From NCBI RefSeq assembly GCF_900166595.1, contig NZ_LT745763.1:820562-884561 (forward strand): a stretch of 64,000 nucleotides of DNA, given 5' to 3'. Positions within the stretch are counted from its first letter, which is position 1; each line of letters begins with the position of its first letter. This stretch comes from Virgibacillus dokdonensis (lineage in GTDB: Bacteria; Bacillota; Bacilli; Bacillales; Amphibacillaceae). The translations under genes and the position numbers were made by a program. Of the stretch, positions 1 to 64,000 are shown piece after piece. The notes below the pieces were generated by a model. That model saw only the letters and a list, made by a program, of their open reading frames with translations. It was not told the origin of the DNA and ran no database searches.

Positions 1-2120
1 GTAAACAAAATGAAGCAACAGTTAATGTAGCAATGCAATTAAACGATCAACATATGCAAATGCATTTATGCAATGAATGCTTCCGTAAAATGCAAGGCCA
101 AATGATGGATGGTAATAATAACTTTTTTTCTCAATCCCCGTTTAGCAATGCTTATGGGTCATTTGCAGAATCGGGAAATGGCTCACCGAAAATGGGAACA
201 CGCACAAGACAACAGACAGGAAATCAAGGAAATGGTCTACTTGATCAGTTAGGTAAAAATCTAACAGATGAAGCAAGGGGTGGAAAGATTGACCCAGTAA
301 TCGGACGAGATAATGAAGTGAAACGGGTTATTGAAACATTGAATCGTAGAAATAAAAACAACCCTGTTTTAATTGGTGAACCAGGCGTGGGTAAAACAGC
401 TATTGCAGAAGGTTTAGCTTCAAAGATAGTAGAAGGTGACGTCCCAACCAAATTATTGAATAAAGAGATTTATTTGCTTGATGTAGCATCACTTGTTGCC
501 AATACTGGTGTACGAGGACAATTTGAGGAGCGAATGAAACAATTAATTCAGGAGCTGCAACAACGTCAAGATGTGATTCTATTTGTTGATGAAATTCATT
601 TACTAGTTGGTGCAGGAACAGCAGAAAGCTCACAAATGGATGCTGGCAACATTTTAAAACCAGCGCTTGCTAGAGGAGAGATTCAACTAGTTGGAGCAAC
701 GACACTAAAAGAATATCGTCAAATTGAAAAAGATGCAGCATTAGAACGTCGTTTACAACCAATTATCGTTGAAGAACCAACTCCGGAAGAAGCGGTGCAA
801 ATATTAAAGGGTATTAAAGATCGTTACGAAAAATTTCATGAGGTACGCTATTCTGATGAAGTTATAGTAGCTTGTGTAAACTTGTCTAAACGCTATATCC
901 AAGATCGCTACTTACCAGATAAAGCAATTGATTTAATGGATGAAGTTGGTTCTAGACTAAATTTAAATAATTCATCTAAAGATTCTGAGTCTATTTATCA
1001 TCGTTTAGAAGAAGTAAAAAAAGAAAAAGAAGCTGCGGCTGAGCGTGAAGATTATGAACGAGCAGCACACTTACGTTATCAAGAAATTCAGTTACAAAAA
1101 CAGTTGGAAAAAGCAAAAGGTGAAGAGCAAGATATAGATGTAGATGTGTCTGACATTGAGTTAATTGTCGAAGAAAAAACGGGTATTCCAGTAACGAAAC
1201 TACAAGCAGATGAACAAGAAAAGATGAAAAATCTTGCTAAACATCTAGGCGAAAAAGTTATTGGACAACAAGAAGCAGTTAATAAAGTAGCTAAAGCAAT
1301 TCGTCGTAGTAGAGCTGGTTTAAAAGCAAAAGAACGCCCAATCGGTTCGTTCCTATTTGTTGGACCAACTGGAGTAGGTAAAACAGAATTAACAAAAGTG
1401 CTAGCTGAAGAATTGTTTGGTACAAGAGATGCGCTTATTCGACTTGACATGAGTGAATACATGGAGAAACATGCTGTATCTAAAATTATTGGTTCACCTC
1501 CTGGTTATGTAGGACATGAAGAAGCCGGACAATTAACTGAAAAAGTGCGTCGTAATCCGTATTCCATCGTTTTATTAGATGAGATTGAAAAAGCGCACCC
1601 AGATGTACAAAATATGTTCTTACAAATCATGGAGGATGGTCACTTAACAGATTCTCAAGGCAGAACAGTGAGCTTTAAAGATACTGTCATTATTATGACA
1701 AGTAATGCGGGAACTGGATTTAAAACAATAAGTGTCGGCTTTAATAAAGATAAGCACGATTCCGTCTCCACGTTGGAAAGACTAAGCGACTATTTCAAAC
1801 CAGAATTTCTTAACCGTTTTGATGCGATTATTCGCTTCAATGAATTAGAAAAAGAACACCTACTAGAAATTGTTGACTTAATGCTTCAAGAGCTACATGA
1901 TACAATCGAAGAAAACAATATTTCAATTACTATTACGGACGAAGCAAAAGAAAAGCTTGTTGATGTAGGATTTGATGCAAGATTTGGTGCGCGTCCACTA
2001 CGAAGAGTGATTCAAGACAAAGTAGAAGACCAGTTAACGGATTTAATACTTGAAAATGAAAATGTAAATCATGTTCAAGTCGACGTTATAAACGACAATA
2101 TCGTAGTTAAACAAGCTTAA
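1..2120 (+). CDS. clpE: ATP-dependent Clp protease ATP-binding subunit ClpE (5' end outside window)
   Basis: AAA+ unfoldase that feeds substrates to ClpP. The reading frame is open to the first base of the window. The in-frame residues before the first ATG (position 33) read [10 protein letters not shown], which fits the N-terminal zinc finger; its second CxxC knuckle is visible as CNEC. About 6-8 residues with the first knuckle are missing. In order: zinc finger, Gly/Asn-rich linker, AAA-1 (Walker A GEPGVGKT, Walker B ILFVDEIH), a UVR-like coiled segment around residues 320-355, AAA-2 (Walker A GPTGVGKT, Walker [12 protein letters not shown]) and the ClpB D2-small C-terminal domain. The zinc finger plus UVR segment and about 700 residues in total separate ClpE from ClpC. 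A strong terminator follows. The promoter is outside the window, so regulation cannot be judged. Confidence 0.95.
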
Positions 2121-2131
2121 AAATTATAATG

Positions 2132-2173
2132 AAAAGCTACTGAGCACGAAGAAGTGTTCAGTAGCTTTTTTTT
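2132..2173 (+). terminator. Rho-independent terminator of clpE
   Basis: Arms AGCTACTGA.CAC and GTGTTCAGTAGCT enclose a 6-nt loop and are followed by eight T. It lies 12 nt after the clpE stop codon. Confidence 0.9.
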
Positions 2174-2175
2174 AG

Positions 2176-2250
2176 GACTATAGGAAAGCAATTTAGATTT
2201 TATCGTATAAGAAAAACCATTAAGAGTTGGTGAAAGCCTTCGTTTTTCTA
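2176..2250 (+). repeat. Dispersed intergenic repeat family A, copy 1
   Basis: This copy starts ACTATAGGAAAGCA, has a central TATCGTATAAGAAAAACC and ends CGTTTTTCTA. The same blocks recur downstream of other genes (copies near 16.6, 17.4, 18.2, 20.2, 29.5, 30.3 and 32.1 kb). The AGAAAAAC block and the terminal GTTTTTCT can pair as a stem. Confidence 0.7.
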
Positions 2251-2451
2251 GTGAAAAATCTTATAAGGTAAGTCAATGATGGAAGACCCACTTCATACTT
2301 TTGTCTATAAGGAAAACAACCGTTCAATTTACACTAGTCTAAGGGTAACAATAAGTACATCCAAAAAATGACTGTTTGTATCGTTCATAAATACGCCCTG
2401 TTTGCAAGAGAATAAACAGTATACTCCAAAATGCAAAGGGTGCAGTTTCTT

Positions 2452-3324
2452 ATGTACAAAAGACAGCATATTTCTATAATAATTCTCACTATATTTATTA
2501 CTTTTATTCCTTTTCAATCTGTACATAGTGATAATGCTGCAAAGGATATGCAAGTTCATTTTATTAATGTCGGTCAAGGTGACAGTATATATATTCGAAC
2601 CCCGAGTAGTAAACATATTTTAATCGATGGCGGACCGCCAAAATATGGTAAAAAGGTAGTCAATTACTTAAAGCAGCAAGGTGTAAAAAAATTAGATTTA
2701 GTAGTAGCGACACATCCAGACATAGATCATATTGGCGGGCTCGTCACCGTAATGAAGCAATTGGAAATAAAAAAGATGTTAGATTCCGGTAAGCTGCATA
2801 CAACGAAAAGGTATTCCAAATATATTCAGGAGCTTGTAAAACAGGAAATTCCTATATCAATTGCAAAAATGGACGAAGAAATAGAGCTTGATCCATCATT
2901 AAATATTCAAGTACTCAATACGTATCAACCATCTAGGACGAATAATCAATCTTCTATCGTTTTACAAGTATCGTATAAACAAGTTGATTTTTTATTTATG
3001 GGGGATGTAGAAATGAAACAAGAAAAAGATATTCGAAAAAAAGTCGATGCATCAGTCGAAATATTGAAAGTCGCACATCATGGATCGAAAACAAGTTCCT
3101 CGCTCTCGTTTTTGCAATCCATCCAGCCGAATATAGCTATTTTAACGTATCACAAGAATAACCGTTATGGGCATCCAGTTGAAAGAGTGATTCATCATTT
3201 ATATAAAGTAGGAGCTTCCATATATTCAACTGGAGCGTTAGGGCATCTAGTAATTCGTACAGATGGGACAACCTATATGGTCGAGCCGGAAAAAGAACCT
3301 TATGATGCTTTATATGCCAGTTAA
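2452..3324 (+). CDS. Secreted ComEC/Rec2-like metallo-beta-lactamase-fold hydrolase
   Basis: A 290-residue protein with an N-terminal signal peptide or anchor (KRQ followed by about 17 hydrophobic residues ending near VHS), then an MBL fold. Metal motifs are visible: THPDIDHIGG (HxxxDH type), FMGDVE, and VAHHGSKTS followed by GHP. This is the stand-alone version of the C-terminal domain of the DNA-uptake channel ComEC; family members are extracellular nucleases or phosphodiesterases, but the substrate here is unknown. The start at 2452 is preferred over ATG 2431 because AAAGGGTG precedes it and the hydrophobic leader then begins at once. It appears to be monocistronic. Confidence 0.85.
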   Translation: MYKRQHISIIILTIFITFIPFQSVHSDNAAKDMQVHFINVGQGDSIYIRTPSSKHILIDGGPPKYGKKVVNYLKQQGVKKLDLVVATHPDIDHIGGLVTVMKQLEIKKMLDSGKLHTTKRYSKYIQELVKQEIPISIAKMDEEIELDPSLNIQVLNTYQPSRTNNQSSIVLQVSYKQVDFLFMGDVEMKQEKDIRKKVDASVEILKVAHHGSKTSSSLSFLQSIQPNIAILTYHKNNRYGHPVERVIHHLYKVGASIYSTGALGHLVIRTDGTTYMVEPEKEPYDALYAS

Positions 3325-3389
3325 TTATTTACAAAAATATACAAAAGTGATATCATTATAATATAAAAATGATAGGTAGGTGCAGGCAC

Positions 3390-4235
3390 ATGAAGGAGAA
3401 ACCAGCTTGGACGTTTAATGGGTATGCGGGAGTTTTAATTATTGCATTTTTGTTGGCGGGTACGGTATTTAGCTTTTTAGAACAACAATTTATTATTGGA
3501 ATTCTTTGTGTCATCGTAGCTGTTACTTTAGGAAGTGGAATTACTTTAATCCAGCCAAACCAGTCTGCAGTTGTCATGTTTTTAGGGAAGTACATGGGAA
3601 GTATTCGGAAGGAAGGAATTGTGATAACAGTCCCTTTCTCTGTTCGAAAAATGATTTCGCTTCGTGTGCGAAATTTTAATAGTAATCGCTTAAAGGTTAA
3701 TGATGTTAACGGAAATCCAATTGAGATTGCTGCGGTTATTGTTTTCAAAGTCATTGATAGTGCAAAAGCCGTATTTGATGTGGATCAGTATGAACAATTT
3801 GTAGAAATTCAAAGCGAGACGGCAATTCGTGCGGTAGCTACCAAATATCCTTATGATTCTTTTTCAGACGCGGAACTATCCCTTCGTGGAAATGCGGAAG
3901 AGGTATCGAATGAACTGCGTGTTGAATTACAAGAGCGTTTGAAGGTAGCAGGTGTAGAAGTAATTGAAACACGGTTAACCCATTTAGCTTATTCTACGGA
4001 AATCGCTCAAGCAATGCTCCAACGTCAACAAGCAAGTGCGATTATTGCAGCAAGAAAACAAATTGTGGAAGGAGCCGTAGGGATGGTGCAGGATGCCATT
4101 ACGCAATTAGAGCAAGACGGCGCAGTAGAACTTGATGATGAGCGTCGTGTGGCCATGGCCAATAATTTACTCGTATCCATTGTTGCTGATCAAGGCACGC
4201 AACCTGTTATAAACACAGGATCCCTATACCAGTAA
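3390..4235 (+). CDS. SPFH/band-7 domain membrane protein
   Basis: A 281-residue protein with two hydrophobic segments near the N terminus (about residues 8-25 and 30-48), followed by a band-7/stomatin domain ([25 protein letters not shown] is diagnostic in pattern) and a C-terminal amphipathic helical region rich in [29 protein letters not shown] proteins scaffold membrane microdomains. It is shorter than FloT and has a different N terminus. The start at 3390 is chosen because TAGGTAGGTG lies 7-15 nt upstream; the ATG at 3369 has no ribosome site. A small DNA-binding-like gene follows 16 nt later and is probably co-transcribed. Confidence 0.85.
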
Positions 4236-4251
4236 TAAAAAGAGGGGTTTT

Positions 4252-4431
4252 ATGGCAAAAAAGAAAAGCTTTCCGTTACGGATTGACCCAAAGTTGTATG
4301 AGATATTGCAAGTTTGGGCTAAAGATGAATTTCGCAGTGTAAATAGTCATGTAGAATTTCTGTTACGAGAAGCAATTAAAAAAGCGGGTAGACTACCAAA
4401 AAGTGATGATAAAAAAATAGGGGAAGATTAG
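4252..4431 (+). CDS. Small Arc/ribbon-helix-helix-like protein
   Basis: A 59-residue basic protein starting MAKKKSFPLRIDPKLYEILQ, with SVNSHVEFLLREAIKKAGR after it. This is the beta-strand plus two-helix pattern of ribbon-helix-helix proteins (Arc, CopG, antitoxin types). The ribosome site AGAGGGG is 5-6 nt before ATG. It follows the SPFH gene closely and is ended by a strong terminator, so the two form a bicistron. A DNA-binding role is inferred from the fold pattern only. No toxin gene is adjacent. Confidence 0.75.
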   Translation: MAKKKSFPLRIDPKLYEILQVWAKDEFRSVNSHVEFLLREAIKKAGRLPKSDDKKIGED

Positions 4432-4435
4432 TTGT

Positions 4436-4478
4436 AAAGCTTGCAAGAAGCCAAGATGGCATTCTGCAAGCTTTTTTG
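4436..4478 (+). terminator. Terminator of the SPFH-RHH bicistron
   Basis: AAAGCTTGCA and TGCAAGCTT arms with a T6 tail, immediately after the 59-residue gene. Confidence 0.85.
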
Positions 4479-4648
4479 TATTTATTTTATGTAATGAGTC
4501 ACATTCCAGATAAACTTTTCCATAGTTATCCCGAACATATAGCTTGTGTGTTTATAAAACAATCATTGTATAAAAAATAGCAAAAGTGTTTGATAAATAG
4601 CGCTCTGAAAATATGTCGAGAAAAACTTGATACATATGCTAAAAAAGG

Positions 4649-4698
4649 TTGACGAGTGAGCTGTTTTGTTATATGGTTAGTTACATAAGTAATTAACC
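4649..4698 (+). promoter_or_regulatory. Promoter and GntR operator of the ytrA-type operon
   Basis: A possible -35 TTGACG (4649-4654) and weak -10 TATGGT (4672-4677) are spaced by 17 bp. Overlapping and just downstream is a near-perfect palindrome: GGTTAGTTAC, ATAA, GTAATTAACC (4675-4698; one mismatch between arms). It lies directly before the GntR gene, as expected for autorepression by a YtrA-family regulator. Confidence 0.65.
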
Positions 4699-4713
4699 AA
4701 TGAAGGTGATGAG

Positions 4714-5082
4714 ATGAAGCCTAAATTAGATGAAAGCAAACCGATCTTCTTGCAAATTAAAGAGCAGTTGGAAGATTCGATTATAACTGGTGCTTTAAAT
4801 CCTGGCGAACGAGTACCATCGACAAATGAATTTGCCAGTTACTATAAGATAAATCCGGCAACGGCTGCAAAAGGAATTAATGAACTCGTTGATGAGTCCA
4901 TTTTGTATAAGCGAAGGGGTGTAGGTATGTTTGTAACGGATGATGCAAAGCAATTATTAATTGATAAGCGAAAGCAATCCTTTTACAAAAATTATGTATT
5001 ACCGTTAAAAAGTGAAGCAAAGAAACTGCATATTAGTCAATCAGAGTTGGAAAAAATGGTAGAAAGGTTGGATGAAGAATGA
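4714..5082 (+). CDS. YtrA-type GntR family transcriptional regulator
   Basis: A 122-residue protein with an N-terminal winged HTH (residues about 10-75: FLQIKEQLEDSIITGALNPG, then VPSTNEFASYYKINPATAAKG) and a short helical dimerisation tail, the YtrA subfamily layout with no effector domain. Ribosome site AAGGTGATGAG. It overlaps the ABC ATPase gene by 4 nt (ATGA), so expression is coupled. Family members repress their own ABC-transporter operon and respond to cell-envelope stress. The palindrome at 4675-4698 is the likely operator. Confidence 0.92.
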   Translation: MKPKLDESKPIFLQIKEQLEDSIITGALNPGERVPSTNEFASYYKINPATAAKGINELVDESILYKRRGVGMFVTDDAKQLLIDKRKQSFYKNYVLPLKSEAKKLHISQSELEKMVERLDEE

Positions 5083-5954
5083 AAATTGAAGTTCGCCAGT
5101 TGACAAAGCAGTATAAGAACAAGTTTGCTTTAAACCATGTTTCCTTCACCTTAGAAGAACCGAAAATTTACGGATTGTTAGGAAGAAATGGCGCTGGAAA
5201 AACAACGTTTATGGATATGCTAGCGGGAAATATTTTGCCAACAAAGGGCGATATTTTCGTGAATGGAGAGAGACCTTTTGATAATCGACATGTACAGGAA
5301 AATGTTTGTTTGATTAAAGAAGGAAATAACTTCAAAAAAGAGTGGAAAGTGATAGAGGTAATTCGACTTTATTCATTTTTCTATCCAAAGTTTGATCAAC
5401 AGTTAGCGAAACAGTTATTAAAAACATATAACTTGAATCCAAATGCAAAAGTAAAGACACTCTCCAAAGGAATGGAATCCGCACTCGGTATAACAGTTGG
5501 ATTAGCTAGCAAGACGCCAATTACGATCTTTGATGAGCCTTATATTGGGTTGGACGCTGCAGCGCGAAAACAATTTTATGATGTCATGTTACAAGAGTAT
5601 GAAAATGAAAAACGAATGATTATTTTTTCCACGCACTTAATTGATGAAGTGAGTCTTATGTTTGAAGAAGTGCTTATATTACAACAAGGGAAATTGGTAT
5701 TGCAAAAATCCGCAGAAGCATTACGCCAGCAAACGATTTCTGTAACCGGACGACAAGAACAAGTACAGACGTTTATAAAAAATAAACAATTAATTAGTAA
5801 GAAGGAATTTATGGGTACGATGACAGCTTATGTATTTGCAGATAGGCAAGAAGCAAAAGAAGAAGGGCTGGAAGTCGAAAGTATTTCAACGCAAGACTTA
5901 ATGATACAGTTAACAGAAAAAGAAAGAGAGGATCGCCATGAAGCAATCAGTTAA
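5079..5954 (+). CDS. ABC transporter ATP-binding protein (YtrB-like)
   Basis: A 291-residue ATPase: Walker A LLGRNGAGKTT (about residue 33), signature LSKGMESA, Walker B ITIFDEPYIGLD, switch His in FSTHLIDE. The C-terminal ~80 residues resemble the extension seen in ABC-2-type exporter ATPases. Translationally coupled to the GntR gene upstream and overlapping the permease gene by 17 nt. Together the three genes form a GntR-regulated exporter; the substrate is unknown. Confidence 0.93.
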   Translation: MKIEVRQLTKQYKNKFALNHVSFTLEEPKIYGLLGRNGAGKTTFMDMLAGNILPTKGDIFVNGERPFDNRHVQENVCLIKEGNNFKKEWKVIEVIRLYSFFYPKFDQQLAKQLLKTYNLNPNAKVKTLSKGMESALGITVGLASKTPITIFDEPYIGLDAAARKQFYDVMLQEYENEKRMIIFSTHLIDEVSLMFEEVLILQQGKLVLQKSAEALRQQTISVTGRQEQVQTFIKNKQLISKKEFMGTMTAYVFADRQEAKEEGLEVESISTQDLMIQLTEKEREDRHEAIS

Positions 5955-6639
5955 AGGGATAATTTATTTTTTGTTAGTCGAAATACGTAGGTCATTAATC
6001 ATTTTTTGGACCATTTTATTTACTATTTTACTTGTTTCACTCGCTTTTTCTTATTGGCTATCACAAATAGAAGAAGGCCCTTTTACTTTTAGTTTAACAG
6101 GTCCTATCTATGTGTTCTTTAGTGTTTGGGGATTTATTTGTATTAAAGAAATTATTCCTTTTTCTATTAAGCTTGGCGCTACTCGGAAGCAAATATGGAG
6201 TACCATCGGTCTATTTTTTCTTAGTTTAGCAATGATCAAAGCCGTATTTGTTCAATTTTTACGAGAAGCGATATGGATATTCAACGATTGGGTTGGCATT
6301 GATGTTTTTAGGTTTTTGCACCCTGTTCATTTTCTTACCGATAACTGGTATAGCCGTATGGTCATAGATGTTGCTATTTTTTCCTTTCTCTTTGTAATAT
6401 CCTATATTATTGGCTCTGTATTCTATAAGTACGGGCTCATTGGCGGTGGAGGTTTGTTAGGGTTTATTTTACTTGTTTTACTAATGACAATTGCCACAGG
6501 GGACTTTGCTCCATTTGTACGAGAAATGATAGCGAATATGAGTCTTACTTTTTATATACAATTGTTTGCAGTGAGCGTAGTGCTTTACCTGTGTTCTTTC
6601 TTACTCATCCGTCGAATGACAACGATAAAAGTCCAATAA
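5938..6639 (+). CDS. ABC-type transporter permease, ABC-2-like membrane protein
   Basis: A 233-residue hydrophobic protein with about six predicted membrane segments (e.g. residues 18-40, 55-70, 95-110, 135-160, 170-190, 205-225). It partners the ATPase encoded just upstream (17-nt overlap). There is no recognisable periplasmic or substrate-binding domain. It ends at a strong bidirectional terminator shared with the convergent yxlG-like gene. Confidence 0.85.
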   Translation: MKQSVKGIIYFLLVEIRRSLIIFWTILFTILLVSLAFSYWLSQIEEGPFTFSLTGPIYVFFSVWGFICIKEIIPFSIKLGATRKQIWSTIGLFFLSLAMIKAVFVQFLREAIWIFNDWVGIDVFRFLHPVHFLTDNWYSRMVIDVAIFSFLFVISYIIGSVFYKYGLIGGGGLLGFILLVLLMTIATGDFAPFVREMIANMSLTFYIQLFAVSVVLYLCSFLLIRRMTTIKVQ

Positions 6640-6654
6640 TCTTTAATCTTTAGC

Positions 6655-6702
6655 TTACCCTATCCACATGCTTTGTTAGTTTGAAGCAAATGGATAGGGT
6701 AA
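6655..6702. terminator. Bidirectional terminator between convergent ABC operons
   Basis: Perfect arms TTACCCTATCCA and TGGATAGGGTAA around a 24-nt loop that itself contains GCTTTG/GAAGC pairing. It is flanked by A/T-rich sequence on both sides and sits between two converging genes. Confidence 0.8.
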
Positions 6703-6711
6703 CGATTTATT

Positions 6712-7491
6712 TTATTGGTTTCGACGAATAAAAGTCCGGTTAAAACGATAGAAGGATGCTAGTAGTATAAGCGCAATGAGCACGATACTTATAATCGTTG
6801 TATACATCAATTCAGAAGATACGTCGCCGGTAACAAGGAGTTCTTGAATATACACGGATAAATTAGTTGGACTCCATGCTAAACGGGTTCCTAGTAAGCT
6901 TGTTACAAGACTGATAACAGCTGTTGTCCCAATGGTTGCAAAAGCGACTATGCCAGGTGATTGTGTTACCGTATTAAAGAAAATGGAAACGGTGCAAACA
7001 AGCAGCAACCATAGCCCGTAGTAAAAAATGACAGCGAGCAACATAGAGAAAGTGATTTCCCCATAAAGTATGTTCGTATAATACCAGCTCGCCGTCATAC
7101 CAATAATAAAAGCAGCGAAGACGAGTAAAAGGAGGGAAAGCCACTTCGCAAGCACAAATTTGGTATATGACACAGGTTTGACAAGGACAAGCTCTATAAC
7201 TCCGCTTTTTCGCTCACCACTAATGATACCCATGGATAAGAGGACAATAACTAGAACACCTAACGTAGAATATTGGCTTACACTCATCATGATTGCATCA
7301 GCTGGTGAAAACGTAGGTAACTCAATTACTGCACCATCTCCTAAACCACCAACCGATTCTAATATTTCTGGAAGGTAATAATTCGTTATCGGGTCCATAA
7401 TAGCTAATAGAATAAAAACGAGCGGTACCCATATCCACTTTTTATTACGCCAATTTTCCAAAACTTCTTTTTTAAAAAGTACTTTCATCAT
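6712..7491 (-). CDS. yxlG: ABC transporter permease, YxlG-like
   Basis: A 259-residue ABC-2 permease with six membrane segments; KKEVLENWRNKKWIW at the N terminus and GIISGERKSGVIELVLVKPVSYTKFVLAKW are typical of NosY/YxlG exporters. Length equals that of B. subtilis YxlG. It overlaps the ATPase gene by 4 nt. In B. subtilis yxlEFG lie in the sigY operon and affect SigY activity; here no sigma factor gene is adjacent, and a GntR gene plus a DUF1648-like gene head the operon. The symbol is by similarity and order. Confidence 0.82.
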   Translation of the reverse strand: MMKVLFKKEVLENWRNKKWIWVPLVFILLAIMDPITNYYLPEILESVGGLGDGAVIELPTFSPADAIMMSVSQYSTLGVLVIVLLSMGIISGERKSGVIELVLVKPVSYTKFVLAKWLSLLLLVFAAFIIGMTASWYYTNILYGEITFSMLLAVIFYYGLWLLLVCTVSIFFNTVTQSPGIVAFATIGTTAVISLVTSLLGTRLAWSPTNLSVYIQELLVTGDVSSELMYTTIISIVLIALILLASFYRFNRTFIRRNQ

Positions 7492-8396
7492 ATATTGTTC
7501 ACCGCCTTCATAAACATCTCTTCTAGTGTAGCTTGCTCAAGTTTAAATGCCAATAAAGGCCACTTTTCATCCACGGCTTGTTGCAATATTTCTTGTCTTG
7601 CTGTTTCTATATTATTAGCAATCACTTGTACGGTGTCTTTTTCTAGTAATGTGCTTTTAACATGATGAAGAGCTGCTACTTTCTTTTGATAAAATGCTTG
7701 ATTTTCCGAGAATTGTAACGTTATTTTTGTCGTTTGATATTTTTGACGTAAGTCCTTCATTTTTCCTGATTCAATCATTTCTCCCTTACGTAATAAAATT
7801 AATTCATCACTAATTTCATCCGCATCACTTAAAATATGGGTGGAGAATAATACGGTCATTTCTGTTTTTAGCTGATCCAGTAACGTAAGCACTTCTCTAC
7901 GTCCGATCGGATCAAGGGATGATACAGGTTCGTCGAGCATGAGTAGCTTCGGTTGATGGATAATGGCTTGGGCAATGCCGAGACGTTGCTTCATACCACC
8001 TGAATAATTGCCAATTCGTTTGTTTTTTGCTTCAGCAATCCCTGTTATATCAAGTAGTTCCGCACTTCTTTTACGTGATGCGGTCTTGGTTAGACCACCC
8101 AGCTGTCCGCTATAGACGAGAAATTCACTTCCTGTCATCCATGAATAAAATACAGGATGCTGTGGTAAGTAACCAATAAGCGTTCGCCTATCGATACTTT
8201 TATGCTTGTCAAAAATGATTTCCCCAGACGTAGGTTGTAAGAGACCAGCAATCATTTGCAGTGTCGTCGTTTTTCCGGCACCATTTGGACCAATTAATGC
8301 AATACATTGATGTGGAGTGAATTGGTATGCCAAATCTTGTACCGCATATGTGTTGTTAAACTGCTTTGATAAATGAGAAATAGTTAAAATCGTCAT
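7488..8396 (-). CDS. yxlF: ABC transporter ATP-binding protein, YxlF-like
   Basis: A 302-residue ATPase: Walker A IGPNGAGKTTT, Q-loop region YLPQHPVFYSWMTG, signature YSGGMKQRLG, Walker B LLMLDEPVSSLDP, switch His STHIL. It directly follows the PLDc_N-type small membrane protein (stop and start adjoin) and overlaps the permease. The substrate is unknown; the E-F-G arrangement is the reason for the name. Confidence 0.9.
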   Translation of the reverse strand: MTILTISHLSKQFNNTYAVQDLAYQFTPHQCIALIGPNGAGKTTTLQMIAGLLQPTSGEIIFDKHKSIDRRTLIGYLPQHPVFYSWMTGSEFLVYSGQLGGLTKTASRKRSAELLDITGIAEAKNKRIGNYSGGMKQRLGIAQAIIHQPKLLMLDEPVSSLDPIGRREVLTLLDQLKTEMTVLFSTHILSDADEISDELILLRKGEMIESGKMKDLRQKYQTTKITLQFSENQAFYQKKVAALHHVKSTLLEKDTVQVIANNIETARQEILQQAVDEKWPLLAFKLEQATLEEMFMKAVNNI

Positions 8397-8600
8397 TTAT
8401 TGGTGTCTCCTTCCGAATAGAAAATATAAAATAGGACCAATTATATTAAGAAAAATGATGATAATGAGCCATAACCATTTAGGACCATTTGTATTTTTGA
8501 CTTTTGCCCAATCAATGAGTGCAACAATCACTAATATAAGTTGAATAATGATAATCGGTGCTACGATAGCCCAGTTAATAGAATGTAAGATATCTTCCAT
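8397..8600 (-). CDS. yxlE: Small PLDc_N-type membrane protein, YxlE-like
   Basis: A 67-residue protein with two membrane helices; the second half GPKWLWLIIIIFLNIIGPI followed by YFLFGRR is the phospholipase-D-nuclease N-terminal (PLDc_N) signature. The start at 8600 is chosen over the upstream in-frame start because AAAGGAGAG stands just before it, and the longer version would read into the preceding gene. In B. subtilis the YxlE homologue acts negatively on SigY; here that target is not in view. Confidence 0.85.
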   Translation of the reverse strand: MEDILHSINWAIVAPIIIIQLILVIVALIDWAKVKNTNGPKWLWLIIIIFLNIIGPILYFLFGRRHQ

Positions 8601-8614
8601 TACCCATCTCTCCT

Positions 8615-9709
8615 TTAACGAGTTAGCAAAATAATACTGAGCGTAAGCAGTGAAAATGCGAATAGTATTCCCCAAGATTTAGGGTTTGCCCAATTAAACG
8701 CCCAACCAATTCCAAAACGTTTTTCTAAAAAAATCGACGGATCCTGTTTATTAACATAAAATACGCCTAGTTTCCAATAGCGGTCATTGTCACGATCAAT
8801 GATTTTATCGTTTCCCTCATCCGCTATTTTTACCCTACTACCACCTTGACCAGTAGAAAAGGCTAAATAGATAACGCCAACTAACAGAAGCCCATGAATA
8901 ATGACAGATGTGACAGTAAATACATGGTTACCTTTAGGGAGAAGCAAAATAAATTGTGCTACAGAGAGCCATATCGTGAGCAATATACTGCTAGCGATCA
9001 TATACAGTGACCACCGTCTCCGAAAAATGACATTTTGTTGTAAAGATCTATCTGGATTTTCCGAACTAATTTGTTGCTTTACCTTTCCAATGAGAATATT
9101 GACTGCGAAGAATAAACCTATTAGAAATAGCTGGGTTAACGGTAAAGCGAATACGGATAAATAAGATTTGGATACAAAATTTGTCGCTTCACCAAGAAAA
9201 TCAAAGTTAGTCGGCAATTGATCTGGAAATTGGTCATACCATATATATGTTAGTGTGGTGGTGATTAGGAAAATTAGAAATGGTATGATAAACCATTTAT
9301 TAGAGAACTTTAGTTGCTGCGTACGAAACTTTGTGTGAACCATTACTTTTTCTGTTTTATCGTCCCACCATGTAGCGGCTTTTTTCCGTTGCTTCATTAT
9401 CCTGTGAAAATAAAGATAAATAAAGAATTCAATGATCATATAGCCAAAAATGAGAAAGGTGAGAAATACGCCTCCTCTTTTATCTTCCATGATCGATTCG
9501 GGCGAAACTAATACAATTCCAAACACAACGATGCTTACAACTACTGTAAGTAAAGCGTATTTTCTTCGTAATTGTTTCATTTCTGAGGTTGCATATATTT
9601 CTTCAGGGATGGACACACCAAAGCTTTCTGTTTTCCTAGTCAAATAAGGTATGAAAATGAAAAAAAGTGCTAGTGGAATAAATGTGATAGCTAAACTAAA
9701 AGTGTTCAT
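8615..9709 (-). CDS. DUF1648/DUF5808-type multi-span membrane protein
   Basis: A 364-residue integral membrane protein with about eight hydrophobic segments. The central stretch WYDQFPDQLPTNFDFLG matches the DUF1648 motif (proteins that include SdpI-like immunity and signalling proteins). The C terminus, with DNDRYWKLGVFYVNKQDPS and the WAFNWANPKSWG segment, matches the DUF5808 pattern. It is encoded between a GntR regulator (4-nt overlap) and the yxlEFG-like genes, so it belongs to the same operon. Function is unknown; a role in envelope-stress sensing or immunity is inference. Confidence 0.82.
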   Translation of the reverse strand: MNTFSLAITFIPLALFFIFIPYLTRKTESFGVSIPEEIYATSEMKQLRRKYALLTVVVSIVVFGIVLVSPESIMEDKRGGVFLTFLIFGYMIIEFFIYLYFHRIMKQRKKAATWWDDKTEKVMVHTKFRTQQLKFSNKWFIIPFLIFLITTTLTYIWYDQFPDQLPTNFDFLGEATNFVSKSYLSVFALPLTQLFLIGLFFAVNILIGKVKQQISSENPDRSLQQNVIFRRRWSLYMIASSILLTIWLSVAQFILLLPKGNHVFTVTSVIIHGLLLVGVIYLAFSTGQGGSRVKIADEGNDKIIDRDNDRYWKLGVFYVNKQDPSIFLEKRFGIGWAFNWANPKSWGILFAFSLLTLSIILLTR

Positions 9710-10101
9710 AGCTGGTCGCCTCCTTTCATAAGGTTATCGAAAATACGTTCGCAAATTTCCGAAAATTCTTCCTGCTTTAAATCACGGCAAATGCTCTCAG
9801 CTATGAGTGGTCGTAAATTCTTTTCTAACGCCATTTTGCAAGCTTCTGTCGCCTTTGGGATGCCGTCTGGATGAATCATAACTCCTTTCTGGCGATGAAT
9901 TTGTAAAAACCCTTCCTGTTTTAATTGTTGGTAGGCTTTATTAACAGTATGTAAGTTAATGCCGATATCAGCAGCTAGTGACCGAACAGATGGTAAAGCA
10001 TCACCTGGAAGTAGCTCTTTCTTTGCAATTCCTTCAATAATTTGTCTCATCAATTGTAAGTAAATGGGATCTTCGGATTCAAAATCTAGTTCAATAAACA
10101 C
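9706..10101 (-). CDS. GntR family transcriptional regulator (YtrA/YhcF type)
   Basis: A 131-residue protein: winged HTH from residue 10 to 80 (PIYLQLMRQIIEGIAKKELL, then LPSVRSLAADIGINLHTVNKAY) plus a short C-terminal helical region. The start is GTG at 10101, preceded by AAAAGGAG at 9-10 nt. It heads an operon of five genes running leftward. A 13-bp-arm palindrome immediately upstream is its probable operator. It is distinct in sequence from the GntR encoded at 4714. Confidence 0.92.
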   Translation of the reverse strand: MFIELDFESEDPIYLQLMRQIIEGIAKKELLPGDALPSVRSLAADIGINLHTVNKAYQQLKQEGFLQIHRQKGVMIHPDGIPKATEACKMALEKNLRPLIAESICRDLKQEEFSEICERIFDNLMKGGDQL

Positions 10102-10124
10102 ACTATATAAACTCCTTTTTTTGT

Positions 10125-10157
10125 TCTATCTGTTATACTTATAATATAACAAATAGA
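10125..10157. promoter_or_regulatory. Palindromic operator upstream of the second GntR operon
   Basis: Arms TCTATCTGTTATA and TATAACAAATAGA separated by 7 bp; 12 of 13 positions are complementary. It is positioned just upstream of the ribosome site of the GntR gene, and TATAAT-like sequence lies inside it. This suits autorepression. The half-site differs from the operator at 4675. Confidence 0.65.
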
Positions 10158-10295
10158 TAAAAATAGCAATGTTTGTTTTATTTTTCTTGAAAATTTGCTT
10201 AACAGTAACTATGTAAAATGGATAGCACTTTATGCCTTTTACAATAATAAAAAAACTATCTTGCCTGGTGAACGCCCTTTTTTATCGTAAAAAAA

Positions 10296-10327
10296 GAGTC
10301 GGAATAAAGTAATCTTTATTCCGACTC
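10296..10327 (-). terminator. Terminator of the XRE regulator gene
   Basis: Perfect stem GAGTCGGAATAAAG / CTTTATTCCGACTC with a 4-nt loop. Read leftward it is followed by T7. Confidence 0.88.
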
Positions 10328-10337
10328 CATGTGCGAG

Positions 10338-10751
10338 TTATAATTGCTTATATTGTTGAATGATAGCTCCTAGCAATTCGTGTATAGAATGTTGCTTTTT
10401 AGGAGTGAGTTGTTTTAATTGAAATAATCTTTCTTTAATTTCTGGAAATGTCATTACATATTCCATTATTTCTACAGCCTCATCGTCAAATGATTGATCA
10501 GAAGTTTGAAAGACGTGCTTTAGTTCAGCAATCACATTTTCATGAAATGTGTTATTGCCTGCTAAATAGTCAATGGATACATGAAAAAGATCTGAAAGTT
10601 TCATTAGCGAAGAAATATCTGGGGTAACATGGCTGTTTTCCCATTTGGCTATGACAGAGCGTGAAAGCTGAAGCTTATCTGCTAATTGCTGCTGAGTCCA
10701 ACCTTGTTGCTCTCGTAAACGTTTGATGTTGTATGCAATTTGTATGTTCAT
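10338..10751 (-). CDS. XRE/Cro-CI family transcriptional regulator
   Basis: A 137-residue protein with an N-terminal HTH_3 (IKRLREQQGWTQQQLADKL, then SRSVIAKWENSHVTPD, residues 8-62) and a helical C-terminal domain of about 75 residues with no recognised motif. It is transcribed divergently from a 102-residue hypothetical gene, with a 148-bp shared region containing TGTTC/GAACA half-sites. It is probably an autoregulator of that divergent pair; the target is inferred. Confidence 0.88.
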   Translation of the reverse strand: MNIQIAYNIKRLREQQGWTQQQLADKLQLSRSVIAKWENSHVTPDISSLMKLSDLFHVSIDYLAGNNTFHENVIAELKHVFQTSDQSFDDEAVEIMEYVMTFPEIKERLFQLKQLTPKKQHSIHELLGAIIQQYKQL

Positions 10752-10840
10752 GGACTATCACACTCAATTGGTTAAAATTAGAAAAGATTCTATAGTAATT
10801 TCCATCCTACCATGATTCTTAAAAGAAAATGGGAAATCAT

Positions 10841-10872
10841 TGTTCTTATTTTGAACATATTGTAAAATGTTC
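10841..10872. promoter_or_regulatory. Putative XRE operator half-sites
   Basis: TGTTC (10841-10845), GAACAT (10853-10858) and ATGTTC (10867-10872) form two overlapping inverted pairs in the divergent intergenic region upstream of position 10900. This is the usual pattern for XRE-type repressors. No binding evidence exists beyond symmetry. Confidence 0.4.
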
Positions 10873-10899
10873 CTATAAAGAATAAAGAGGAGGAAACAC

Positions 10900-11208
10900 A
10901 TGATCTGCTGTCTAAAGATTTATCACCCAACAGTTACGACTTTAACCAAATGTAAGATGTTACGATTTATGTTTAAAGATTATCCACTTCAAATTGAAGT
11001 GATATCAAAAAATGCTGTACTTATATATGTATGGGATGTACCAAAAAAGGAGGTTTGGCAAGCTTTTATTAACTTTGAAAGTACGAATGTAATTACTGGA
11101 TATGGATTTAGTGAGGAAAAAGCGGAAGCAAGACTGATAGCAGAAGCAATGGTAATTAAGTTGTTATCCATGCGAAACAAGAGACAAAAGCATCCACTTG
11201 TTTTTTAA
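10900..11208 (+). CDS. Hypothetical protein divergent from XRE regulator
   Basis: A 102-residue soluble protein, not recognised. It starts MICCLKIYHPTVTTLTKCKM and contains a strand-rich middle (PLQIEVISKNAVLIYVWDVP) and a helical, charged end (SEEKAEARLIAEAMVIKLLSM). The ribosome site AGAGGAGGA is at ideal distance, so it is a real gene. It may be the controlled partner of the XRE regulator; no function can be assigned. Confidence 0.7.
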   Translation: MICCLKIYHPTVTTLTKCKMLRFMFKDYPLQIEVISKNAVLIYVWDVPKKEVWQAFINFESTNVITGYGFSEEKAEARLIAEAMVIKLLSMRNKRQKHPLVF

Positions 11209-11241
11209 AATTGATGAAGGTTTCAATACATCTAATAAATA

Positions 11242-11290
11242 AACTGGCAGCTTAAGGTATTATATTGCAAAACTGCCAGTTCATTTTTTC
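11242..11290 (+). terminator. Terminator after the 102-residue hypothetical gene
   Basis: Arms AACTGGCAG and CTGCCAGTT with a 22-nt loop, then TCATTTTTTC. It lies between converging genes and may also serve yfhF. Confidence 0.7.
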
Positions 11291-11314
11291 ATAACTTTGC
11301 TATCCCGCACAGAT

Positions 11315-12205
11315 TTATTTGTGGTGAAGATGGTGTAGTGCTTCCTGCAGATAAGGGAAAGAGAACGTAAATGAATGATCTAGTGCTTTTTGGGGGATAA
11401 CGTACTGACCTTTAGTTATTAAGCCCGCCATTTCGCCAAGTGCCGTGTACATAAATATGGAAGGAACAGGAAGCCAATAGGGTCGATTTAACACTTTTGC
11501 TAATATCTGCATAAATGTTTTGTTTTGCTTTGGGTGTGGTGCAGTTACATTTACAGGTCCAGATATAGCTTTATTTTCGATACAAAAAACGATTAATTTC
11601 ACAGCATCTTCAATATGAATCCATGATATCCATTGTTCCCCGGAGCCAATTTTGCCTCCTACACCTAGTTGGACAGGGAATCGCATCATTGGTAAAGCCC
11701 CACCGTTTCCTAGAACAACACCAAAACGAGTAAGTACTGTGCGAATATTGTATTTCTCAGCTTGTTTAGCGACGTTTTCCCATTTCGTTGTAACCTTTGC
11801 TAGAAAGTCATCACCAGGAGTAGTCGTGTTTTCGGAAAACATCAGGTCATTGGAAGTTCCGTAATATCCTACAGCAGAACCACTAATGAATACATCTGGC
11901 TTATTTGGCAATTTTTCCATAAATGCTAGTGTTTTTTCGGTTGTTTGAATTCTGCTGGATAAAATGGATTCTTTCTTTGTTTTTGTCCAATAACCAAATA
12001 AAGATTCACCAGCAAGGTTAATCACACTTTTAATAGGCGGCAATTGTTCATTAGGATAGTCATAACCAATGAAAGTTTGTTTATTTGTATCTGTATGTTC
12101 TTGGGGGGAGCGTGTCAACACATATACATGATAATCACGCTCACATAAATAGTCCGTTAATGCTTGGCCAATAAATCCAGTTCCTCCTGTTATTAGTACA
12201 TTCAT
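11315..12205 (-). CDS. yfhF: TIGR01777-family NAD-dependent epimerase, YfhF
   Basis: A 296-residue short-chain dehydrogenase/epimerase: N-terminal nucleotide-binding motif TGGTGFIGQALTDYL, catalytic-type region SGSAVGYYG, and the C-terminal DUF1731 segment ending in HSFTFSFPYLQEALHHLH. Same length class as B. subtilis YfhF and in the same place next to recX, but here on the opposite strand to recX. Ribosome site GGAGGAGAAAAC. The substrate is unknown. Confidence 0.9.
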   Translation of the reverse strand: MNVLITGGTGFIGQALTDYLCERDYHVYVLTRSPQEHTDTNKQTFIGYDYPNEQLPPIKSVINLAGESLFGYWTKTKKESILSSRIQTTEKTLAFMEKLPNKPDVFISGSAVGYYGTSNDLMFSENTTTPGDDFLAKVTTKWENVAKQAEKYNIRTVLTRFGVVLGNGGALPMMRFPVQLGVGGKIGSGEQWISWIHIEDAVKLIVFCIENKAISGPVNVTAPHPKQNKTFMQILAKVLNRPYWLPVPSIFMYTALGEMAGLITKGQYVIPQKALDHSFTFSFPYLQEALHHLHHK

Positions 12206-12645
12206 GTTTTCTCCTCCTTCATATTCAATATGTAAATCTTAAGTTAATGTCAGTTTCCCCAATATGTGCTATTCCATGTTTCTCATCGGCAGAGCGCATT
12301 CAAAGGTGCTATCATTTTGTGAATTTTATTTGCTCATAAGATGTAGCGGCAAGGGGTTTTGGGTCTAAGTTAGTATAAGTTTTCTTTATAAAGACTTGCA
12401 ATCATGAAACGGCTACATTACATTTCAACTTATATCTAATTATAAACGATACAAAAAAGCTAGAGTAGCAAAAGGTGCTATCCACAAAGTACGGCGAAAA
12501 GATGATCTGTACTCGAAAATGTAACAATGCTACAGTGGAGAACGAAAATTTGTTAGCATGTAAAAAAAAGCCTTCCTTAATAAAATAGAATAACTTTTTC
12601 ATTCCGCTCCATTTTGGTATGATGAAAAAAAGGAGAGAGAGTGGA
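12206..12645. other. Intergenic region between divergent yfhF and recX
   Basis: 440 bp without a supportable gene. It should hold the two divergent promoters. The only open frame, on the minus strand, has no ribosome site and an unusual composition. A T-rich tract and weak A/T boxes lie near 12595-12625. No clear repeat of families A-C was found here. Confidence 0.5.
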
Positions 12646-13467
12646 ATGTCAAAAATCACTCGTATTACAACACAGAAAAAAATGCATCAACGATATAATA
12701 TTTTTTTGACTGATGATAATAAAGGGGAACGCTACGGTTTTAGTGTAGACGAATCTGTATTGATTCATTTTCAGTTACGAAAAGGCATGGAAATATCAGA
12801 TTCCATGATGGACGCCATCAAAAGAAGTGATAGCATGTACCAATCTTATACCCTTGCTATTCGATATTTAAGCTTCCGCATGCGAACAAAAAAAGAAATA
12901 GAGGACTACTTAACAAAAAAAGAAGTAGATCAAGCTCATATAGTAAGCGTGATGGACAAGTTGGTAGAAGAGCAACTTCTTAATGATCATCAGTTTGCTG
13001 ACATGTTTGTACGATCACGAATAAATACATCCACAAAAGGCCCGGCAATCATTAAGCAGGAATTGTTGAAAAAAGGAGTAGAGGAAAACATTGCAGATAA
13101 TGCGTTAAAGCAATTCTCATATGCCATTCAATATGATAAAGTGAAAAAATTGGTGGAGAAAAAACAACAACAGAAAAAAACAGAGTCATATAAAAAGCGA
13201 CTACAAAAAATGCAAACTTTTTTACAACAAAAAGGTTATGATAAAAGTGTAGTCCAAACAGTGGTGCAGGAACTTCCATCATCCATTGATAGGAATGCCG
13301 AATGGGATGCTATTATCCATCATGGAGAAAAATTAAAGAAAAAGCATGCAATGAAAAGAACAGGGTTTGAGTTGAGGCAGAAAATAACAGAAGGATTGTA
13401 TAGAAAAGGTTTTTCTTTTGAACTTATTCAGCAGTATTTAGAAAGACATGTGGATGATAAAGAGTAA
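12646..13467 (+). CDS. recX: Recombination regulator RecX
   Basis: A 273-residue protein modulating RecA filament assembly. RecX features: YTLAIRYLSFRMRTKKEIEDYL (first three-helix repeat), HQFADMFVRSRI then GPAIIKQELLKKGV (second repeat), and further repeats to the C terminus ending in FELIQQYLERH. This is the long form with an N-terminal extension typical of Firmicutes (about 265 residues). The start at 12646 is chosen because AAGGAGAGAGA lies 7-14 nt before it. Neighbours yfhF and yfhH match B. subtilis. Confidence 0.93.
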   Translation: MSKITRITTQKKMHQRYNIFLTDDNKGERYGFSVDESVLIHFQLRKGMEISDSMMDAIKRSDSMYQSYTLAIRYLSFRMRTKKEIEDYLTKKEVDQAHIVSVMDKLVEEQLLNDHQFADMFVRSRINTSTKGPAIIKQELLKKGVEENIADNALKQFSYAIQYDKVKKLVEKKQQQKKTESYKKRLQKMQTFLQQKGYDKSVVQTVVQELPSSIDRNAEWDAIIHHGEKLKKKHAMKRTGFELRQKITEGLYRKGFSFELIQQYLERHVDDKE

Positions 13468-13612
13468 TAGTGATAGGGCTGTTAGGTTTCTTTTCTGTTT
13501 GTTGATTGGTAAAATTAAAGAGGATTTAGTTTCTATCGCTGTAGGAAATAAGAATTTTCCTAAGATAAACATGTAATAAAAATGCAAATGGGGAGAAGGA
13601 TGGGAAACAAAA

Positions 13613-13951
13613 ATGAACAATAATTATCGCTATAGTGACTATTCTATTGAGCAATTGCGTCAGGAAATAGGCAGGTTAAAAGAAAAAGCGCAAAAAGCAG
13701 AACAGCTAGGAAATATTTCTGAGGTGGCAGTTAATGAGCGTAAAATGCAGGTTGCTTTAGCTTATACAATAAATCCAGATGACTTTACAGCAAATGAGAC
13801 GTATGAATTTACAACAGATCAAGGATGGAACTTCAAGGTGGACTATATAAATGGTGTGTTTGCTTGGGGGCACAGAGTTAATCTATTAGGAGAGGTACTA
13901 GAAAAACAGGAAGCAATTCCGATATCTTTGTTAGGGAAACGTATAGAATAA
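13613..13951 (+). CDS. yfhH: YfhH family protein (DUF1811)
   Basis: A 112-residue small protein: a helical, charged N-terminal half (YSIEQLRQEIGRLKEKAQKA) and a beta-rich C-terminal half (FTTDQGWNFKVDYINGVFAW) typical of the YfhH family, whose function is unknown. The order recX-yfhH is conserved in Bacillaceae. A GGGGAGAAGGATGGG stretch precedes the start. A perfect terminator stem follows at 14061. Confidence 0.88.
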   Translation: MNNNYRYSDYSIEQLRQEIGRLKEKAQKAEQLGNISEVAVNERKMQVALAYTINPDDFTANETYEFTTDQGWNFKVDYINGVFAWGHRVNLLGEVLEKQEAIPISLLGKRIE

Positions 13952-14060
13952 ATCCGTTGTTTTCAAGTTGTTATAGTTTTTTTAATCTACAGGTGGTGCA
14001 GGGCTTGCCTTATGTGCATGCTAATGGTATGATATAAAGTCTAAAATTGCCTAACCAAAG

Positions 14061-14090
14061 AAAACAGCAGGGGTTAGCCTGCTGTTTTAC
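14061..14090 (+). terminator. Terminator downstream of yfhH
   Basis: Perfect 11-bp stem AAAACAGCAGG / CCTGCTGTTTT with a 6-nt loop. The stem is symmetric and could act in both directions. Confidence 0.8.
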
Positions 14091-14130
14091 ATCGGAAGAA
14101 AAGAAAGTGTAGAATTTGATTTAACGGAAT

Positions 14131-14285
14131 AGCCACGTCCGGCTCCAGCGCCCAGCAACTAGGCGACTTCACGAAATCGCCTTACGATAAGTCATCATCG
14201 GTTCGTTCCTCACCGTGATTCCTAAAACTTTAGTTGATTCGTTCCACTCGCTACGTTGCTAACCGGGCGCTTGCGCCTTTGTTCT
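14131..14285. repeat. GC-rich hairpin repeat family B, copy 1
   Basis: A block starting AGCCACGTCCGGCTCC, through GCGCCCAGCAACTAGGCGA, to GTTGCTAACCGGGCGCTTG and GCGCCTTTGTTCTTTA. It is strikingly richer in G+C than its surroundings. The GCGCCC AGCAAC and GTTGCT (aacc) GGGCGC segments form a long-range stem; GGCGA..TCGCC forms a second. It abuts the yfhP stop codon. A second copy lies at 28455; copy 1 carries about 30 extra nt in the middle. Confidence 0.85.
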
Positions 14286-15272
14286 TTAAATGGGACTTTC
14301 TTCTACATAAAGTTTATGCTGAAGTTTCTTTTCTGAAAAGATCCATCCTGTGTAAGAACTTGTAATGTGCATCGAATCATCTATTTGCACAACGGCAACA
14401 AATGGATAATGCCCCTTGGAGCGATAGCGTAAGTCGATAAATCGCACTTCCGTATAATCTTTATATTCGTTAATTTCCCATCGGTATACGGGAGAAAATG
14501 AAAGGAACGCAGCAATATTTTTATCAGTCTTGGCCACTTTCATCAGCTCTGTATCTGGGAGCGGTACTCTTGTAAACTCATCAATAATTTCAATGTGATT
14601 GTTATCAACGACACCAACATAGAACCTATCCTTTGTCGTTATAGCGACACGCCAATAATTTTGTTTAATCGTTGGTGATGTAGCAATCTGCTCCACGTCG
14701 GAAAAATAGCTGTTGATTTTTTTTACGATGAATCGTTTATCCATGTAACGTTTGATGTAATAAAGTACAATAACGCTATAGATAACAGCCCATATAAATG
14801 CAGGGTTTGCTCCCAACGCCCAAGCAGCAATGCCGGCAATATGCAAGAAAAATATATATGGATCGAACGTATTAATAAAACCATAAGCTACCCATCGATT
14901 AGAGAAGGGCCGATATGCTTGTGTTCCATAGGCATTAAAAATATCCACTAACACATGGATTATTACGGCTATAGCAGTCCATAGCCAAATATGAAAGAAA
15001 CTCTTTTCTGGTATAAACAAATGGATCATACTTGCAATTAAAATTCCCCACATAAGAACTGCTGGAATAGAATGTGTAATTCCACGATGATGGCGTATAT
15101 AGGTAGCATTATTTTTTAATTTTAAAACGGTATCAAAATCTGGTGCATGGGAACCTACAATTGTTCCTACTAGAACAGCATTGAATAAAGCTGGGTCATT
15201 GCTTATAACAGGATCAATTGTAGCTAATCCCCCAAGCGCAACTCCCATTACAATATGGGTACCAGTATCCAT
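14286..15272 (-). CDS. yfhP: YfhP, DUF457/YdjM-type membrane-bound metal-dependent hydrolase
   Basis: A 328-residue protein. The N-terminal domain has four or five membrane segments and the family's His/Asp motifs: MDTGTHIVMG, GSHAPDFDTV, then YIRHHRGITHS and HVLVDIFNAYGTQAY. The C-terminal ~120 residues are soluble and beta-rich. In B. subtilis the homologue neighbours mutY (yfhQ) and sspE and has been reported to lower their expression; here it is divergent from mutY, which preserves that linkage. Ribosome site TTAAGGAGGAA. Confidence 0.9.
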   Translation of the reverse strand: MDTGTHIVMGVALGGLATIDPVISNDPALFNAVLVGTIVGSHAPDFDTVLKLKNNATYIRHHRGITHSIPAVLMWGILIASMIHLFIPEKSFFHIWLWTAIAVIIHVLVDIFNAYGTQAYRPFSNRWVAYGFINTFDPYIFFLHIAGIAAWALGANPAFIWAVIYSVIVLYYIKRYMDKRFIVKKINSYFSDVEQIATSPTIKQNYWRVAITTKDRFYVGVVDNNHIEIIDEFTRVPLPDTELMKVAKTDKNIAAFLSFSPVYRWEINEYKDYTEVRFIDLRYRSKGHYPFVAVVQIDDSMHITSSYTGWIFSEKKLQHKLYVEESPI

Positions 15273-15434
15273 AATGTTTTTTCCTCCTTAAGCTGCGTTT
15301 ATAGTTGTATATTCCTACTGCAGTAATAGGTATGTTCAAAAGCTTACGTATGTTTTTGCGAACTCTGAACACGCACTATAAAGGACAGGAAATATTTAAT
15401 GATGTTTTTATTGTACCATATAGGAAGTGATTTT

Positions 15435-16523
15435 ATGAATGATGAAAAACTACAATCTATTGACATTTTAACATTTCGACGTGATTTACTAAGCTGGTAT
15501 AAGGAAAATAAACGCGATTTACCTTGGCGCCAAGATCAGAATCCTTACCGAGTATGGGTCTCTGAAGTAATGCTACAACAAACAAAAGTAGATACGGTTA
15601 TTCCGTATTTTAATCGTTTTATGGCTAAATTCCCAACTGTAGAAGCATTAGCACAAGCGGATGAGCAAGAAGTGTTAAAGGAATGGGAAGGGCTTGGCTA
15701 TTACTCTAGAGCGCGAAATTTGCAAAATGCGGTGAAAGAGGTAGCAACGAAGTACAATGGAAGGGTGCCAGATGATGCGGAGGAACTAGGTGTATTAAAA
15801 GGGGTAGGTCCGTATACAAAGGGAGCGATTTTATCCATTGCTTATAATCAGCCAGAGCCAGCTGTAGATGGAAATGTCATGCGTGTTTTATCCCGAGTAT
15901 TAAAAATTGAAAGTGATATTACGCAACAACGGACGAAAAAACTATTTGAAGCCTATGTACGCAAGCTCATTGATCCACAAGACCCCTCATCGTTTAATCA
16001 AGCTGTCATGGAATTAGGGGCTTTAATATGTACACCTAAATCTCCAGCTTGTTTATTATGTCCGGTTCAAGCGCATTGCCAAGCTTTTGTTGCAGGTATG
16101 GAAGAACAGTTGCCCGTAAAAAAGAAAGCAAAAAAACAAAAGAATATTGCTTATGTTGTGTTGTTAGCAGTTGATGACCAAGATAATTATGTAATTGAAA
16201 AGCGAAAAGAAGCTGGTTTGTTAGCTAATTTGTGGCAATTTCCTATGGTTCCTATAAAAGAAGTAGAGTGGGTTCATTTAGAAAATTGGGTTTATAATGA
16301 ATATGGATTAGAAATAACGCTAGGGGAAAAACAAAGTAAGTTAAAGCATGTTTTTTCACATTTAATATGGCATTTAGAAGTATATGAAGCAAAATTAATT
16401 AAAAAATTAAGCAAAAGTAACAGGTTACAGTTAGTTAATAAACAGGATTTAACAAATTACCCTTTTCCTGTACCACATCAAAAAATTAGGAATAGTTTAT
16501 ATGAAAAGGAACAAAATATGTAA
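15435..16523 (+). CDS. mutY: A/G-specific adenine glycosylase MutY
   Basis: A 362-residue DNA glycosylase removing adenine opposite 8-oxoguanine. Visible: Q-rich substrate motif EVMLQQTKVDTV, HhH-GPD motif LKGVGPYTKGAILSIAY with catalytic Asp in PAVDGNVMRV, Fe-S cluster cysteines C-x6-C-x2-C-x5-C in ICTPKSPACLLCPVQAHC, and a NUDIX-like C-terminal domain (AYVVLLAVDDQDNYVIEKR onward). The start at 15435 has AGGAAGTGA upstream; ATG 15399 has none. Followed by its own terminator. Confidence 0.95.
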   Translation: MNDEKLQSIDILTFRRDLLSWYKENKRDLPWRQDQNPYRVWVSEVMLQQTKVDTVIPYFNRFMAKFPTVEALAQADEQEVLKEWEGLGYYSRARNLQNAVKEVATKYNGRVPDDAEELGVLKGVGPYTKGAILSIAYNQPEPAVDGNVMRVLSRVLKIESDITQQRTKKLFEAYVRKLIDPQDPSSFNQAVMELGALICTPKSPACLLCPVQAHCQAFVAGMEEQLPVKKKAKKQKNIAYVVLLAVDDQDNYVIEKRKEAGLLANLWQFPMVPIKEVEWVHLENWVYNEYGLEITLGEKQSKLKHVFSHLIWHLEVYEAKLIKKLSKSNRLQLVNKQDLTNYPFPVPHQKIRNSLYEKEQNM

Positions 16524-16527
16524 CAGG

Positions 16528-16560
16528 AACACAAGGCAAATTGTTGCCTTGTGTTTTTTA
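16528..16560 (+). terminator. Terminator of mutY
   Basis: Perfect arms AACACAAGGCAA / TTGCCTTGTGTT around a 4-nt loop, with T5 or more at the 3' side. Confidence 0.92.
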
Positions 16561-16658
16561 TACTATAGGAAAGCATAAATTTTTAGGACTTATAGTATAA
16601 GCAAAACGACGGCGTTCTATCGTTATAAAGATTTTGGCGATAGCCATCGTTTTTCTAA
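16561..16658 (+). repeat. Repeat family A, copy 2
   Basis: Begins TACTATAGGAAAGCATAAAT, has TTATAGTATAAGCAAAAC and ends CGTTTTTCTAAA. It sits between the mutY terminator and the 3' end of the small minus-strand gene. The internal ATCGTTATAAAG..GGCGATAG section shows pairing potential. Confidence 0.7.
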
Positions 16659-16663
16659 ATGTT

Positions 16664-16840
16664 TTAATTTTTTCTCGCTTGCATCTCTTTATTAATTTCA
16701 TGCAGGATGCTTAGTCCTTCTGGGTTTATATATGGCAAAAGCTGTGACAAAGCGTGTTGGAAATAATCTAATTCATTCTTATCCCAATCTTGTTTACTGA
16801 TCATGGAAAGTTCTGTGAAATCACGTCTGTTTTCTTCCAT
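16664..16840 (-). CDS. Small acidic/helical hypothetical protein (58 aa)
   Basis: This short frame reads MEENRRDFTELSMISKQDWD, continues with ELDYFQHALSQLLPYINPEG and ends EINKEMQARKN. The ribosome site GGAGGGTGAATT stands directly before ATG, and the composition is a plausible soluble helical protein. A small yfh-type gene between mutY and sspE is usual in Bacillaceae, but I cannot match it to a named family. The antisense frames are not open over this stretch. Confidence 0.75.
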   Translation of the reverse strand: MEENRRDFTELSMISKQDWDKNELDYFQHALSQLLPYINPEGLSILHEINKEMQARKN

Positions 16841-17008
16841 AATTCACCCTCCAGTAAGTCCATAGCAATTTCTATTCTCTCTTCAAACGTATTCAGTTAT
16901 AGGATAAAGCTATTTAGAAAGCCAACTATAGCGCCTATAATAATCCCTCGTTCTTAATATGCGTATTTAACAAAATTATATTCGTTTATGGAATAAATAA
17001 CCAAAAAA

Positions 17009-17034
17009 CCATTATTTTACTACAAAAATAATGG
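17009..17034. terminator. Symmetric stem-loop upstream of sspE
   Basis: CCATTATTTT and AAAATAATGG arms (10 bp) around 6 nt. Possibly a terminator or an mRNA leader hairpin between the small gene's promoter region and sspE. Function unproven. Confidence 0.4.
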
Positions 17035-17083
17035 ATAACTTCATGTGTTGTCGGACAAATTAATTATTGCGGAGGTGATATTG

Positions 17084-17263
17084 ATGGCTAAAAAGCAACA
17101 ACCAAACCAAACTTCTACTGGTACAAACATTCAAAAGGTTAAGCAACAGAATCAACAAGCCGCTCAAGGGCAAGGTCAGTACGGTACAGAATATGGTGCT
17201 GAACAAACAAATGCTCAAGAAGTAAGAAAGCAAAACCAAAAATCTCAACAAAACAAAAAGTAA
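17084..17263 (+). CDS. sspE: Gamma-type small acid-soluble spore protein
   Basis: A 59-residue Gln/Asn-rich protein: MAKKQQPNQTSTGTNIQKVK, then EYGAEQTNAQEVRKQNQKS. Gamma-SASPs are the amino-acid store of the spore, degraded by the GPR protease at germination; the family's cleavage-type segment (EYGAE) is present. Shorter than B. subtilis SspE (84 residues), with a single repeat unit instead of two. The start at 17084 has GCGGAGGTGAT upstream. A SigG promoter is expected but I could not fix one. It shows the organism forms endospores. Confidence 0.9.
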   Translation: MAKKQQPNQTSTGTNIQKVKQQNQQAAQGQGQYGTEYGAEQTNAQEVRKQNQKSQQNKK

Positions 17264-17288
17264 CGATTTATAGCCTCAATTATGCCAA

Positions 17289-17337
17289 GGACTATACCAA
17301 AAGCTGTGTTAGAGCTTTTGGTATAGTCCGATTTTTG
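17289..17337 (+). terminator. Terminator of sspE
   Basis: Perfect 17-bp stem GGACTATACCAAAAGCT / AGCTTTTGGTATAGTCC, 7-nt loop, T5 tail. Confidence 0.95.
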
Positions 17338-17341
17338 TTTT

Positions 17342-17430
17342 GCTATAGGAAGTATAATTTTTTAGTATTTATAGTATAAGAAAAACTACAGCTTCTGAAA
17401 TAAGACTTGGTGACGAGCAAAGTTTTCTAA
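17342..17430 (+). repeat. Repeat family A, copy 3
   Basis: GCTATAGGAAGTATAAT, then TATAGTATAAGAAAAACTAC, AAGACTTGG and CAAAGTTTTCTAA. It follows the sspE terminator directly. Confidence 0.75.
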
Positions 17431-17584
17431 TTTGCATTCTTAGTAGGGTGGGTATATTTTTCAAATGGAAACAGGCAAGATGTTTGCATATTGAAAATGA
17501 ATTACTTTATATTTCTCTCCATTACTATTATAATAATATGCATGATTCGTTATGGAGGTTTTTTGTAAAGGAAAGGGAGATTGA

Positions 17585-18112
17585 ATGGTTGCTCCGATCC
17601 CAGGAACTAATATACAAATACAAAGTTATAAGCATAATGGACGGTTGCATCGTATATGGACAAACAGTCTTGTTTTAAAAGGGACAGAGACCGTTGTTAT
17701 CGGAGCAAATGACCGAACAGAGGTAAAAGAAAGTGATGGTAGGTCATGGTTTACGAGAGAACCAGCTATTTGTTATTTTCATGCTGCGCATTGGTTTAAC
17801 GTCATCGGTATGCTTCGAACAGACGGTATTTATTACTATTGTAATATCAGCTCTCCATTTCTATATGAGCATCGTGCAATTAAATATATTGATTATGACT
17901 TAGATGTAAAAGTTTATCCAGATATGACATATACTTTATTAGATGAAGACGAGTATGAACTACATCGACAACAAATGAAATACCCAAGTAAACTTGATTA
18001 TATCTTACATCACCAATTGAATATTCTTGTAAGGTGGGTGAGACAAAGATATGGTCCTTTTTCACCAGGGTTTGTCGATGAATGGTATGAGCGATACTTA
18101 ACATATCGATAA
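17585..18112 (+). CDS. ygaC: DUF402/UPF0374 nucleoside di-/triphosphatase, YgaC
   Basis: A 175-residue single-domain protein: [69 protein letters not shown]. This is the DUF402 fold with its acidic metal site (DYDLD, DEDEYE). The S. aureus homologue hydrolyses nucleoside tri- and diphosphates. Length equals B. subtilis YgaC, and ygaC-ygaD order is conserved. Ribosome site AAAGGGAG. Confidence 0.92.
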
Positions 18113-18181
18113 AGCAAAAGGAGAACGAAAATAGAATGATTATACCTTGTTACAAATGAGTAGCAAGGCTTTTCTTTGCAA

Positions 18182-18266
18182 TGTAGGAAAGTAAAAAGTC
18201 TATAGTATAAGAAAAACTACAGCTTTAGCCATAAGACCTGGCGAGCGACAAGCCAGGTGATTCTAG
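18182..18266 (+). repeat. Repeat family A, copy 4
   Basis: TGTAGGAAAGTAAAA, then CTATAGTATAAGAAAAACTA, ATAAGACCTGGCG, CAAGCCAGG and TTCTAGTG. Here the distal arm has changed to a CCTGGC/GCCAGG pair, so pairing is kept although the sequence differs. Confidence 0.7.
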
Positions 18267-18349
18267 TGTTGGCTTAATGCTGCAATTGCATCGTGTATTT
18301 AAACGGACAACTGCTCTTACTTTATTTTTTCGTAAAGGACGTATTCGAA

Positions 18350-20113
18350 ATGAATTCAATGAAGCAATATATGTATTTTGTAAAACCTTATAAATGGAAG
18401 ATATTTTGGACGGTTATAGTCGGAATTGTAAAATTTGGCATTCCGTTATTAATGCCTTTAATCCTCAAATTTGTAATTGATAACATTATTGGTAATGAAG
18501 TACTGAGTCAAACGGAAAAGACAACCCAACTCATTTGGTTGATGGGAACGGCTTTTATCATTTTCTTTGTTTTACGACCACCTATTGAATATATTCGACA
18601 ATATTTAGCTCAGTGGGTTGGAAATAAGGTGCTTTTTGATATTCGAGACCGTTTATTTGACCATTTACAGCATTTAAGTTTGAGATTCTATTCCAAAACA
18701 AAAACAGGCGAAATTATTTCCCGGGTAATACATGATGTCGAACAAACAAAAACGTTTGTCATTACAGGTCTAATGAATATTTGGTTGGACCTGATAACGA
18801 TACTGATTGCTATCGGAATTATGTTGTCGATGGATATCGAATTAACCATTGTAGCTATTATTCTATTTCCTTTGTTTGGCTTTTCTATTAAATATTTTTA
18901 TGGAAGACTGCGGCAACTCACTCGTAAACGCTCACAAGCGCTTGCAGAAGTTCAAGGACATTTACATGAACGCGTGCAAGGCATGCCGGTAACGAGAAGC
19001 TTTGCATTGGAAGATTATGAACAAGAACAATTCGCTAAAAGAAATAATAATTTTTTGAACAGAGCACTGGAGCATACAAATTGGAATGCTAAAACTTTTG
19101 CAGTAACGAATACAATTACAGATGTAGCACCTTTATTAGTAATCGCGTATGCGGGCTATCAAGTTATTCATGGTCATTTAACAATGGGAACAATGGTCGC
19201 TTTTGTCGGATATATGGAACGGGTGTATAGTCCGTTAAGAAGATTAATTAATTCTTCGACAACACTTGTGCAATCGATCGCTTCCATCGACCGCGTTTTT
19301 GAGTTAATGAATGAGAAATATGATATTACAGATCGACCTCATGCGGCGGAATTAGATAACCTACGTGGTGAAGTAACTTTTGAGGATGTTTATTTTCAAT
19401 ATGAGGATGAAGAACAGGCTGTGTTAAGGGATGTTTCCCTTCATGTGAAAGAAGGAGAAACCATTGCTCTTGTCGGTATGAGTGGCGGAGGAAAATCAAC
19501 GTTTGTAAGTCTTATACCACGTTTTTATGATGCTACGAGTGGAGCAATAAAGGTAGATGGAATCGATGTTAGAGATGTGAAGGTGCGTTCACTACGAGAT
19601 CAAATTGGAATGGTGCTGCAAGACAACACCCTGTTTAGCGAATCAATCGCAATGAATATTCGCATGGGAAACCCTCATGCTACGGATGAAGAAGTGGTGA
19701 AAGCAGCTAAAGCGGCAAATGCTCATGAATTTATTCAGCAGTTACCATATGGCTATGATACGCTTGTTGGTGAACGAGGTGTGAAATTATCAGGGGGACA
19801 GAAACAGCGAATTGCCATTGCACGTGTTTTCTTAAAGAATCCACCAATGCTTATATTTGATGAAGCAACATCCGCTCTTGATTTAGAAAGTGAGCATACG
19901 ATTCAAGAGGCAATGGAAAAATTAGCTTCTAACCGAACAACGTTTATTGTTGCGCATCGATTAGCCACAATCACGCATGCGGATCGTATTGTCGTAATGG
20001 AAGATGGAAAAATTAAAGAAATTGGAACGCATTATGAACTGATGTATAAACAAGGAATATATTATAATTTGTACCAAGTGCAACACCTAGACACTACTGT
20101 TGAACAAGGTTAA
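18350..20113 (+). CDS. ygaD: ABC transporter, fused permease/ATPase (YgaD)
   Basis: A 587-residue half-transporter of the multidrug/lipid exporter type: six membrane helices (residues about 15-310) with the coupling motif RSFALEDYEQEQF, then the nucleotide-binding domain: Walker A VGMSGGGKSTFV, Q-loop MVLQDNTLFSESI, signature VKLSGGQKQR, Walker B LIFDEATSALD, switch His AHRLAT. It works as a homodimer. Placement after ygaC matches B. subtilis. The start at 18350 is supported by AAAGGACG upstream and by alignment of length (about 580). Confidence 0.93.
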   Translation: MNSMKQYMYFVKPYKWKIFWTVIVGIVKFGIPLLMPLILKFVIDNIIGNEVLSQTEKTTQLIWLMGTAFIIFFVLRPPIEYIRQYLAQWVGNKVLFDIRDRLFDHLQHLSLRFYSKTKTGEIISRVIHDVEQTKTFVITGLMNIWLDLITILIAIGIMLSMDIELTIVAIILFPLFGFSIKYFYGRLRQLTRKRSQALAEVQGHLHERVQGMPVTRSFALEDYEQEQFAKRNNNFLNRALEHTNWNAKTFAVTNTITDVAPLLVIAYAGYQVIHGHLTMGTMVAFVGYMERVYSPLRRLINSSTTLVQSIASIDRVFELMNEKYDITDRPHAAELDNLRGEVTFEDVYFQYEDEEQAVLRDVSLHVKEGETIALVGMSGGGKSTFVSLIPRFYDATSGAIKVDGIDVRDVKVRSLRDQIGMVLQDNTLFSESIAMNIRMGNPHATDEEVVKAAKAANAHEFIQQLPYGYDTLVGERGVKLSGGQKQRIAIARVFLKNPPMLIFDEATSALDLESEHTIQEAMEKLASNRTTFIVAHRLATITHADRIVVMEDGKIKEIGTHYELMYKQGIYYNLYQVQHLDTTVEQG

Positions 20114-20186
20114 GCAAAGAAGCATACGTGATAGCCTTAAAAAATTGGAAATTAGATGATGATTCGCACAATGCGTGTTATGAAGG

Positions 20187-20333
20187 TTATAGGAAAGTAT
20201 AAGATTTTTTTGTTCATAGTATAAGAAAACTGTATGAAAGTTTTACATGATCGGGGCGAGTAGATTACCGCCCCGTAGCTTTTGTTCCACTATAGGAAGT
20301 ATAAAAATATGACGCTAAGCTCTGTTTTTCTAA
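20187..20333 (+). repeat. Repeat family A, copy 5 (composite, with embedded GC hairpin)
   Basis: TTATAGGAAAGTATAAG and CATAGTATAAGAAAAC are followed by a hairpin CGGGGCG..CGCCCCG (20252-20275). A second head, ACTATAGGAAGTATAA, then leads to CTAAGC..CTGTTTTTCTAAC. It looks like two copies, or one copy interrupted by a GC hairpin that may be a terminator for ygaD. Confidence 0.65.
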
Positions 20334-20404
20334 CAATTTTTACATGTTCACTTCCTTCTTAAAGTGAACATGCGAGTATATAAAGTCTAAATAGATTCTG
20401 GTTA

Positions 20405-20650
20405 TCAAGACTTGTATTGCGCGTATTGAATGAAAGTTGTTTCATCTTCAATGACGCCACAAGCTGCACACTGGATTTTAAATTTAGGCCCTTGATACAT
20501 GATATGAAAGGTTTCCACTTGATTTGTTTCATATGTCTCGACTATTTCTCCCGTTTGTGCATCCATCTTCATAGGGTTTGCTACTTGATCAATTTTGTTA
20601 AATCTCGTCTTATTTGTTTTGCAATTGGGACAACAATATGGCGCTTGCAT
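20405..20650 (-). CDS. Small zinc-ribbon protein
   Basis: An 81-residue protein with two CxxC knuckles: CCPNCKTNKTRFNKID near the N terminus and IQCAACGVIEDE near residue 62. That is a treble-clef or rubredoxin-type zinc ribbon. It otherwise contains acidic beta segments. Ribosome site AAGGAGGATC. Function unknown; it may bind nucleic acid or act as a metal-site accessory protein. It lies in the same direction as gsaB but is separated from it by a terminator. Confidence 0.82.
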   Translation of the reverse strand: MQAPYCCPNCKTNKTRFNKIDQVANPMKMDAQTGEIVETYETNQVETFHIMYQGPKFKIQCAACGVIEDETTFIQYAQYKS

Positions 20651-20714
20651 TATGATCCTCCTTCTGTTCTTTTTCCTATTATTCTAATAGAGAGGTTATT
20701 TTATGCATACGTAA

Positions 20715-20746
20715 AAGGACTGCTTGTAACTTTACAAACAGTCCTT
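20715..20746 (-). terminator. Terminator downstream of gsaB
   Basis: AAGGACTG(C)TTGTAA and TTACAAACAGTCCTT pair. Read on the minus strand it ends in TTTTAC. Confidence 0.7.
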
Positions 20747-20830
20747 GCTTACTATATAGGGAACCATCAAGCTGTATAAATGAGATTCGTTTCGGTATCA
20801 CAAGCGATAAGCTAACTTATCTTACGTGGC

Positions 20831-22126
20831 TTATTTCGTTTGCATGTGTTGAAATGTTTTCTCTACAGCCGCGATTGTTTCCTCAATATCTTTTTCCGTA
20901 TGTGCAATGGTTAAGAACCAAGCTTCATATTTTGATGGGGCTAGGTTAATTCCTTGGCGAAGCATGAGGCGGAAAAATGTTGCAAAGCTTTCTCCATCGC
21001 TAGCCTCAGCTTGCTCATAATTGGTAATCTCGCCATCACCAAAATATACGGTAAGGGCTCCGCAAAGTCGATTGACCGAAATGGAAATACCGTATTTGTC
21101 AGCTTTCTCTAAAATTCCCGTTTCCAACTTTTCACCAAGCTGATCAAGCTTTTCGTAAAGGCCATCTTCTTGTAGTACTTCTAGACATGCTATTCCAGCT
21201 GCCATGGAAGCTGGATTTCCAGCCATCGTTCCCGCTTGGTAAGCAGGGCCAAGCGGAGCTACTTGTTCCATGATCTGTTTTTTACCGCCATATGCACCAA
21301 TTGGTAGACCACCACCAATGATTTTACCCATAGCTGTCATATCAGGTTCAATACCATATATTTGCTGAGAGCTTCCATATGTAAAGCGAAATGCAGTAAT
21401 TACTTCGTCATAAATAACGAGGGCTCCAGCATTGTGTGTAAGGTCGTTGACAGCTTGGAGAAAGCCTTCCTTAGGCTCTACAATCCCAAAATTTCCAACG
21501 ATAGGTTCAACAAGCACAGCTGCTATTTGGCCTTTCCAAATATCTAAAGCATGTTTCAACGCTTCTATGTTATTAAAAGGAACCGTAATAACATCTTGGG
21601 CTACGGATTCCGGGATACCTGCTGAATCAGGTGTACCGAGCGTTGCTGGACCAGAGCCCGCTTCTACGAGGACAGAATCAAAATGTCCATGGTAACAGCC
21701 AGCAAACTTAATAATTTTTGTTCGGTTAGTATAAGCTCTTGCAACACGAACAGTGGTCATTACGGCTTCTGTACCTGAGTTGACAAAACGCACTTTTTCC
21801 AACGAAGGAATGGCTTGCTTCAGCATTTTAGCAAACTGGTTCTCTAATTTTGTTGGTGTACCATATAACACACCATTCGTAGCAGCGTGTGTAATCGCTT
21901 TGGCAATATGTGGGTGCGCATGCCCTGTAATAATTGGCCCGTAAGCCCCTAAATAATCAATATATTTATTACCGTCGACATCCCAAAAATAAGCGCCTTC
22001 CCCTTTTTCCATGTAAACGGGTGCGCCGCCTCCAACTGCTTTATAAGCACGTGATGGTGAATTAACACCTCCCACAATATGCTTCAATGCTTCCTGATGA
22101 AGTGCTTCTGATGTTGAAAAATTCAT
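20831..22126 (-). CDS. gsaB: Glutamate-1-semialdehyde 2,1-aminomutase
   Basis: A 431-residue PLP enzyme converting glutamate-1-semialdehyde to 5-aminolevulinate for haem synthesis. Motifs: [52 protein letters not shown], and PLP lysine in [18 protein letters not shown]. This is the second (GsaB/YgaG-type) copy that Bacillaceae carry in the yga region; HemL is the other, by position rather than by a sequence test. Ribosome site CTAGGAGGAAAA. Confidence 0.93.
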
Positions 22127-22144
22127 AATTATTTTCCTCCTAGG

Positions 22145-22162
22145 TTACATGAATCCATGTAA
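22145..22162. promoter_or_regulatory. Perfect palindrome just upstream of gsaB
   Basis: TTACATG AATC CATGTAA, 18 bp with perfect 7-bp arms, ending about 9 nt before the gsaB Shine-Dalgarno sequence. It could be an operator or an mRNA hairpin near the ribosome site. No regulator can be named from the sequence. Confidence 0.45.
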
Positions 22163-22335
22163 TTGTATACCAATTACCTAAATATGCAATACGTATCTTG
22201 CAAACTTGTTGAAAACTGGAATCATGCCTTGCTTGTAAAACTTTGAAAACATGGTGTATTCACCTGAGCCCTTTAGCTCCTGTTGTAAAAAGTAAGTTAA
22301 TCACCTATTTTATAGCTTATCAGATTAGAGTGCTG

Positions 22336-24258
22336 TTATAAAGCAGAAGAGCGTGCCGCTTTTTTAAGTCTAGAAAGGTAGAAATTACGAATAAAAATAA
22401 AATTGATAAAGTGCACAATAAAATAAAATGAAATAATATACATACTAGGTATGAGCACAGATGATGCAAGCATATTTTGTAATGCTTTATAGGCAAAAGC
22501 AGCATGAATAACGGCTACGAAAAATGGTAGAAAAAATAGAAAGGCAATTTGCCTCGTTGCAATTTTCTTCATTTCTTTATTTGTTAAGCCAATACGATAA
22601 AGTGAATAGTAATGGGCAATGTCCTTATCAATACCTTGATACATACGGAAATAAAGAATCGATCCAGCGGCTAGAAAAAATAGCACACTAATAAAAATCC
22701 CAAAAAAGAACAAATACGACATCGATTCATTGAAACTTGTATATAAGTCTGCTCTAGAGCCTGCATGGATAGTATCATTGGAAGCAGCGACTTCTGCTTG
22801 TTCTATTTTCTCGACGTAATGTACCCAATTAGGTATATTTGCCGTATAATAAAAAGCTTTTTCCCCGTGTTTTTGAAATTTGTCAAATGTAGCATCTGAT
22901 ACAACTAGTGCACTTCCACCTAATGTGGTAGCGTTCGTCGTATTTTTCCCCGGCTTTATTTTCAGTTCGATTTGCCCTTTTTCAGGAATAAATCGTAATT
23001 TTTTTGGTGGAGGTGGGATATATGGGCTAAACACAGCTTCCGTAAGTAATATGGCCTCATTATGTTGTAAAGCTTCTAGTTTTTTTTGTTGATTTACATC
23101 CATCATTTTATTGTAATCGGAGAAACCAAATACAATTACTTCCACATTGTCCCACTCAGATTTATTCGAGACAGACGACGTTTTTACAGCAGGGATGGCT
23201 AAGGATTGAAAGGGTATTTCTGATTCATGAAAAAAAGATTCCACTTCTTTTATAGTTTCATCCAATTCCGCTTTATTTTCTTCCCCTTCTGTAAGCAGAG
23301 AGTAATCATGCGGTACGAAACGTTCGCTTTCTTCTTCCGCTGCTTGGAATAGCCCGTACAATACTCCGGAAGATGTAAAAGCAACGGCGCTTAATATAGT
23401 TACCATAGAGAGTAACTTAGCGTTATCTTTTAATTTATATGTTAAGTCGGAAATAATTAATAAGTTTAGTCGCTTGTAAAAAATGTTTTTTCTGCGTTGT
23501 AAAAAACTAGTTAAAGCGATACTAAATTGCGTAAATAAAAAATATGTCCCTGGAATAATTAATGCTAAAATAATAAACATTCGATACATCATAGATATAA
23601 GGTCAGAAGTATATGCTAAATAATAGGAATAAGTTACAGCAGCTAACGCTAGTACGCTTATAATCCAAGAAAAACGCGGTTTTTTCCTTGGTGCTTGAGC
23701 GCCACGAAATACTTCCATAATCGATTTTGTTCGCAATGTAAGTACAACAAGCAGCGAATTGATTTCAAACATAAAAAAGAACAGTATCACGGTGATAGCA
23801 ATTGCCTTCCAGGATAAATAAAAGGAAAACACTTCCCCTGTTCCTAAAATGACAGAAAATATCATTAAGAAAAGCTTCGTGAATAAAGCTCCTACTAATA
23901 TTCCTGCAACAATAGAGGCTACACCGATAATTGTATTTTCCAAAATAAGCATTCGATTTAACTGGAATTTACTAATTCCTAACGTTGTTAAAATACCATA
24001 TTCTTTCTTGCGTGATTTAATAAAGGCAGAGGTTGAATATAGTACAAATAAAAAAGAAAACAAATAAATAATGACTTCAGAAGCAACGATGCCCGTTTTT
24101 ACGGCATCAATAAAGTCGTATGTTGCTATTTCAGGGTGGAAGATAACTACGGCATACATAAAAAAGACGATGACAGCAAACATACAACTTAGAAAATAAC
24201 TTAAATATGCACGTGTATTACGTTTGACATTATTAAAAGTGAACTGTCTGAAGGTCAT
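22336..24258 (-). CDS. BceB-type ABC transporter permease
   Basis: A 640-residue FtsX/MacB-superfamily permease with ten membrane segments and a large extracellular domain between TM7 and TM8 (roughly residues 305-510), the layout of BceB/PsdB peptide-detoxification permeases. It starts MTFRQFTFNNVKRNTRAYLS, the family's typical N terminus. Encoded 26 nt into the end of the ATPase gene (overlap). With the ATPase, kinase and regulator upstream it forms a Bce module against cell-wall-active peptide antibiotics; the actual inducer cannot be read from sequence. Confidence 0.92.
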   Translation of the reverse strand: MTFRQFTFNNVKRNTRAYLSYFLSCMFAVIVFFMYAVVIFHPEIATYDFIDAVKTGIVASEVIIYLFSFLFVLYSTSAFIKSRKKEYGILTTLGISKFQLNRMLILENTIIGVASIVAGILVGALFTKLFLMIFSVILGTGEVFSFYLSWKAIAITVILFFFMFEINSLLVVLTLRTKSIMEVFRGAQAPRKKPRFSWIISVLALAAVTYSYYLAYTSDLISMMYRMFIILALIIPGTYFLFTQFSIALTSFLQRRKNIFYKRLNLLIISDLTYKLKDNAKLLSMVTILSAVAFTSSGVLYGLFQAAEEESERFVPHDYSLLTEGEENKAELDETIKEVESFFHESEIPFQSLAIPAVKTSSVSNKSEWDNVEVIVFGFSDYNKMMDVNQQKKLEALQHNEAILLTEAVFSPYIPPPPKKLRFIPEKGQIELKIKPGKNTTNATTLGGSALVVSDATFDKFQKHGEKAFYYTANIPNWVHYVEKIEQAEVAASNDTIHAGSRADLYTSFNESMSYLFFFGIFISVLFFLAAGSILYFRMYQGIDKDIAHYYSLYRIGLTNKEMKKIATRQIAFLFFLPFFVAVIHAAFAYKALQNMLASSVLIPSMYIISFYFIVHFINFIFIRNFYLSRLKKAARSSAL

Positions 24259-25009
24259 GGATGTTTCCTCCCAATAATGACTGCATGTTTAAGATTGCTT
24301 CAAAAAAAGTTTGCCGATTGTCACCTTGATGTATTTCGTTATACAATTTTCCATCTTTAATGAAAATAACTTTTTGGCAAAAACTTGCAGCAAACGGGTC
24401 ATGCGTTACCATTAGTGTTGCTGTTTCATAATGCTTTTGCAAGTGACTTAGCGTATTCATTACTTGTAGTGACGCTTTAGAATCTAAATTACCAGTTGGT
24501 TCATCAGCAAATATAATGGAAGGATTATGAATAAGCGCTCTAGCGATGGCCGCTCGTTGCATTTGACCACCAGATACTTCCATAATGCGTTTTTCTAAAA
24601 TATTTTCAATGCCTAATTGTTTAGAAATGATATGTAATTTTGGTGTCATCTCTTTCACTTTTACTTTATTTAATGTTAAAGGGAGCAAAATATTTTCTCC
24701 AATAGTTAATGTTTCCAATAAATTAAAGTCTTGAAAAACAAACCCCATTTCTTTTCTTCTAAATTTCGCCAATTTATGATGAGAGAAAGAAGTGACATCT
24801 TCTCCATGAATAATAATTTTTCCCGAACTCGGTTTATCAATGGTCGACAGTAAGTTTAGCAAGGTCGTCTTGCCACTTCCTGAAGGTCCCATAATACCTA
24901 TGAATTCTCCTTGTTGTACAGTAAGCGTAAATTGGTGCAAAGCTTCGTACGAAATTCCACGTTTGCTACCGTACGTTTTGGATAGATTTTCTGCTTGTAG
25001 TAACGGCAT
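24233..25009 (-). CDS. BceA-type ABC transporter ATP-binding protein
   Basis: A 258-residue ATPase: Walker A IMGPSGSGKTTLLN, signature EVSGGQMQRAA, Walker B IIFADEPTGNLDS, switch His VTHDPF. Ribosome site AGGGAGGTGC. Overlaps the permease gene. A 183-bp gap separates it from the sensor kinase, and a site of the form TTACA-N4-TGTAA lies at the far end of that gap, as in bceA-type promoters controlled by BceR-type regulators. Confidence 0.93.
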   Translation of the reverse strand: MPLLQAENLSKTYGSKRGISYEALHQFTLTVQQGEFIGIMGPSGSGKTTLLNLLSTIDKPSSGKIIIHGEDVTSFSHHKLAKFRRKEMGFVFQDFNLLETLTIGENILLPLTLNKVKVKEMTPKLHIISKQLGIENILEKRIMEVSGGQMQRAAIARALIHNPSIIFADEPTGNLDSKASLQVMNTLSHLQKHYETATLMVTHDPFAASFCQKVIFIKDGKLYNEIHQGDNRQTFFEAILNMQSLLGGNIHDLQTVHF

Positions 25010-25176
25010 ATGTGCACCTCCCTATTTGGTAGCGATTTTATACTATGTTTAAAAAGTTAGGTTATATAGTTTTAACTTCAAACGTGTTTATAACCAAACG
25101 AATCTATTCATCATAATTCTATGATACAGGAGCCATATATCCTATTGATTTTTCTTTCAAACAGTAATGGTTAAGC

Positions 25177-25190
25177 TTACAAGGTTGTAA
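25177..25190. promoter_or_regulatory. Candidate BceR-type binding site upstream of the bceAB-like genes
   Basis: TTACA AGGT TGTAA on the plus strand fits the known TNACA-N4-TGTAA pattern of BceR-like regulators. It lies about 170 bp before the ATPase start, immediately after the kinase stop codon. Extra flanking symmetry (GCTTACAA/TTGTAAGC) also allows a weak terminator of the kinase gene. Confidence 0.55.
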
Positions 25191-25192
25191 GC

Positions 25193-26197
25193 CTAACGAT
25201 GACTAAAATGGATGGACACGGTAGTTCCTTTTCCTTCTTCAGATGCAATGGTTAACTCGTGTCCAAGTTCTGTACAAATTTGTTTAGATAAATATAGACC
25301 CATTCCTGTTGATTCTCTAAATTTCCTCCCATTTTTCCCGGTGAAAAAGGGATCAAAAACTCTGTTGATGTCTTCACGCGGAATTCCGTAGCCAGTATCG
25401 GTGATTTGCAATACCAGTTTATGATCGTCGGATAAACTTGTACAAAAATATATTTTGGCTACTTCGTCTTTCGAATATTTGATGGCATTGGAAACAGCTT
25501 GACTAATTACAAAACGGAGCCATTTAGAATCGGTTGTTACCACGTATTTTTCTTCAATGGTAAGTTCAGGATACACTTGGTTACGAATAAAGCTAGATTT
25601 AAATTCTTGAATAATATCTTTAACTAAATCTCTTAATACAATTTGTTGTACTTGAAAATCACGATCAAACTTTTGCAATCGAGATTGGTATAAGGCTAAA
25701 TCTAAACCTTGTTGCATACGCTCTAATTCTTCGTGCATACTGTGCAAGAAATTTTGGGACAACTGTAATTTTTCTTTTTGCAAAGTTAGATGCATGACAG
25801 AAACAGGTGTCTTCATTTGATGCACCCATTGTTGAATGAAATGAAACTCCATTTGTTTTTGTTCTTTCAACTGCTCGATTTCTTCGGCGTAGCGGTTTGT
25901 TTGTGCATCATGTTGCTGCTTAATATTTAAAAGTAATTGTGTTGGCGGATCTGGTAGCCACGTTGCATTATCCTTATCATGATGGATTGTCACGTAATAA
26001 TCACGTAATCGGTAATAACGATAGGCCAGAAATAGGAGTAATCCAAATGTTAATAAAATAAATAAATAGATAATCAAATCCCAGTCCATTGGTACAGCTT
26101 TAATACCATAAAATAGCTGAACGATGAGGATGAAAACAATTAACTGTGTGTAAAAGAAAAGTATGGTTGGGACACTATCTTTGAGAAAATCTTTCAT
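25193..26197 (-). CDS. BceS-type intramembrane-sensing histidine kinase
   Basis: A 334-residue kinase: two N-terminal membrane helices (about 12-32 and 40-60) with almost no extracellular loop, then DHp with the phospho-acceptor in QQWVHQMKTPVSVMH, N box SQAVSNAIKYSKD, G1 DTGYGIP, F box FDPFFTG and G2 TGMGLYLS. Such kinases sense drug flux through the BceAB transporter. It overlaps the regulator gene by one base. Confidence 0.93.
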   Translation of the reverse strand: MKDFLKDSVPTILFFYTQLIVFILIVQLFYGIKAVPMDWDLIIYLFILLTFGLLLFLAYRYYRLRDYYVTIHHDKDNATWLPDPPTQLLLNIKQQHDAQTNRYAEEIEQLKEQKQMEFHFIQQWVHQMKTPVSVMHLTLQKEKLQLSQNFLHSMHEELERMQQGLDLALYQSRLQKFDRDFQVQQIVLRDLVKDIIQEFKSSFIRNQVYPELTIEEKYVVTTDSKWLRFVISQAVSNAIKYSKDEVAKIYFCTSLSDDHKLVLQITDTGYGIPREDINRVFDPFFTGKNGRKFRESTGMGLYLSKQICTELGHELTIASEEGKGTTVSIHFSHR

Positions 26198-26904
26198 TAT
26201 TGTTCACTCCACGTATCGATCATTTTGTATCCGGCACCACGAACGGTTTGAATACTTTGGTGCACACCAATATCTTCAAGCTTTTTACGTACGCGCGTAA
26301 TATTAACGGATAACGTGTTGTCATCCACAAAATGTTCGTCATCCCATAGCATTTCCAATAAGAAGGTTCGTGATAATACGTGATTTACATTCTCCATAAA
26401 TGCTTTAAGTAGAATAAATTCATTTTTTGTTAAAATAGCTTTATGCCCGTTAAGACTAACTTCCATTGCAGTTAAATGTAAGCATAAATCACGTATCTCT
26501 AACAAGTCTGTAGGTGTGCTTGAGGCGTATTCTCCATAGATTCTACGCATAATTCCTTTTATTTTTGCTTGTACTACATCAAAGTTAAATGGCTTGGTAA
26601 TATAGTCATCTCCACCGTTTTCTATTGCCATCACCTGATCCATACCTGAATCACGTGCGGAAATAAATATAATTGGGCAATTAGATATACTGCGGATTTT
26701 TCGGCACCAATAAAACCCATCATAGCTAGGAAGATTAATATCAAGTAATATTAGATGTGGTTCAAAGACTTGAAACTCTTCTACAATACGGTCGAATTCT
26801 TGAACAAGCTGTATGTCGTATTCGTATTTTTCTAGATAATCTTTTAATAAGTCAGCAATTTTTTTGTCATCTTCTATAAGATAAATTTTCTTCATTGGAT
26901 TCAC
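26197..26904 (-). CDS. BceR-type response regulator (OmpR family)
   Basis: A 235-residue regulator: receiver with acidic pocket LIEDDKKI, phospho-Asp in HLILLDINLPSYDG, Thr/Lys in FISARD and ITKPFNF, then the OmpR winged helix (LTKNEFILLKAFMEN, DDNTLSVNITRVRKKL, RGAGYKM). Ribosome site AAGGAAGGTG. First gene of the regulator-kinase pair, probably binding the TTACA-N4-TGTAA site upstream of the transporter genes. Confidence 0.93.
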   Translation of the reverse strand: MNPMKKIYLIEDDKKIADLLKDYLEKYEYDIQLVQEFDRIVEEFQVFEPHLILLDINLPSYDGFYWCRKIRSISNCPIIFISARDSGMDQVMAIENGGDDYITKPFNFDVVQAKIKGIMRRIYGEYASSTPTDLLEIRDLCLHLTAMEVSLNGHKAILTKNEFILLKAFMENVNHVLSRTFLLEMLWDDEHFVDDNTLSVNITRVRKKLEDIGVHQSIQTVRGAGYKMIDTWSEQ

Positions 26905-27302
26905 CTTCCTTTTCTACTTTATAGCTAACCCACCAACAATCCTACGCTGTGCCACAAGTAAATGGTTAATGCTCGAACAAATTCATGTATTTTAGGTTAA
27001 AACAATTAGTTCATTAGTTCATAAAAACTAATACATTCCATCTTTAAGTCACTACTACTATATAAAAGCTTACATCCTATTTTACTCTATCTCTTTTACA
27101 ATTTGAACTGTACTCTTTTTATAGGGGCACTTTATTTGAAAAAACGGTTTTGGAATTTCTATAGTCTGTCTTATGGAAAACGATAAACGATAGAAGTCGT
27201 CATCAATTGTTCTTGGGAAGCCACGTTTTACTAAAAGTATTGACAACCATGTCTAATCCTTTGCATAAACTAATAATACTATGCAATTGGAGAGGGTGTG
27301 CT
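26905..27302. other. Divergent intergenic region between the Bce-type regulator and the K+ channel
   Basis: 398 bp without a gene. A possible channel promoter has TTGACA at 27240-27245 and CATAAA at 27264-27269 (18 bp spacing). The rest is A/T-rich with no repeat of families A-C that I recognise. Confidence 0.4.
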
Positions 27303-27728
27303 ATGTTAGCGTGGTTACTAATCATTGCTGTCACTTTTGTTATGGGTAGGAGCTTCATTGATTTTATCCATGTAGGGAAAATGCAGACTTATATACGACG
27401 CAGTGGCTTTTCATTAGAGTTCTTTTATATGTTATTAATTATTTATGCAGTAGTTATCGTTGGATTCGGACTCATTTATTTTGTGCTGTCCATGCAAGAT
27501 ATCGTACTTGTAGAAAATGGAGCATTGAGACAAGTGAGTATACTTGACGCCCTTGGACAGGCTGTTTATTTTAGTGGAGTAACAATGCTAACAATCGGAT
27601 ATGGTGATATAACGCCTGTCGGTATTGGGAAAATTATCGCCCTCATGCAGGCCTTAATTGGTTATATATTACCTACTGCTTTTGTGTTAAGATTAGTGCA
27701 ATACCAAGATCAGAGCAGGAATCAGTGA
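27303..27728 (+). CDS. Two-helix potassium channel protein
   Basis: A 141-residue membrane protein: helices near residues 2-16 and 40-60, a pore helix, selectivity filter TIGYGD (residues about 97-102) and an inner helix after it. No cytoplasmic RCK domain is attached. The longer open frame upstream (from 27207) is rejected as start because GGAGAGGGTG lies directly before the ATG at 27303. Encodes a K+-selective pore; gating is unknown. Confidence 0.88.
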   Translation: MLAWLLIIAVTFVMGRSFIDFIHVGKMQTYIRRSGFSLEFFYMLLIIYAVVIVGFGLIYFVLSMQDIVLVENGALRQVSILDALGQAVYFSGVTMLTIGYGDITPVGIGKIIALMQALIGYILPTAFVLRLVQYQDQSRNQ

Positions 27729-27785
27729 ATAAGTAGGCGAATATATGATATAGTAGAAACGCAACTATTGGATGGAGGGATAACG

Positions 27786-28256
27786 ATGACTGTACAAGTA
27801 GGAGAAAAGGTAGCGGATTTTTCTCTACCAAATCAAGCTGGAGAATTAGTTCGTTTATCTGATTATAAAGGAAAATATATCGTTTTATATTTTTATCCAA
27901 AAGATATGACACCAGGCTGTACAACAGAAGCTTGTGATTTTAGAGATGCGCATGAGAGCTTTGAAGATCTTGATGCGGTGATTATTGGTATTAGTCCTGA
28001 TCCTGTTGCATCGCATCAGAAGTTTATTGATAAGCATGACTTGCCATTTATGTTATTGGCGGATGAAGAGAAACAAGTGGCAGAACAATTTGGTGTTTGG
28101 AAACTAAAGAAAAACTTTGGCCGAGAATATTATGGTATAGAACGCTCCACGTTTATTATAGATAAAGAAGGCGTGTTACAGAAGGAATTCCGTAAAGTAA
28201 AAGTGAAGGGGCATGTAGAAGAGGCGCTGTCATTTATTCGCGAGCAATTGCAGTAA
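27786..28256 (+). CDS. bcp: Thioredoxin-dependent thiol peroxidase (Bcp/PrxQ)
   Basis: A 156-residue peroxiredoxin: YFYPKDMTPGCTTEACDFRD carries the peroxidatic Cys in the PxxxTxxC context and a second Cys five residues later, as in the alpha-2-helix PrxQ type; STFIIDKEGVL follows. Reduces hydroperoxides using thioredoxin. Start at 27786 after GGATGGAGGGATAAC. Lies close to perR, as in other Bacillaceae. Confidence 0.94.
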   Translation: MTVQVGEKVADFSLPNQAGELVRLSDYKGKYIVLYFYPKDMTPGCTTEACDFRDAHESFEDLDAVIIGISPDPVASHQKFIDKHDLPFMLLADEEKQVAEQFGVWKLKKNFGREYYGIERSTFIIDKEGVLQKEFRKVKVKGHVEEALSFIREQLQ

Positions 28257-28368
28257 ATATGTAACAAGTGGCCTCTCATAGAACTTTACTATCTTTATAA
28301 CTAAAGGCAAACAAACGGAAGTGCTCTTAGCTCTCATATGCACTTACTTTTAATCCGTCGTTTTAAGG

Positions 28369-28400
28369 GCAGATAGTCGATTTTGACTATCTGCTTTTTT
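28369..28400 (+). terminator. Terminator of bcp
   Basis: Perfect 10-bp stem GCAGATAGTC / GACTATCTGC, 6-nt loop, T6. Confidence 0.92.
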
Positions 28401-28454
28401 ATAGTCTAGGAAATTATAAAAATTTTGCAGCTGGATAAACTTACTAAGTTATTT

Positions 28455-28575
28455 AGCCACGCCCGGCTCCGCCGCCCAGCAACTAGGCGACTTCACGAAT
28501 CGCCCTACGATAAGTCATCATTGGTTCGCTCCAGTCGCTACGTTGCTAACCGGGCGCTTGCGCCTTTGTTCTTTA
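28455..28575. repeat. GC-rich hairpin repeat family B, copy 2
   Basis: Same order of blocks as at 14131: AGCCACGCCCGGCTCC, GCCCAGCAACTAGGCGACTT, GATAAGTCATCATTGGTTCG, CGCTACGTTGCTAACCGGGC, GCGCCTTTGTTCTTTA. Both copies are in the same orientation on the plus strand. The GCGCCC/GGGCGC-type arms are retained. Confidence 0.85.
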
Positions 28576-28869
28576 CGGTATAGGGAAACTTTAAATTAGG
28601 AATAAGCCTGATATTTTAACAAACAATGAAGAAAGGTAGCGATACATTCAATTTATTGTCATCACGGTTAATAAGCTAAGTCTCTATAACGAAAAAATTT
28701 AAATTTTCGTATTGGGAACAAGTTTTTAAAAACGGTTATAAGACGATAAATTTTTAATAGCATACTAGGGAAAAAGAACTCTTATTTCTATGTTAAAGTG
28801 TTAAATTCTTTTATAATTTAAAAGCATAAAGGATGATAAAAACTGATAAATTAGGAGGGTAGGATACAT

Positions 28870-29421
28870 ATGCGAATATATACACGTTCTGGAGATAAAG
28901 GAAAAACATCGCTTATATATGGTGAGCGCGTGAATAAAAATGATCTTCGCGTTGAAGCTTATGGAACTTGTGACGAGGCAAATTCGATGATTGGTTTAGC
29001 TATTAGTTATTTGCAACAAGAGAGTACGTTTAAAGAAAAAGAATTTGTTATCGAAGAACTTTCCCGTGTGCAAACATTGTTGTTTCATGTTGGTTCAGAG
29101 CTAGCTACACCATTAGATAAAGAAGTCCCTTGGAAATTAACCGAGAAGCATATTGAAACATTGGAAAAGCAAATTGATGATTGGGATAAGCAGTTAGAGC
29201 CGTTAAAAAATTTTATTTTGCCATCTGGAGTACCAGCCTCTTCGGCCTTGCATGTCGCGAGAACAGTATCGCGAAGAGCAGAACGTCTAGCTGTAGGGAT
29301 AGAAAACGTCAATCCATTAAGCCTTACTTTTCTGAATCGCTTATCGGATTATTTATTTGTTGCAGCGAGATACATGAACCAATTGCTTGAAGGAGAAGAA
29401 AGAACTTTGCACACTACATGA
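28870..29421 (+). CDS. PduO-type ATP:cob(I)alamin adenosyltransferase
   Basis: A 183-residue protein that transfers adenosyl from ATP to cobalamin. Motifs: N-terminal TRSGDKGKTSLIYGERVNKN (ATP-binding loop), AYGTCDEANSMIG, VARTVSRRAERL and LNRLSDYLFVAARYMNQ. YvqK/MMAB family; the length is usual. It stands alone with a strong ribosome site. No cobalamin-dependent gene lies nearby and I saw no cobalamin riboswitch in the leader. Confidence 0.93.
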   Translation: MRIYTRSGDKGKTSLIYGERVNKNDLRVEAYGTCDEANSMIGLAISYLQQESTFKEKEFVIEELSRVQTLLFHVGSELATPLDKEVPWKLTEKHIETLEKQIDDWDKQLEPLKNFILPSGVPASSALHVARTVSRRAERLAVGIENVNPLSLTFLNRLSDYLFVAARYMNQLLEGEERTLHTT

Positions 29422-29479
29422 TTTTTGTAGCAGAATAATAGCGTAAGCAGCCTTCTTAAGATAATACCTAGAAATGTGT

Positions 29480-29570
29480 ATTATAGGAAAGTATGAAGTT
29501 TTAATTTTTATAGTAACAAGAAAAACTACAGCTGCTTCCGTAAAAATTTGATAAGCCAAGTTTTTCTAAT
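29480..29570 (+). repeat. Repeat family A, copy 6
   Basis: ATTATAGGAAAGTATGA, TTATAGTAACAAG, AAAAACTACAGCTGC, TTTGATAAGCCAAG and TTTTTCTAA. AGAAAAACT and AAGTTTTTCT can pair. Confidence 0.75.
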
Positions 29571-29688
29571 ATGAGAGTGTAGGTAAATGTGTGTATGCAT
29601 GTAATTGATCTGTGCGGGGTAAAATAATTATAATATGATTACTTGTTAATAGAAATTCTACGCAAACAATTATTTTAAGGGGCTATGA

Positions 29689-29718
29689 TTGACAGAACGC
29701 GGTTGTAGGGCTTAAACT
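29689..29718 (+). promoter_or_regulatory. Putative SigA promoter of perR
   Basis: TTGACA -35 and TAAACT -10 with 18 bp between them; the spacer contains GCGGTTGTAGGG. It lies about 70 bp before the perR start. Confidence 0.5.
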
Positions 29719-29787
29719 ATTTATAAAGATTATAATTTAAGAATAGAATTATTTTTGTATAAACTACTGAAAGTGAGGTGGATGAGG

Positions 29788-30240
29788 GTGTCTGAAAACA
29801 GATTGCAAGAGGCTATAAGCACATTAAAAGCATCAGGCGTCCGTATCACTCCACAACGACATGCGGTTCTTGAGTACTTACTCAATTCGATGGTTCATCC
29901 TACAGCTGATGATATTTATAAAGCTCTTGAGGGTAAGTTTCCTAATATGAGTGTCGCAACGGTTTACAATAATTTACGTGTATTGCGTGAAGTAGGCCTC
30001 GTTAGAGAATTAACATATGGCGACTCTTCAAGCAGGTTTGATTGTAATACTTCAGATCATTACCATATTATTTGTAACTCATGTGGAAAAATTGTTGACT
30101 TTCATTATCCTTCGTTGGATGAAGTCGAGGCATTAGCTGAGCAGGTAACTGGATTTAAAGTCAGTCATCATCGCATGGAATTGTATGGTGAATGTGAAGA
30201 ATGCCAAAAAGAAGAAAAAAACAAACAAAAAAGTGGATAA
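29788..30240 (+). CDS. perR: Peroxide operon repressor PerR (Fur family)
   Basis: A 150-residue metal-dependent repressor: DNA-binding helix region [39 protein letters not shown], metal ligands in [13 protein letters not shown] and VDFHYPS, structural zinc pairs CNSCGK and CEECQK. Very similar to B. subtilis PerR. GTG at 29788 is preferred because GAGGTGG lies 6 nt before it; ATG 29782 directly abuts that site. Represses peroxide-stress genes, probably including the nearby thiol peroxidase; that target is inferred. Confidence 0.93.
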
Positions 30241-30246
30241 TGAATG

Positions 30247-30288
30247 TAAAAAAGTCTCGATTGCATTTAGCGATCGAGACTTTTTTAC
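30247..30288 (+). terminator. Terminator of perR
   Basis: AAAAAAGTCTCGAT(T)GC and GCGATCGAGACTTTTTT arms. It is A/T-symmetric, so it may also terminate leftward transcription. Confidence 0.9.
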
Positions 30289-30290
30289 AA

Positions 30291-30352
30291 CTACAGGAAA
30301 TGACAGTGCGTATTTCACTATAAATATGGCACTAAGCCAAGTTCTTCTAAAC
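30291..30352 (+). repeat. Repeat family A, copy 7 (degenerate)
   Basis: CTACAGGAAATGACA, TTCACTATAAATATGGCACT, AAGCCAAGTTCTTCTAAAC. The ends are retained and the middle is shortened. Confidence 0.5.
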
Positions 30353-30458
30353 TTTAATTAGAATGCAATGCGTGTGTGTTTGTATTCCGAATATAAATGT
30401 GCTTTAAGAAACAATATTCATACCCAATAACCATCTAAATAGGCTGACGCGGGGATGG

Positions 30459-30851
30459 TTATTTTTTTGTAGAACTTTCCTCTTTTTTCATTGCTTTCCA
30501 ATAGCGCCTTGTATTGTATTTTTCATCAAATTCTTTACCTTCTAATTCTTTATCCAGTGTCAATGGTTGTTTACAATGCATACAGGCGTCAACGCGGCCA
30601 AGCATCTTTGTTGGTTTTTCGCAGCTTGGACAAATAATCGGCACTGCTTTTAGCGATAAAGTCCCGATCCAAAGGTAAACTACACAACTTAAGACGACCA
30701 TTATAACCCCTAGTATGAAGAATGTAACCATAAGCCACGGAATTTTTTTGGTTAGTATGCCACCATACATAAGAAGAATACCAGCAAATATAAGAATCAA
30801 TGCAAAGGATCTAATTTTGTTTATTTTGCTTGAATATACGATTTGAGCCAT
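30459..30851 (-). CDS. ygzB: YgzB family membrane protein with zinc knuckles
   Basis: A 130-residue protein (UPF0295): two membrane helices (about 15-33 and 42-65), then a C-terminal cytosolic tail with [20 protein letters not shown] (two CxxC pairs). The start at 30851 follows TTAAGGGGGG; the longer open frame to 30971 lacks a ribosome site and homologous sequence. The position beside perR and before ygxA/rrn is the B. subtilis order, here on the minus strand. Function unknown. Confidence 0.9.
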
Positions 30852-31175
30852 GATGTCCCCCCTTAACCCCTTCATAAGTAGTATAGCATATATTATATGA
30901 AAAAGATTTGATAATTCAATTCGCATTTTGTGTTGTCTATTACCGAGTAATGAGCTGAAAACATCATGCACTTCCCTGAACCCTTTTATTTTCCATTCCT
31001 AAGAAGACTACTTAAAAACAAATAAGACTAGGAAAGAATTTGACTAATAAAAGAGGGAATCGAACCTTTTACAGCGAATGTAATATAATACGACAATTTG
31101 TGCAAGTAAATGTACATATAAATGACATTCTATGTCGATTTAAGTTCATATCTGTAAACAAATGGAGGAAAAGTA
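30852..31175. other. Divergent intergenic region ygzB-ygxA
   Basis: 324 bp, no gene. GTAATATAATACG near 31080 supplies a TATAAT candidate for ygxA, and GCTATACT read leftward near 30890 a -10 candidate for ygzB. No convincing -35 boxes. Confidence 0.4.
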
Positions 31176-32042
31176 ATGGAACAATACTTGCGATCAATTT
31201 ATCAACACCATGCTAGCAATTCTGATGTATTAGGTATTTTAATATTGGAAAAAACGAAGCCTGATAGCCCAATAACGGATAATTTCGATGTCGTTTTACT
31301 TATCATTGTTCAAGAAGCTGAAAAAACTTGGAATGTGAAACACTATGAATTTGCGGATAAAACGTGTGCGCTTCATATAGTAACGGAAGAACTATTAATG
31401 GAATGGATAGATACGAGCGGTTACCGGAATGCAGTGGAGTGGATAATCTATGGTAGAATCATTTTTGACCGAAATGAATTTTTTAATAATTTAAAAGCTA
31501 CGTTGCAAAGCTTTCCAGATGATAAACGAAATTTACGTAAAATCATGGAGTTTGGTAAGCTTATAAAAAGCTACAATGAAGCCAAAGAGTTATTTGAAGC
31601 GGGTGAATATATGGATACGAATAGTAAAATTTTATATTCACTTCATTATTTGGCTAGATTGGCTGTTATTGAAAAAGGGTATTATCCGGAAGTAACTGTT
31701 TGGAGCCAGGTAAAACAAATTGATATTGAAGTTTATAAACTATACGAAGAATTTATAGAAAGTAAAGAAGAACTGAAGAAGAGAGTACAGTTAATGTTAA
31801 TCGCTATGGATTATGTCATTAAAGCAAGAGCAAATATGGCTGTAAAGCATTTGTTAGACATGATGCACGCAAAAAACGAATGGTACTATGGTGAATTAAA
31901 AGCTTTGCCTAAGCTTCAGCCTTATTCTCTAGACTTATCAGCGATTATAACGTACCTTGTTGATAAAAATATGATAACAAATGCTACAGAGCAAACAAAA
32001 GGTGAAGGAGTGTATCATAGAAAATATATGGTAAGTAAATAG
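31176..32042 (+). CDS. ygxA: Nucleotidyltransferase-like protein YgxA
   Basis: A 288-residue protein. The N-terminal ~115 residues resemble a nucleotidyltransferase-like fold (LGILILEKTKPDS, DNFDVVLLIIV) without an obvious intact catalytic GS motif; the remainder is helical (YNEAKELFEAGEYMDTNSKI). B. subtilis YgxA has the same size and lies directly upstream of an rRNA operon, as here. Ribosome site ATGGAGGAAAAG. Biochemical function unknown. Confidence 0.9.
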   Translation: MEQYLRSIYQHHASNSDVLGILILEKTKPDSPITDNFDVVLLIIVQEAEKTWNVKHYEFADKTCALHIVTEELLMEWIDTSGYRNAVEWIIYGRIIFDRNEFFNNLKATLQSFPDDKRNLRKIMEFGKLIKSYNEAKELFEAGEYMDTNSKILYSLHYLARLAVIEKGYYPEVTVWSQVKQIDIEVYKLYEEFIESKEELKKRVQLMLIAMDYVIKARANMAVKHLLDMMHAKNEWYYGELKALPKLQPYSLDLSAIITYLVDKNMITNATEQTKGEGVYHRKYMVSK

Positions 32043-32519
32043 TGGAACGATTTTTTATACTATAGTAAGTAAATCATAAAAGCTTAAAGGTTTATAGCAT
32101 AAAAAAATCGGGCTTCCACGATAAAGAGTTGGAGATGAGCCAATTATTTCCAATGTTTTTCAAACGGTTATTTTGGGGTAATGAGCAAGAGGTTCGTCAT
32201 AATTGTGTTCAACACGCCCTTTCTATTTTGCTTATTTGCAATGAAATGAAGTATAAATTAAGAACATCTTTTATACGTATTAAATTTGTTGCACTAGTGA
32301 TGTAAGGAAATGAACTTTTAATATAATTAAACTCTAAGACGTTTTCATATGAAAAGGCACTTCAGATTTCGAAAAGGAAAAGGTTAAAGATTACTACTCT
32401 ATTTCAAAGAAAGAAAGAGAACTGCTCATTTGTATCAGAACTTCAGATTTCCATCGCAATATTTAAATTTTCATAGTATAAGAGAAAGGATTGTTTTAGC
32501 AAAAAAATATAAAAAAGGA
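32043..32519 (+). other. Upstream region of the rRNA operon, without genes
   Basis: About 480 bp holding repeat A copy 8 (32058-32152), a further fragment TTTTCATAGTATAAGAG near 32470-32487 and otherwise A/T-rich sequence before the rrn promoters. No coding frame is supportable. Confidence 0.6.
32058..32152 (+). repeat. Repeat family A, copy 8 (degenerate)
   Basis: ACTATAGTAAGTAAATC, GTTTATAGCATAAAAAAATC, AAGAGTTGGAGATGAGCCAA. The order of blocks is that of the other copies, with more mismatches. Confidence 0.5.
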
Positions 32520-32548
32520 TTGACTTTAAAATTAACACATGGTACAGT
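32520..32548 (+). promoter_or_regulatory. rrn promoter P1
   Basis: TTGACT -35 (32520-32525), 17-bp spacer, TACAGT -10 (32543-32548). The most upstream of three tandem promoters before 16S. Confidence 0.65.
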
Positions 32549-32606
32549 TATAAGCGTCGCAAAAATTGCGTTGGAAATTAGCGGTAAAAATGTTTGAAAA
32601 AACTTA

Positions 32607-32635
32607 TTGACATATCTTATAGAAATGTGTTAAGT
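32607..32635 (+). promoter_or_regulatory. rrn promoter P2
   Basis: TTGACA (32607-32612), 17-bp spacer, TTAAGT (32630-32635). Confidence 0.7.
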
Positions 32636-32692
32636 TAATTAAGTCGCCATTTTGAATGAATAAATCACAAAAAAACTTTTTGAAAAAAGTTG

Positions 32693-32721
32693 TTGACAAG
32701 ATTTTTAGAAAATGGTAAACT
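32693..32721 (+). promoter_or_regulatory. rrn promoter P3
   Basis: TTGACA (32693-32698), 17-bp spacer, TAAACT (32716-32721). An A/T-rich upstream segment precedes it, as in strong rRNA promoters. Confidence 0.75.
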
Positions 32722-32757
32722 TAAGAAGTTGCGTCAAAAAAGACGGACTAACATATT

Positions 32758-32770
32758 TGCTCTTTGAAAA
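32758..32770 (+). promoter_or_regulatory. boxA antitermination element in rrn leader
   Basis: TGCTCTTTGAAAA, the Bacillus-type boxA used by NusB-S10 during rRNA transcription, located about 35 nt after the last promoter. Confidence 0.75.
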
Positions 32771-32888
32771 CTGAACAAAACAACCAGTATGTCAAGAAAA
32801 AAACAAACCCTGTTTTTTCTTAAGAAATAAACTGAGAGAAATCTCAGCAGCTAAGAAGGATGAAGAACGGTGTTCATCATCACAAACT

Positions 32889-37611
<4,723 letters not shown>

Positions 37612-37765
37612 CCTTTTTGGTAGATGTACGTTGAATGATCTCTTATTTAGTTTTCAAGGTAACAAGGAAAAAATGACTTTTTTCAACAAAGATCTTGATT
37701 TTTTCACAAAAACGATTATAATAAGATTTGTGCCTCTTTGAAGCACAACATAACAGATAGCAACT

Positions 37766-37885
37766 TTGCCTGGTAGTAATGGCGGAGAGGTCACACCTGT
37801 TCCCATGCCGAACACAGTAGTTAAGCTCTCCAGCGCCGATGGTAGTTGGGACTTTGTCCCTGCAAGAGTAGGACGCCGCCAGGCA
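37766..37885 (+). rRNA. rrf: 5S ribosomal RNA
   Basis: Begins TTTGCCTGGTAGTAATGGCG and ends GACGCCGCCAGGCA; contains CCATGCCGAACACAGTAG. About 118 nt. Confidence 0.95.
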
Positions 37886-37907
37886 TAGTCATTCTAATTG
37901 GTATTAT

Positions 37908-37982
37908 TCCACAGTAGCTCAGTGGTAGAGCAATCGGCTGTTAACCGATCGGTCGTAGGTTCGAATCCTACCTGTGGAGCCA
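37908..37982 (+). tRNA. tRNA-Asn(GTT)
   Basis: Acceptor TCCACAG/CTGTGGA, anticodon GTT in CTGTTAACC, T arm GTTCGAATC, encoded CCA. Confidence 0.95.
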
Positions 37983-37984
37983 AT

Positions 37985-38076
37985 GGAGAGCTGTCCGAGT
38001 GGCCGAAGGAGCACGATTGGAAATCGTGTAGGCCGTTACCGCGGCCTCGAGGGTTCGAATCCCTCGCTCTCCGCCA
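37985..38076 (+). tRNA. tRNA-Ser(GGA)
   Basis: Acceptor GGAGAGC/GCTCTCC, anticodon GGA in TTGGAAA, long variable arm (TAGGCCGTTACCGCGGCCT), encoded CCA. Confidence 0.95.
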
Positions 38077-38100
38077 CTATAAACTGTCACATACATAATT

Positions 38101-38175
38101 GGCCCGTTGGTCAAGTGGTTAAGACACCGCCCTTTCACGGCGGTAACACGGGTTCGAATCCCGTACGGGTCACCA
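38101..38175 (+). tRNA. tRNA-Glu(TTC)
   Basis: Acceptor GGCCCGT/ACGGGTC, anticodon TTC in CTTTCAC, encoded CCA. Confidence 0.95.
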
Positions 38176-38180
38176 TTTGA

Positions 38181-38256
38181 GGAGGATTAGCTCAGCTGGG
38201 AGAGCACTTGCCTTACAAGCAAGGGGTCGCAGGTTCGAGCCCTGCATCCTCCACCA
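38181..38256 (+). tRNA. tRNA-Val(TAC)
   Basis: Acceptor GGAGGAT/ATCCTCC, anticodon TAC in CTTACAA, encoded CCA. Confidence 0.95.
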
Positions 38257-38329
38257 GTTCGAAAATGCTTGAAACTTTAATTTAGTTTTAGTAAACTGTT
38301 TTATAGGCTCTTGAAAATATCATTCATAT

Positions 38330-38406
<77 letters not shown>

Positions 38407-38423
38407 ATATTTGTTAGTTTTTT

Positions 38424-38500
38424 GGTCCGGTAGTTCAGTTGGTTAGAATGCCTGCCTGTCACGCAGGAGGTCGCGGGTTCGAGTCCCGTCCGGACCGCCA
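38424..38500 (+). tRNA. tRNA-Asp(GTC)
   Basis: Acceptor GGTCCGG/CCGGACC, anticodon GTC in CTGTCAC, encoded CCA. Confidence 0.95.
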
Positions 38501-38536
38501 CTTTAAACTAGTTTTGCTTTCATACATAAAACAAAT

Positions 38537-38612
38537 GGCTCGATAGCTCAGTCGGTAGAGCAAGGGACTGAAAATCCCTGTGTCGGCGGTTCGATTCCGT
38601 CTCGAGCCACCA
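38537..38612 (+). tRNA. tRNA-Phe(GAA)
   Basis: Acceptor GGCTCGA/TCGAGCC, anticodon GAA in CTGAAAA, encoded CCA. Confidence 0.95.
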
Positions 38613-38630
38613 TTTTTGTTTCCATATCGT

Positions 38631-38715
38631 GGAGGGGTAGCGAAGTGGCTAAACGCGGCGGACTGTAAATCCGCTCCCTCAGGGTTCGGGAGTTCGAATC
38701 TCTCCCCCTCCACCA
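38631..38715 (+). tRNA. tRNA-Tyr(GTA)
   Basis: Acceptor GGAGGGG/CCCCTCC, anticodon GTA in CTGTAAA, long variable arm, encoded CCA. In the B. subtilis trnD cluster a Thr gene stands between Phe and Tyr; it is absent here. Confidence 0.95.
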
Positions 38716-38726
38716 TTTTCATATTT

Positions 38727-38800
38727 AGGGGTATAGTTTAATGGTAAAACGAAGGTCTCCAAAACCTTTGATGTGGGTTCGATTCCTACTACCCCTGCCA
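38727..38800 (+). tRNA. tRNA-Trp(CCA)
   Basis: Acceptor AGGGGTA/TACCCCT, anticodon CCA in TCTCCAAAA, encoded CCA tail. Confidence 0.94.
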
Positions 38801-38807
38801 ATCATAT

Positions 38808-38882
38808 GGCGGCCGTGGCGAAGTGGTTAACGCACCGGATTGTGGCTCCGGCACACGTGGGTTCGATCCCCACCGGTCGCCC
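38808..38882 (+). tRNA. tRNA-His(GTG)
   Basis: Extra 5' G typical of tRNA-His, anticodon GTG in TTGTGGC, T arm GTTCGATCC. The 3' CCA is not encoded (GTCGCCC is followed by T5), so it must be added by the CCA-adding enzyme. Confidence 0.92.
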
Positions 38883-38893
38883 TTTTTGTATAT

Positions 38894-38968
38894 TGGGCCA
38901 TAGCCAAGCGGTAAGGCATCGGGTTTTGATCCCGTGTACCCCAGGTTCGAATCCTGGTGGCCCAGCCA
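38894..38968 (+). tRNA. tRNA-Gln(TTG)
   Basis: Acceptor TGGGCCA/TGGCCCA, anticodon TTG in TTTTGAT, encoded CCA. Confidence 0.95.
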
Positions 38969-38972
38969 TGAA

Positions 38973-39047
38973 GCGGAAGTAGTTCAGTGGTAGAACACCA
39001 CCTTGCCAAGGTGGGGGTCGCGGGTTCGAATCCCGTCTTCCGCTCCA
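38973..39047 (+). tRNA. tRNA-Gly(GCC)
   Basis: Acceptor GCGGAAG/CTTCCGC, anticodon GCC in TTGCCAA, encoded CCA. Confidence 0.95.
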
Positions 39048-39063
39048 ATTTTGTTTTTAGGAT

Positions 39064-39137
<74 letters not shown>

Positions 39138-39146
39138 ATATACTAT

Positions 39147-39231
39147 GCCGGTGTGGCGGAATTGGCAGACGCGCGGGACTCAAAATCCCGTTCCCTTTTT
39201 GGGAGTGTCGGTTCGACCCCGACCACCGGTA
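39147..39231 (+). tRNA. tRNA-Leu(CAA)
   Basis: Acceptor GCCGGTG/CACCGGT, anticodon CAA in CTCAAAA, long variable arm. The genome reads ATCA where ACCA is usual, so the CCA tail is not encoded intact. Last tRNA of the cluster; the second Leu found at this place in B. subtilis is missing and accessory DNA starts soon after. Confidence 0.93.
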
Positions 39232-39250
39232 TCATTAAGATCGATATGAC

Positions 39251-39290
39251 GACATTCTTACGGAATTTATTAGTAGGGATGTCTTTTTTT
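39251..39290 (+). terminator. Terminator of the rrn-tRNA operon
   Basis: GACATTCTTAC pairs with GTAGGGATGTC (three G-T pairs), followed by T7; it lies 20 nt after the last tRNA. Confidence 0.75.
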
Positions 39291-39792
39291 GCGTTGTATA
39301 TAACATAGTACGTGCGATATTTGACACCCAAAGAACCAGATTGACATCTTCTATTCAGGGCGGCAGGCACGCCAAATCAATTTAATAAGGGAATTAACAA
39401 CAAAAATTTTAGATTATTTGCTTTTTAAAATAAACGTGTTACTATATAAAAATACCCAAAATTGGAGATAAAGTATGCACTAATATTTCGATTTTGTCTA
39501 TATCATCTCGATAAACTTAAACTTAGTATGTCTTTTGTTAATCATCAGTTTACTTACAGTATGAAACTTGAGGCGTGCGGCTGGTTTGAAAAACATCTTA
39601 GATAATAGTTGATCTTGGGAACAACTTGCTGGGGGACATAGGGCATACACCACAATCGGGCGCTATCGCGGGAAAAGAAAGCGCCCATTATTGCTTTCCG
39701 AGGCAATAGTGGGAATATTGTGTTGGTGGATTGAAAACAGAATGATTTACGCAGGATATAAATATTATTTACATTTTGCTACGGGGGTACTT
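39291..39792 (+). other. Non-coding start of the accessory region
   Basis: About 500 bp without a supportable gene, low in complexity up to 39600. At 39651-39700 it carries the first copy of the GGGCGC hairpin repeat (family C). It looks like eroded sequence between the tRNA cluster and the gene array. Confidence 0.5.
39651..39700 (+). repeat. Cassette-type hairpin repeat family C, copy 1
   Basis: CACAATCGGGCGC, 17 nt, GCGCCC: perfect 6-bp arms GGGCGC (39658-39663) / GCGCCC (39681-39686). It precedes the first gene remnant of the array. Confidence 0.65.
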
Positions 39793-40442
39793 ATGAAAAC
39801 TTATTATTAATTAGGTTGGTTTAGAAACTTTTTTCCTGAGAATCTGAAAAAGGTTTTAAAGGAAGATATCATTGATAGAAAATCAATTGTTATGTTAGCT
39901 CGAATCCGTCTCTTTATGAAGATAATGGTTCCACTGAACGGTCATGGCTTGATCAGGCAGGCATTAAGTTTGATGAATATCATTTAATTAATTATCGGGT
40001 TCAAAAGGAAGATGCTCAAACGTTAATTCACAATGCTTCAGTTATTTTCTTGCTGGGTGGAAATACTCTTAAACAAAATGCTTTTTTGATGGAATATGAA
40101 TTGTCGGATTGGATTAAAAAAAGCAGGGCAGTTGTGGTGGGGGCAAGTGCTGGTGCAATTAACATGTCTGCTAAATGGTTATGCTCGAAGAACTTTGGAG
40201 ATGAAATAAGCTCTGTTTAAGACGGAATCGACCTTGACGATTTTTCTGTCCTGGCTCACTTTGATCTTGAAAATAACATGGGGCTGGTTCAAAGCGAACT
40301 GTCTCCCTTATCGGAAGAAATGAATATTTATGCCTCGAACAAAGATTGCGCTGTACGAACAAAGGGAGACAAAATCGACATAATTGGCAATATATATTTA
40401 ATTTCCCACTCAAAGATTCATAAATTGAATGAGACGCTCTAG
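39793..40442 (+). pseudogene. Broken peptidase S51 / dipeptidase E-like gene
   Basis: Reading through the defects gives a near-complete peptidase E-like protein: LGWFRNFFPENLKKVLKED, then SSNPSLYEDNGSTERSWLDQ, ASVIFLLGGNTLKQN, nucleophile serine in VVGASAGAINMSA, and SVLAHFDLENNMG. Damage: TAA a few codons after the ATG, a frameshift near 39900, and TAA in frame near 40218. Peptidase S51 enzymes hydrolyse Asp-X dipeptides. No longer functional as read. Confidence 0.85.
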
Positions 40443-40569
40443 TTGTGGTGAATGGTTATAGGCTTAATTGATTTAATTTCTTTATACAAAGCTTTTATTT
40501 AGTGAAGGAGAAATATGCAAAATAGAATTGTTTCTTCGTTATCTAGAAAGCATAGGTATGCAGAACGCT

Positions 40570-40610
40570 CTTCAGTAATAGGGCGCACTTACGGAATAAA
40601 GGTACTCGTT
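40570..40610 (+). repeat. Repeat family C, copy 2
   Basis: CTTCAGTAATAGGGCGC, then ACTTACGGAATAAAGG. Head and AATAAAGG block retained, distal arm lost. Lies between the S51 remnant and the DJ-1 gene. Confidence 0.6.
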
Positions 40611-40664
40611 GGAGGATATTTATTTATCTTACAAACATATGACTCATACGGGGGAGAATGGTGG

Positions 40665-41288
40665 ATGAAAAGAAGAAAAGTAGGCATTTTACTTTATGAT
40701 TTTGTAGATATTTTAGATTTTACTGGTCCTGCAGAAGTGTTATCTCTTACCTCATACAGCAAAGCTGATCAAGCCGTCAATCTTTATAAAGAACATTTAT
40801 TACCTACAAATCCATTTGACGTATGTACTATTACAGAATCTGGCAAGAAAGTACGAGCTCACTCAGGACTAAAGATTGAACCTGATTTCAGTATTGTTGA
40901 TGCTCCCGAAATGGATATTCTCATAATCCCAGGAGGTCCTTTAAGAGCAGTACAATCTATAGCCAAAAAACAGAATATAATAAATTGGATTATAAAACAG
41001 AAGAATATTGAATTCATATGTTCAGTATGCACTGGAGCGTATATTTTAGGTGCAACTGGATTGTTAGATGGAAAAAAGGCAGCGACCCATCATTTAGCTG
41101 TCAAAGGTCTACAAGAAAAACATCCAGATATTCAGGTTTTATCGGATAGAAAAGTAGTTCATAGTTTAAATCTCGTAACTTCTGGTGGTGTTTCTTCAGG
41201 AATTAACATGGCACTATATCTTGTTGAGCAAACTTTGGGAAAGTCTACTGCTGAGCGAACAGCTAAAACGATTGAATTTATGTATTGA
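40665..41288 (+). CDS. DJ-1/PfpI family protein (AraC-type GATase-like domain only)
   Basis: A 207-residue protein with a class I glutamine-amidotransferase-like fold: KVGILLYDFVDILDFTGPAE, MDILIIPGGPL, nucleophile elbow FICSVCTGAYILGATGLLDG with Cys, then AATHH and VTSGGVSSGIN. It resembles the N-terminal domain of FtrA/GlxA regulators without their HTH, as in isonitrile hydratase-like and cysteine-hydrolase-like family members. The start at 40665 follows GGGGGAGAATGG; the longer frame from 40515 runs through repeat C copy 2 and is not used. Confidence 0.88.
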   Translation: MKRRKVGILLYDFVDILDFTGPAEVLSLTSYSKADQAVNLYKEHLLPTNPFDVCTITESGKKVRAHSGLKIEPDFSIVDAPEMDILIIPGGPLRAVQSIAKKQNIINWIIKQKNIEFICSVCTGAYILGATGLLDGKKAATHHLAVKGLQEKHPDIQVLSDRKVVHSLNLVTSGGVSSGINMALYLVEQTLGKSTAERTAKTIEFMY

Positions 41289-41291
41289 ATG

Positions 41292-41325
41292 TTCTTCCAT
41301 TATAGGGCGCGTTTATTTAATAAAG
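41292..41325 (+). repeat. Repeat family C, copy 3
   Basis: TTCTTCCATTATAGGGCGC, then GTTTATTTAATAAAGC, starting 4 nt after the DJ-1 gene stop codon. Distal arm degenerate. Confidence 0.6.
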
Positions 41326-41367
41326 CTTCTTTTTAAACAAATGTGGAATTTTTAAAGGGGAAAAAAT

Positions 41368-41904
41368 ATGTATATAAAAACAGAAAGATTAATTATACGT
41401 AATTTTGAATTAGATGATTGGAAAGAAGTACATGAGTATACTTCCAAAAAGAGTGTGATGAAATATATGCCAGAAGGTGTATTAACGGAAAAAGATACAA
41501 AGGAGTTTATTAATAGAAATATTGGTGATTCAGCTGAGAAATTTCCAGTAATATTAGCTGATGAAAATATTTTAATCGGGCATGTAGAGTTCTTCAAATA
41601 TTTTGGAGAGCATTCTTACGAAATAGGGTGGGTGTTTAACCCTGAATATTACAATAAAGGTTACGCTTCGGAAGCTGCATCTGCAATATTAAAATATGGT
41701 TTTGAGGATCTAAAGTTACATAGAATTGTAGCTACATGTCAGCCAGAAAATATTCCATCTTATCGTGTCATGGAAAAAATCGGCATGAGAAGAGAAGGTT
41801 ATTTTAAAAAATGCATCCCTTATGGTGAACAATGGTGGGATGAATATTGCTATGCTATTTTAGAGGAAGAATGGGATAACCTAATGGTTTCTTCTAGATC
41901 GTAA
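41368..41904 (+). CDS. GNAT family N-acetyltransferase (RimJ/RimL-like)
   Basis: A 178-residue acetyltransferase: N-terminal TERLIIRNFELDDWKEVHEY, acetyl-CoA loop region GYASEAASAILKYGFEDLKL, and NIPSYRVMEKIGMRREGYFK, the RimJ/RimL signature. Ribosome site AAGGGGA. Substrate unknown; such proteins modify ribosomal protein N termini or small amines and antibiotics. Single-gene unit between two copies of repeat C. Confidence 0.92.
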   Translation: MYIKTERLIIRNFELDDWKEVHEYTSKKSVMKYMPEGVLTEKDTKEFINRNIGDSAEKFPVILADENILIGHVEFFKYFGEHSYEIGWVFNPEYYNKGYASEAASAILKYGFEDLKLHRIVATCQPENIPSYRVMEKIGMRREGYFKKCIPYGEQWWDEYCYAILEEEWDNLMVSSRS

Positions 41905-41970
41905 GCTACCTTATTATGCTAACGAATGTAAAACGGGAGGTCATAAATAATATTTATCTTGATATAAAGT

Positions 41971-42038
41971 CTTCCGTTATCGGGCGCAGTTGTCGAATAA
42001 GGACTGCGCCTCAATCGGGCAAGTATATTGCAAGAAGG
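41971..42038 (+). repeat. Repeat family C, copy 4 (best preserved)
   Basis: CTTCCGTTATCGG, arm GGCGCAGT (41983-41990), loop TGTCGAATAAGG, arm ACTGCGCC (42003-42010), then TCAATCGGGCAAGTATATTG. Perfect 8-bp stem, followed by the conserved second block. Confidence 0.8.
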
Positions 42039-42110
42039 TTTTATGCTCATTTATGTAGAATTATAAATAATGAAAGATAATTAACTTTAAGAAAGGTGGG
42101 GAGATATGAA

Positions 42111-42680
42111 ATGAAAAAATGCAAAAGCTGGGTGCGGAAAAAAGTTTTTTGGGAAAACATGGAAGCATTTGGCTCCGAGTATCTTTATCTGGAATATAAT
42201 TCCAATAATATATTGGCTAAAGGAACAGTACTTTTTACGAATAAGCAAAAAGCTTATCAAGTTTTTTATGAAGTACATTTGGATAAAGCATGGAACACAC
42301 GTCAGGTTAAAATATATGTAGATGATGAAAAACAGAAATTTTTATCTTCAGATGGCTGTGGACATTGGTTTATCAATAATACACATATAAAAGAACTGGA
42401 CGGCGCCATTGATGTGGACATAGCAATCACACCTTTTTCAAATTCTTTACCTATAAATCGTTTTGATTGGATTAAAGGGGAAATGAGAAAATTTAATATG
42501 GTGTACATAGATATCCCATCATTAGAATTAAAAAATCTAGTACAACATTATACCTTTTTAGATGTACACAATGGCTATAGATTATTTAAATATGAATGTC
42601 TTGAATATAAAACGACAATTAAGGTTGACCAATTAGGGATAGTAGTTGAATATCCCGACGTATTTATTCGACATGTCTAG
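42111..42680 (+). CDS. PF06475-like (putative glycolipid-binding) protein
   Basis: A 189-residue protein: SWVRKKVFWENMEAFGSEYL, KAYQVFYEVHLDKAWNTRQV, DGCGHWFINNTHIKELDGAI followed by DVDIAITPFSNSLPINR, and VDQLGIVVEYPDVF near the end. These are the conserved blocks of the DUF1089/putative glycolipid-binding family. Biochemical role not established. The start ATG 42111 is 7 nt after AGGTGGGGAG; the GTG at 42096 lies inside that ribosome site. Confidence 0.8.
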   Translation: MKKCKSWVRKKVFWENMEAFGSEYLYLEYNSNNILAKGTVLFTNKQKAYQVFYEVHLDKAWNTRQVKIYVDDEKQKFLSSDGCGHWFINNTHIKELDGAIDVDIAITPFSNSLPINRFDWIKGEMRKFNMVYIDIPSLELKNLVQHYTFLDVHNGYRLFKYECLEYKTTIKVDQLGIVVEYPDVFIRHV

Positions 42681-42681
42681 T

Positions 42682-42757
42682 CTGCGGCGATCGGGCGCAT
42701 TTCTGGAAGTAAGGGTCTGGGTCCTTTTGCCTGAATTGGGCCATTATGTTGAAGAAC
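42682..42757 (+). repeat. Repeat family C, copy 5
   Basis: CTGCGGCGATCGGGCGC, ATTTCTGGAAGTAAGG, then the second block GAATTGGGCCATTATGTTGA. It starts 2 nt after the stop codon of the PF06475-like gene. The distal arm is replaced by GGTCTGGGTCC. Confidence 0.65.
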
Positions 42758-42786
42758 ACAGCAAAAATAAGAGAGAATAATCAAAA

Positions 42787-43311
42787 TTGAGGAAACTCGA
42801 GGTAACACTGTATAACAAAGATTGGCCTTTGATGTTTGAAGAGGAAGCAGAGAAATTACGCAAGATTTTCGGGTCTGAAATAATTGAAATTTATCATATT
42901 GGCAGTACGTCCGTAGATGGTCTAATAGCAAAGCCTGTTATTGATATAATGCCTGTAGTTAAGGATGTTAATCAAGTTGATTACTTTAATACTGCAATGG
43001 TTGATATTGGTTACGAACCAAAAGGAGAAAACGGGCTTCCTGGTCGCCGATATTTCCAAAAGGGCGGAGATCAACGAACCCACCATATCCATTTTTATGA
43101 GATAGGCGATTCTGAAGTCGAACGTCATCTAGCATTTCGCAATTACTTGTGCTGGCACCCTAATGCTGTAAAAGAGTATGGTGACTTAAAAAAAGAATTG
43201 TCCCAGCGCTTTCCCAATGACATTGAAGCATACATAAATGGGAAAGAACGGCTAGTTTCGGAGATTGAAAAAAAGGCAATGGCTTGGCACCAAGGTTCAA
43301 GTAAGCATTAA
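42787..43311 (+). CDS. GrpB family protein (UPF0157)
   Basis: A 174-residue nucleotidyltransferase-superfamily protein: LEVTLYNKDWPLMFEEEAEK, EIYHIGSTSVDGLIAKPVID (the GS..D catalytic-type motif), HHIHFYEIGDSEVERHLAFR and YLCWHPNAVKEYGDLKKELS. The start is TTG at 42787 with AAGAGAG about 10 nt upstream. GrpB domains often occur near dephospho-CoA kinase genes or alone; function unknown. Confidence 0.9.
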   Translation: MRKLEVTLYNKDWPLMFEEEAEKLRKIFGSEIIEIYHIGSTSVDGLIAKPVIDIMPVVKDVNQVDYFNTAMVDIGYEPKGENGLPGRRYFQKGGDQRTHHIHFYEIGDSEVERHLAFRNYLCWHPNAVKEYGDLKKELSQRFPNDIEAYINGKERLVSEIEKKAMAWHQGSSKH

Positions 43312-43317
43312 GGCTAT

Positions 43318-43393
43318 AGCAGCAATAGGGCGCGATATACTAATAAGAAATCGTGCCAGTGTCGCATATAAGGGCCATTATGTGAAAGAAGTG
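43318..43393 (+). repeat. Repeat family C, copy 6
   Basis: AGCAGCAATAGG, arm GGCGCGAT, loop ATACTAATAAGAA, arm ATCGTGCC (43350-43357), then AAGGGCCATTATGTGAAAG. The inner arm bases differ from copy 4 (GAT/ATC instead of AGT/ACT) yet still pair. Confidence 0.75.
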
Positions 43394-43429
43394 ATATGGA
43401 AAGTACGGGTAAGAAAGTGGGACTGATTT

Positions 43430-44311
43430 ATGGATTTAGAATTTTTATTTAACGAACCACTTAAAGAAATGCAAGAATTAAGTCCAGGTTATGATGACCA
43501 CGCAAGCGACGTATGGCTGGTTAAAACTAAAAAACAGGAAGTTGTTGTACGTTCTTCCAGAATGACTGAAGAACCAAATAATGACTTTTGGTGGGGATGT
43601 AAAAAAATATTCGGTATTGACCCAAGGCAAGTTTATGAACTAGAAAGAGTAAATAACACTATAAGTGAAATAACCACCCTCCCAATTCCAAAGGTTATAA
43701 ATAAGGGAAAAAGAAATTCAAAGGAATTCGTGATTGTAGAAAGATTAAATGGGAATACCCTTGAATCATTTAAAAATCAACCGTCTACCGTCTTACAGAG
43801 CCTAGGAGAAGGATTGGCAAGAATTCATAATCATAAAAAAAATTACGTCGGCAACCCTTCTGGGACCTTTAAAATTAGCTTAGAAGAGTTTAATCAACAC
43901 CTGAAGGACACTATGACTGAATTAGTTGCAAGATTTTATAATAAAGAAAATGAAATACAAGAAAAACTTGTAGAAATTAAGATGCTTTTAGATAAAGCTC
44001 CTACTCCTAAATCTTCTACATTTGTACTAGTTGATATGGATCCTACACAATTTTTATATGATGGTAAAGTAATATCTGGACTAGTGGATACTGAAGCATA
44101 TGTTATAGCACCTAGAGAGTTTGACTTCATTGGCTTGGAGTATGTTTTAGATGAAAAGTCCGCCTTTAATTTTAAAATAGGGTACGAAAAGTTTATGGAA
44201 TTACCCGACTTAACAATGATTAGGGAACCTTATCGGTATCTGTATCGTTTATTATCTGTTCAAGGCGATATGGATATAGATGAGTGGCTAGGCTATAAGA
44301 AGCTATTTTAA
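43430..44311 (+). CDS. APH/choline kinase-like phosphotransferase
   Basis: A 293-residue kinase-fold protein: SPGYDDHASDVWLVKTKKQE, KEFVIVERLNGNTLESFK, GEGLARIHNHKK, catalytic loop FVLVDMDPTQFLYDGKVISG and metal Asp in LVDTEAYVIAPREFDF. Compared with canonical HGDxxxxN, the catalytic Asp is kept but His is replaced by Asp and Asn by Gln, so the substrate or activity may be unusual. Single-gene unit between repeats C6 and C7. Confidence 0.85.
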   Translation: MDLEFLFNEPLKEMQELSPGYDDHASDVWLVKTKKQEVVVRSSRMTEEPNNDFWWGCKKIFGIDPRQVYELERVNNTISEITTLPIPKVINKGKRNSKEFVIVERLNGNTLESFKNQPSTVLQSLGEGLARIHNHKKNYVGNPSGTFKISLEEFNQHLKDTMTELVARFYNKENEIQEKLVEIKMLLDKAPTPKSSTFVLVDMDPTQFLYDGKVISGLVDTEAYVIAPREFDFIGLEYVLDEKSAFNFKIGYEKFMELPDLTMIREPYRYLYRLLSVQGDMDIDEWLGYKKLF

Positions 44312-44315
44312 ATTG

Positions 44316-44385
44316 TTAATCAAACGAGCGCAGTTGTTGAATAAGCACTGTGCCTGCCTAAATCGGACCATATTATTGAACAAAG
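44316..44385 (+). repeat. Repeat family C, copy 7
   Basis: TTAATCAAACGA, arm GCGCAGT (44328-44334), loop TGTTGAATAAGC, arm ACTGTGC (44347-44353), then AATCGGACCATATTATTGAA. It starts within 5 nt of the kinase stop codon. Confidence 0.7.
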
Positions 44386-44552
44386 ATATGGATGGTGAAG
44401 GGGTTTTGACACAATTTTAATAGGTTAATAAGAAATTAAATCCAATAAAAATAAGCTGTCACAACGGAGCACAAAAAGACAAGATGCACATATTGTTTTT
44501 CGCTATATTTACTATGCATAGAAGGATATATTAAATGAAGGTGGAATTTTAA

Positions 44553-44584
44553 ATGAATTTTAAAGAGTTTATTAAAGATTCTTT
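44553..44584 (+). pseudogene. 5' stub of a gene cut by the IS66 element
   Basis: AAGGTGG ribosome site followed by ATG AAT TTT AAA GAG TTT ATT.. giving MNFKEFIKDSL before the IS end at 44585. Too short to identify. It may be the start of the helicase-nuclease gene whose 3' part lies on the other side of the IS, but this cannot be shown. Confidence 0.45.
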
Positions 44585-44668
44585 GTAAACCCCCATCCAA
44601 ACCACGCATATAAATTCCCAGCACCCCCTTGGTAAGATATAGAGATCAATAAAAGGAGGTGCTTTTAT

Positions 44669-44863
44669 ATGCCTGAACAAAAACTTACCATTGTCCCCGT
44701 TACATTACATTCCAAAAATGAAAATAGTACTGCATCCTATCTAGAGGATTCCTCTTCCTATTCAGCTTGCACAATCAAAATAGACAAAGTTGATATTTCC
44801 TTCCCTAACGGCGTAGATGAGCACATCATTCAAACCATTATGAGGGAGTTGAAAAACCTATGA
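44669..44863 (+). CDS. tnpA: IS66 accessory protein TnpA-like (short form)
   Basis: A 64-residue frame after an excellent AAAAGGAGGTGC ribosome site: MPEQKLTIVPVTLHSKNENS, ending KIDKVDISFPNGVDEHIIQT. Only the C-terminal motif of IS66 TnpA is evident; the HTH part is missing compared with usual ~100-residue proteins. Stop overlaps the tnpB start. Confidence 0.7.
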   Translation: MPEQKLTIVPVTLHSKNENSTASYLEDSSSYSACTIKIDKVDISFPNGVDEHIIQTIMRELKNL

Positions 44864-45213
44864 AATACGATTATACAAATGTCAAAAATATTTATATCAT
44901 CTGTGGTAAGACAGATATGAGAAAGGGTATTGATGGACTAGCGACATTGGTTCAGGATTTTTTTGGCCTTGACCCTTACGGAGATTCTATCTTCTTATTT
45001 TCCGGCTGGAGTAAGGACCGATATAAATGTTTATATTTTGATGGCAATGGCTTTGCCATGCTGTATAAACGTTTAGATAACGGAAAACTTCAATGGCCCA
45101 AAAACGAAAATGAGATGCGAAATCTATCGCAACAAGAACTTCGATGGTTACTCGAAGGTTTATCCATGCAGCAGCCAAAGGCGATTCAACAATCACCAAA
45201 AAGTTTGTTCTAA
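44860..45213 (+). CDS. tnpB: IS66 accessory protein TnpB
   Basis: A 117-residue protein: VKNIYIICGKTDMRKGIDGL, SKDRYKCLYFDGNGFAMLYK and LSQQELRWLLEGL, the IS66 Orf2/TnpB family. Intact. Required together with TnpC for transposition in family members. Confidence 0.92.
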   Translation: MKYDYTNVKNIYIICGKTDMRKGIDGLATLVQDFFGLDPYGDSIFLFSGWSKDRYKCLYFDGNGFAMLYKRLDNGKLQWPKNENEMRNLSQQELRWLLEGLSMQQPKAIQQSPKSLF

Positions 45214-45294
45214 AATTACTACAAATGCTTCACTCTTACGTTCAACATGGTATACTATAACTACCTTAAATTCGAACGGAAAGTGGTGAACTGG

Positions 45295-46870
45295 ATGGTT
45301 AATACTTCTTCTAATCATGAGAATCCATCCGATAAATTAATTCGGCTTCTTGAAGAACAATTGGATCTTTCTAATCAACAAAACAAAGAATTATCGGAAC
45401 AGGTTAAAGTGTTAACCGAGCAAGTTCGCCATTTAACAAAGCTTTTATATGGAGCTAAAACAGAGAAATCGAAATATAATGCGCCTGATGGGCAGACCTC
45501 CTTATTTGATGATGATTCAACTTTTACCGATTCTGAGCAGACAGAAGAACAAAGCCAACAGACGATTTCTTATACTGTTGTACGAAAGGTTCAAAAAAAA
45601 CGAAATGATTCATTACGTGCTGATGTCGAGGTAGAAGTGATCCACCATCATCCAAAAAATACAAACTGTACGTGTTGCAATCGTCAAATGGTTGAGATTG
45701 ACGGCACCATGGTGCGTGAAGAAGCAACCTTTATTCCTGCGAAAATGAGGAAAGTGCAACACGTAGAACATGCCTATGAATGTAAAAACTGTAAAGGTGA
45801 TGCATTCCAGCCAGCGCAAATTGAACGTGGCAAAGCACCGCAACCAGTCATTCAGCGAAGTATCGCTAGTCCCAGCGTTCTAGCCAAAGTCATCTATGAT
45901 AAATTCATGCAATACGTACCCCTTTACCGGCAAGTAAAAGAATGGGAACGTTACGGCCTGAATACAAATGATAAAAATCTTTCTAATTGGGTTATCCGAA
46001 CATCGCATGATTGGCTATTGCCTATTTATGATCATATGAAGCATAAGATGATGTCTAAATCGATTTTACATGTCGATGAAACGCATGGACGGACAAATCA
46101 TCAACAGATCCGATGGAAAATCCGGTCAATCCAACGCTTACAATTGGGTTTATCGAACAGTCCCTTGTCAAGGGCCAACCATCGTTTTGTTTCAAAGTGC
46201 ATTATCACGCGCACGATCTGTTCTTAAAAGCTTCATTGAAGATTATTCAGGGACCATTGTGTGCGATGGTTATTCTGCCTATGACAAAATCGAAGGGGTG
46301 ACCTTCGCAAATTGTTGGGCACATGTTCGCCGCTATTGGCTAAAAGCAGACAGTGAAAATGGGCGAATTGGTGTAACATATTGTGATGATTTATACCAAT
46401 TGGAGAGGCAGTTTAAGCACTTATCACCGAGTGAACGGAGAAAAAGACGGAACAAATTCTCAAGACCCATTGTAGATAAGTTTCTGGACTGGGTTTGATA
46501 AATCACCATTCTATGGGAAAAGCGCACTCGCCAAAGCTGCCGATTACACGCTAAACCGGATAAATGGACTAAAAGCATTTTTGAAAGATGGTCGTATTGA
46601 AATGGATAATAATCCAGCGGAAAACGCCATCCGTCCAAGTGTAATCGGGCGAAAAAATTGGCTTTTTTCCGTGAGTGAGGCTGGCGCCAAAGCCAATGCG
46701 ATCTGTTTATAAGTATCGCAGAAACGGCTAAGGTAAATGGTATAGATTTCTATCGCTATCTGGTGAAATTACTAACGGATTTGCCAAATTTACATATACA
46801 TAGAAATCCAGAGGTTTTAAATGAATATATGCCTTGGTCAAAAATGATTCAAGCCGAATGTAGTAAATAA
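45295..46870 (+). pseudogene. tnpC: IS66 transposase TnpC, frameshifted
   Basis: First part (45295 to about 46105) is in frame: coiled LLEEQLDLSNQQNKELSEQV, zinc-binding CTCCNRQM/CKNCKG and catalytic start HVDET. It then continues in another frame (GQSNAYNWVYRT .. TIVCDGYSAYDK .. NCWAHVRRYW) to about 46495, in a third frame (YGKSALAKAADYTLNRI .. GRIEMDNNPAENAIRPSVIG) to a stop near 46711, and in a fourth frame to 46870. At least three indels, so it is inactive. Confidence 0.9.
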
Positions 46871-46955
46871 CCGTAAATTTGATTTAAAAAATCAAGATTA
46901 TACGGTTATTTGTCATGCGTACCAACAAGGTGCGTATTTTTTATTTCGGGCTTAC

Positions 46956-48141
46956 TTAAATACAGTCAATACACGGATTTAGATGAGTTAGAAAAAGTGT
47001 TCTTTGAAGAATTAGTAGACATTGCCAAGATGAAAACTATAGATGATATTGATGGTTTCAATAAAAGTTTGGGAGCCACTGTAGACAATCATACTAATTA
47101 TCCAACTAGTAAACAGATAGAAGAATGGCAAGTTCTGTCTCCTACCAAATTTATTGGAGCTGGAAGTTACTATTTGAATAATCAAATTCACCAAAAGTAT
47201 CGTCAAGACATTGTGGAGAATTGGAAAAAATATATATGGACAAAGCACAGCCCTCAATCTGTTCAAAATATTATATACGGAGATAAAGTCATCTCTAATG
47301 TTAATGGTGAAAAGGAATACTGGGATGGTTTAACGGGGAAAGCATATATTGCAAATGGTGAAATTGGCATTATGGTTGATTACCCAGGCCACTATGGCAA
47401 AAACGATAGGAATTCTAGTTGGTACAAATTCCGTTTTGGCTCGTTTGAAGGTAAAGTATTCTCCTATACGAAAGCGGATTTTGGTGGTGATAATAGTGAC
47501 TCTAAGTTAGAACTTGCATATGCTCTTACGTTCACAAATCACAGGGATATAGCTTTGGAAAAACCATAGTAGTCATTAATGGTAAAAGTTCCTTTGTGAC
47601 GAAAGAACTTTTGTATACTGCATATTCTCGTCAAAAAGAAAAACTAATTATATTAAGTGACTTATCTATTCATGAATTGGTTCAGTATTCGAATGACTGG
47701 TATTTGGATACGAAACAACGATATACGGACTTATTTGAAGTTCCAAATATTATTGAAATAGAGTCGAATAAACAAAAACGGTACTTCGAAGAAAAATTGA
47801 TCCATAAAACGATTCGTGGAGAAATGGTACGATCAAAGTCCGAAGTAATTGTGGCCAATATACTCGATAAGTTGAAAATGGAGTATACCTATGAAGAAAG
47901 TTTAAATGTAAATGGTAAAACCTATATTCCTGATTTCACACTCCGCTACAAAGGGAAAACGGCTTATTTAGAGCATCTTGGAATGCTAGGGAAAAAATCA
48001 TATGAAAAGGATTGGGAGAAGAAAAAAGCAAATTATGAAAGTGTGGATATTTCAGAAGCGCTTGGAAATTTGATAATTACAGAGGATGGATTAGACGGAA
48101 GTTTGGATGCAACGTTAATAGAACGTAAGATTCAAACATAA
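46956..48141 (+). pseudogene. 3' remnant of a superfamily 1 helicase with C-terminal nuclease-like domain
   Basis: Coding sequence resumes exactly at the IS66 right end: YSQYTDLDELEKVFFEELVD, WQVLSPTKFIGAGSYYLNNQ, GDKVISNVNGE, AYIANGEIGIMVDYPGHYGK, then the UvrD-type motif ALT-VHKSQGYSFGKTIVVI and LYTAYSRQKEKL. A one-base frameshift near 47545 separates this motif. The tail RSKSEVIVANILDKL .. YIPDFTLRYKGKTAYLEHLG resembles a PD-(D/E)xK-like nuclease domain. The N-terminal helicase half is gone. Confidence 0.85.
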
Positions 48142-48397
48142 ATTGAAAATAGTTGATTCATTCCTACAATCAACATAGTAAAATAGATGAATCCCTCATA
48201 CCTGTAATCTAATTCATCACCTCATTCTATTGTTGAGCGGTTGGAGTTAGCTTAATGATTTACGAACGGATTTCTAATAGAGGAGTTCGTTTTTTCTTTA
48301 TTGAGAAACCGATATTAAAGAACTTTAGTAGATTATTCATTTTAAAAAAGCAAGTTTAAAAGTCGGTAATAGAGCCGGTGAACTATGCAATGAGTGC

Positions 48398-48437
48398 CTG
48401 ACCCAAATGTGCTAAAGCTTTAGCACATTTGAGTCAG
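48398..48437. terminator. Near-perfect 40-nt palindrome
   Basis: Arms CTGACCCAAATGTGCTAAAG and CTTTAGCACATTTGAGTCAG differ at one position and meet without a loop. No T tract follows. It could end transcription from upstream, be a protein site, or be a mobile palindromic element. Confidence 0.5.
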
Positions 48438-48486
48438 CCCCACTTTCATAGAGGAAAATTGTGAATATTAACATACTTCCTGTTGA

Positions 48487-48502
48487 TTGTCTAGTTAGAC
48501 AA
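48487..48502. promoter_or_regulatory. Perfect dyad upstream of the DISARM promoter candidate
   Basis: TTGTCTA GT TAGACAA, 16 bp, located 51 bp upstream of the TTGACA candidate. Operator-like; no regulator gene is encoded next to it. Confidence 0.35.
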
Positions 48503-48553
48503 AAACTTATTTAACGACAAAAAGCACCATATCTAGTAAAATATATAATAGAA

Positions 48554-48582
48554 TTGACATAGAACGGAAAGTTATTTAAGTT
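48554..48582 (+). promoter_or_regulatory. Candidate promoter of the DISARM operon
   Basis: TTGACA (48554-48559), 17-bp spacer, TAAGTT (48577-48582). It lies about 250 bp before the first gene. Best SigA-type match in the leader. Confidence 0.45.
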
Positions 48583-48829
48583 ATAAGGTTGTGTTAACGT
48601 TGATATGTGATTGTGTGGAGAAAATAGAATCTAGCACATATCAATGGATATATCATAGAAAAATGTACTTAATTATATTCGTATTTGTGATGTCGAACGT
48701 CTAGAATGTGGCAACGTTTATTATAGTCAGCCTTATGATAGTGGAAGCAAATCTAATGTTGTACGTCAATTAGGAGAGACAGAAGACAATTTAAAGGTGA
48801 AGTTTTTTGGAAAATTAGGAGGTCTAATA

Positions 48830-49963
48830 ATGGCAGTAAAAGAATCAAGTCTAAACACAATAATGGGAAGTAGTATGACTCCTAAACGTAAAATTTATGC
48901 AATTGATTTGTTCTCTGGGGCAGGTGGATTAACTCATGGACTTGAAAGAGTAGGTGTTGAAGTAAGATTAGGAATTGATATCGATCCTGCGTGTGAATTT
49001 CCATATACTCAAAATAATAAGGCAGAATTTCTTTTAAAGTCAGTCGAAGATCTAAAAGGTAGTGAAATTGCTTCTTATTATAGGAAGAATAGTATCAAAT
49101 TATTGGCAGGTTGTGCGCCATGTCAAACCTTCTCTACATATAATCAAAAAGCAACTCAAGATGATAAACGATGGTGGCTTCTAAAAGAGTTCTCAAGGAT
49201 TGTTAGAGAGGTTAATCCTGAATTGATAACTATGGAGAATGTATCAAATTTAGAAGGACAAAATGTATTTGAAGAATTTTTAGATGAACTAAAATCCCTA
49301 AATTACCATGTTAGTTTCGGGATTGTGAATTGTGCTGTTTATGGGGTACCTCAGCATCGTAATAGGTTAGTTTTACTAGCCTCTAAATTTGCTCCAATCA
49401 ATTTACTACCGCCAGAGGTATTTTCTAATGGAGTAAAAACTGTACGTGATGCTATTTATGAATTACCACCTATAAAAGCAGGAGAGATTTATAAGGATGA
49501 TCCGTTACACCAAAGCTCTGAATTAAATGAGCTCAACTTAAGACGGATTAAATCTTCAAGACCGGGTGGCACTTGGAGGGATTGGGATGAAGATTTAATA
49601 GCAGATTGTCATAAAAAAGATTCCGGAAAAACTTATCCTAGTGTATACGGTAGAATGTCTTGGGAGTCTCCGGCACCAACTATGACAACACAATTTTTTG
49701 GTTTTGGGAATGGGAGGTTTGGACATCCTGAACAAGATAGAGCGATTTCATTAAGAGAAGGAGCAATCTTTCAAAGCTTTCCAAGTGACTATGAATTTGT
49801 ACCAAAAGGAGAGCCGGTTATTAGAAAGTCCATTGGTAGACTAATTGGTAATGCAGTTCCAGTTAAACTAGGTGAAGTGATTGGATTAAGTTTCCATAAG
49901 CATGTAAGAGATAATATTAGAACTATACAGCATTATTTTAGAGGTGAGAAGATAAATGGCTAA
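48830..49963 (+). CDS. drmMII: DNA (cytosine-5-)-methyltransferase heading the DISARM operon
   Basis: A 377-residue C5-methyltransferase with all key motifs: I IDLFSGAGGLTHGLE, IV AGCAPCQTFS with catalytic Cys, VI TMENVSNL, VIII QHRNRLVLLAS, X IGNAVPVKLG. The target-recognition region is about residues 230-300. The start at 48830 follows TTAGGAGGTCTA at ideal distance; GTG 48797 has no site. It overlaps drmD by 8 nt. C5-methyltransferases mark self DNA in class 2 DISARM; here one stands before a class 1 gene set. The symbol is assigned by context. Confidence 0.88.
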   Translation: MAVKESSLNTIMGSSMTPKRKIYAIDLFSGAGGLTHGLERVGVEVRLGIDIDPACEFPYTQNNKAEFLLKSVEDLKGSEIASYYRKNSIKLLAGCAPCQTFSTYNQKATQDDKRWWLLKEFSRIVREVNPELITMENVSNLEGQNVFEEFLDELKSLNYHVSFGIVNCAVYGVPQHRNRLVLLASKFAPINLLPPEVFSNGVKTVRDAIYELPPIKAGEIYKDDPLHQSSELNELNLRRIKSSRPGGTWRDWDEDLIADCHKKDSGKTYPSVYGRMSWESPAPTMTTQFFGFGNGRFGHPEQDRAISLREGAIFQSFPSDYEFVPKGEPVIRKSIGRLIGNAVPVKLGEVIGLSFHKHVRDNIRTIQHYFRGEKING

Positions 49964-52900
49964 GGCTAATAAGGTAAGTGAAGAATTTTATATCCGTTCC
50001 GTACCAAAGCCAGGCCAACTTGTAGAAGTTAGAAGACGGCAATGGGTAGTTACACAGGTACAAGGGTCGTTGCTAGAACCTTCTAAAGAGCAACACCTTG
50101 TAACGTTAACTTCTATTGATGAGGATTCACATGATGAAGAATTACAAGTTATATGGCAACTAGAACCTGGTGCACAAATCATTGAAAAAGCAGGTCTTCC
50201 CAATATATCTGGATGGGATACTTCAGAACAGATAGAAGCATTTCTTGATGCAATTCGTTGGGGCGCATCAACAAATGCAGATAGATCTTTATTGCAATCT
50301 CCTTTCCGAAGTGGAATTACGATTGAAGATTATCAGCTGGATCCAGTAGTACGTGCTATAGATATGGCTCGAGTAAATTTATTAATAGCGGATGATGTTG
50401 GTCTTGGTAAAACAATTGAAGCGGGATTAGTAATTCAGGAACTTTTAGTTAGACATAGAGCCCGTACTGTTCTAGTGATTTGTCCCTCGTCACTTCAGTT
50501 GAAGTGGCAAACTGAGATGCAAGAAAAATTCGGTCTAGATTTTCGCATTGTCGATACGAATTATGTTAAACAACTTAGGAGAGAACGAGGAATACATGCA
50601 AATCCATGGACATCATTCCCTCGATTAATTACTTCTATGGATTGGATGAAAAATGGAGAAGGGCTTAGACAAATCAAAGAAATCTTACCACCGCATGTAA
50701 CCTATCCAAGGAAATTTGATATTTTGGTGTTGGATGAGGCACATAACGTTGCTCCTTCTGCAACATCTAACTATGCAATTGAAAGTCAGAGAACTAAGTT
50801 AATTCGTATGCTTTCCCCACATTTTAATCACCGTTTATTCTTGAGTGCTACCCCACATAATGGGTATCAAGAATCTTTCACTTCCTTACTTGAATTACTT
50901 GATGACCAACGATTTGCAAGGACCGTAATGCCTGATGACAAAAAACTGCAGCAAGTAATGGTTCGACGTTTAAAAAATGAGATTGTAGATGAGAAGGGGC
51001 TACCTGTTTTTCCAGTAAGGAAACTTAAAGCATTAGAAGTGGACTATTCAAAAAAGGAAATTGAAGTATATAGTTTATTACAAAACTATATTGAAATTAG
51101 AAATAGAAATTTAGACAACAATCAAGGAAATTACGGGGAAGATTTTATTCATATTTTATTAAAGAAAAGACTATTCTCTTCACCTATGGCATTTGCAGGT
51201 ACCCTTGCGAAATATCGTACTGGTATAGAAAGTGGACGGAAATCCAAGTTGGATAAAAGCAAATTGGGTAATCGTATACTACGTAATGCAATAATGCGTA
51301 TCAATGACGATTACTCAGATGATGAATTATTTGAAGAAGAGTTACATGATGCTTTAGATTTAGCTACTAATACCTCTACTCCACTTAGTAAGAAAGAACG
51401 TGAAATACTAGATAAGATTTCACAATGGGCAGAGGATGCAAAGGTTAAAATGGATTCGAAAGCGATTGCAATTATAGAGTGGTTAAAAAGTCATCTGAAA
51501 AATGGTGGGGAATGGAATAATAAAAGGGTTGTTTTGTTTACAGAGTATCGTGCAACACATACTTGGTTACATCAAATTTTAGCAAGTCATGGCTTTGGTG
51601 GTGACCGTTTAATGTTTTTACATGGAAGTATGTTACCAGAAGAGCGTGAGCAAGTAAAAGCAGCATTTCAAACAGATCCAAATGTTTCCCCCGTTCGTAT
51701 CTTGCTAGCAACTGATGCAGCATCAGAGGGAATAGATTTACAAAATCATTGTAATTATCTAATTCATGTTGAAATACCATGGAATCCCAATGTAATGGAG
51801 CAAAGGAATGGACGAATAGATAGGCACGGGCAAAAGGGAAAATGTGTATATATTTGGCACCCGGTTGGTAAAGGGTTTAATCAAGATAATACTACTCAAA
51901 ATGTAACAAAGGTTATGGGAGATCATGTATTTTTAATGCGTGCAGCTTTGAAGGTTGATCTAATTCGAGAGGATTTAGGAAGTGTTGGTTCAGTTATTGC
52001 ACATCAAATTGAGGAAGCCATGTTAGGTAATCGAAAAAAGTTAGATACCAGTCTTGCTGAAACAAAGGCTGAAAAGAGTCGTAGGTTGATCCGAGTTGAT
52101 AGGCAATTAAGGGAAAAGATCAGTAGGTTACATGATCGACTTTTGGATGCTAAGGATAGTTTTCGCCTAGCTCCAGAAAATATTTATAGAGCAGTAAAAG
52201 TAGCTTTGGAGTTAGCTGAGAAGCCTGGGTTAAAACCAATAAATTTCTTAGGAATACCTTTTGGAAAAGTATTTGAGGTTCCAATTTTGCCGGGGTCATG
52301 GGGACAAGCAACAGTGGGTCTTGAGCACCCTCACACTGGTAAACGCCGTCCGATAACCTTTGACCATGATATAGCCAAAGGGAGAGATGATGTTGTTCTT
52401 GTTCACTTAAATCACAAATTAGTTCAAATGAGTTTAAGGCTTTTAAGGGAAGAAATATGGAAATTGGACGATACAAAAAAATTAAATCGTATATCTGTAA
52501 GGGTTGTCCCAGATGACATGTTAGATGGTTGTGCACTTATTATCCAATCACGATTAATTGTAACCGGAGGTGACCATCATCGTATACATGAAGAGTTAAC
52601 ATTAGCAGGTGGCTTACTTAAAGATAGAGGATTCTCGAGAATACCCCAGGTTTCTAAGGTTGAATCTCTTATGGAGTCTTCGTTACCAGTTGAGCCTAAT
52701 CACGATGTATTTTCAGAACTAAAAAATCGGTTTTACATGAGTGAAGAAGCAATACTTGCTACAGTTGAAGCACGATCTCGAGATCGTCTTAAATATCTAG
52801 AAAATACAATAGATCGTCGAAGGGAAAGTGAGATAAAGGATATATCTACTTTATTGGATGATTTAAAAAACATTATTGAAAGAGAACTTAAGGATCAACA

Positions 52901-53123
52901 AACTGAACAGTTACAGTTGTTTGAATGGCCAGAGGATCAACAAAATCAACTTCGTCGAGACTTAAACGCTTTGCGAGATAGGTTATCAAGGTTACCAGCA
53001 GAAAAAAAATTAGAAATTGAAACTATTAATAGAAGATATTCTAATTTAACAGACAGAACATTTCCGGTAGCGGTTGTGTTTCTAATGCCTAAGTCTCAAT
53101 TGTCAGGAGGTGAAAACTATTGA
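49956..53123 (+). CDS. drmD: DISARM SNF2-like helicase DrmD
   Basis: A 1055-residue SNF2/RapA-type ATPase: Walker A ADDVGLGKTIEAGL (about residue 145), DEAH box LVLDEAHN (about 258), motif III FLSATPHNG, and C-terminal lobe VVLFTEYRATHTW .. LLATDAASEGIDLQ .. WNPNVMEQRNGRIDRHGQ (about 520-630). The last 400 residues are helical, with a coiled coil near 930-1010. DrmD with an adjacent large adenine methyltransferase defines class 1 DISARM. Overlaps the methyltransferase genes on both sides (8 and 4 nt). Confidence 0.92.
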   Translation: MAKANKVSEEFYIRSVPKPGQLVEVRRRQWVVTQVQGSLLEPSKEQHLVTLTSIDEDSHDEELQVIWQLEPGAQIIEKAGLPNISGWDTSEQIEAFLDAIRWGASTNADRSLLQSPFRSGITIEDYQLDPVVRAIDMARVNLLIADDVGLGKTIEAGLVIQELLVRHRARTVLVICPSSLQLKWQTEMQEKFGLDFRIVDTNYVKQLRRERGIHANPWTSFPRLITSMDWMKNGEGLRQIKEILPPHVTYPRKFDILVLDEAHNVAPSATSNYAIESQRTKLIRMLSPHFNHRLFLSATPHNGYQESFTSLLELLDDQRFARTVMPDDKKLQQVMVRRLKNEIVDEKGLPVFPVRKLKALEVDYSKKEIEVYSLLQNYIEIRNRNLDNNQGNYGEDFIHILLKKRLFSSPMAFAGTLAKYRTGIESGRKSKLDKSKLGNRILRNAIMRINDDYSDDELFEEELHDALDLATNTSTPLSKKEREILDKISQWAEDAKVKMDSKAIAIIEWLKSHLKNGGEWNNKRVVLFTEYRATHTWLHQILASHGFGGDRLMFLHGSMLPEEREQVKAAFQTDPNVSPVRILLATDAASEGIDLQNHCNYLIHVEIPWNPNVMEQRNGRIDRHGQKGKCVYIWHPVGKGFNQDNTTQNVTKVMGDHVFLMRAALKVDLIREDLGSVGSVIAHQIEEAMLGNRKKLDTSLAETKAEKSRRLIRVDRQLREKISRLHDRLLDAKDSFRLAPENIYRAVKVALELAEKPGLKPINFLGIPFGKVFEVPILPGSWGQATVGLEHPHTGKRRPITFDHDIAKGRDDVVLVHLNHKLVQMSLRLLREEIWKLDDTKKLNRISVRVVPDDMLDGCALIIQSRLIVTGGDHHRIHEELTLAGGLLKDRGFSRIPQVSKVESLMESSLPVEPNHDVFSELKNRFYMSEEAILATVEARSRDRLKYLENTIDRRRESEIKDISTLLDDLKNIIERELKDQQTEQLQLFEWPEDQQNQLRRDLNALRDRLSRLPAEKKLEIETINRRYSNLTDRTFPVAVVFLMPKSQLSGGENY

Positions 53124-56100
53124 ATAATATTTCCAGTCATTATGAATGGCTTTCCTTGATAGAGATATCAGGATCTTTTCTATCTATTCCAGTGTTAGAA
53201 AGGGCTTTCCCTCAAGGATTAGATGTTGTTAATTCGTCTATGCGTAAGAACGTTCGTTCAGCTTACGAAGAGTGGCTAGATGCCAAAGATAATGAAGATC
53301 CTGACTTCAATGAACTACACAAAGAGTGGATAAGACTTGTACTAACTGAGGTTCTCGATTACGATGATGAGGTTTTGTATCTAAACAATAAAGCTGCTTA
53401 TATTGTAGAGGGCCAAAATGGATTATCTAGTTTTTCACCAGAATTTATAATTAGAAATAATGAAAACGAGAAACCTCGTTTATTTATATCAATACAAGAC
53501 CCTCAAACTGATTTATTTTCAAAAGAAAATAAGGATGGTTGGCCAGTATCAGCTTTGGATCGTATGACTATGTTGTTTAAAAATACAGGTGTAAACCTCG
53601 GATTACTAACTAATGGTGAGCAATGGATGTTAGTTCATAAATCAATAGATGGTGTCTATGGACATGCAACATGGTACTCTCGTTTATGGTTCCAAGAACC
53701 AATTACTCTTAGGGCATTTCAGTCTTTATTAGGTGTTCGTCGAAGTTTTGGCCCTAAAGAAGACAATATTGAGTCATTATTAGCTGAGTCATTAGAGTAT
53801 CAAGATGATGTTACTGAGACTTTAGGTGAGCAGGTTCGTCGGGCAGTTGAGGTACTCGTTCAGTCATTAGATAGAGCTGATGAAGACAGAAATCGAGAGT
53901 TGTTAGAAGGTGTCCCACCTGAAGAACTTTATGAAGCGGGACTAACTGTAATGATGCGACTTGTTTTTTTACTTTGTGCAGAAGAACGAGGACTGCTATT
54001 GTTGGGAGACCCAGTCTACGATCAATTTTATTCGATTACGCATTTACGTGGTCAATTGTCAGAGGATTCAAATCAATATGGTCCTGAAGTTTTAGAAAGA
54101 CGTCATGATGCATGGTCTAGGTTATTAACTTTATTTCGTGCAGTTTATGGAGGGGTTGAACATGAGTCTCTACGACTTCCGGCATTAGGTGGAACTTTAT
54201 TTGATCCAGACCGTTACCCATTTCTAGAAGGAAGATCAAAAGATACAAGTTGGATTGAAGATATTTCAAACCCGTTACCTATTGATAATCGAGCAGTATT
54301 ACTGTTATTAGACTCATTGCAGGTACTTGAGCAACGGGGAGGTGCAGTCTTTCTTTCATATAAAGGACTAGACGTTGAACAAATTGGACATGTTTATGAG
54401 GGTTTACTCGAATACTCAGTTGTCCGTGTGCCTGAGGTAACAATAGGTTTAATAGGCTCTCAAAAAGCCCAAAACCCGAGTATTTCATTATCTGAACTAG
54501 AATTAACTAGAGCTAAAAATGAGGACCTTATGATAGACAAAATTCAGAAGGTAACTGAGAGATCTGAGTCAGCAATTCGAAATGCACTCTCCTCTTCAGG
54601 AAACGAAAATGAGTTTTCGGATATTTTAAGAGTTTGTGGAGGAAATATTGAATTAGCAAAACGGATAGCGCCTTTTGGTAAAATGCTAAGAAAAGATGCA
54701 TGGGGTTCTCCAATTGTATATCAAGAAAAAGCGTTTATAGTAACGTTGGGAACAGGTCGAAGAAAAACCGGAACACATTATACACCAAAAGTTCTTACTG
54801 AAAAAATTGTAAAGAACACATTAGAACCTTTAGTTTTTAATGGAATAAAAGATGGTAAGCAAGAAAAGGAATGGGAACTCAAGTCATCTGAGGAATTACT
54901 TAATTTAAAATTATGTGATGCAGCTATGGGTTCCGGAGCTTTTTTGGTTCAAGCATGTCGTTGGCTTTCAGAAAAAGTAGTTGAGGCTTGGGCTATTGAA
55001 GAATCGAATGGTAATGTTATTACAGTTAACGGGCAAGTTATGAATAATACTTCTAATGAACTTTTGCCAAAACAGGCTGACGATAGATTGCTTATTGCTA
55101 GAAGACTTGTAGCAGAGCGTTGTCTTTACGGAGTAGATTTAAATCCGGTAGCAGTGGAATTAGCTAAGCTCTCGATTTGGTTAATAACATTGGCAAAAAA
55201 TCGACCATTTGGATTTCTTGATCATAATCTTCGTTATGGGGATTCACTAATTGGCATTAGCCACATAAATCAAATAAATAATTTAGATATGGATATGGTT
55301 GAGGCTTCAAGCCAAACGCGCTTATTTGGTCAGAACATAGAAAAATCGGTCTTAGATGCATTGAAACTTCGAGGCGACATAAGAACAATAGCGATACGCG
55401 ATATTAAAGATATAGAGTATGTACAGAGCCTAAACAAAAGGGCTAAAAATAGACTGGAATCAATACATTTGATTGCCGATGCCCTTGTTGCTGAACATCT
55501 ACAGTATAGTGGAAATAAAACTAAACTTGGACCGGTGCTTAATACACTGGCACAAATTGCAGGAGAATTTTTAAGTGGAAGTACTGACTTGGGTGATAGT
55601 ATAAGGAGACGAGCAACCAAAATATTTAATTCCTGTTTTATAGATAAAGGTATCAAAAGAAAAACATTTCACTGGCCATTAGAATTCCCAGAGGTGTTTT
55701 CTACTGAAAATAGTGGATTTGATGCTATTATTGGCAACCCTCCGTTTCTTTGGGGAAATAGAATTAGTTCAAATCTTGGAGAGAAATACAGAGATTGGTT
55801 ATTAAACTTGCATCGTGATACACACGGAAATGCTGATCTTAGTGCTCATTTTTTTAGAAAAACTTACGATCTACTTAAAGATGGTGGAAGTTTTGGATTG
55901 ATTGCGACTAATTCGATAAGTCAGACGGATAATAGAGTATCAGCATTAGTTCCTATTATAAATGATGGAGGTATAATTTATTGGGCTCTTCCAGATATGG
56001 AATGGCCAGGGAAAGCTGCCATTTATATATCTGTTGTTGCTATTCATAAAGGTCCTTATGATGGTAGGATACAACTGAATGAAAAAGAAGTTGAAGGAAT

Positions 56101-57148
56101 TTCCAGTTATTTAAATGAAGATCAATTCAAACCGGATCCATTTCGCTTATCTTTTCATAAGAAAAAAAGCTTTAAAGGGGTAGATACTGGTGGACTAGGT
56201 TTTGTTCTTACTGATTCTGAAATAGATGAAATTAAGCATTTTGAACCAAGTTCTATGGAAAAAATATGGCCGATGATTAATGGAGATGATTTATTAAGAG
56301 ACCCTCAACAGAAACCAGCTCGTTTGATAATCAACTTTTCAGGAATGCTAGAAGAAGAAGCGAGACAACACCCAATTTTAATGAGGATAGTTGAAGATAG
56401 GGTGTTACCGTACCGTAAAGAAGTAAAAGATAAAGCGAGTCGTGAAAAGTGGTGGCTATATAATAGACCACGACCAGCTCTCTATAGTTCAATTTCTGAG
56501 CTTGATAAAGTTTTAGTGAATTGTGTTGTTTCTAAACATATTTGTTTTAGTTTTATGCCTAAAAGAGTTGTTTTTACAAATGCTATTAATGTTTTTGCTT
56601 TAAACGAATTTGAGGATTTTGGTCTCTTGCAAAGCACGATCCATGAATCTTGGGCTCGTTATTATGCATCATCACTAAAAACAGATAATCGCTATAATCC
56701 AACTGATTGCTTTGAAACATTTCCATTTCCTAAATGTACGAAAAGGTTAGGGGAAGTAGGGAAACAGTATTATGATTTTCGCCAATCAATTATGAAGAAT
56801 ATGGAAATAGGATTGACAGAAACTTATAATATGTTTCATAACCAAGATGTGACTGATAAAGAAATTGTTGAGTTACGGCAAATGCATGCAAATTTAGACG
56901 ATAAAGTTATTTCTGCTTATGGTTGGGATGACATTAGTCTTAATCATGGTTTTTATGAAACAAAGAATGGAATAAGATACACTATAAGTGATGCTGCACG
57001 AACAGATATACTTAATCGTCTTCTTGAACTTAACCATAAACTTTATTTAGAAGAAACTAATAAATCATCAGGTAAGAAAAAGGGGAAAACTAAAAAGAAA
57101 CTTAGCCAAATGCAAGAAAAATTATCTGGTCAGATGGAACTTTTTTAA
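53120..57148 (+). CDS. drmMI: DISARM N6-adenine DNA methyltransferase DrmMI
   Basis: A 1342-residue type IIG/Eco57I-like protein. The N-terminal ~200 residues contain an alpha/beta domain (RLFISIQDPQTDLF .. VNLGLLTNGEQWMLV). The methyltransferase core has motif I LCDAAMGSGAFLVQACRWL (about residue 600), YGVDLNPVAVELAKLSIWL, and motif IV GNPPFLWG (about 872). A C-terminal specificity-like region ends in a Lys-rich tail. The start is TTG with CAGGAGGTG upstream, coupled to the drmD stop. Expected to methylate adenine in host DNA for self-recognition. Confidence 0.92.
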   Translation: MNNISSHYEWLSLIEISGSFLSIPVLERAFPQGLDVVNSSMRKNVRSAYEEWLDAKDNEDPDFNELHKEWIRLVLTEVLDYDDEVLYLNNKAAYIVEGQNGLSSFSPEFIIRNNENEKPRLFISIQDPQTDLFSKENKDGWPVSALDRMTMLFKNTGVNLGLLTNGEQWMLVHKSIDGVYGHATWYSRLWFQEPITLRAFQSLLGVRRSFGPKEDNIESLLAESLEYQDDVTETLGEQVRRAVEVLVQSLDRADEDRNRELLEGVPPEELYEAGLTVMMRLVFLLCAEERGLLLLGDPVYDQFYSITHLRGQLSEDSNQYGPEVLERRHDAWSRLLTLFRAVYGGVEHESLRLPALGGTLFDPDRYPFLEGRSKDTSWIEDISNPLPIDNRAVLLLLDSLQVLEQRGGAVFLSYKGLDVEQIGHVYEGLLEYSVVRVPEVTIGLIGSQKAQNPSISLSELELTRAKNEDLMIDKIQKVTERSESAIRNALSSSGNENEFSDILRVCGGNIELAKRIAPFGKMLRKDAWGSPIVYQEKAFIVTLGTGRRKTGTHYTPKVLTEKIVKNTLEPLVFNGIKDGKQEKEWELKSSEELLNLKLCDAAMGSGAFLVQACRWLSEKVVEAWAIEESNGNVITVNGQVMNNTSNELLPKQADDRLLIARRLVAERCLYGVDLNPVAVELAKLSIWLITLAKNRPFGFLDHNLRYGDSLIGISHINQINNLDMDMVEASSQTRLFGQNIEKSVLDALKLRGDIRTIAIRDIKDIEYVQSLNKRAKNRLESIHLIADALVAEHLQYSGNKTKLGPVLNTLAQIAGEFLSGSTDLGDSIRRRATKIFNSCFIDKGIKRKTFHWPLEFPEVFSTENSGFDAIIGNPPFLWGNRISSNLGEKYRDWLLNLHRDTHGNADLSAHFFRKTYDLLKDGGSFGLIATNSISQTDNRVSALVPIINDGGIIYWALPDMEWPGKAAIYISVVAIHKGPYDGRIQLNEKEVEGISSYLNEDQFKPDPFRLSFHKKKSFKGVDTGGLGFVLTDSEIDEIKHFEPSSMEKIWPMINGDDLLRDPQQKPARLIINFSGMLEEEARQHPILMRIVEDRVLPYRKEVKDKASREKWWLYNRPRPALYSSISELDKVLVNCVVSKHICFSFMPKRVVFTNAINVFALNEFEDFGLLQSTIHESWARYYASSLKTDNRYNPTDCFETFPFPKCTKRLGEVGKQYYDFRQSIMKNMEIGLTETYNMFHNQDVTDKEIVELRQMHANLDDKVISAYGWDDISLNHGFYETKNGIRYTISDAARTDILNRLLELNHKLYLEETNKSSGKKKGKTKKKLSQMQEKLSGQMELF

Positions 57149-57235
57149 TATAATAATTGCTAGGCAACTATAAAAATTCTATTGCAATTCATCTAATTTA
57201 GTATATGAAAATAGTCTTAGGATGGAGGGGTAAAT

Positions 57236-60200
57236 TTGAGTGAGGAAAGTAGGAAACGCTTTGCCTTAGAAATAAGGGATCCTGAGAAACCAGAAGGAAA
57301 AAATGCCTGGTTAGTAAGGGTTGAAAATAAAGAACAAGTGCTTAATTTTTCCTTAATCTTAGATATTCCAGGATCTGAGTGTAAAGGAGTTCATGAAGGT
57401 GATCCTTTTTTAATCTTTTGTGAAATGAATAAAAGTCCGGTTCTTATCGCTTTTGCGAGACTATATCGTAAACGCTCCACCTTAACCCAAACAACCTTTT
57501 ATTTTGATGGTTATTTACCTGTTGAAAATCACAATACACTTGATCTGAAAATTACTAGTAGTGTCCAATCACCAATTAAACGTATTGATTGGGAATTTTT
57601 TGAAGAGAAATTTAACGGAATTAATGGTTTTGACTTTTCTTCTTTTCCAATTTTAACTGGGGAATTTTCAAATGAGCAAGCGTATGTTCGTAGTTTGCTT
57701 GAAAATGCAGTTATAGATGATTTACTTGGTCCGGCCGATGGTCCTTTTGAAGAGATTATTGGTATGAGTGTTAGAGATCGTTACCTTGTTGGAAGACTTG
57801 CTCCAAAAGAAACCATAAAGGAAGAATTTGATGATCCAGTGTTAGCTAAAACAAACGTAAATTCTTCTGGAGCTAGTGGAAGAACAGATGATGAGGAAAA
57901 CACTGGTGGAACGGACACTTCCACGAACCAATCTCTCGTACCTTCTTCTGTTGGAATTACTTTTTGTGTAGATGGTTCAGTAAAAAAGTTGGAAATCCTA
58001 GCTAGTTGGGGACGATATATACGAGGGAAAAGTGATAAAGAGGATAAGAACGGAAAACCATTCCGTGCTTGGAAAAGAGTGCCTTCAGGTGGTAAAAAAG
58101 AAATAGTATTAACTGAAGGTAAAATCACCCCTTTTTCTATTGATGGTGAATGCCCTGAAGTCCTTATTCAAGGAACAGTATATCCACGACTTGAAAATGG
58201 AGATAGACTAGTTACTCTTTTTCTAGTCAACACTCAATTAAAACCAGAGCAAAACCAAGATACAGCATGGGTTTTCCAGCCAGAACTAGTATTAAGAGAC
58301 CCTGAGGGGAAGGATATTTTTAGACGTAGACCTATGCTTAAAAATGATGAGGAATCAGATATAGAGCGTAAATCACTTGAGATGGTATATAGAAACCAAG
58401 TTGAATTTGCAGTAGGTCATGGTATATCAGTTCATGCTAAAACTACTAAAGATAATAGTAGTCACTCAACAGAAGTTCGAACGAGCGTATTACCAAGTTA
58501 TGAAATTCCTGTAACTGAGACACCAGGTTCAGAGCCAGAAGATCGTCCAACCATGCAACAAATGGTTGAAAAAGGTTTTCTTGATATGGATAATTTAGCA
58601 TCTATGGAACAAGATGAACTTTGTGATGCATTGTCAGTATTAACAAACGATTATCAAGACTGGATACAAGAACAACGGGAGAGAATCGGGAATTCAATTA
58701 AAGGTTTTGATAATGTTGCACATAATGCTATGGATAGATGTGAGGAAATATTAAGAAGACTTCGTGAAGGAATAACGGTACTTGGTACTGATGTTGATGC
58801 CTTAGCTTCATTTAGGTTTGCTAATAAAGCAATGGCTTATCAACGAATTCGGAGTATATACTCATTAAAACGAAGACGTGGAGTAAAAGTAGACTATGAA
58901 AGCCTTGATATACGTAAAAATCGATCTTGGCGACCTTTTCAGTTAGCCTTTATGCTCCTATCAATACCATCACTAACAGATCCGGCACATAAGGATAGAA
59001 CTGATAAAATCGAAGCATATGCTGATTTATTATGGTTTCCGACTGGTGGAGGGAAAACGGAAGCCTATCTAGGAGTAGCTGCTTTTACAATGGCAATTCG
59101 AAGACGGCAAGGGAAACTAGGAGGGTTAGATGCTAGTCGTGGGTTATCTGTTGTTATGAGATATACATTGAGGCTATTGACTCTGCAACAATTTCAACGA
59201 GCCACTACTCTCCTCTGCTCAATGGAAATTCTAAGGAAAAATAATACTAAAGAGTGGGGGAACAATCCTTTTACAATAGGTTTATGGGTTGGGAAAAAAG
59301 TCACTCCTAATACTACTGAACAAAGTCATGAAGCAATTGAAAGTGAACGAGATGGGAAACGTGGGAGTGGCTCTACTCCAGCACAGCTTACGAGCTGTCC
59401 ATGGTGTGGTAGTGAAATATCACCAGGTCGTGATATACAAATAGATAAAGTTATGGGTAAGACATTTATTTTTTGTGGAGATAAATATGGTCGTTGTGAG
59501 TTTAGTCGAGCAAAATCAAGAGAACAAGGACTGCCAGTTCTTGTTGTTGATGAAGAAATTTATCGCAATCCTCCTTCAATGCTAATTGCAACTGTTGATA
59601 AATTTGCATTAATGGCCTGGCGTGGTGAAATTAAGACTCTGTTTGGATATGTTACACATGAATGCCCGAGACATGGATTGATATGGTCGGATTCAGATTG
59701 TTCAGGACAACATCCCAAAAAAGGGAAGTACCCAGTTACTAATGCACAGCAAGTAGAACGTCTACGACCACCTGATCTAATTATTCAAGATGAGTTTCAT
59801 TTAATAAGTGGACCTCTAGGAACTATGGTAGGCTTATATGAAACCGCAGTTGATTCTCTTTCAACATGGAGTTACAAAGGGAAAGATGTTAAGCCCAAAG
59901 TAATTGCTTCCACCGCAACAGTTAAAAAGGCAGAAGAACAGGTTACGAATGTTTTTTTACGTCATGTGTCAATTTTTCCTCCTCAAGGACTTGATATTGA
60001 AGACAATTTCTTTTCAGTTCAGAGGTCCAAAGAACAAAAGCCAGGTCGTCGATATGTTGGTATTTGTTCACCGGGAAGTTCACGGCCTGCTGTATTAATA
60101 CGAGTATATGTAGCATTACTTACTGCAGCTCAATCATTATATAATCATTTCGGCCAGGTAGCAGATCCTTATATGACCCTTGTAGGATATTTTAATTCTT

Positions 60201-61171
60201 TACGTGAGTTAGGAGGTATGCGCCGATTAGCAGAAGATGATGTTCAAACACGTTCATATAGAGTTCAAATGAGTGAGATAGATAGACCTGGTTTAAGTCA
60301 ACGTAAAGTTCAAAATATAGATGAACTCACTTCTAGAACATCAAGTAGGGAAATACCAAAAATCCTTGATAAATTAGAGCTTAATTTTAAACCGAAATGG
60401 GGTCAAGGAGAACCACAAGCAATTGATATTGCTCTAGCAACTAACATGCTTTCGGTAGGGGTAGATGTTAACCGTTTAGGGTTGATGGTTGTAAATGGAC
60501 AACCGAAAGGTACTGCAGAATATATTCAATCCACAAGTCGTGTAGGGCGTTCTTCTCCAGGATTAGTATTTTCTGTTTTGACTTGGTCTAGACCAAGAGA
60601 CATTTCACATTATGAAACTTTCGAACACTACCATTCAAGTTTTTATAAACATGTAGAAGCACAGTCAGTTACACCATTTGCACCAAGAGCACTAGATAGG
60701 GGGCTGACTGGAACAATAGTGAGTCACATAAGACTTAAAAATGATGGTTTAAACCCTAATGTTGGGGCACAGAACTTAGACGATACATCTAATACAGTAG
60801 CTGAAATTGTAAGACAAGTAGTTACAAATAGAGCTTGGAATATTAAGAATGATAGGTCAATCGCAGAGAAAGTTGAAGAAATGATAAAAGTTCGAATTGA
60901 TTCGTGGGTTAAAGAATCAATTAAACCAGGGAGAAAACTTGGGTATGAAGCAGAACGGAAAAAAGGAGACCTTGCTCCATTATTACAAAAACCGGGTATA
61001 GTATCTTGGGATAAATTTACTGTACCAATGTCAATGCGAGAAGTTGAGCCAGGTGTTCAATTGATCATGGATGTAGACAAACTTCCAGATGCACCAGAGT
61101 GGCAATTAAGGAAAAAGAAAGAGCAGGAAAGAAATAATGACGAGACGGGTGATTTAAATGAGTACACATAA
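57236..61171 (+). CDS. drmA: DISARM helicase DrmA
   Basis: A 1311-residue protein. N-terminal ~550 residues lack motifs I can name; then a superfamily 2 helicase: Walker A FPTGGGKTEAYL (about 603), DExH-type IIQDEFHLISGPLG (about 850), motif III IASTATV, and LATNMLSVGVDVNRLGLMVV with IQSTSRVGRSSPGLVF (about 1070-1105). A zinc-type pair CPWCGSE .. CGDKYGRCEF lies near 725-760. Start is TTG after GGATGGAGGGG. An 87-bp gap separates it from drmMI, the only real gap in the operon. Forms the DNA-loading DrmAB complex in characterised systems. Confidence 0.93.
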   Translation: MSEESRKRFALEIRDPEKPEGKNAWLVRVENKEQVLNFSLILDIPGSECKGVHEGDPFLIFCEMNKSPVLIAFARLYRKRSTLTQTTFYFDGYLPVENHNTLDLKITSSVQSPIKRIDWEFFEEKFNGINGFDFSSFPILTGEFSNEQAYVRSLLENAVIDDLLGPADGPFEEIIGMSVRDRYLVGRLAPKETIKEEFDDPVLAKTNVNSSGASGRTDDEENTGGTDTSTNQSLVPSSVGITFCVDGSVKKLEILASWGRYIRGKSDKEDKNGKPFRAWKRVPSGGKKEIVLTEGKITPFSIDGECPEVLIQGTVYPRLENGDRLVTLFLVNTQLKPEQNQDTAWVFQPELVLRDPEGKDIFRRRPMLKNDEESDIERKSLEMVYRNQVEFAVGHGISVHAKTTKDNSSHSTEVRTSVLPSYEIPVTETPGSEPEDRPTMQQMVEKGFLDMDNLASMEQDELCDALSVLTNDYQDWIQEQRERIGNSIKGFDNVAHNAMDRCEEILRRLREGITVLGTDVDALASFRFANKAMAYQRIRSIYSLKRRRGVKVDYESLDIRKNRSWRPFQLAFMLLSIPSLTDPAHKDRTDKIEAYADLLWFPTGGGKTEAYLGVAAFTMAIRRRQGKLGGLDASRGLSVVMRYTLRLLTLQQFQRATTLLCSMEILRKNNTKEWGNNPFTIGLWVGKKVTPNTTEQSHEAIESERDGKRGSGSTPAQLTSCPWCGSEISPGRDIQIDKVMGKTFIFCGDKYGRCEFSRAKSREQGLPVLVVDEEIYRNPPSMLIATVDKFALMAWRGEIKTLFGYVTHECPRHGLIWSDSDCSGQHPKKGKYPVTNAQQVERLRPPDLIIQDEFHLISGPLGTMVGLYETAVDSLSTWSYKGKDVKPKVIASTATVKKAEEQVTNVFLRHVSIFPPQGLDIEDNFFSVQRSKEQKPGRRYVGICSPGSSRPAVLIRVYVALLTAAQSLYNHFGQVADPYMTLVGYFNSLRELGGMRRLAEDDVQTRSYRVQMSEIDRPGLSQRKVQNIDELTSRTSSREIPKILDKLELNFKPKWGQGEPQAIDIALATNMLSVGVDVNRLGLMVVNGQPKGTAEYIQSTSRVGRSSPGLVFSVLTWSRPRDISHYETFEHYHSSFYKHVEAQSVTPFAPRALDRGLTGTIVSHIRLKNDGLNPNVGAQNLDDTSNTVAEIVRQVVTNRAWNIKNDRSIAEKVEEMIKVRIDSWVKESIKPGRKLGYEAERKKGDLAPLLQKPGIVSWDKFTVPMSMREVEPGVQLIMDVDKLPDAPEWQLRKKKEQERNNDETGDLNEYT

Positions 61172-62993
61172 AGTCGGTGATGTCCGTCCTACACAGCTAC
61201 TTTGGACTTATGGACCAGGTGCACTTATAGACCTTCCGAACCTTTCTGTTATTACTATGGGATTAGAGCGGTGGGATGAAGAACAATGTTCACCTATAGA
61301 GGAAGCTAGGTTGTTAGCTGCTGTGAGGAAAAGACTTGGTCCACAAGTTGAAAGGCTTCGAGTTGCTCCTTTTTTAAGAGATGAGAATGCTAGTCCTTTA
61401 TCAGCAGAAGGAAAGATTGGAGTACCCGTTCGACCATTTCCTAGATGGCTTAGATGCGTTCGGTGTGGTTTATTGGCCGAATATGATTCAGGATTATTTA
61501 ATGTTAAGGCAAATGCCTTCCGCCCTGAAAAGACACATTTTGTTCACGAAAATTGTGAAAAGGGAGCTAAATCAGAGGCAGTACCTGCTCGCTTTTTACT
61601 AGCTTGTAAAAATGGCCACATAGATGATTTTCCCTGGCATTGGTTTGTGCACGGAGGACAAGATGACTGTAGAGGTACTTTACGTTTTTTTGAAAGTGGT
61701 GCTTCTTTACAAACACAAAATCTTTGGGTTAAGTGTGATTCTTGTAATAAAAGTAAATCACTTGTACATGCTTTTGGTAAAGATGGACAAGATAATTTAC
61801 CAGCCTGTCGTGGGCGACATCCACACTTGGATAGTTATGATTCTTCATGTGACCAAGACCCTAGAGCTGTTTTATTGGGAGCTACGAACAGTTGGTTTCC
61901 GATTACAATTTCCGCGTTAGCAATTCCTATGGAAAAAAATCCACTGATTCAACTAATAATGGATGGATGGCATTACTTTGAAGATATTGATTCAGAATTG
62001 GAGGTTAAGCTGACTATCAAAGCATTATCCAAGAGTGGAGCACTACCTGGAATAGGACAGTATAATGAAAAAGACGTGTGGAAAGCAATTCAAGATAAAA
62101 GAGAAGGAGCTTCACAGGAGGAGATTGTTAGTGAAGTAGATATAAAAATACCCGAGTGGGAAGTTCTTACTTCATCTTCTCCACCTAGAGACTGGCCACA
62201 TTTCCTTAGTAGAACAGTAGAACCTCCAGCTAATTTTGAATCTGAAATTGATAATGTACTACTTCTTGAGCGGCTAAGGGAAGTAAATGCTTTAATAGGC
62301 TATACAAGGGTAGAGGCAATTGAAGAGTTTATGGATGATGAAGAACGACCTACAATGGCAAAACTCACCAAAAGGAGTACTAAATGGGTTCCAGCTAGTG
62401 AGGTTCATGGTGAAGGAATATTTATTCAATTTAAGGAAGAGGAAATTAAAAAATGGGAAAGAATCTCTGCAGTTAAGGAACGAAATAAAATGCTTGAGAA
62501 CGGGCATCATGGTTGGCGAAATGCACGTAAATTGGATCCAAGTGAAGGGTATCCAGGAATAAGGTTTACTATGTTACACACATTTGCACATTTATTAATT
62601 CGCGAGTTAGCTTTAGAATGTGGGTATAATGAAGCAAGTATTCGAGAACGGATATATGCTAATGATGAAGCATCAATGGCCGGAGTTTTACTTTATACTG
62701 CGGCAGCTGATTCTGATGGTACACTCGGTGGTCTGGTAGAGCTGGGTAATCCTCAAAATCTAGGTAGGTTAATTGAACAGGCACTTTCAAGAGCTGCTAT
62801 CTGTTCTTCAGATCCTATGTGCTCAGAACACGATCCTAGTGAGGATAGGTCACTTCATGCTGCATCTTGTCATGCGTGTTCTTTCGTTGCGGAAACATCG
62901 TGTGAAAGAGGAAATCGCTATTTGGATAGGGCCCTCTTAGTAAATACATTAGAAAACAAAGATACGGCATTTTTTTCACGGGACTTATGTTAG
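61158..62993 (+). CDS. drmB: DISARM protein DrmB (DUF1998)
   Basis: A 611-residue protein with DUF1998: HTFAHLLIRELALECGYNEA near residue 475, and Cys clusters typical of the family (CVRCGLLAEYDSG near 100, CDSCNKSK near 195, and C-terminal SSDPMCSEH .. SCHACSFVAETSCERGNRYL near 555-590). DrmB partners DrmA and is needed for DISARM protection. It overlaps drmA by 14 nt and adjoins drmC directly. Confidence 0.93.
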   Translation: MSTHKVGDVRPTQLLWTYGPGALIDLPNLSVITMGLERWDEEQCSPIEEARLLAAVRKRLGPQVERLRVAPFLRDENASPLSAEGKIGVPVRPFPRWLRCVRCGLLAEYDSGLFNVKANAFRPEKTHFVHENCEKGAKSEAVPARFLLACKNGHIDDFPWHWFVHGGQDDCRGTLRFFESGASLQTQNLWVKCDSCNKSKSLVHAFGKDGQDNLPACRGRHPHLDSYDSSCDQDPRAVLLGATNSWFPITISALAIPMEKNPLIQLIMDGWHYFEDIDSELEVKLTIKALSKSGALPGIGQYNEKDVWKAIQDKREGASQEEIVSEVDIKIPEWEVLTSSSPPRDWPHFLSRTVEPPANFESEIDNVLLLERLREVNALIGYTRVEAIEEFMDDEERPTMAKLTKRSTKWVPASEVHGEGIFIQFKEEEIKKWERISAVKERNKMLENGHHGWRNARKLDPSEGYPGIRFTMLHTFAHLLIRELALECGYNEASIRERIYANDEASMAGVLLYTAAADSDGTLGGLVELGNPQNLGRLIEQALSRAAICSSDPMCSEHDPSEDRSLHAASCHACSFVAETSCERGNRYLDRALLVNTLENKDTAFFSRDLC

Positions 62994-63770
62994 ATGAAAA
63001 ATCTTTGGGAAGTTATTGCTAATATATGGATTGAATTGCACCCAGATAGAATTGAATATATGGCGAAGAAAATCATGAAAATTAATACTGCTCAAGATCT
63101 AATAAGTACATCATTCAAACAAGGATTGAATGTTAAAAATGAGTTGCTTCTTAAGTTAAAGAATGCTTGGGAAGATGAACCTAAGATATCGCCAAATGAA
63201 ATAGCAGCTGCTTTAAGAACAGCAAGTATAACCTCATATAATTCAATAAAGCGTCAGGGGTTAATTGAATTAGTATGGTCTGGACCTTCTACTGACTTAG
63301 TATCCATAAGACATACAGAACAAGTTCTTAAAGAAGTAATAGATTCAGCACGAAAACGCCTTTTTATAGTAAGCTTTGTTGCTTATGAATTGCCTTCTAT
63401 AGTTAGCTCGTTAAATAATGCAATAAGTAGAAAGGTGAAAATAGATATACTTTTAGAAGTTTCACATGAACAAGGTGGAAGAGTAAACAATGATTCCATT
63501 AAAGTTATGAAGGAAATAATTCCCTCTCTAAATATATACGTGTGGGATCAATATGAGAATAAACCAACTGATCAATTCTTAGGGGCAGTACACCCAAAGT
63601 GTGCAGTTTCTGATGGAGAAGTTGCTTTTATTATTAGTGCGAATTTAACCAAAGCTGCTATGGAACAGAATATGGAATTGGGTGTACTTATTAAAGATGG
63701 AAAAGTTCCCGAAAAACTAGACCTGCATTTAGATGCGCTAATAACGATTGGTATCATTAAAAAAGTATGA
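62994..63770 (+). CDS. drmC: DISARM phospholipase D-type protein DrmC
   Basis: A 258-residue PLD-superfamily protein with one HKD-type motif near residue 199: AVHPKCAVSDGEVAFIISAN, followed by NMELGVLIKDG. A single motif implies that a dimer forms the active site. In B. paralicheniformis DISARM drmC was dispensable for most phages. ATG follows the drmB stop codon without a gap. Last gene of the operon, ended by the terminator at 63789. Confidence 0.92.
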   Translation: MKNLWEVIANIWIELHPDRIEYMAKKIMKINTAQDLISTSFKQGLNVKNELLLKLKNAWEDEPKISPNEIAAALRTASITSYNSIKRQGLIELVWSGPSTDLVSIRHTEQVLKEVIDSARKRLFIVSFVAYELPSIVSSLNNAISRKVKIDILLEVSHEQGGRVNNDSIKVMKEIIPSLNIYVWDQYENKPTDQFLGAVHPKCAVSDGEVAFIISANLTKAAMEQNMELGVLIKDGKVPEKLDLHLDALITIGIIKKV

Positions 63771-63788
63771 GTGATTAAACGTTAGAGA

Positions 63789-63831
63789 AGAGTAATGTAA
63801 ACCTGAAATTGCGGTTACTTTACTCTTTTTT
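63789..63831 (+). terminator. Terminator of the DISARM operon
   Basis: AGAGTAATGTAAACC pairs with GGTTACTTTACTCTT (small bulges), followed by T6. The group II intron begins 3 nt after the T tract. Confidence 0.85.
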
Positions 63832-63833
63832 AG

Positions 63834-64000
63834 GTGCGCCCTGCATGGGCGAAAACTTGGTGGTGAAAGTCCACTACAGGCATGGCAGTAGGAACTGTTA
63901 GCGAAAGACAAGGTGGCTATCGCGAGGTAGTGGCTGAAGGAAGTCGGACGCAAACTCCTGAACTGACGAACAGAAACTAGATAGAAGGCTGAATTAGGTC
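63834..64000 (+). mobile_element. Group II intron, class C type (5' part; runs off window)
   Basis: Starts GTGCGCCCTGCATGGGCG and continues with GGTGGTGAAAGTCC, GGCAGTAGGAACTGTTAGCG, GAAGGAAGTCGGACGCAAAC and GACGAACAGAAACTAGATAG. These are the domain I blocks of bacterial class C introns and closely follow the Oceanobacillus iheyensis intron as I remember it. Insertion directly behind a Rho-independent terminator is the habit of class C introns. The reverse transcriptase gene would lie beyond the window. Confidence 0.85.

Follow-up and report, generated by a model that had tools for sequence, protein, structure and literature searches.

The window, a stretch of 64,000 nucleotides from Virgibacillus dokdonensis, carries six consecutive open reading frames (ORFs) on its plus strand (48797/48830-63770 in the ORF listing; Table 1). 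PADLOC, Pfam and NCBIfam models matched the gene order that the original prediction had drawn from the letters, namely a C5 cytosine methyltransferase (C5-MTase) followed by drmD, drmMI, drmA, drmB and drmC. DrmD matched NF038317 with 1368 bits (cut-off 610), DrmA matched NF038325 with 1446 bits (cut-off 950), DrmB matched NF038324 with 752 bits (cut-off 240), and DrmC matched NF038319 with 218 bits (cut-off 133), while the PADLOC match of DrmMI reached 1701 bits. The C5-MTase matched PF00145, the PADLOC DrmMII model PDLC02651 (303 bits) and a general type II MTase model (290.5 bits).

Table 1. Window positions of the operon genes and the flanking elements
Feature	Position	Strand	Evidence
C5 cytosine DNA methyltransferase (DrmMII-type, class 1 lineage), 377 aa	48830..49963	+	PADLOC, Pfam, PCQ + ENV motifs
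drmD, SNF2-like helicase, 1055 aa	49956..53123	+	PADLOC, NF038317
drmMI, MmeI/IIG-like N6-adenine methyltransferase with target recognition domain, 1342 aa	53120..57148	+	PADLOC, Pfam
drmA, DISARM helicase, 1311 aa	57236..61171	+	PADLOC, NF038325
drmB, MZB-domain protein (DrmB family), 611 aa, CxxC pairs	61158..62993	+	PADLOC, Pfam, NF038324
drmC, phospholipase D-like nuclease, 258 aa	62994..63770	+	PADLOC, Pfam, NF038319
Left-flank IS66 element: orf2-like gene and apparently broken transposase; boundary, outside the system	44860..46498	+	Pfam
Right-flank IS66 start, overlapping the drmC 3' end	63738..63998	-	ORF listing

An apparently complete class 1 operon between IS66 copies

The genes are tightly packed. 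The C5 stop overlaps the drmD start by 8 nt (49956-49963), drmD and drmMI overlap by 4 nt and drmA and drmB by 14 nt, drmB and drmC abut, and a gap of 87 nt separates drmMI from drmA. An AGGAGGT 5' of the ATG at 48830 favours the C5 start chosen in the original prediction, which the database gene call P0001 (377 aa) shares, and drmMI begins with TTG after AGGAGGTG. A pattern search located PCQ, ENV and GNAV in the C5-MTase, NPPF in DrmMI, GLGKT and DEAH in DrmD, GGGKT and DEFH in DrmA, and HPK in DrmC. The operon's enzymes carry catalytic motifs, among them PCQ and ENV of the C5-MTase.

In 2018, Ofir et al. reportedly defined class 1 by drmD and drmMI, and class 2 by drmE and drmMII. The PADLOC paper, in its accessible part, builds type I from drmA, B, C, D and MI and prohibits drmE, with drmMII not mentioned as prohibited. 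All five type I genes are present in the window, and two DrmE models (NF038316, PDLC02636) gave zero matches in the host genome, which bears out the predicted class 1 core without drmE and leaves the host genome without the class 2 gene these models describe. The C5 gene was found once in the 4.6-Mb host genome by DNA search. As judged from sequence, the six genes apparently form a complete, intact class 1 DISARM operon, and phage restriction is predicted.

The operon is flanked by IS66 copies on both sides, the left one matched by Pfam only in the ORFs at 44860-45213 and 45247-46227, and another copy lies beyond the right flank in the genome. Within the genus, DrmD had no match at E <= 1e-100 in seven other searched genomes, and a search with the flanking DNA returned nothing beyond weak fragments in the other genomes. 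The closest named relative by DrmD (92%) is Geomicrobium sp. JCM 19039, whose operon has the same gene order from C5 to drmB in the stretch examined, a C5 89% and a DrmD 91-92% identical to those of the window, and the same 8-nt overlap. Unlike the window, that draft assembly holds drmMI and drmA in several pieces.

C5 presence tracks a single DrmD branch in the sampled loci

A scan by DrmD similarity, with one genome per species, yielded 38 loci; in one (L030) the contig is cut inside drmD, leaving 37. Of these, 35 loci from at least ten phyla have a same-strand C5-MTase of this family upstream of drmD. The two genes overlap or lie <=60 nt apart in 31 of the 35 (exceptions L020, L021, L023 and L031), a count that takes the longest ORF as the drmD start, with some overlaps overcalled. 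Of the remaining two loci, L036 has no C5 within 5.8 kb upstream, and L017 has a distant C5 only (77 bits), 2.7 kb off. Because the loci were picked by DrmD similarity, the rate holds for that branch and not for class 1 as a whole. Common occurrence of this gene order had been named in advance as the outcome that would deny it novelty; for this DrmD branch the order is indeed common.

The same loci bear on whether the C5 gene is a chance neighbour, an orphan Dcm or restriction-modification (R-M) gene that happens to lie beside DISARM. Relatives of ~48-53% identity do occur in other plasmid modules, and around a 59% relative on a Methylobacterium plasmid our own profiles detected no DISARM gene within 14 kb. 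Against this stand the shared strand, the 8-nt overlap and the recurrence across phyla described above, together with a large C5 clade (below) that holds DISARM loci exclusively among those sampled. We rejected the chance-neighbour reading on the linkage to drmD and consider it very improbable; the predicted membership of the C5-MTase in the unit stands.

A separate search with DrmA matched 75 records, and nine of the 60 matches listed were examined. Seven plasmid loci carry drmD and drmMI (L081-L086 and L088); outside the seven are L087 (broken drmD), L089 (no drmD found) and L050 (the record of the top DrmA match, obtained via its C5). Only one of the seven, L081 from Microvirga, has the C5 in its operon; C5 is absent from the other six over the 1.3-4.4 kb examined upstream of drmD, with an unrelated C5 (153 bits) downstream in L085. 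These C5-less plasmid operons (Planktothrix, Nocardia, Nostoc, Sphingomonas) have drmD, a drmMI-like methyltransferase, drmA and drmB in common with the window's operon, but they lack a same-family C5 in the examined operon and fall on other branches of the DrmD tree. C5-less class 1 operons thus exist, and m5C is not required by all of class 1.

Across 398 genomes of the phylum, the DrmD model matched 64, the host included. The window's own DrmD scored 1456 bits, two matches ~650 and one 429; the rest, at 286-367 bits and mostly covering the helicase core, probably represent other SNF2 helicases. For the three stronger matches (L090-L092), the 20 kb examined holds no C5, drmA or drmB, and the DrmMI matches reach 329-344 bits; these loci served as distant rows of the DrmD tree.

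In that tree, 39 of 49 rows, the window's DrmD among them, form one branch (SH-aLRT 100), which comprises 37 C5-bearing loci, the truncated L030, and L017, where the usual C5 is missing. None of the ten rows outside it has a C5 of the same family, and two state changes suffice to explain C5 presence with L030 left out. The tree was built by a quick method and drew long-branch warnings, which mostly concern rows beyond the C5-bearing group. Pairwise distances of C5 and DrmD correlate with rho 0.62 over 34 loci (0/2000 permutations as high); the correlation is 0.84 over 29 loci (again 0/2000), a set from which five outlying rows were dropped after the tree was seen. For 17 of the 34 loci, C5 and DrmD point to different nearest neighbours, some of these cases being near ties. 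The literature searched, as far as its texts were accessible, held no description of C5 presence by DrmD branch.

Relatives of the C5 gene and possible turnover of its slot

We built a C5 tree of 64 rows (37 class 1, 5 class 2 and 22 other); resemblance to the window's C5 partly guided the choice of comparators. One clade of this tree (97/98) unites 29 of the 37 class 1 rows, the window's among them, and spans ten labelled phyla, partly as MAGs. Three more (L010, L024, L037) sit just outside, at a fork (94/95) with the non-DISARM-labelled L043 and L120, and the last five (L013, L020, L021, L023, L081) fall among C5 enzymes of plasmid modules. Class 1 C5s are therefore not one clade overall: the class 1 label needs 6 changes, and 0/200 bootstrap trees place it with one change. 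The bootstrap was not fully settled, and several rows of the class 2 and other sets sit on long branches.

The original prediction had also entertained a hybrid of the two classes; the C5 gene would then be a DrmMII acquired from a class 2 operon. The best PADLOC label of the C5 gene is in fact DrmMII, with the general type II model close behind. Class 2 DISARM resembles the window's operon in that it includes a C5 enzyme and relatives of drmA and drmB but differs in carrying drmE, and its C5s are distant: on a profile built partly from class 1 rows, five C5s near drmE score 104-272 bits versus 508-622 for class 1, and their rows lie outside all class 1 rows, at two places in the tree. The DrmE model NF038316 matched 7 genomes (five above cut-off), and PDLC02636 gave two marginal matches. 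The five comparators come from a sample of one phylum. Four are encoded on the drmE strand; the fifth (L108) lies on the opposite strand, beside drmB, and is cut by the end of the examined stretch. Measured against these five, the window's C5 does not belong to the class 2 DrmMII lineage. The C5/DrmD distance correlation, moreover, argues for long residence in class 1. We rejected the hybrid on the C5 tree and regard acquisition from class 2 as highly unlikely.

Among the closest non-DISARM relatives examined (~48-53% C5 identity) are plasmid modules that pair a C5 with HEPN_MAE_28990/DUF262 or with an ATP-binding protein; they lack DISARM genes and have a nuclease-like or ATP-binding partner instead. 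Some non-DISARM C5 relatives on plasmids have a Vsr gene nearby. Similar genes appear in the DISARM loci with an unusual C5. The space between C5 and drmD holds an HEPN_MAE_28990 protein in L020, along with a GmrSD_N fragment that only just passes its cut-off (33.3 bits against 33.2); in L023 it holds an HATPase protein on the opposite strand, and in L021 and L081 a Vsr repair endonuclease. Next to the unrelated C5 of L017 lie HEPN and GmrSD_N proteins, encoded on the opposite strand, as well as a weak Vsr-like ORF (25.7 bits, below the cut-off of 27). L013, whose C5 is also outlying, has no HEPN/GmrSD-like, HATPase or Vsr partner in the short stretch examined.

By these sequences, it looks as if in a few loci, picked for an unusual C5 or spacing, the usual C5 gene has been replaced by another C5, sometimes through capture of a module. 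A broader reading is that this class 1 branch needs an m5C writer alongside DrmMI, that a lost C5 slot is refilled from elsewhere, sometimes along with a Vsr gene or a module of restriction type (HEPN/GmrSD-like or HATPase partner), and that the two marks would both be required for self-tolerance. We offer this reading tentatively and think it may well not hold.

Two predicted self-marks and the Serratia system

We take the DISARM operon of Serratia sp. SCBI to be class 1. Its host phylum differs from that of the window, and the two are likened here by DrmA and by the methyltransferase pair. Serratia DrmA (7s9v, 7s9w) is related to the window's over almost full length at 1582 bits; it scores 1892 and 1770 bits against the DrmAs of the C5-bearing L023 and L081, versus 1102 and 860 bits against those of the C5-less L082 and L083. 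On these scores of five DrmAs, taken directly and not from a tree, the studied Serratia system seems to belong to the C5-bearing branch as well. According to the accessible text of Bravo et al. 2022 (PMC9142583), that operon holds, like the window, both a 5-cytosine and an N6-adenine methyltransferase, and a preprint title in the same paper's reference list, 'Class I DISARM ...' (Aparicio-Maldonado et al. 2021), fits class 1. A review takes the contrary position, in the part available, that DISARM has either an adenine or a cytosine methylase (PMC10273834). The class 1 operon with two methyltransferases is already known and is standard in its DrmD branch, and the supposed departure from known DISARM is not supported.

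Our preferred reading, held with high confidence, is a complete class 1 DISARM of the C5-bearing branch with predicted m6A and m5C self-marks, DrmAB sensing unmarked DNA, and DrmD and DrmC as accessory factors. The sequences themselves show the gene content, the order and the relatedness. Extrapolating from the Serratia work, host DNA would receive a predicted m6A mark from DrmMI and a predicted m5C mark from the C5-MTase, and the DrmA-DrmB helicase complex would be switched on by incoming unmarked 5'-overhang DNA and restrained by methylation. DrmD may act as an accessory helicase and DrmC as an accessory nuclease. In the available part of the Serratia study (PMC9142583), the ATPase of DrmAB is strongly stimulated by unmethylated DNA and less so by DNA containing m5C; this response makes self-marking by m6A and m5C, with sensing of unmarked 5'-overhang DNA, likely.

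The same ATPase response weighs against an alternative in which the operon harbours the m5C writer chiefly for an R-M-like or maintenance function, outside DISARM self-recognition. The HEPN/GmrSD-like or HATPase genes that adjoin C5 in some loci of the branch speak for such cargo. The close C5-drmD spacing speaks against it, leaving no space for a partner in between in 31 of 35 loci, a count that covers the gap between these two genes. We judge the cargo reading improbable, if less so than either the hybrid or the chance neighbour.

Two-mark self-labelling by m6A and m5C is plausible, and we infer that both marks would be needed for self-recognition. According to the accessible part of a review (PMC10286901), phage grown with DrmMII methylation is still blocked by DISARM, which indicates that methylation is not the sole self signal. 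For Cutibacterium acnes with a DISARM-like locus, the methylome showed no more than an unclear motif, as far as the accessible part of that report goes (PMC7365801).

Taken together, a likely overclaim is corrected: a C5-MTase beside a class 1 core marks a widely conserved, known subgroup. Among the sampled loci its presence tracks one DrmD branch, and the role of the second mark is testable by comparing C5-bearing with C5-less class 1 systems.

Sequence around the operon

Upstream of the C5 cytosine DNA methyltransferase gene, with which the class 1 DISARM operon begins, lie two adjoining ORFs whose matches to the PADLOC candidate PDC-S68 are confined to C-terminal parts of the profile (821–1012 and 1035–1216, of 1221). 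The pair is probably the decayed remnant of another defence gene. A perfect palindrome of 26 nt, found by eye ~400 nt 5′ of the C5 gene, is possibly an operator or terminator. Both flanks of the operon carry IS66 copies, in mutually opposite orientation.

Features flanking the operon and related DISARM loci
Feature	Position	Remark
Left IS66 copy	44860–46498	apparently broken
ORF pair	46910–48141	
Palindrome	48405–48430	
Right IS66 sequence	L093:800–3555 (same genome, right of operon)	fragment plus apparently intact copy; begins at drmC 3′ end
Geomicrobium sp. JCM 19039 locus	L003:13161–21154	
Deinococcus sp. AJ005 plasmid locus	L050:1–9134	
Sphingomonas parapaucimobilis plasmid locus	L088:1906–23135	

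The DrmA-named PADLOC model

PDLC02572, a PADLOC model named DrmA, scores 1477 bits on DrmD, and is therefore probably mislabelled in PADLOC-DB 2.0.0.

DISARM loci in other genomes

In Geomicrobium sp. JCM 19039, drmMI and drmA appear broken into several ORF pieces, reflecting either decay or draft errors. The Deinococcus plasmid encodes an MmeI-type gene, drmA, drmB and drmC, followed by an opposite-strand Vsr gene and a separate C5 gene. On the S. parapaucimobilis plasmid, a drmD–MTase–drmA–drmB operon splits a type I-E CRISPR-Cas locus, with cas3 on one side and the rest on the other.
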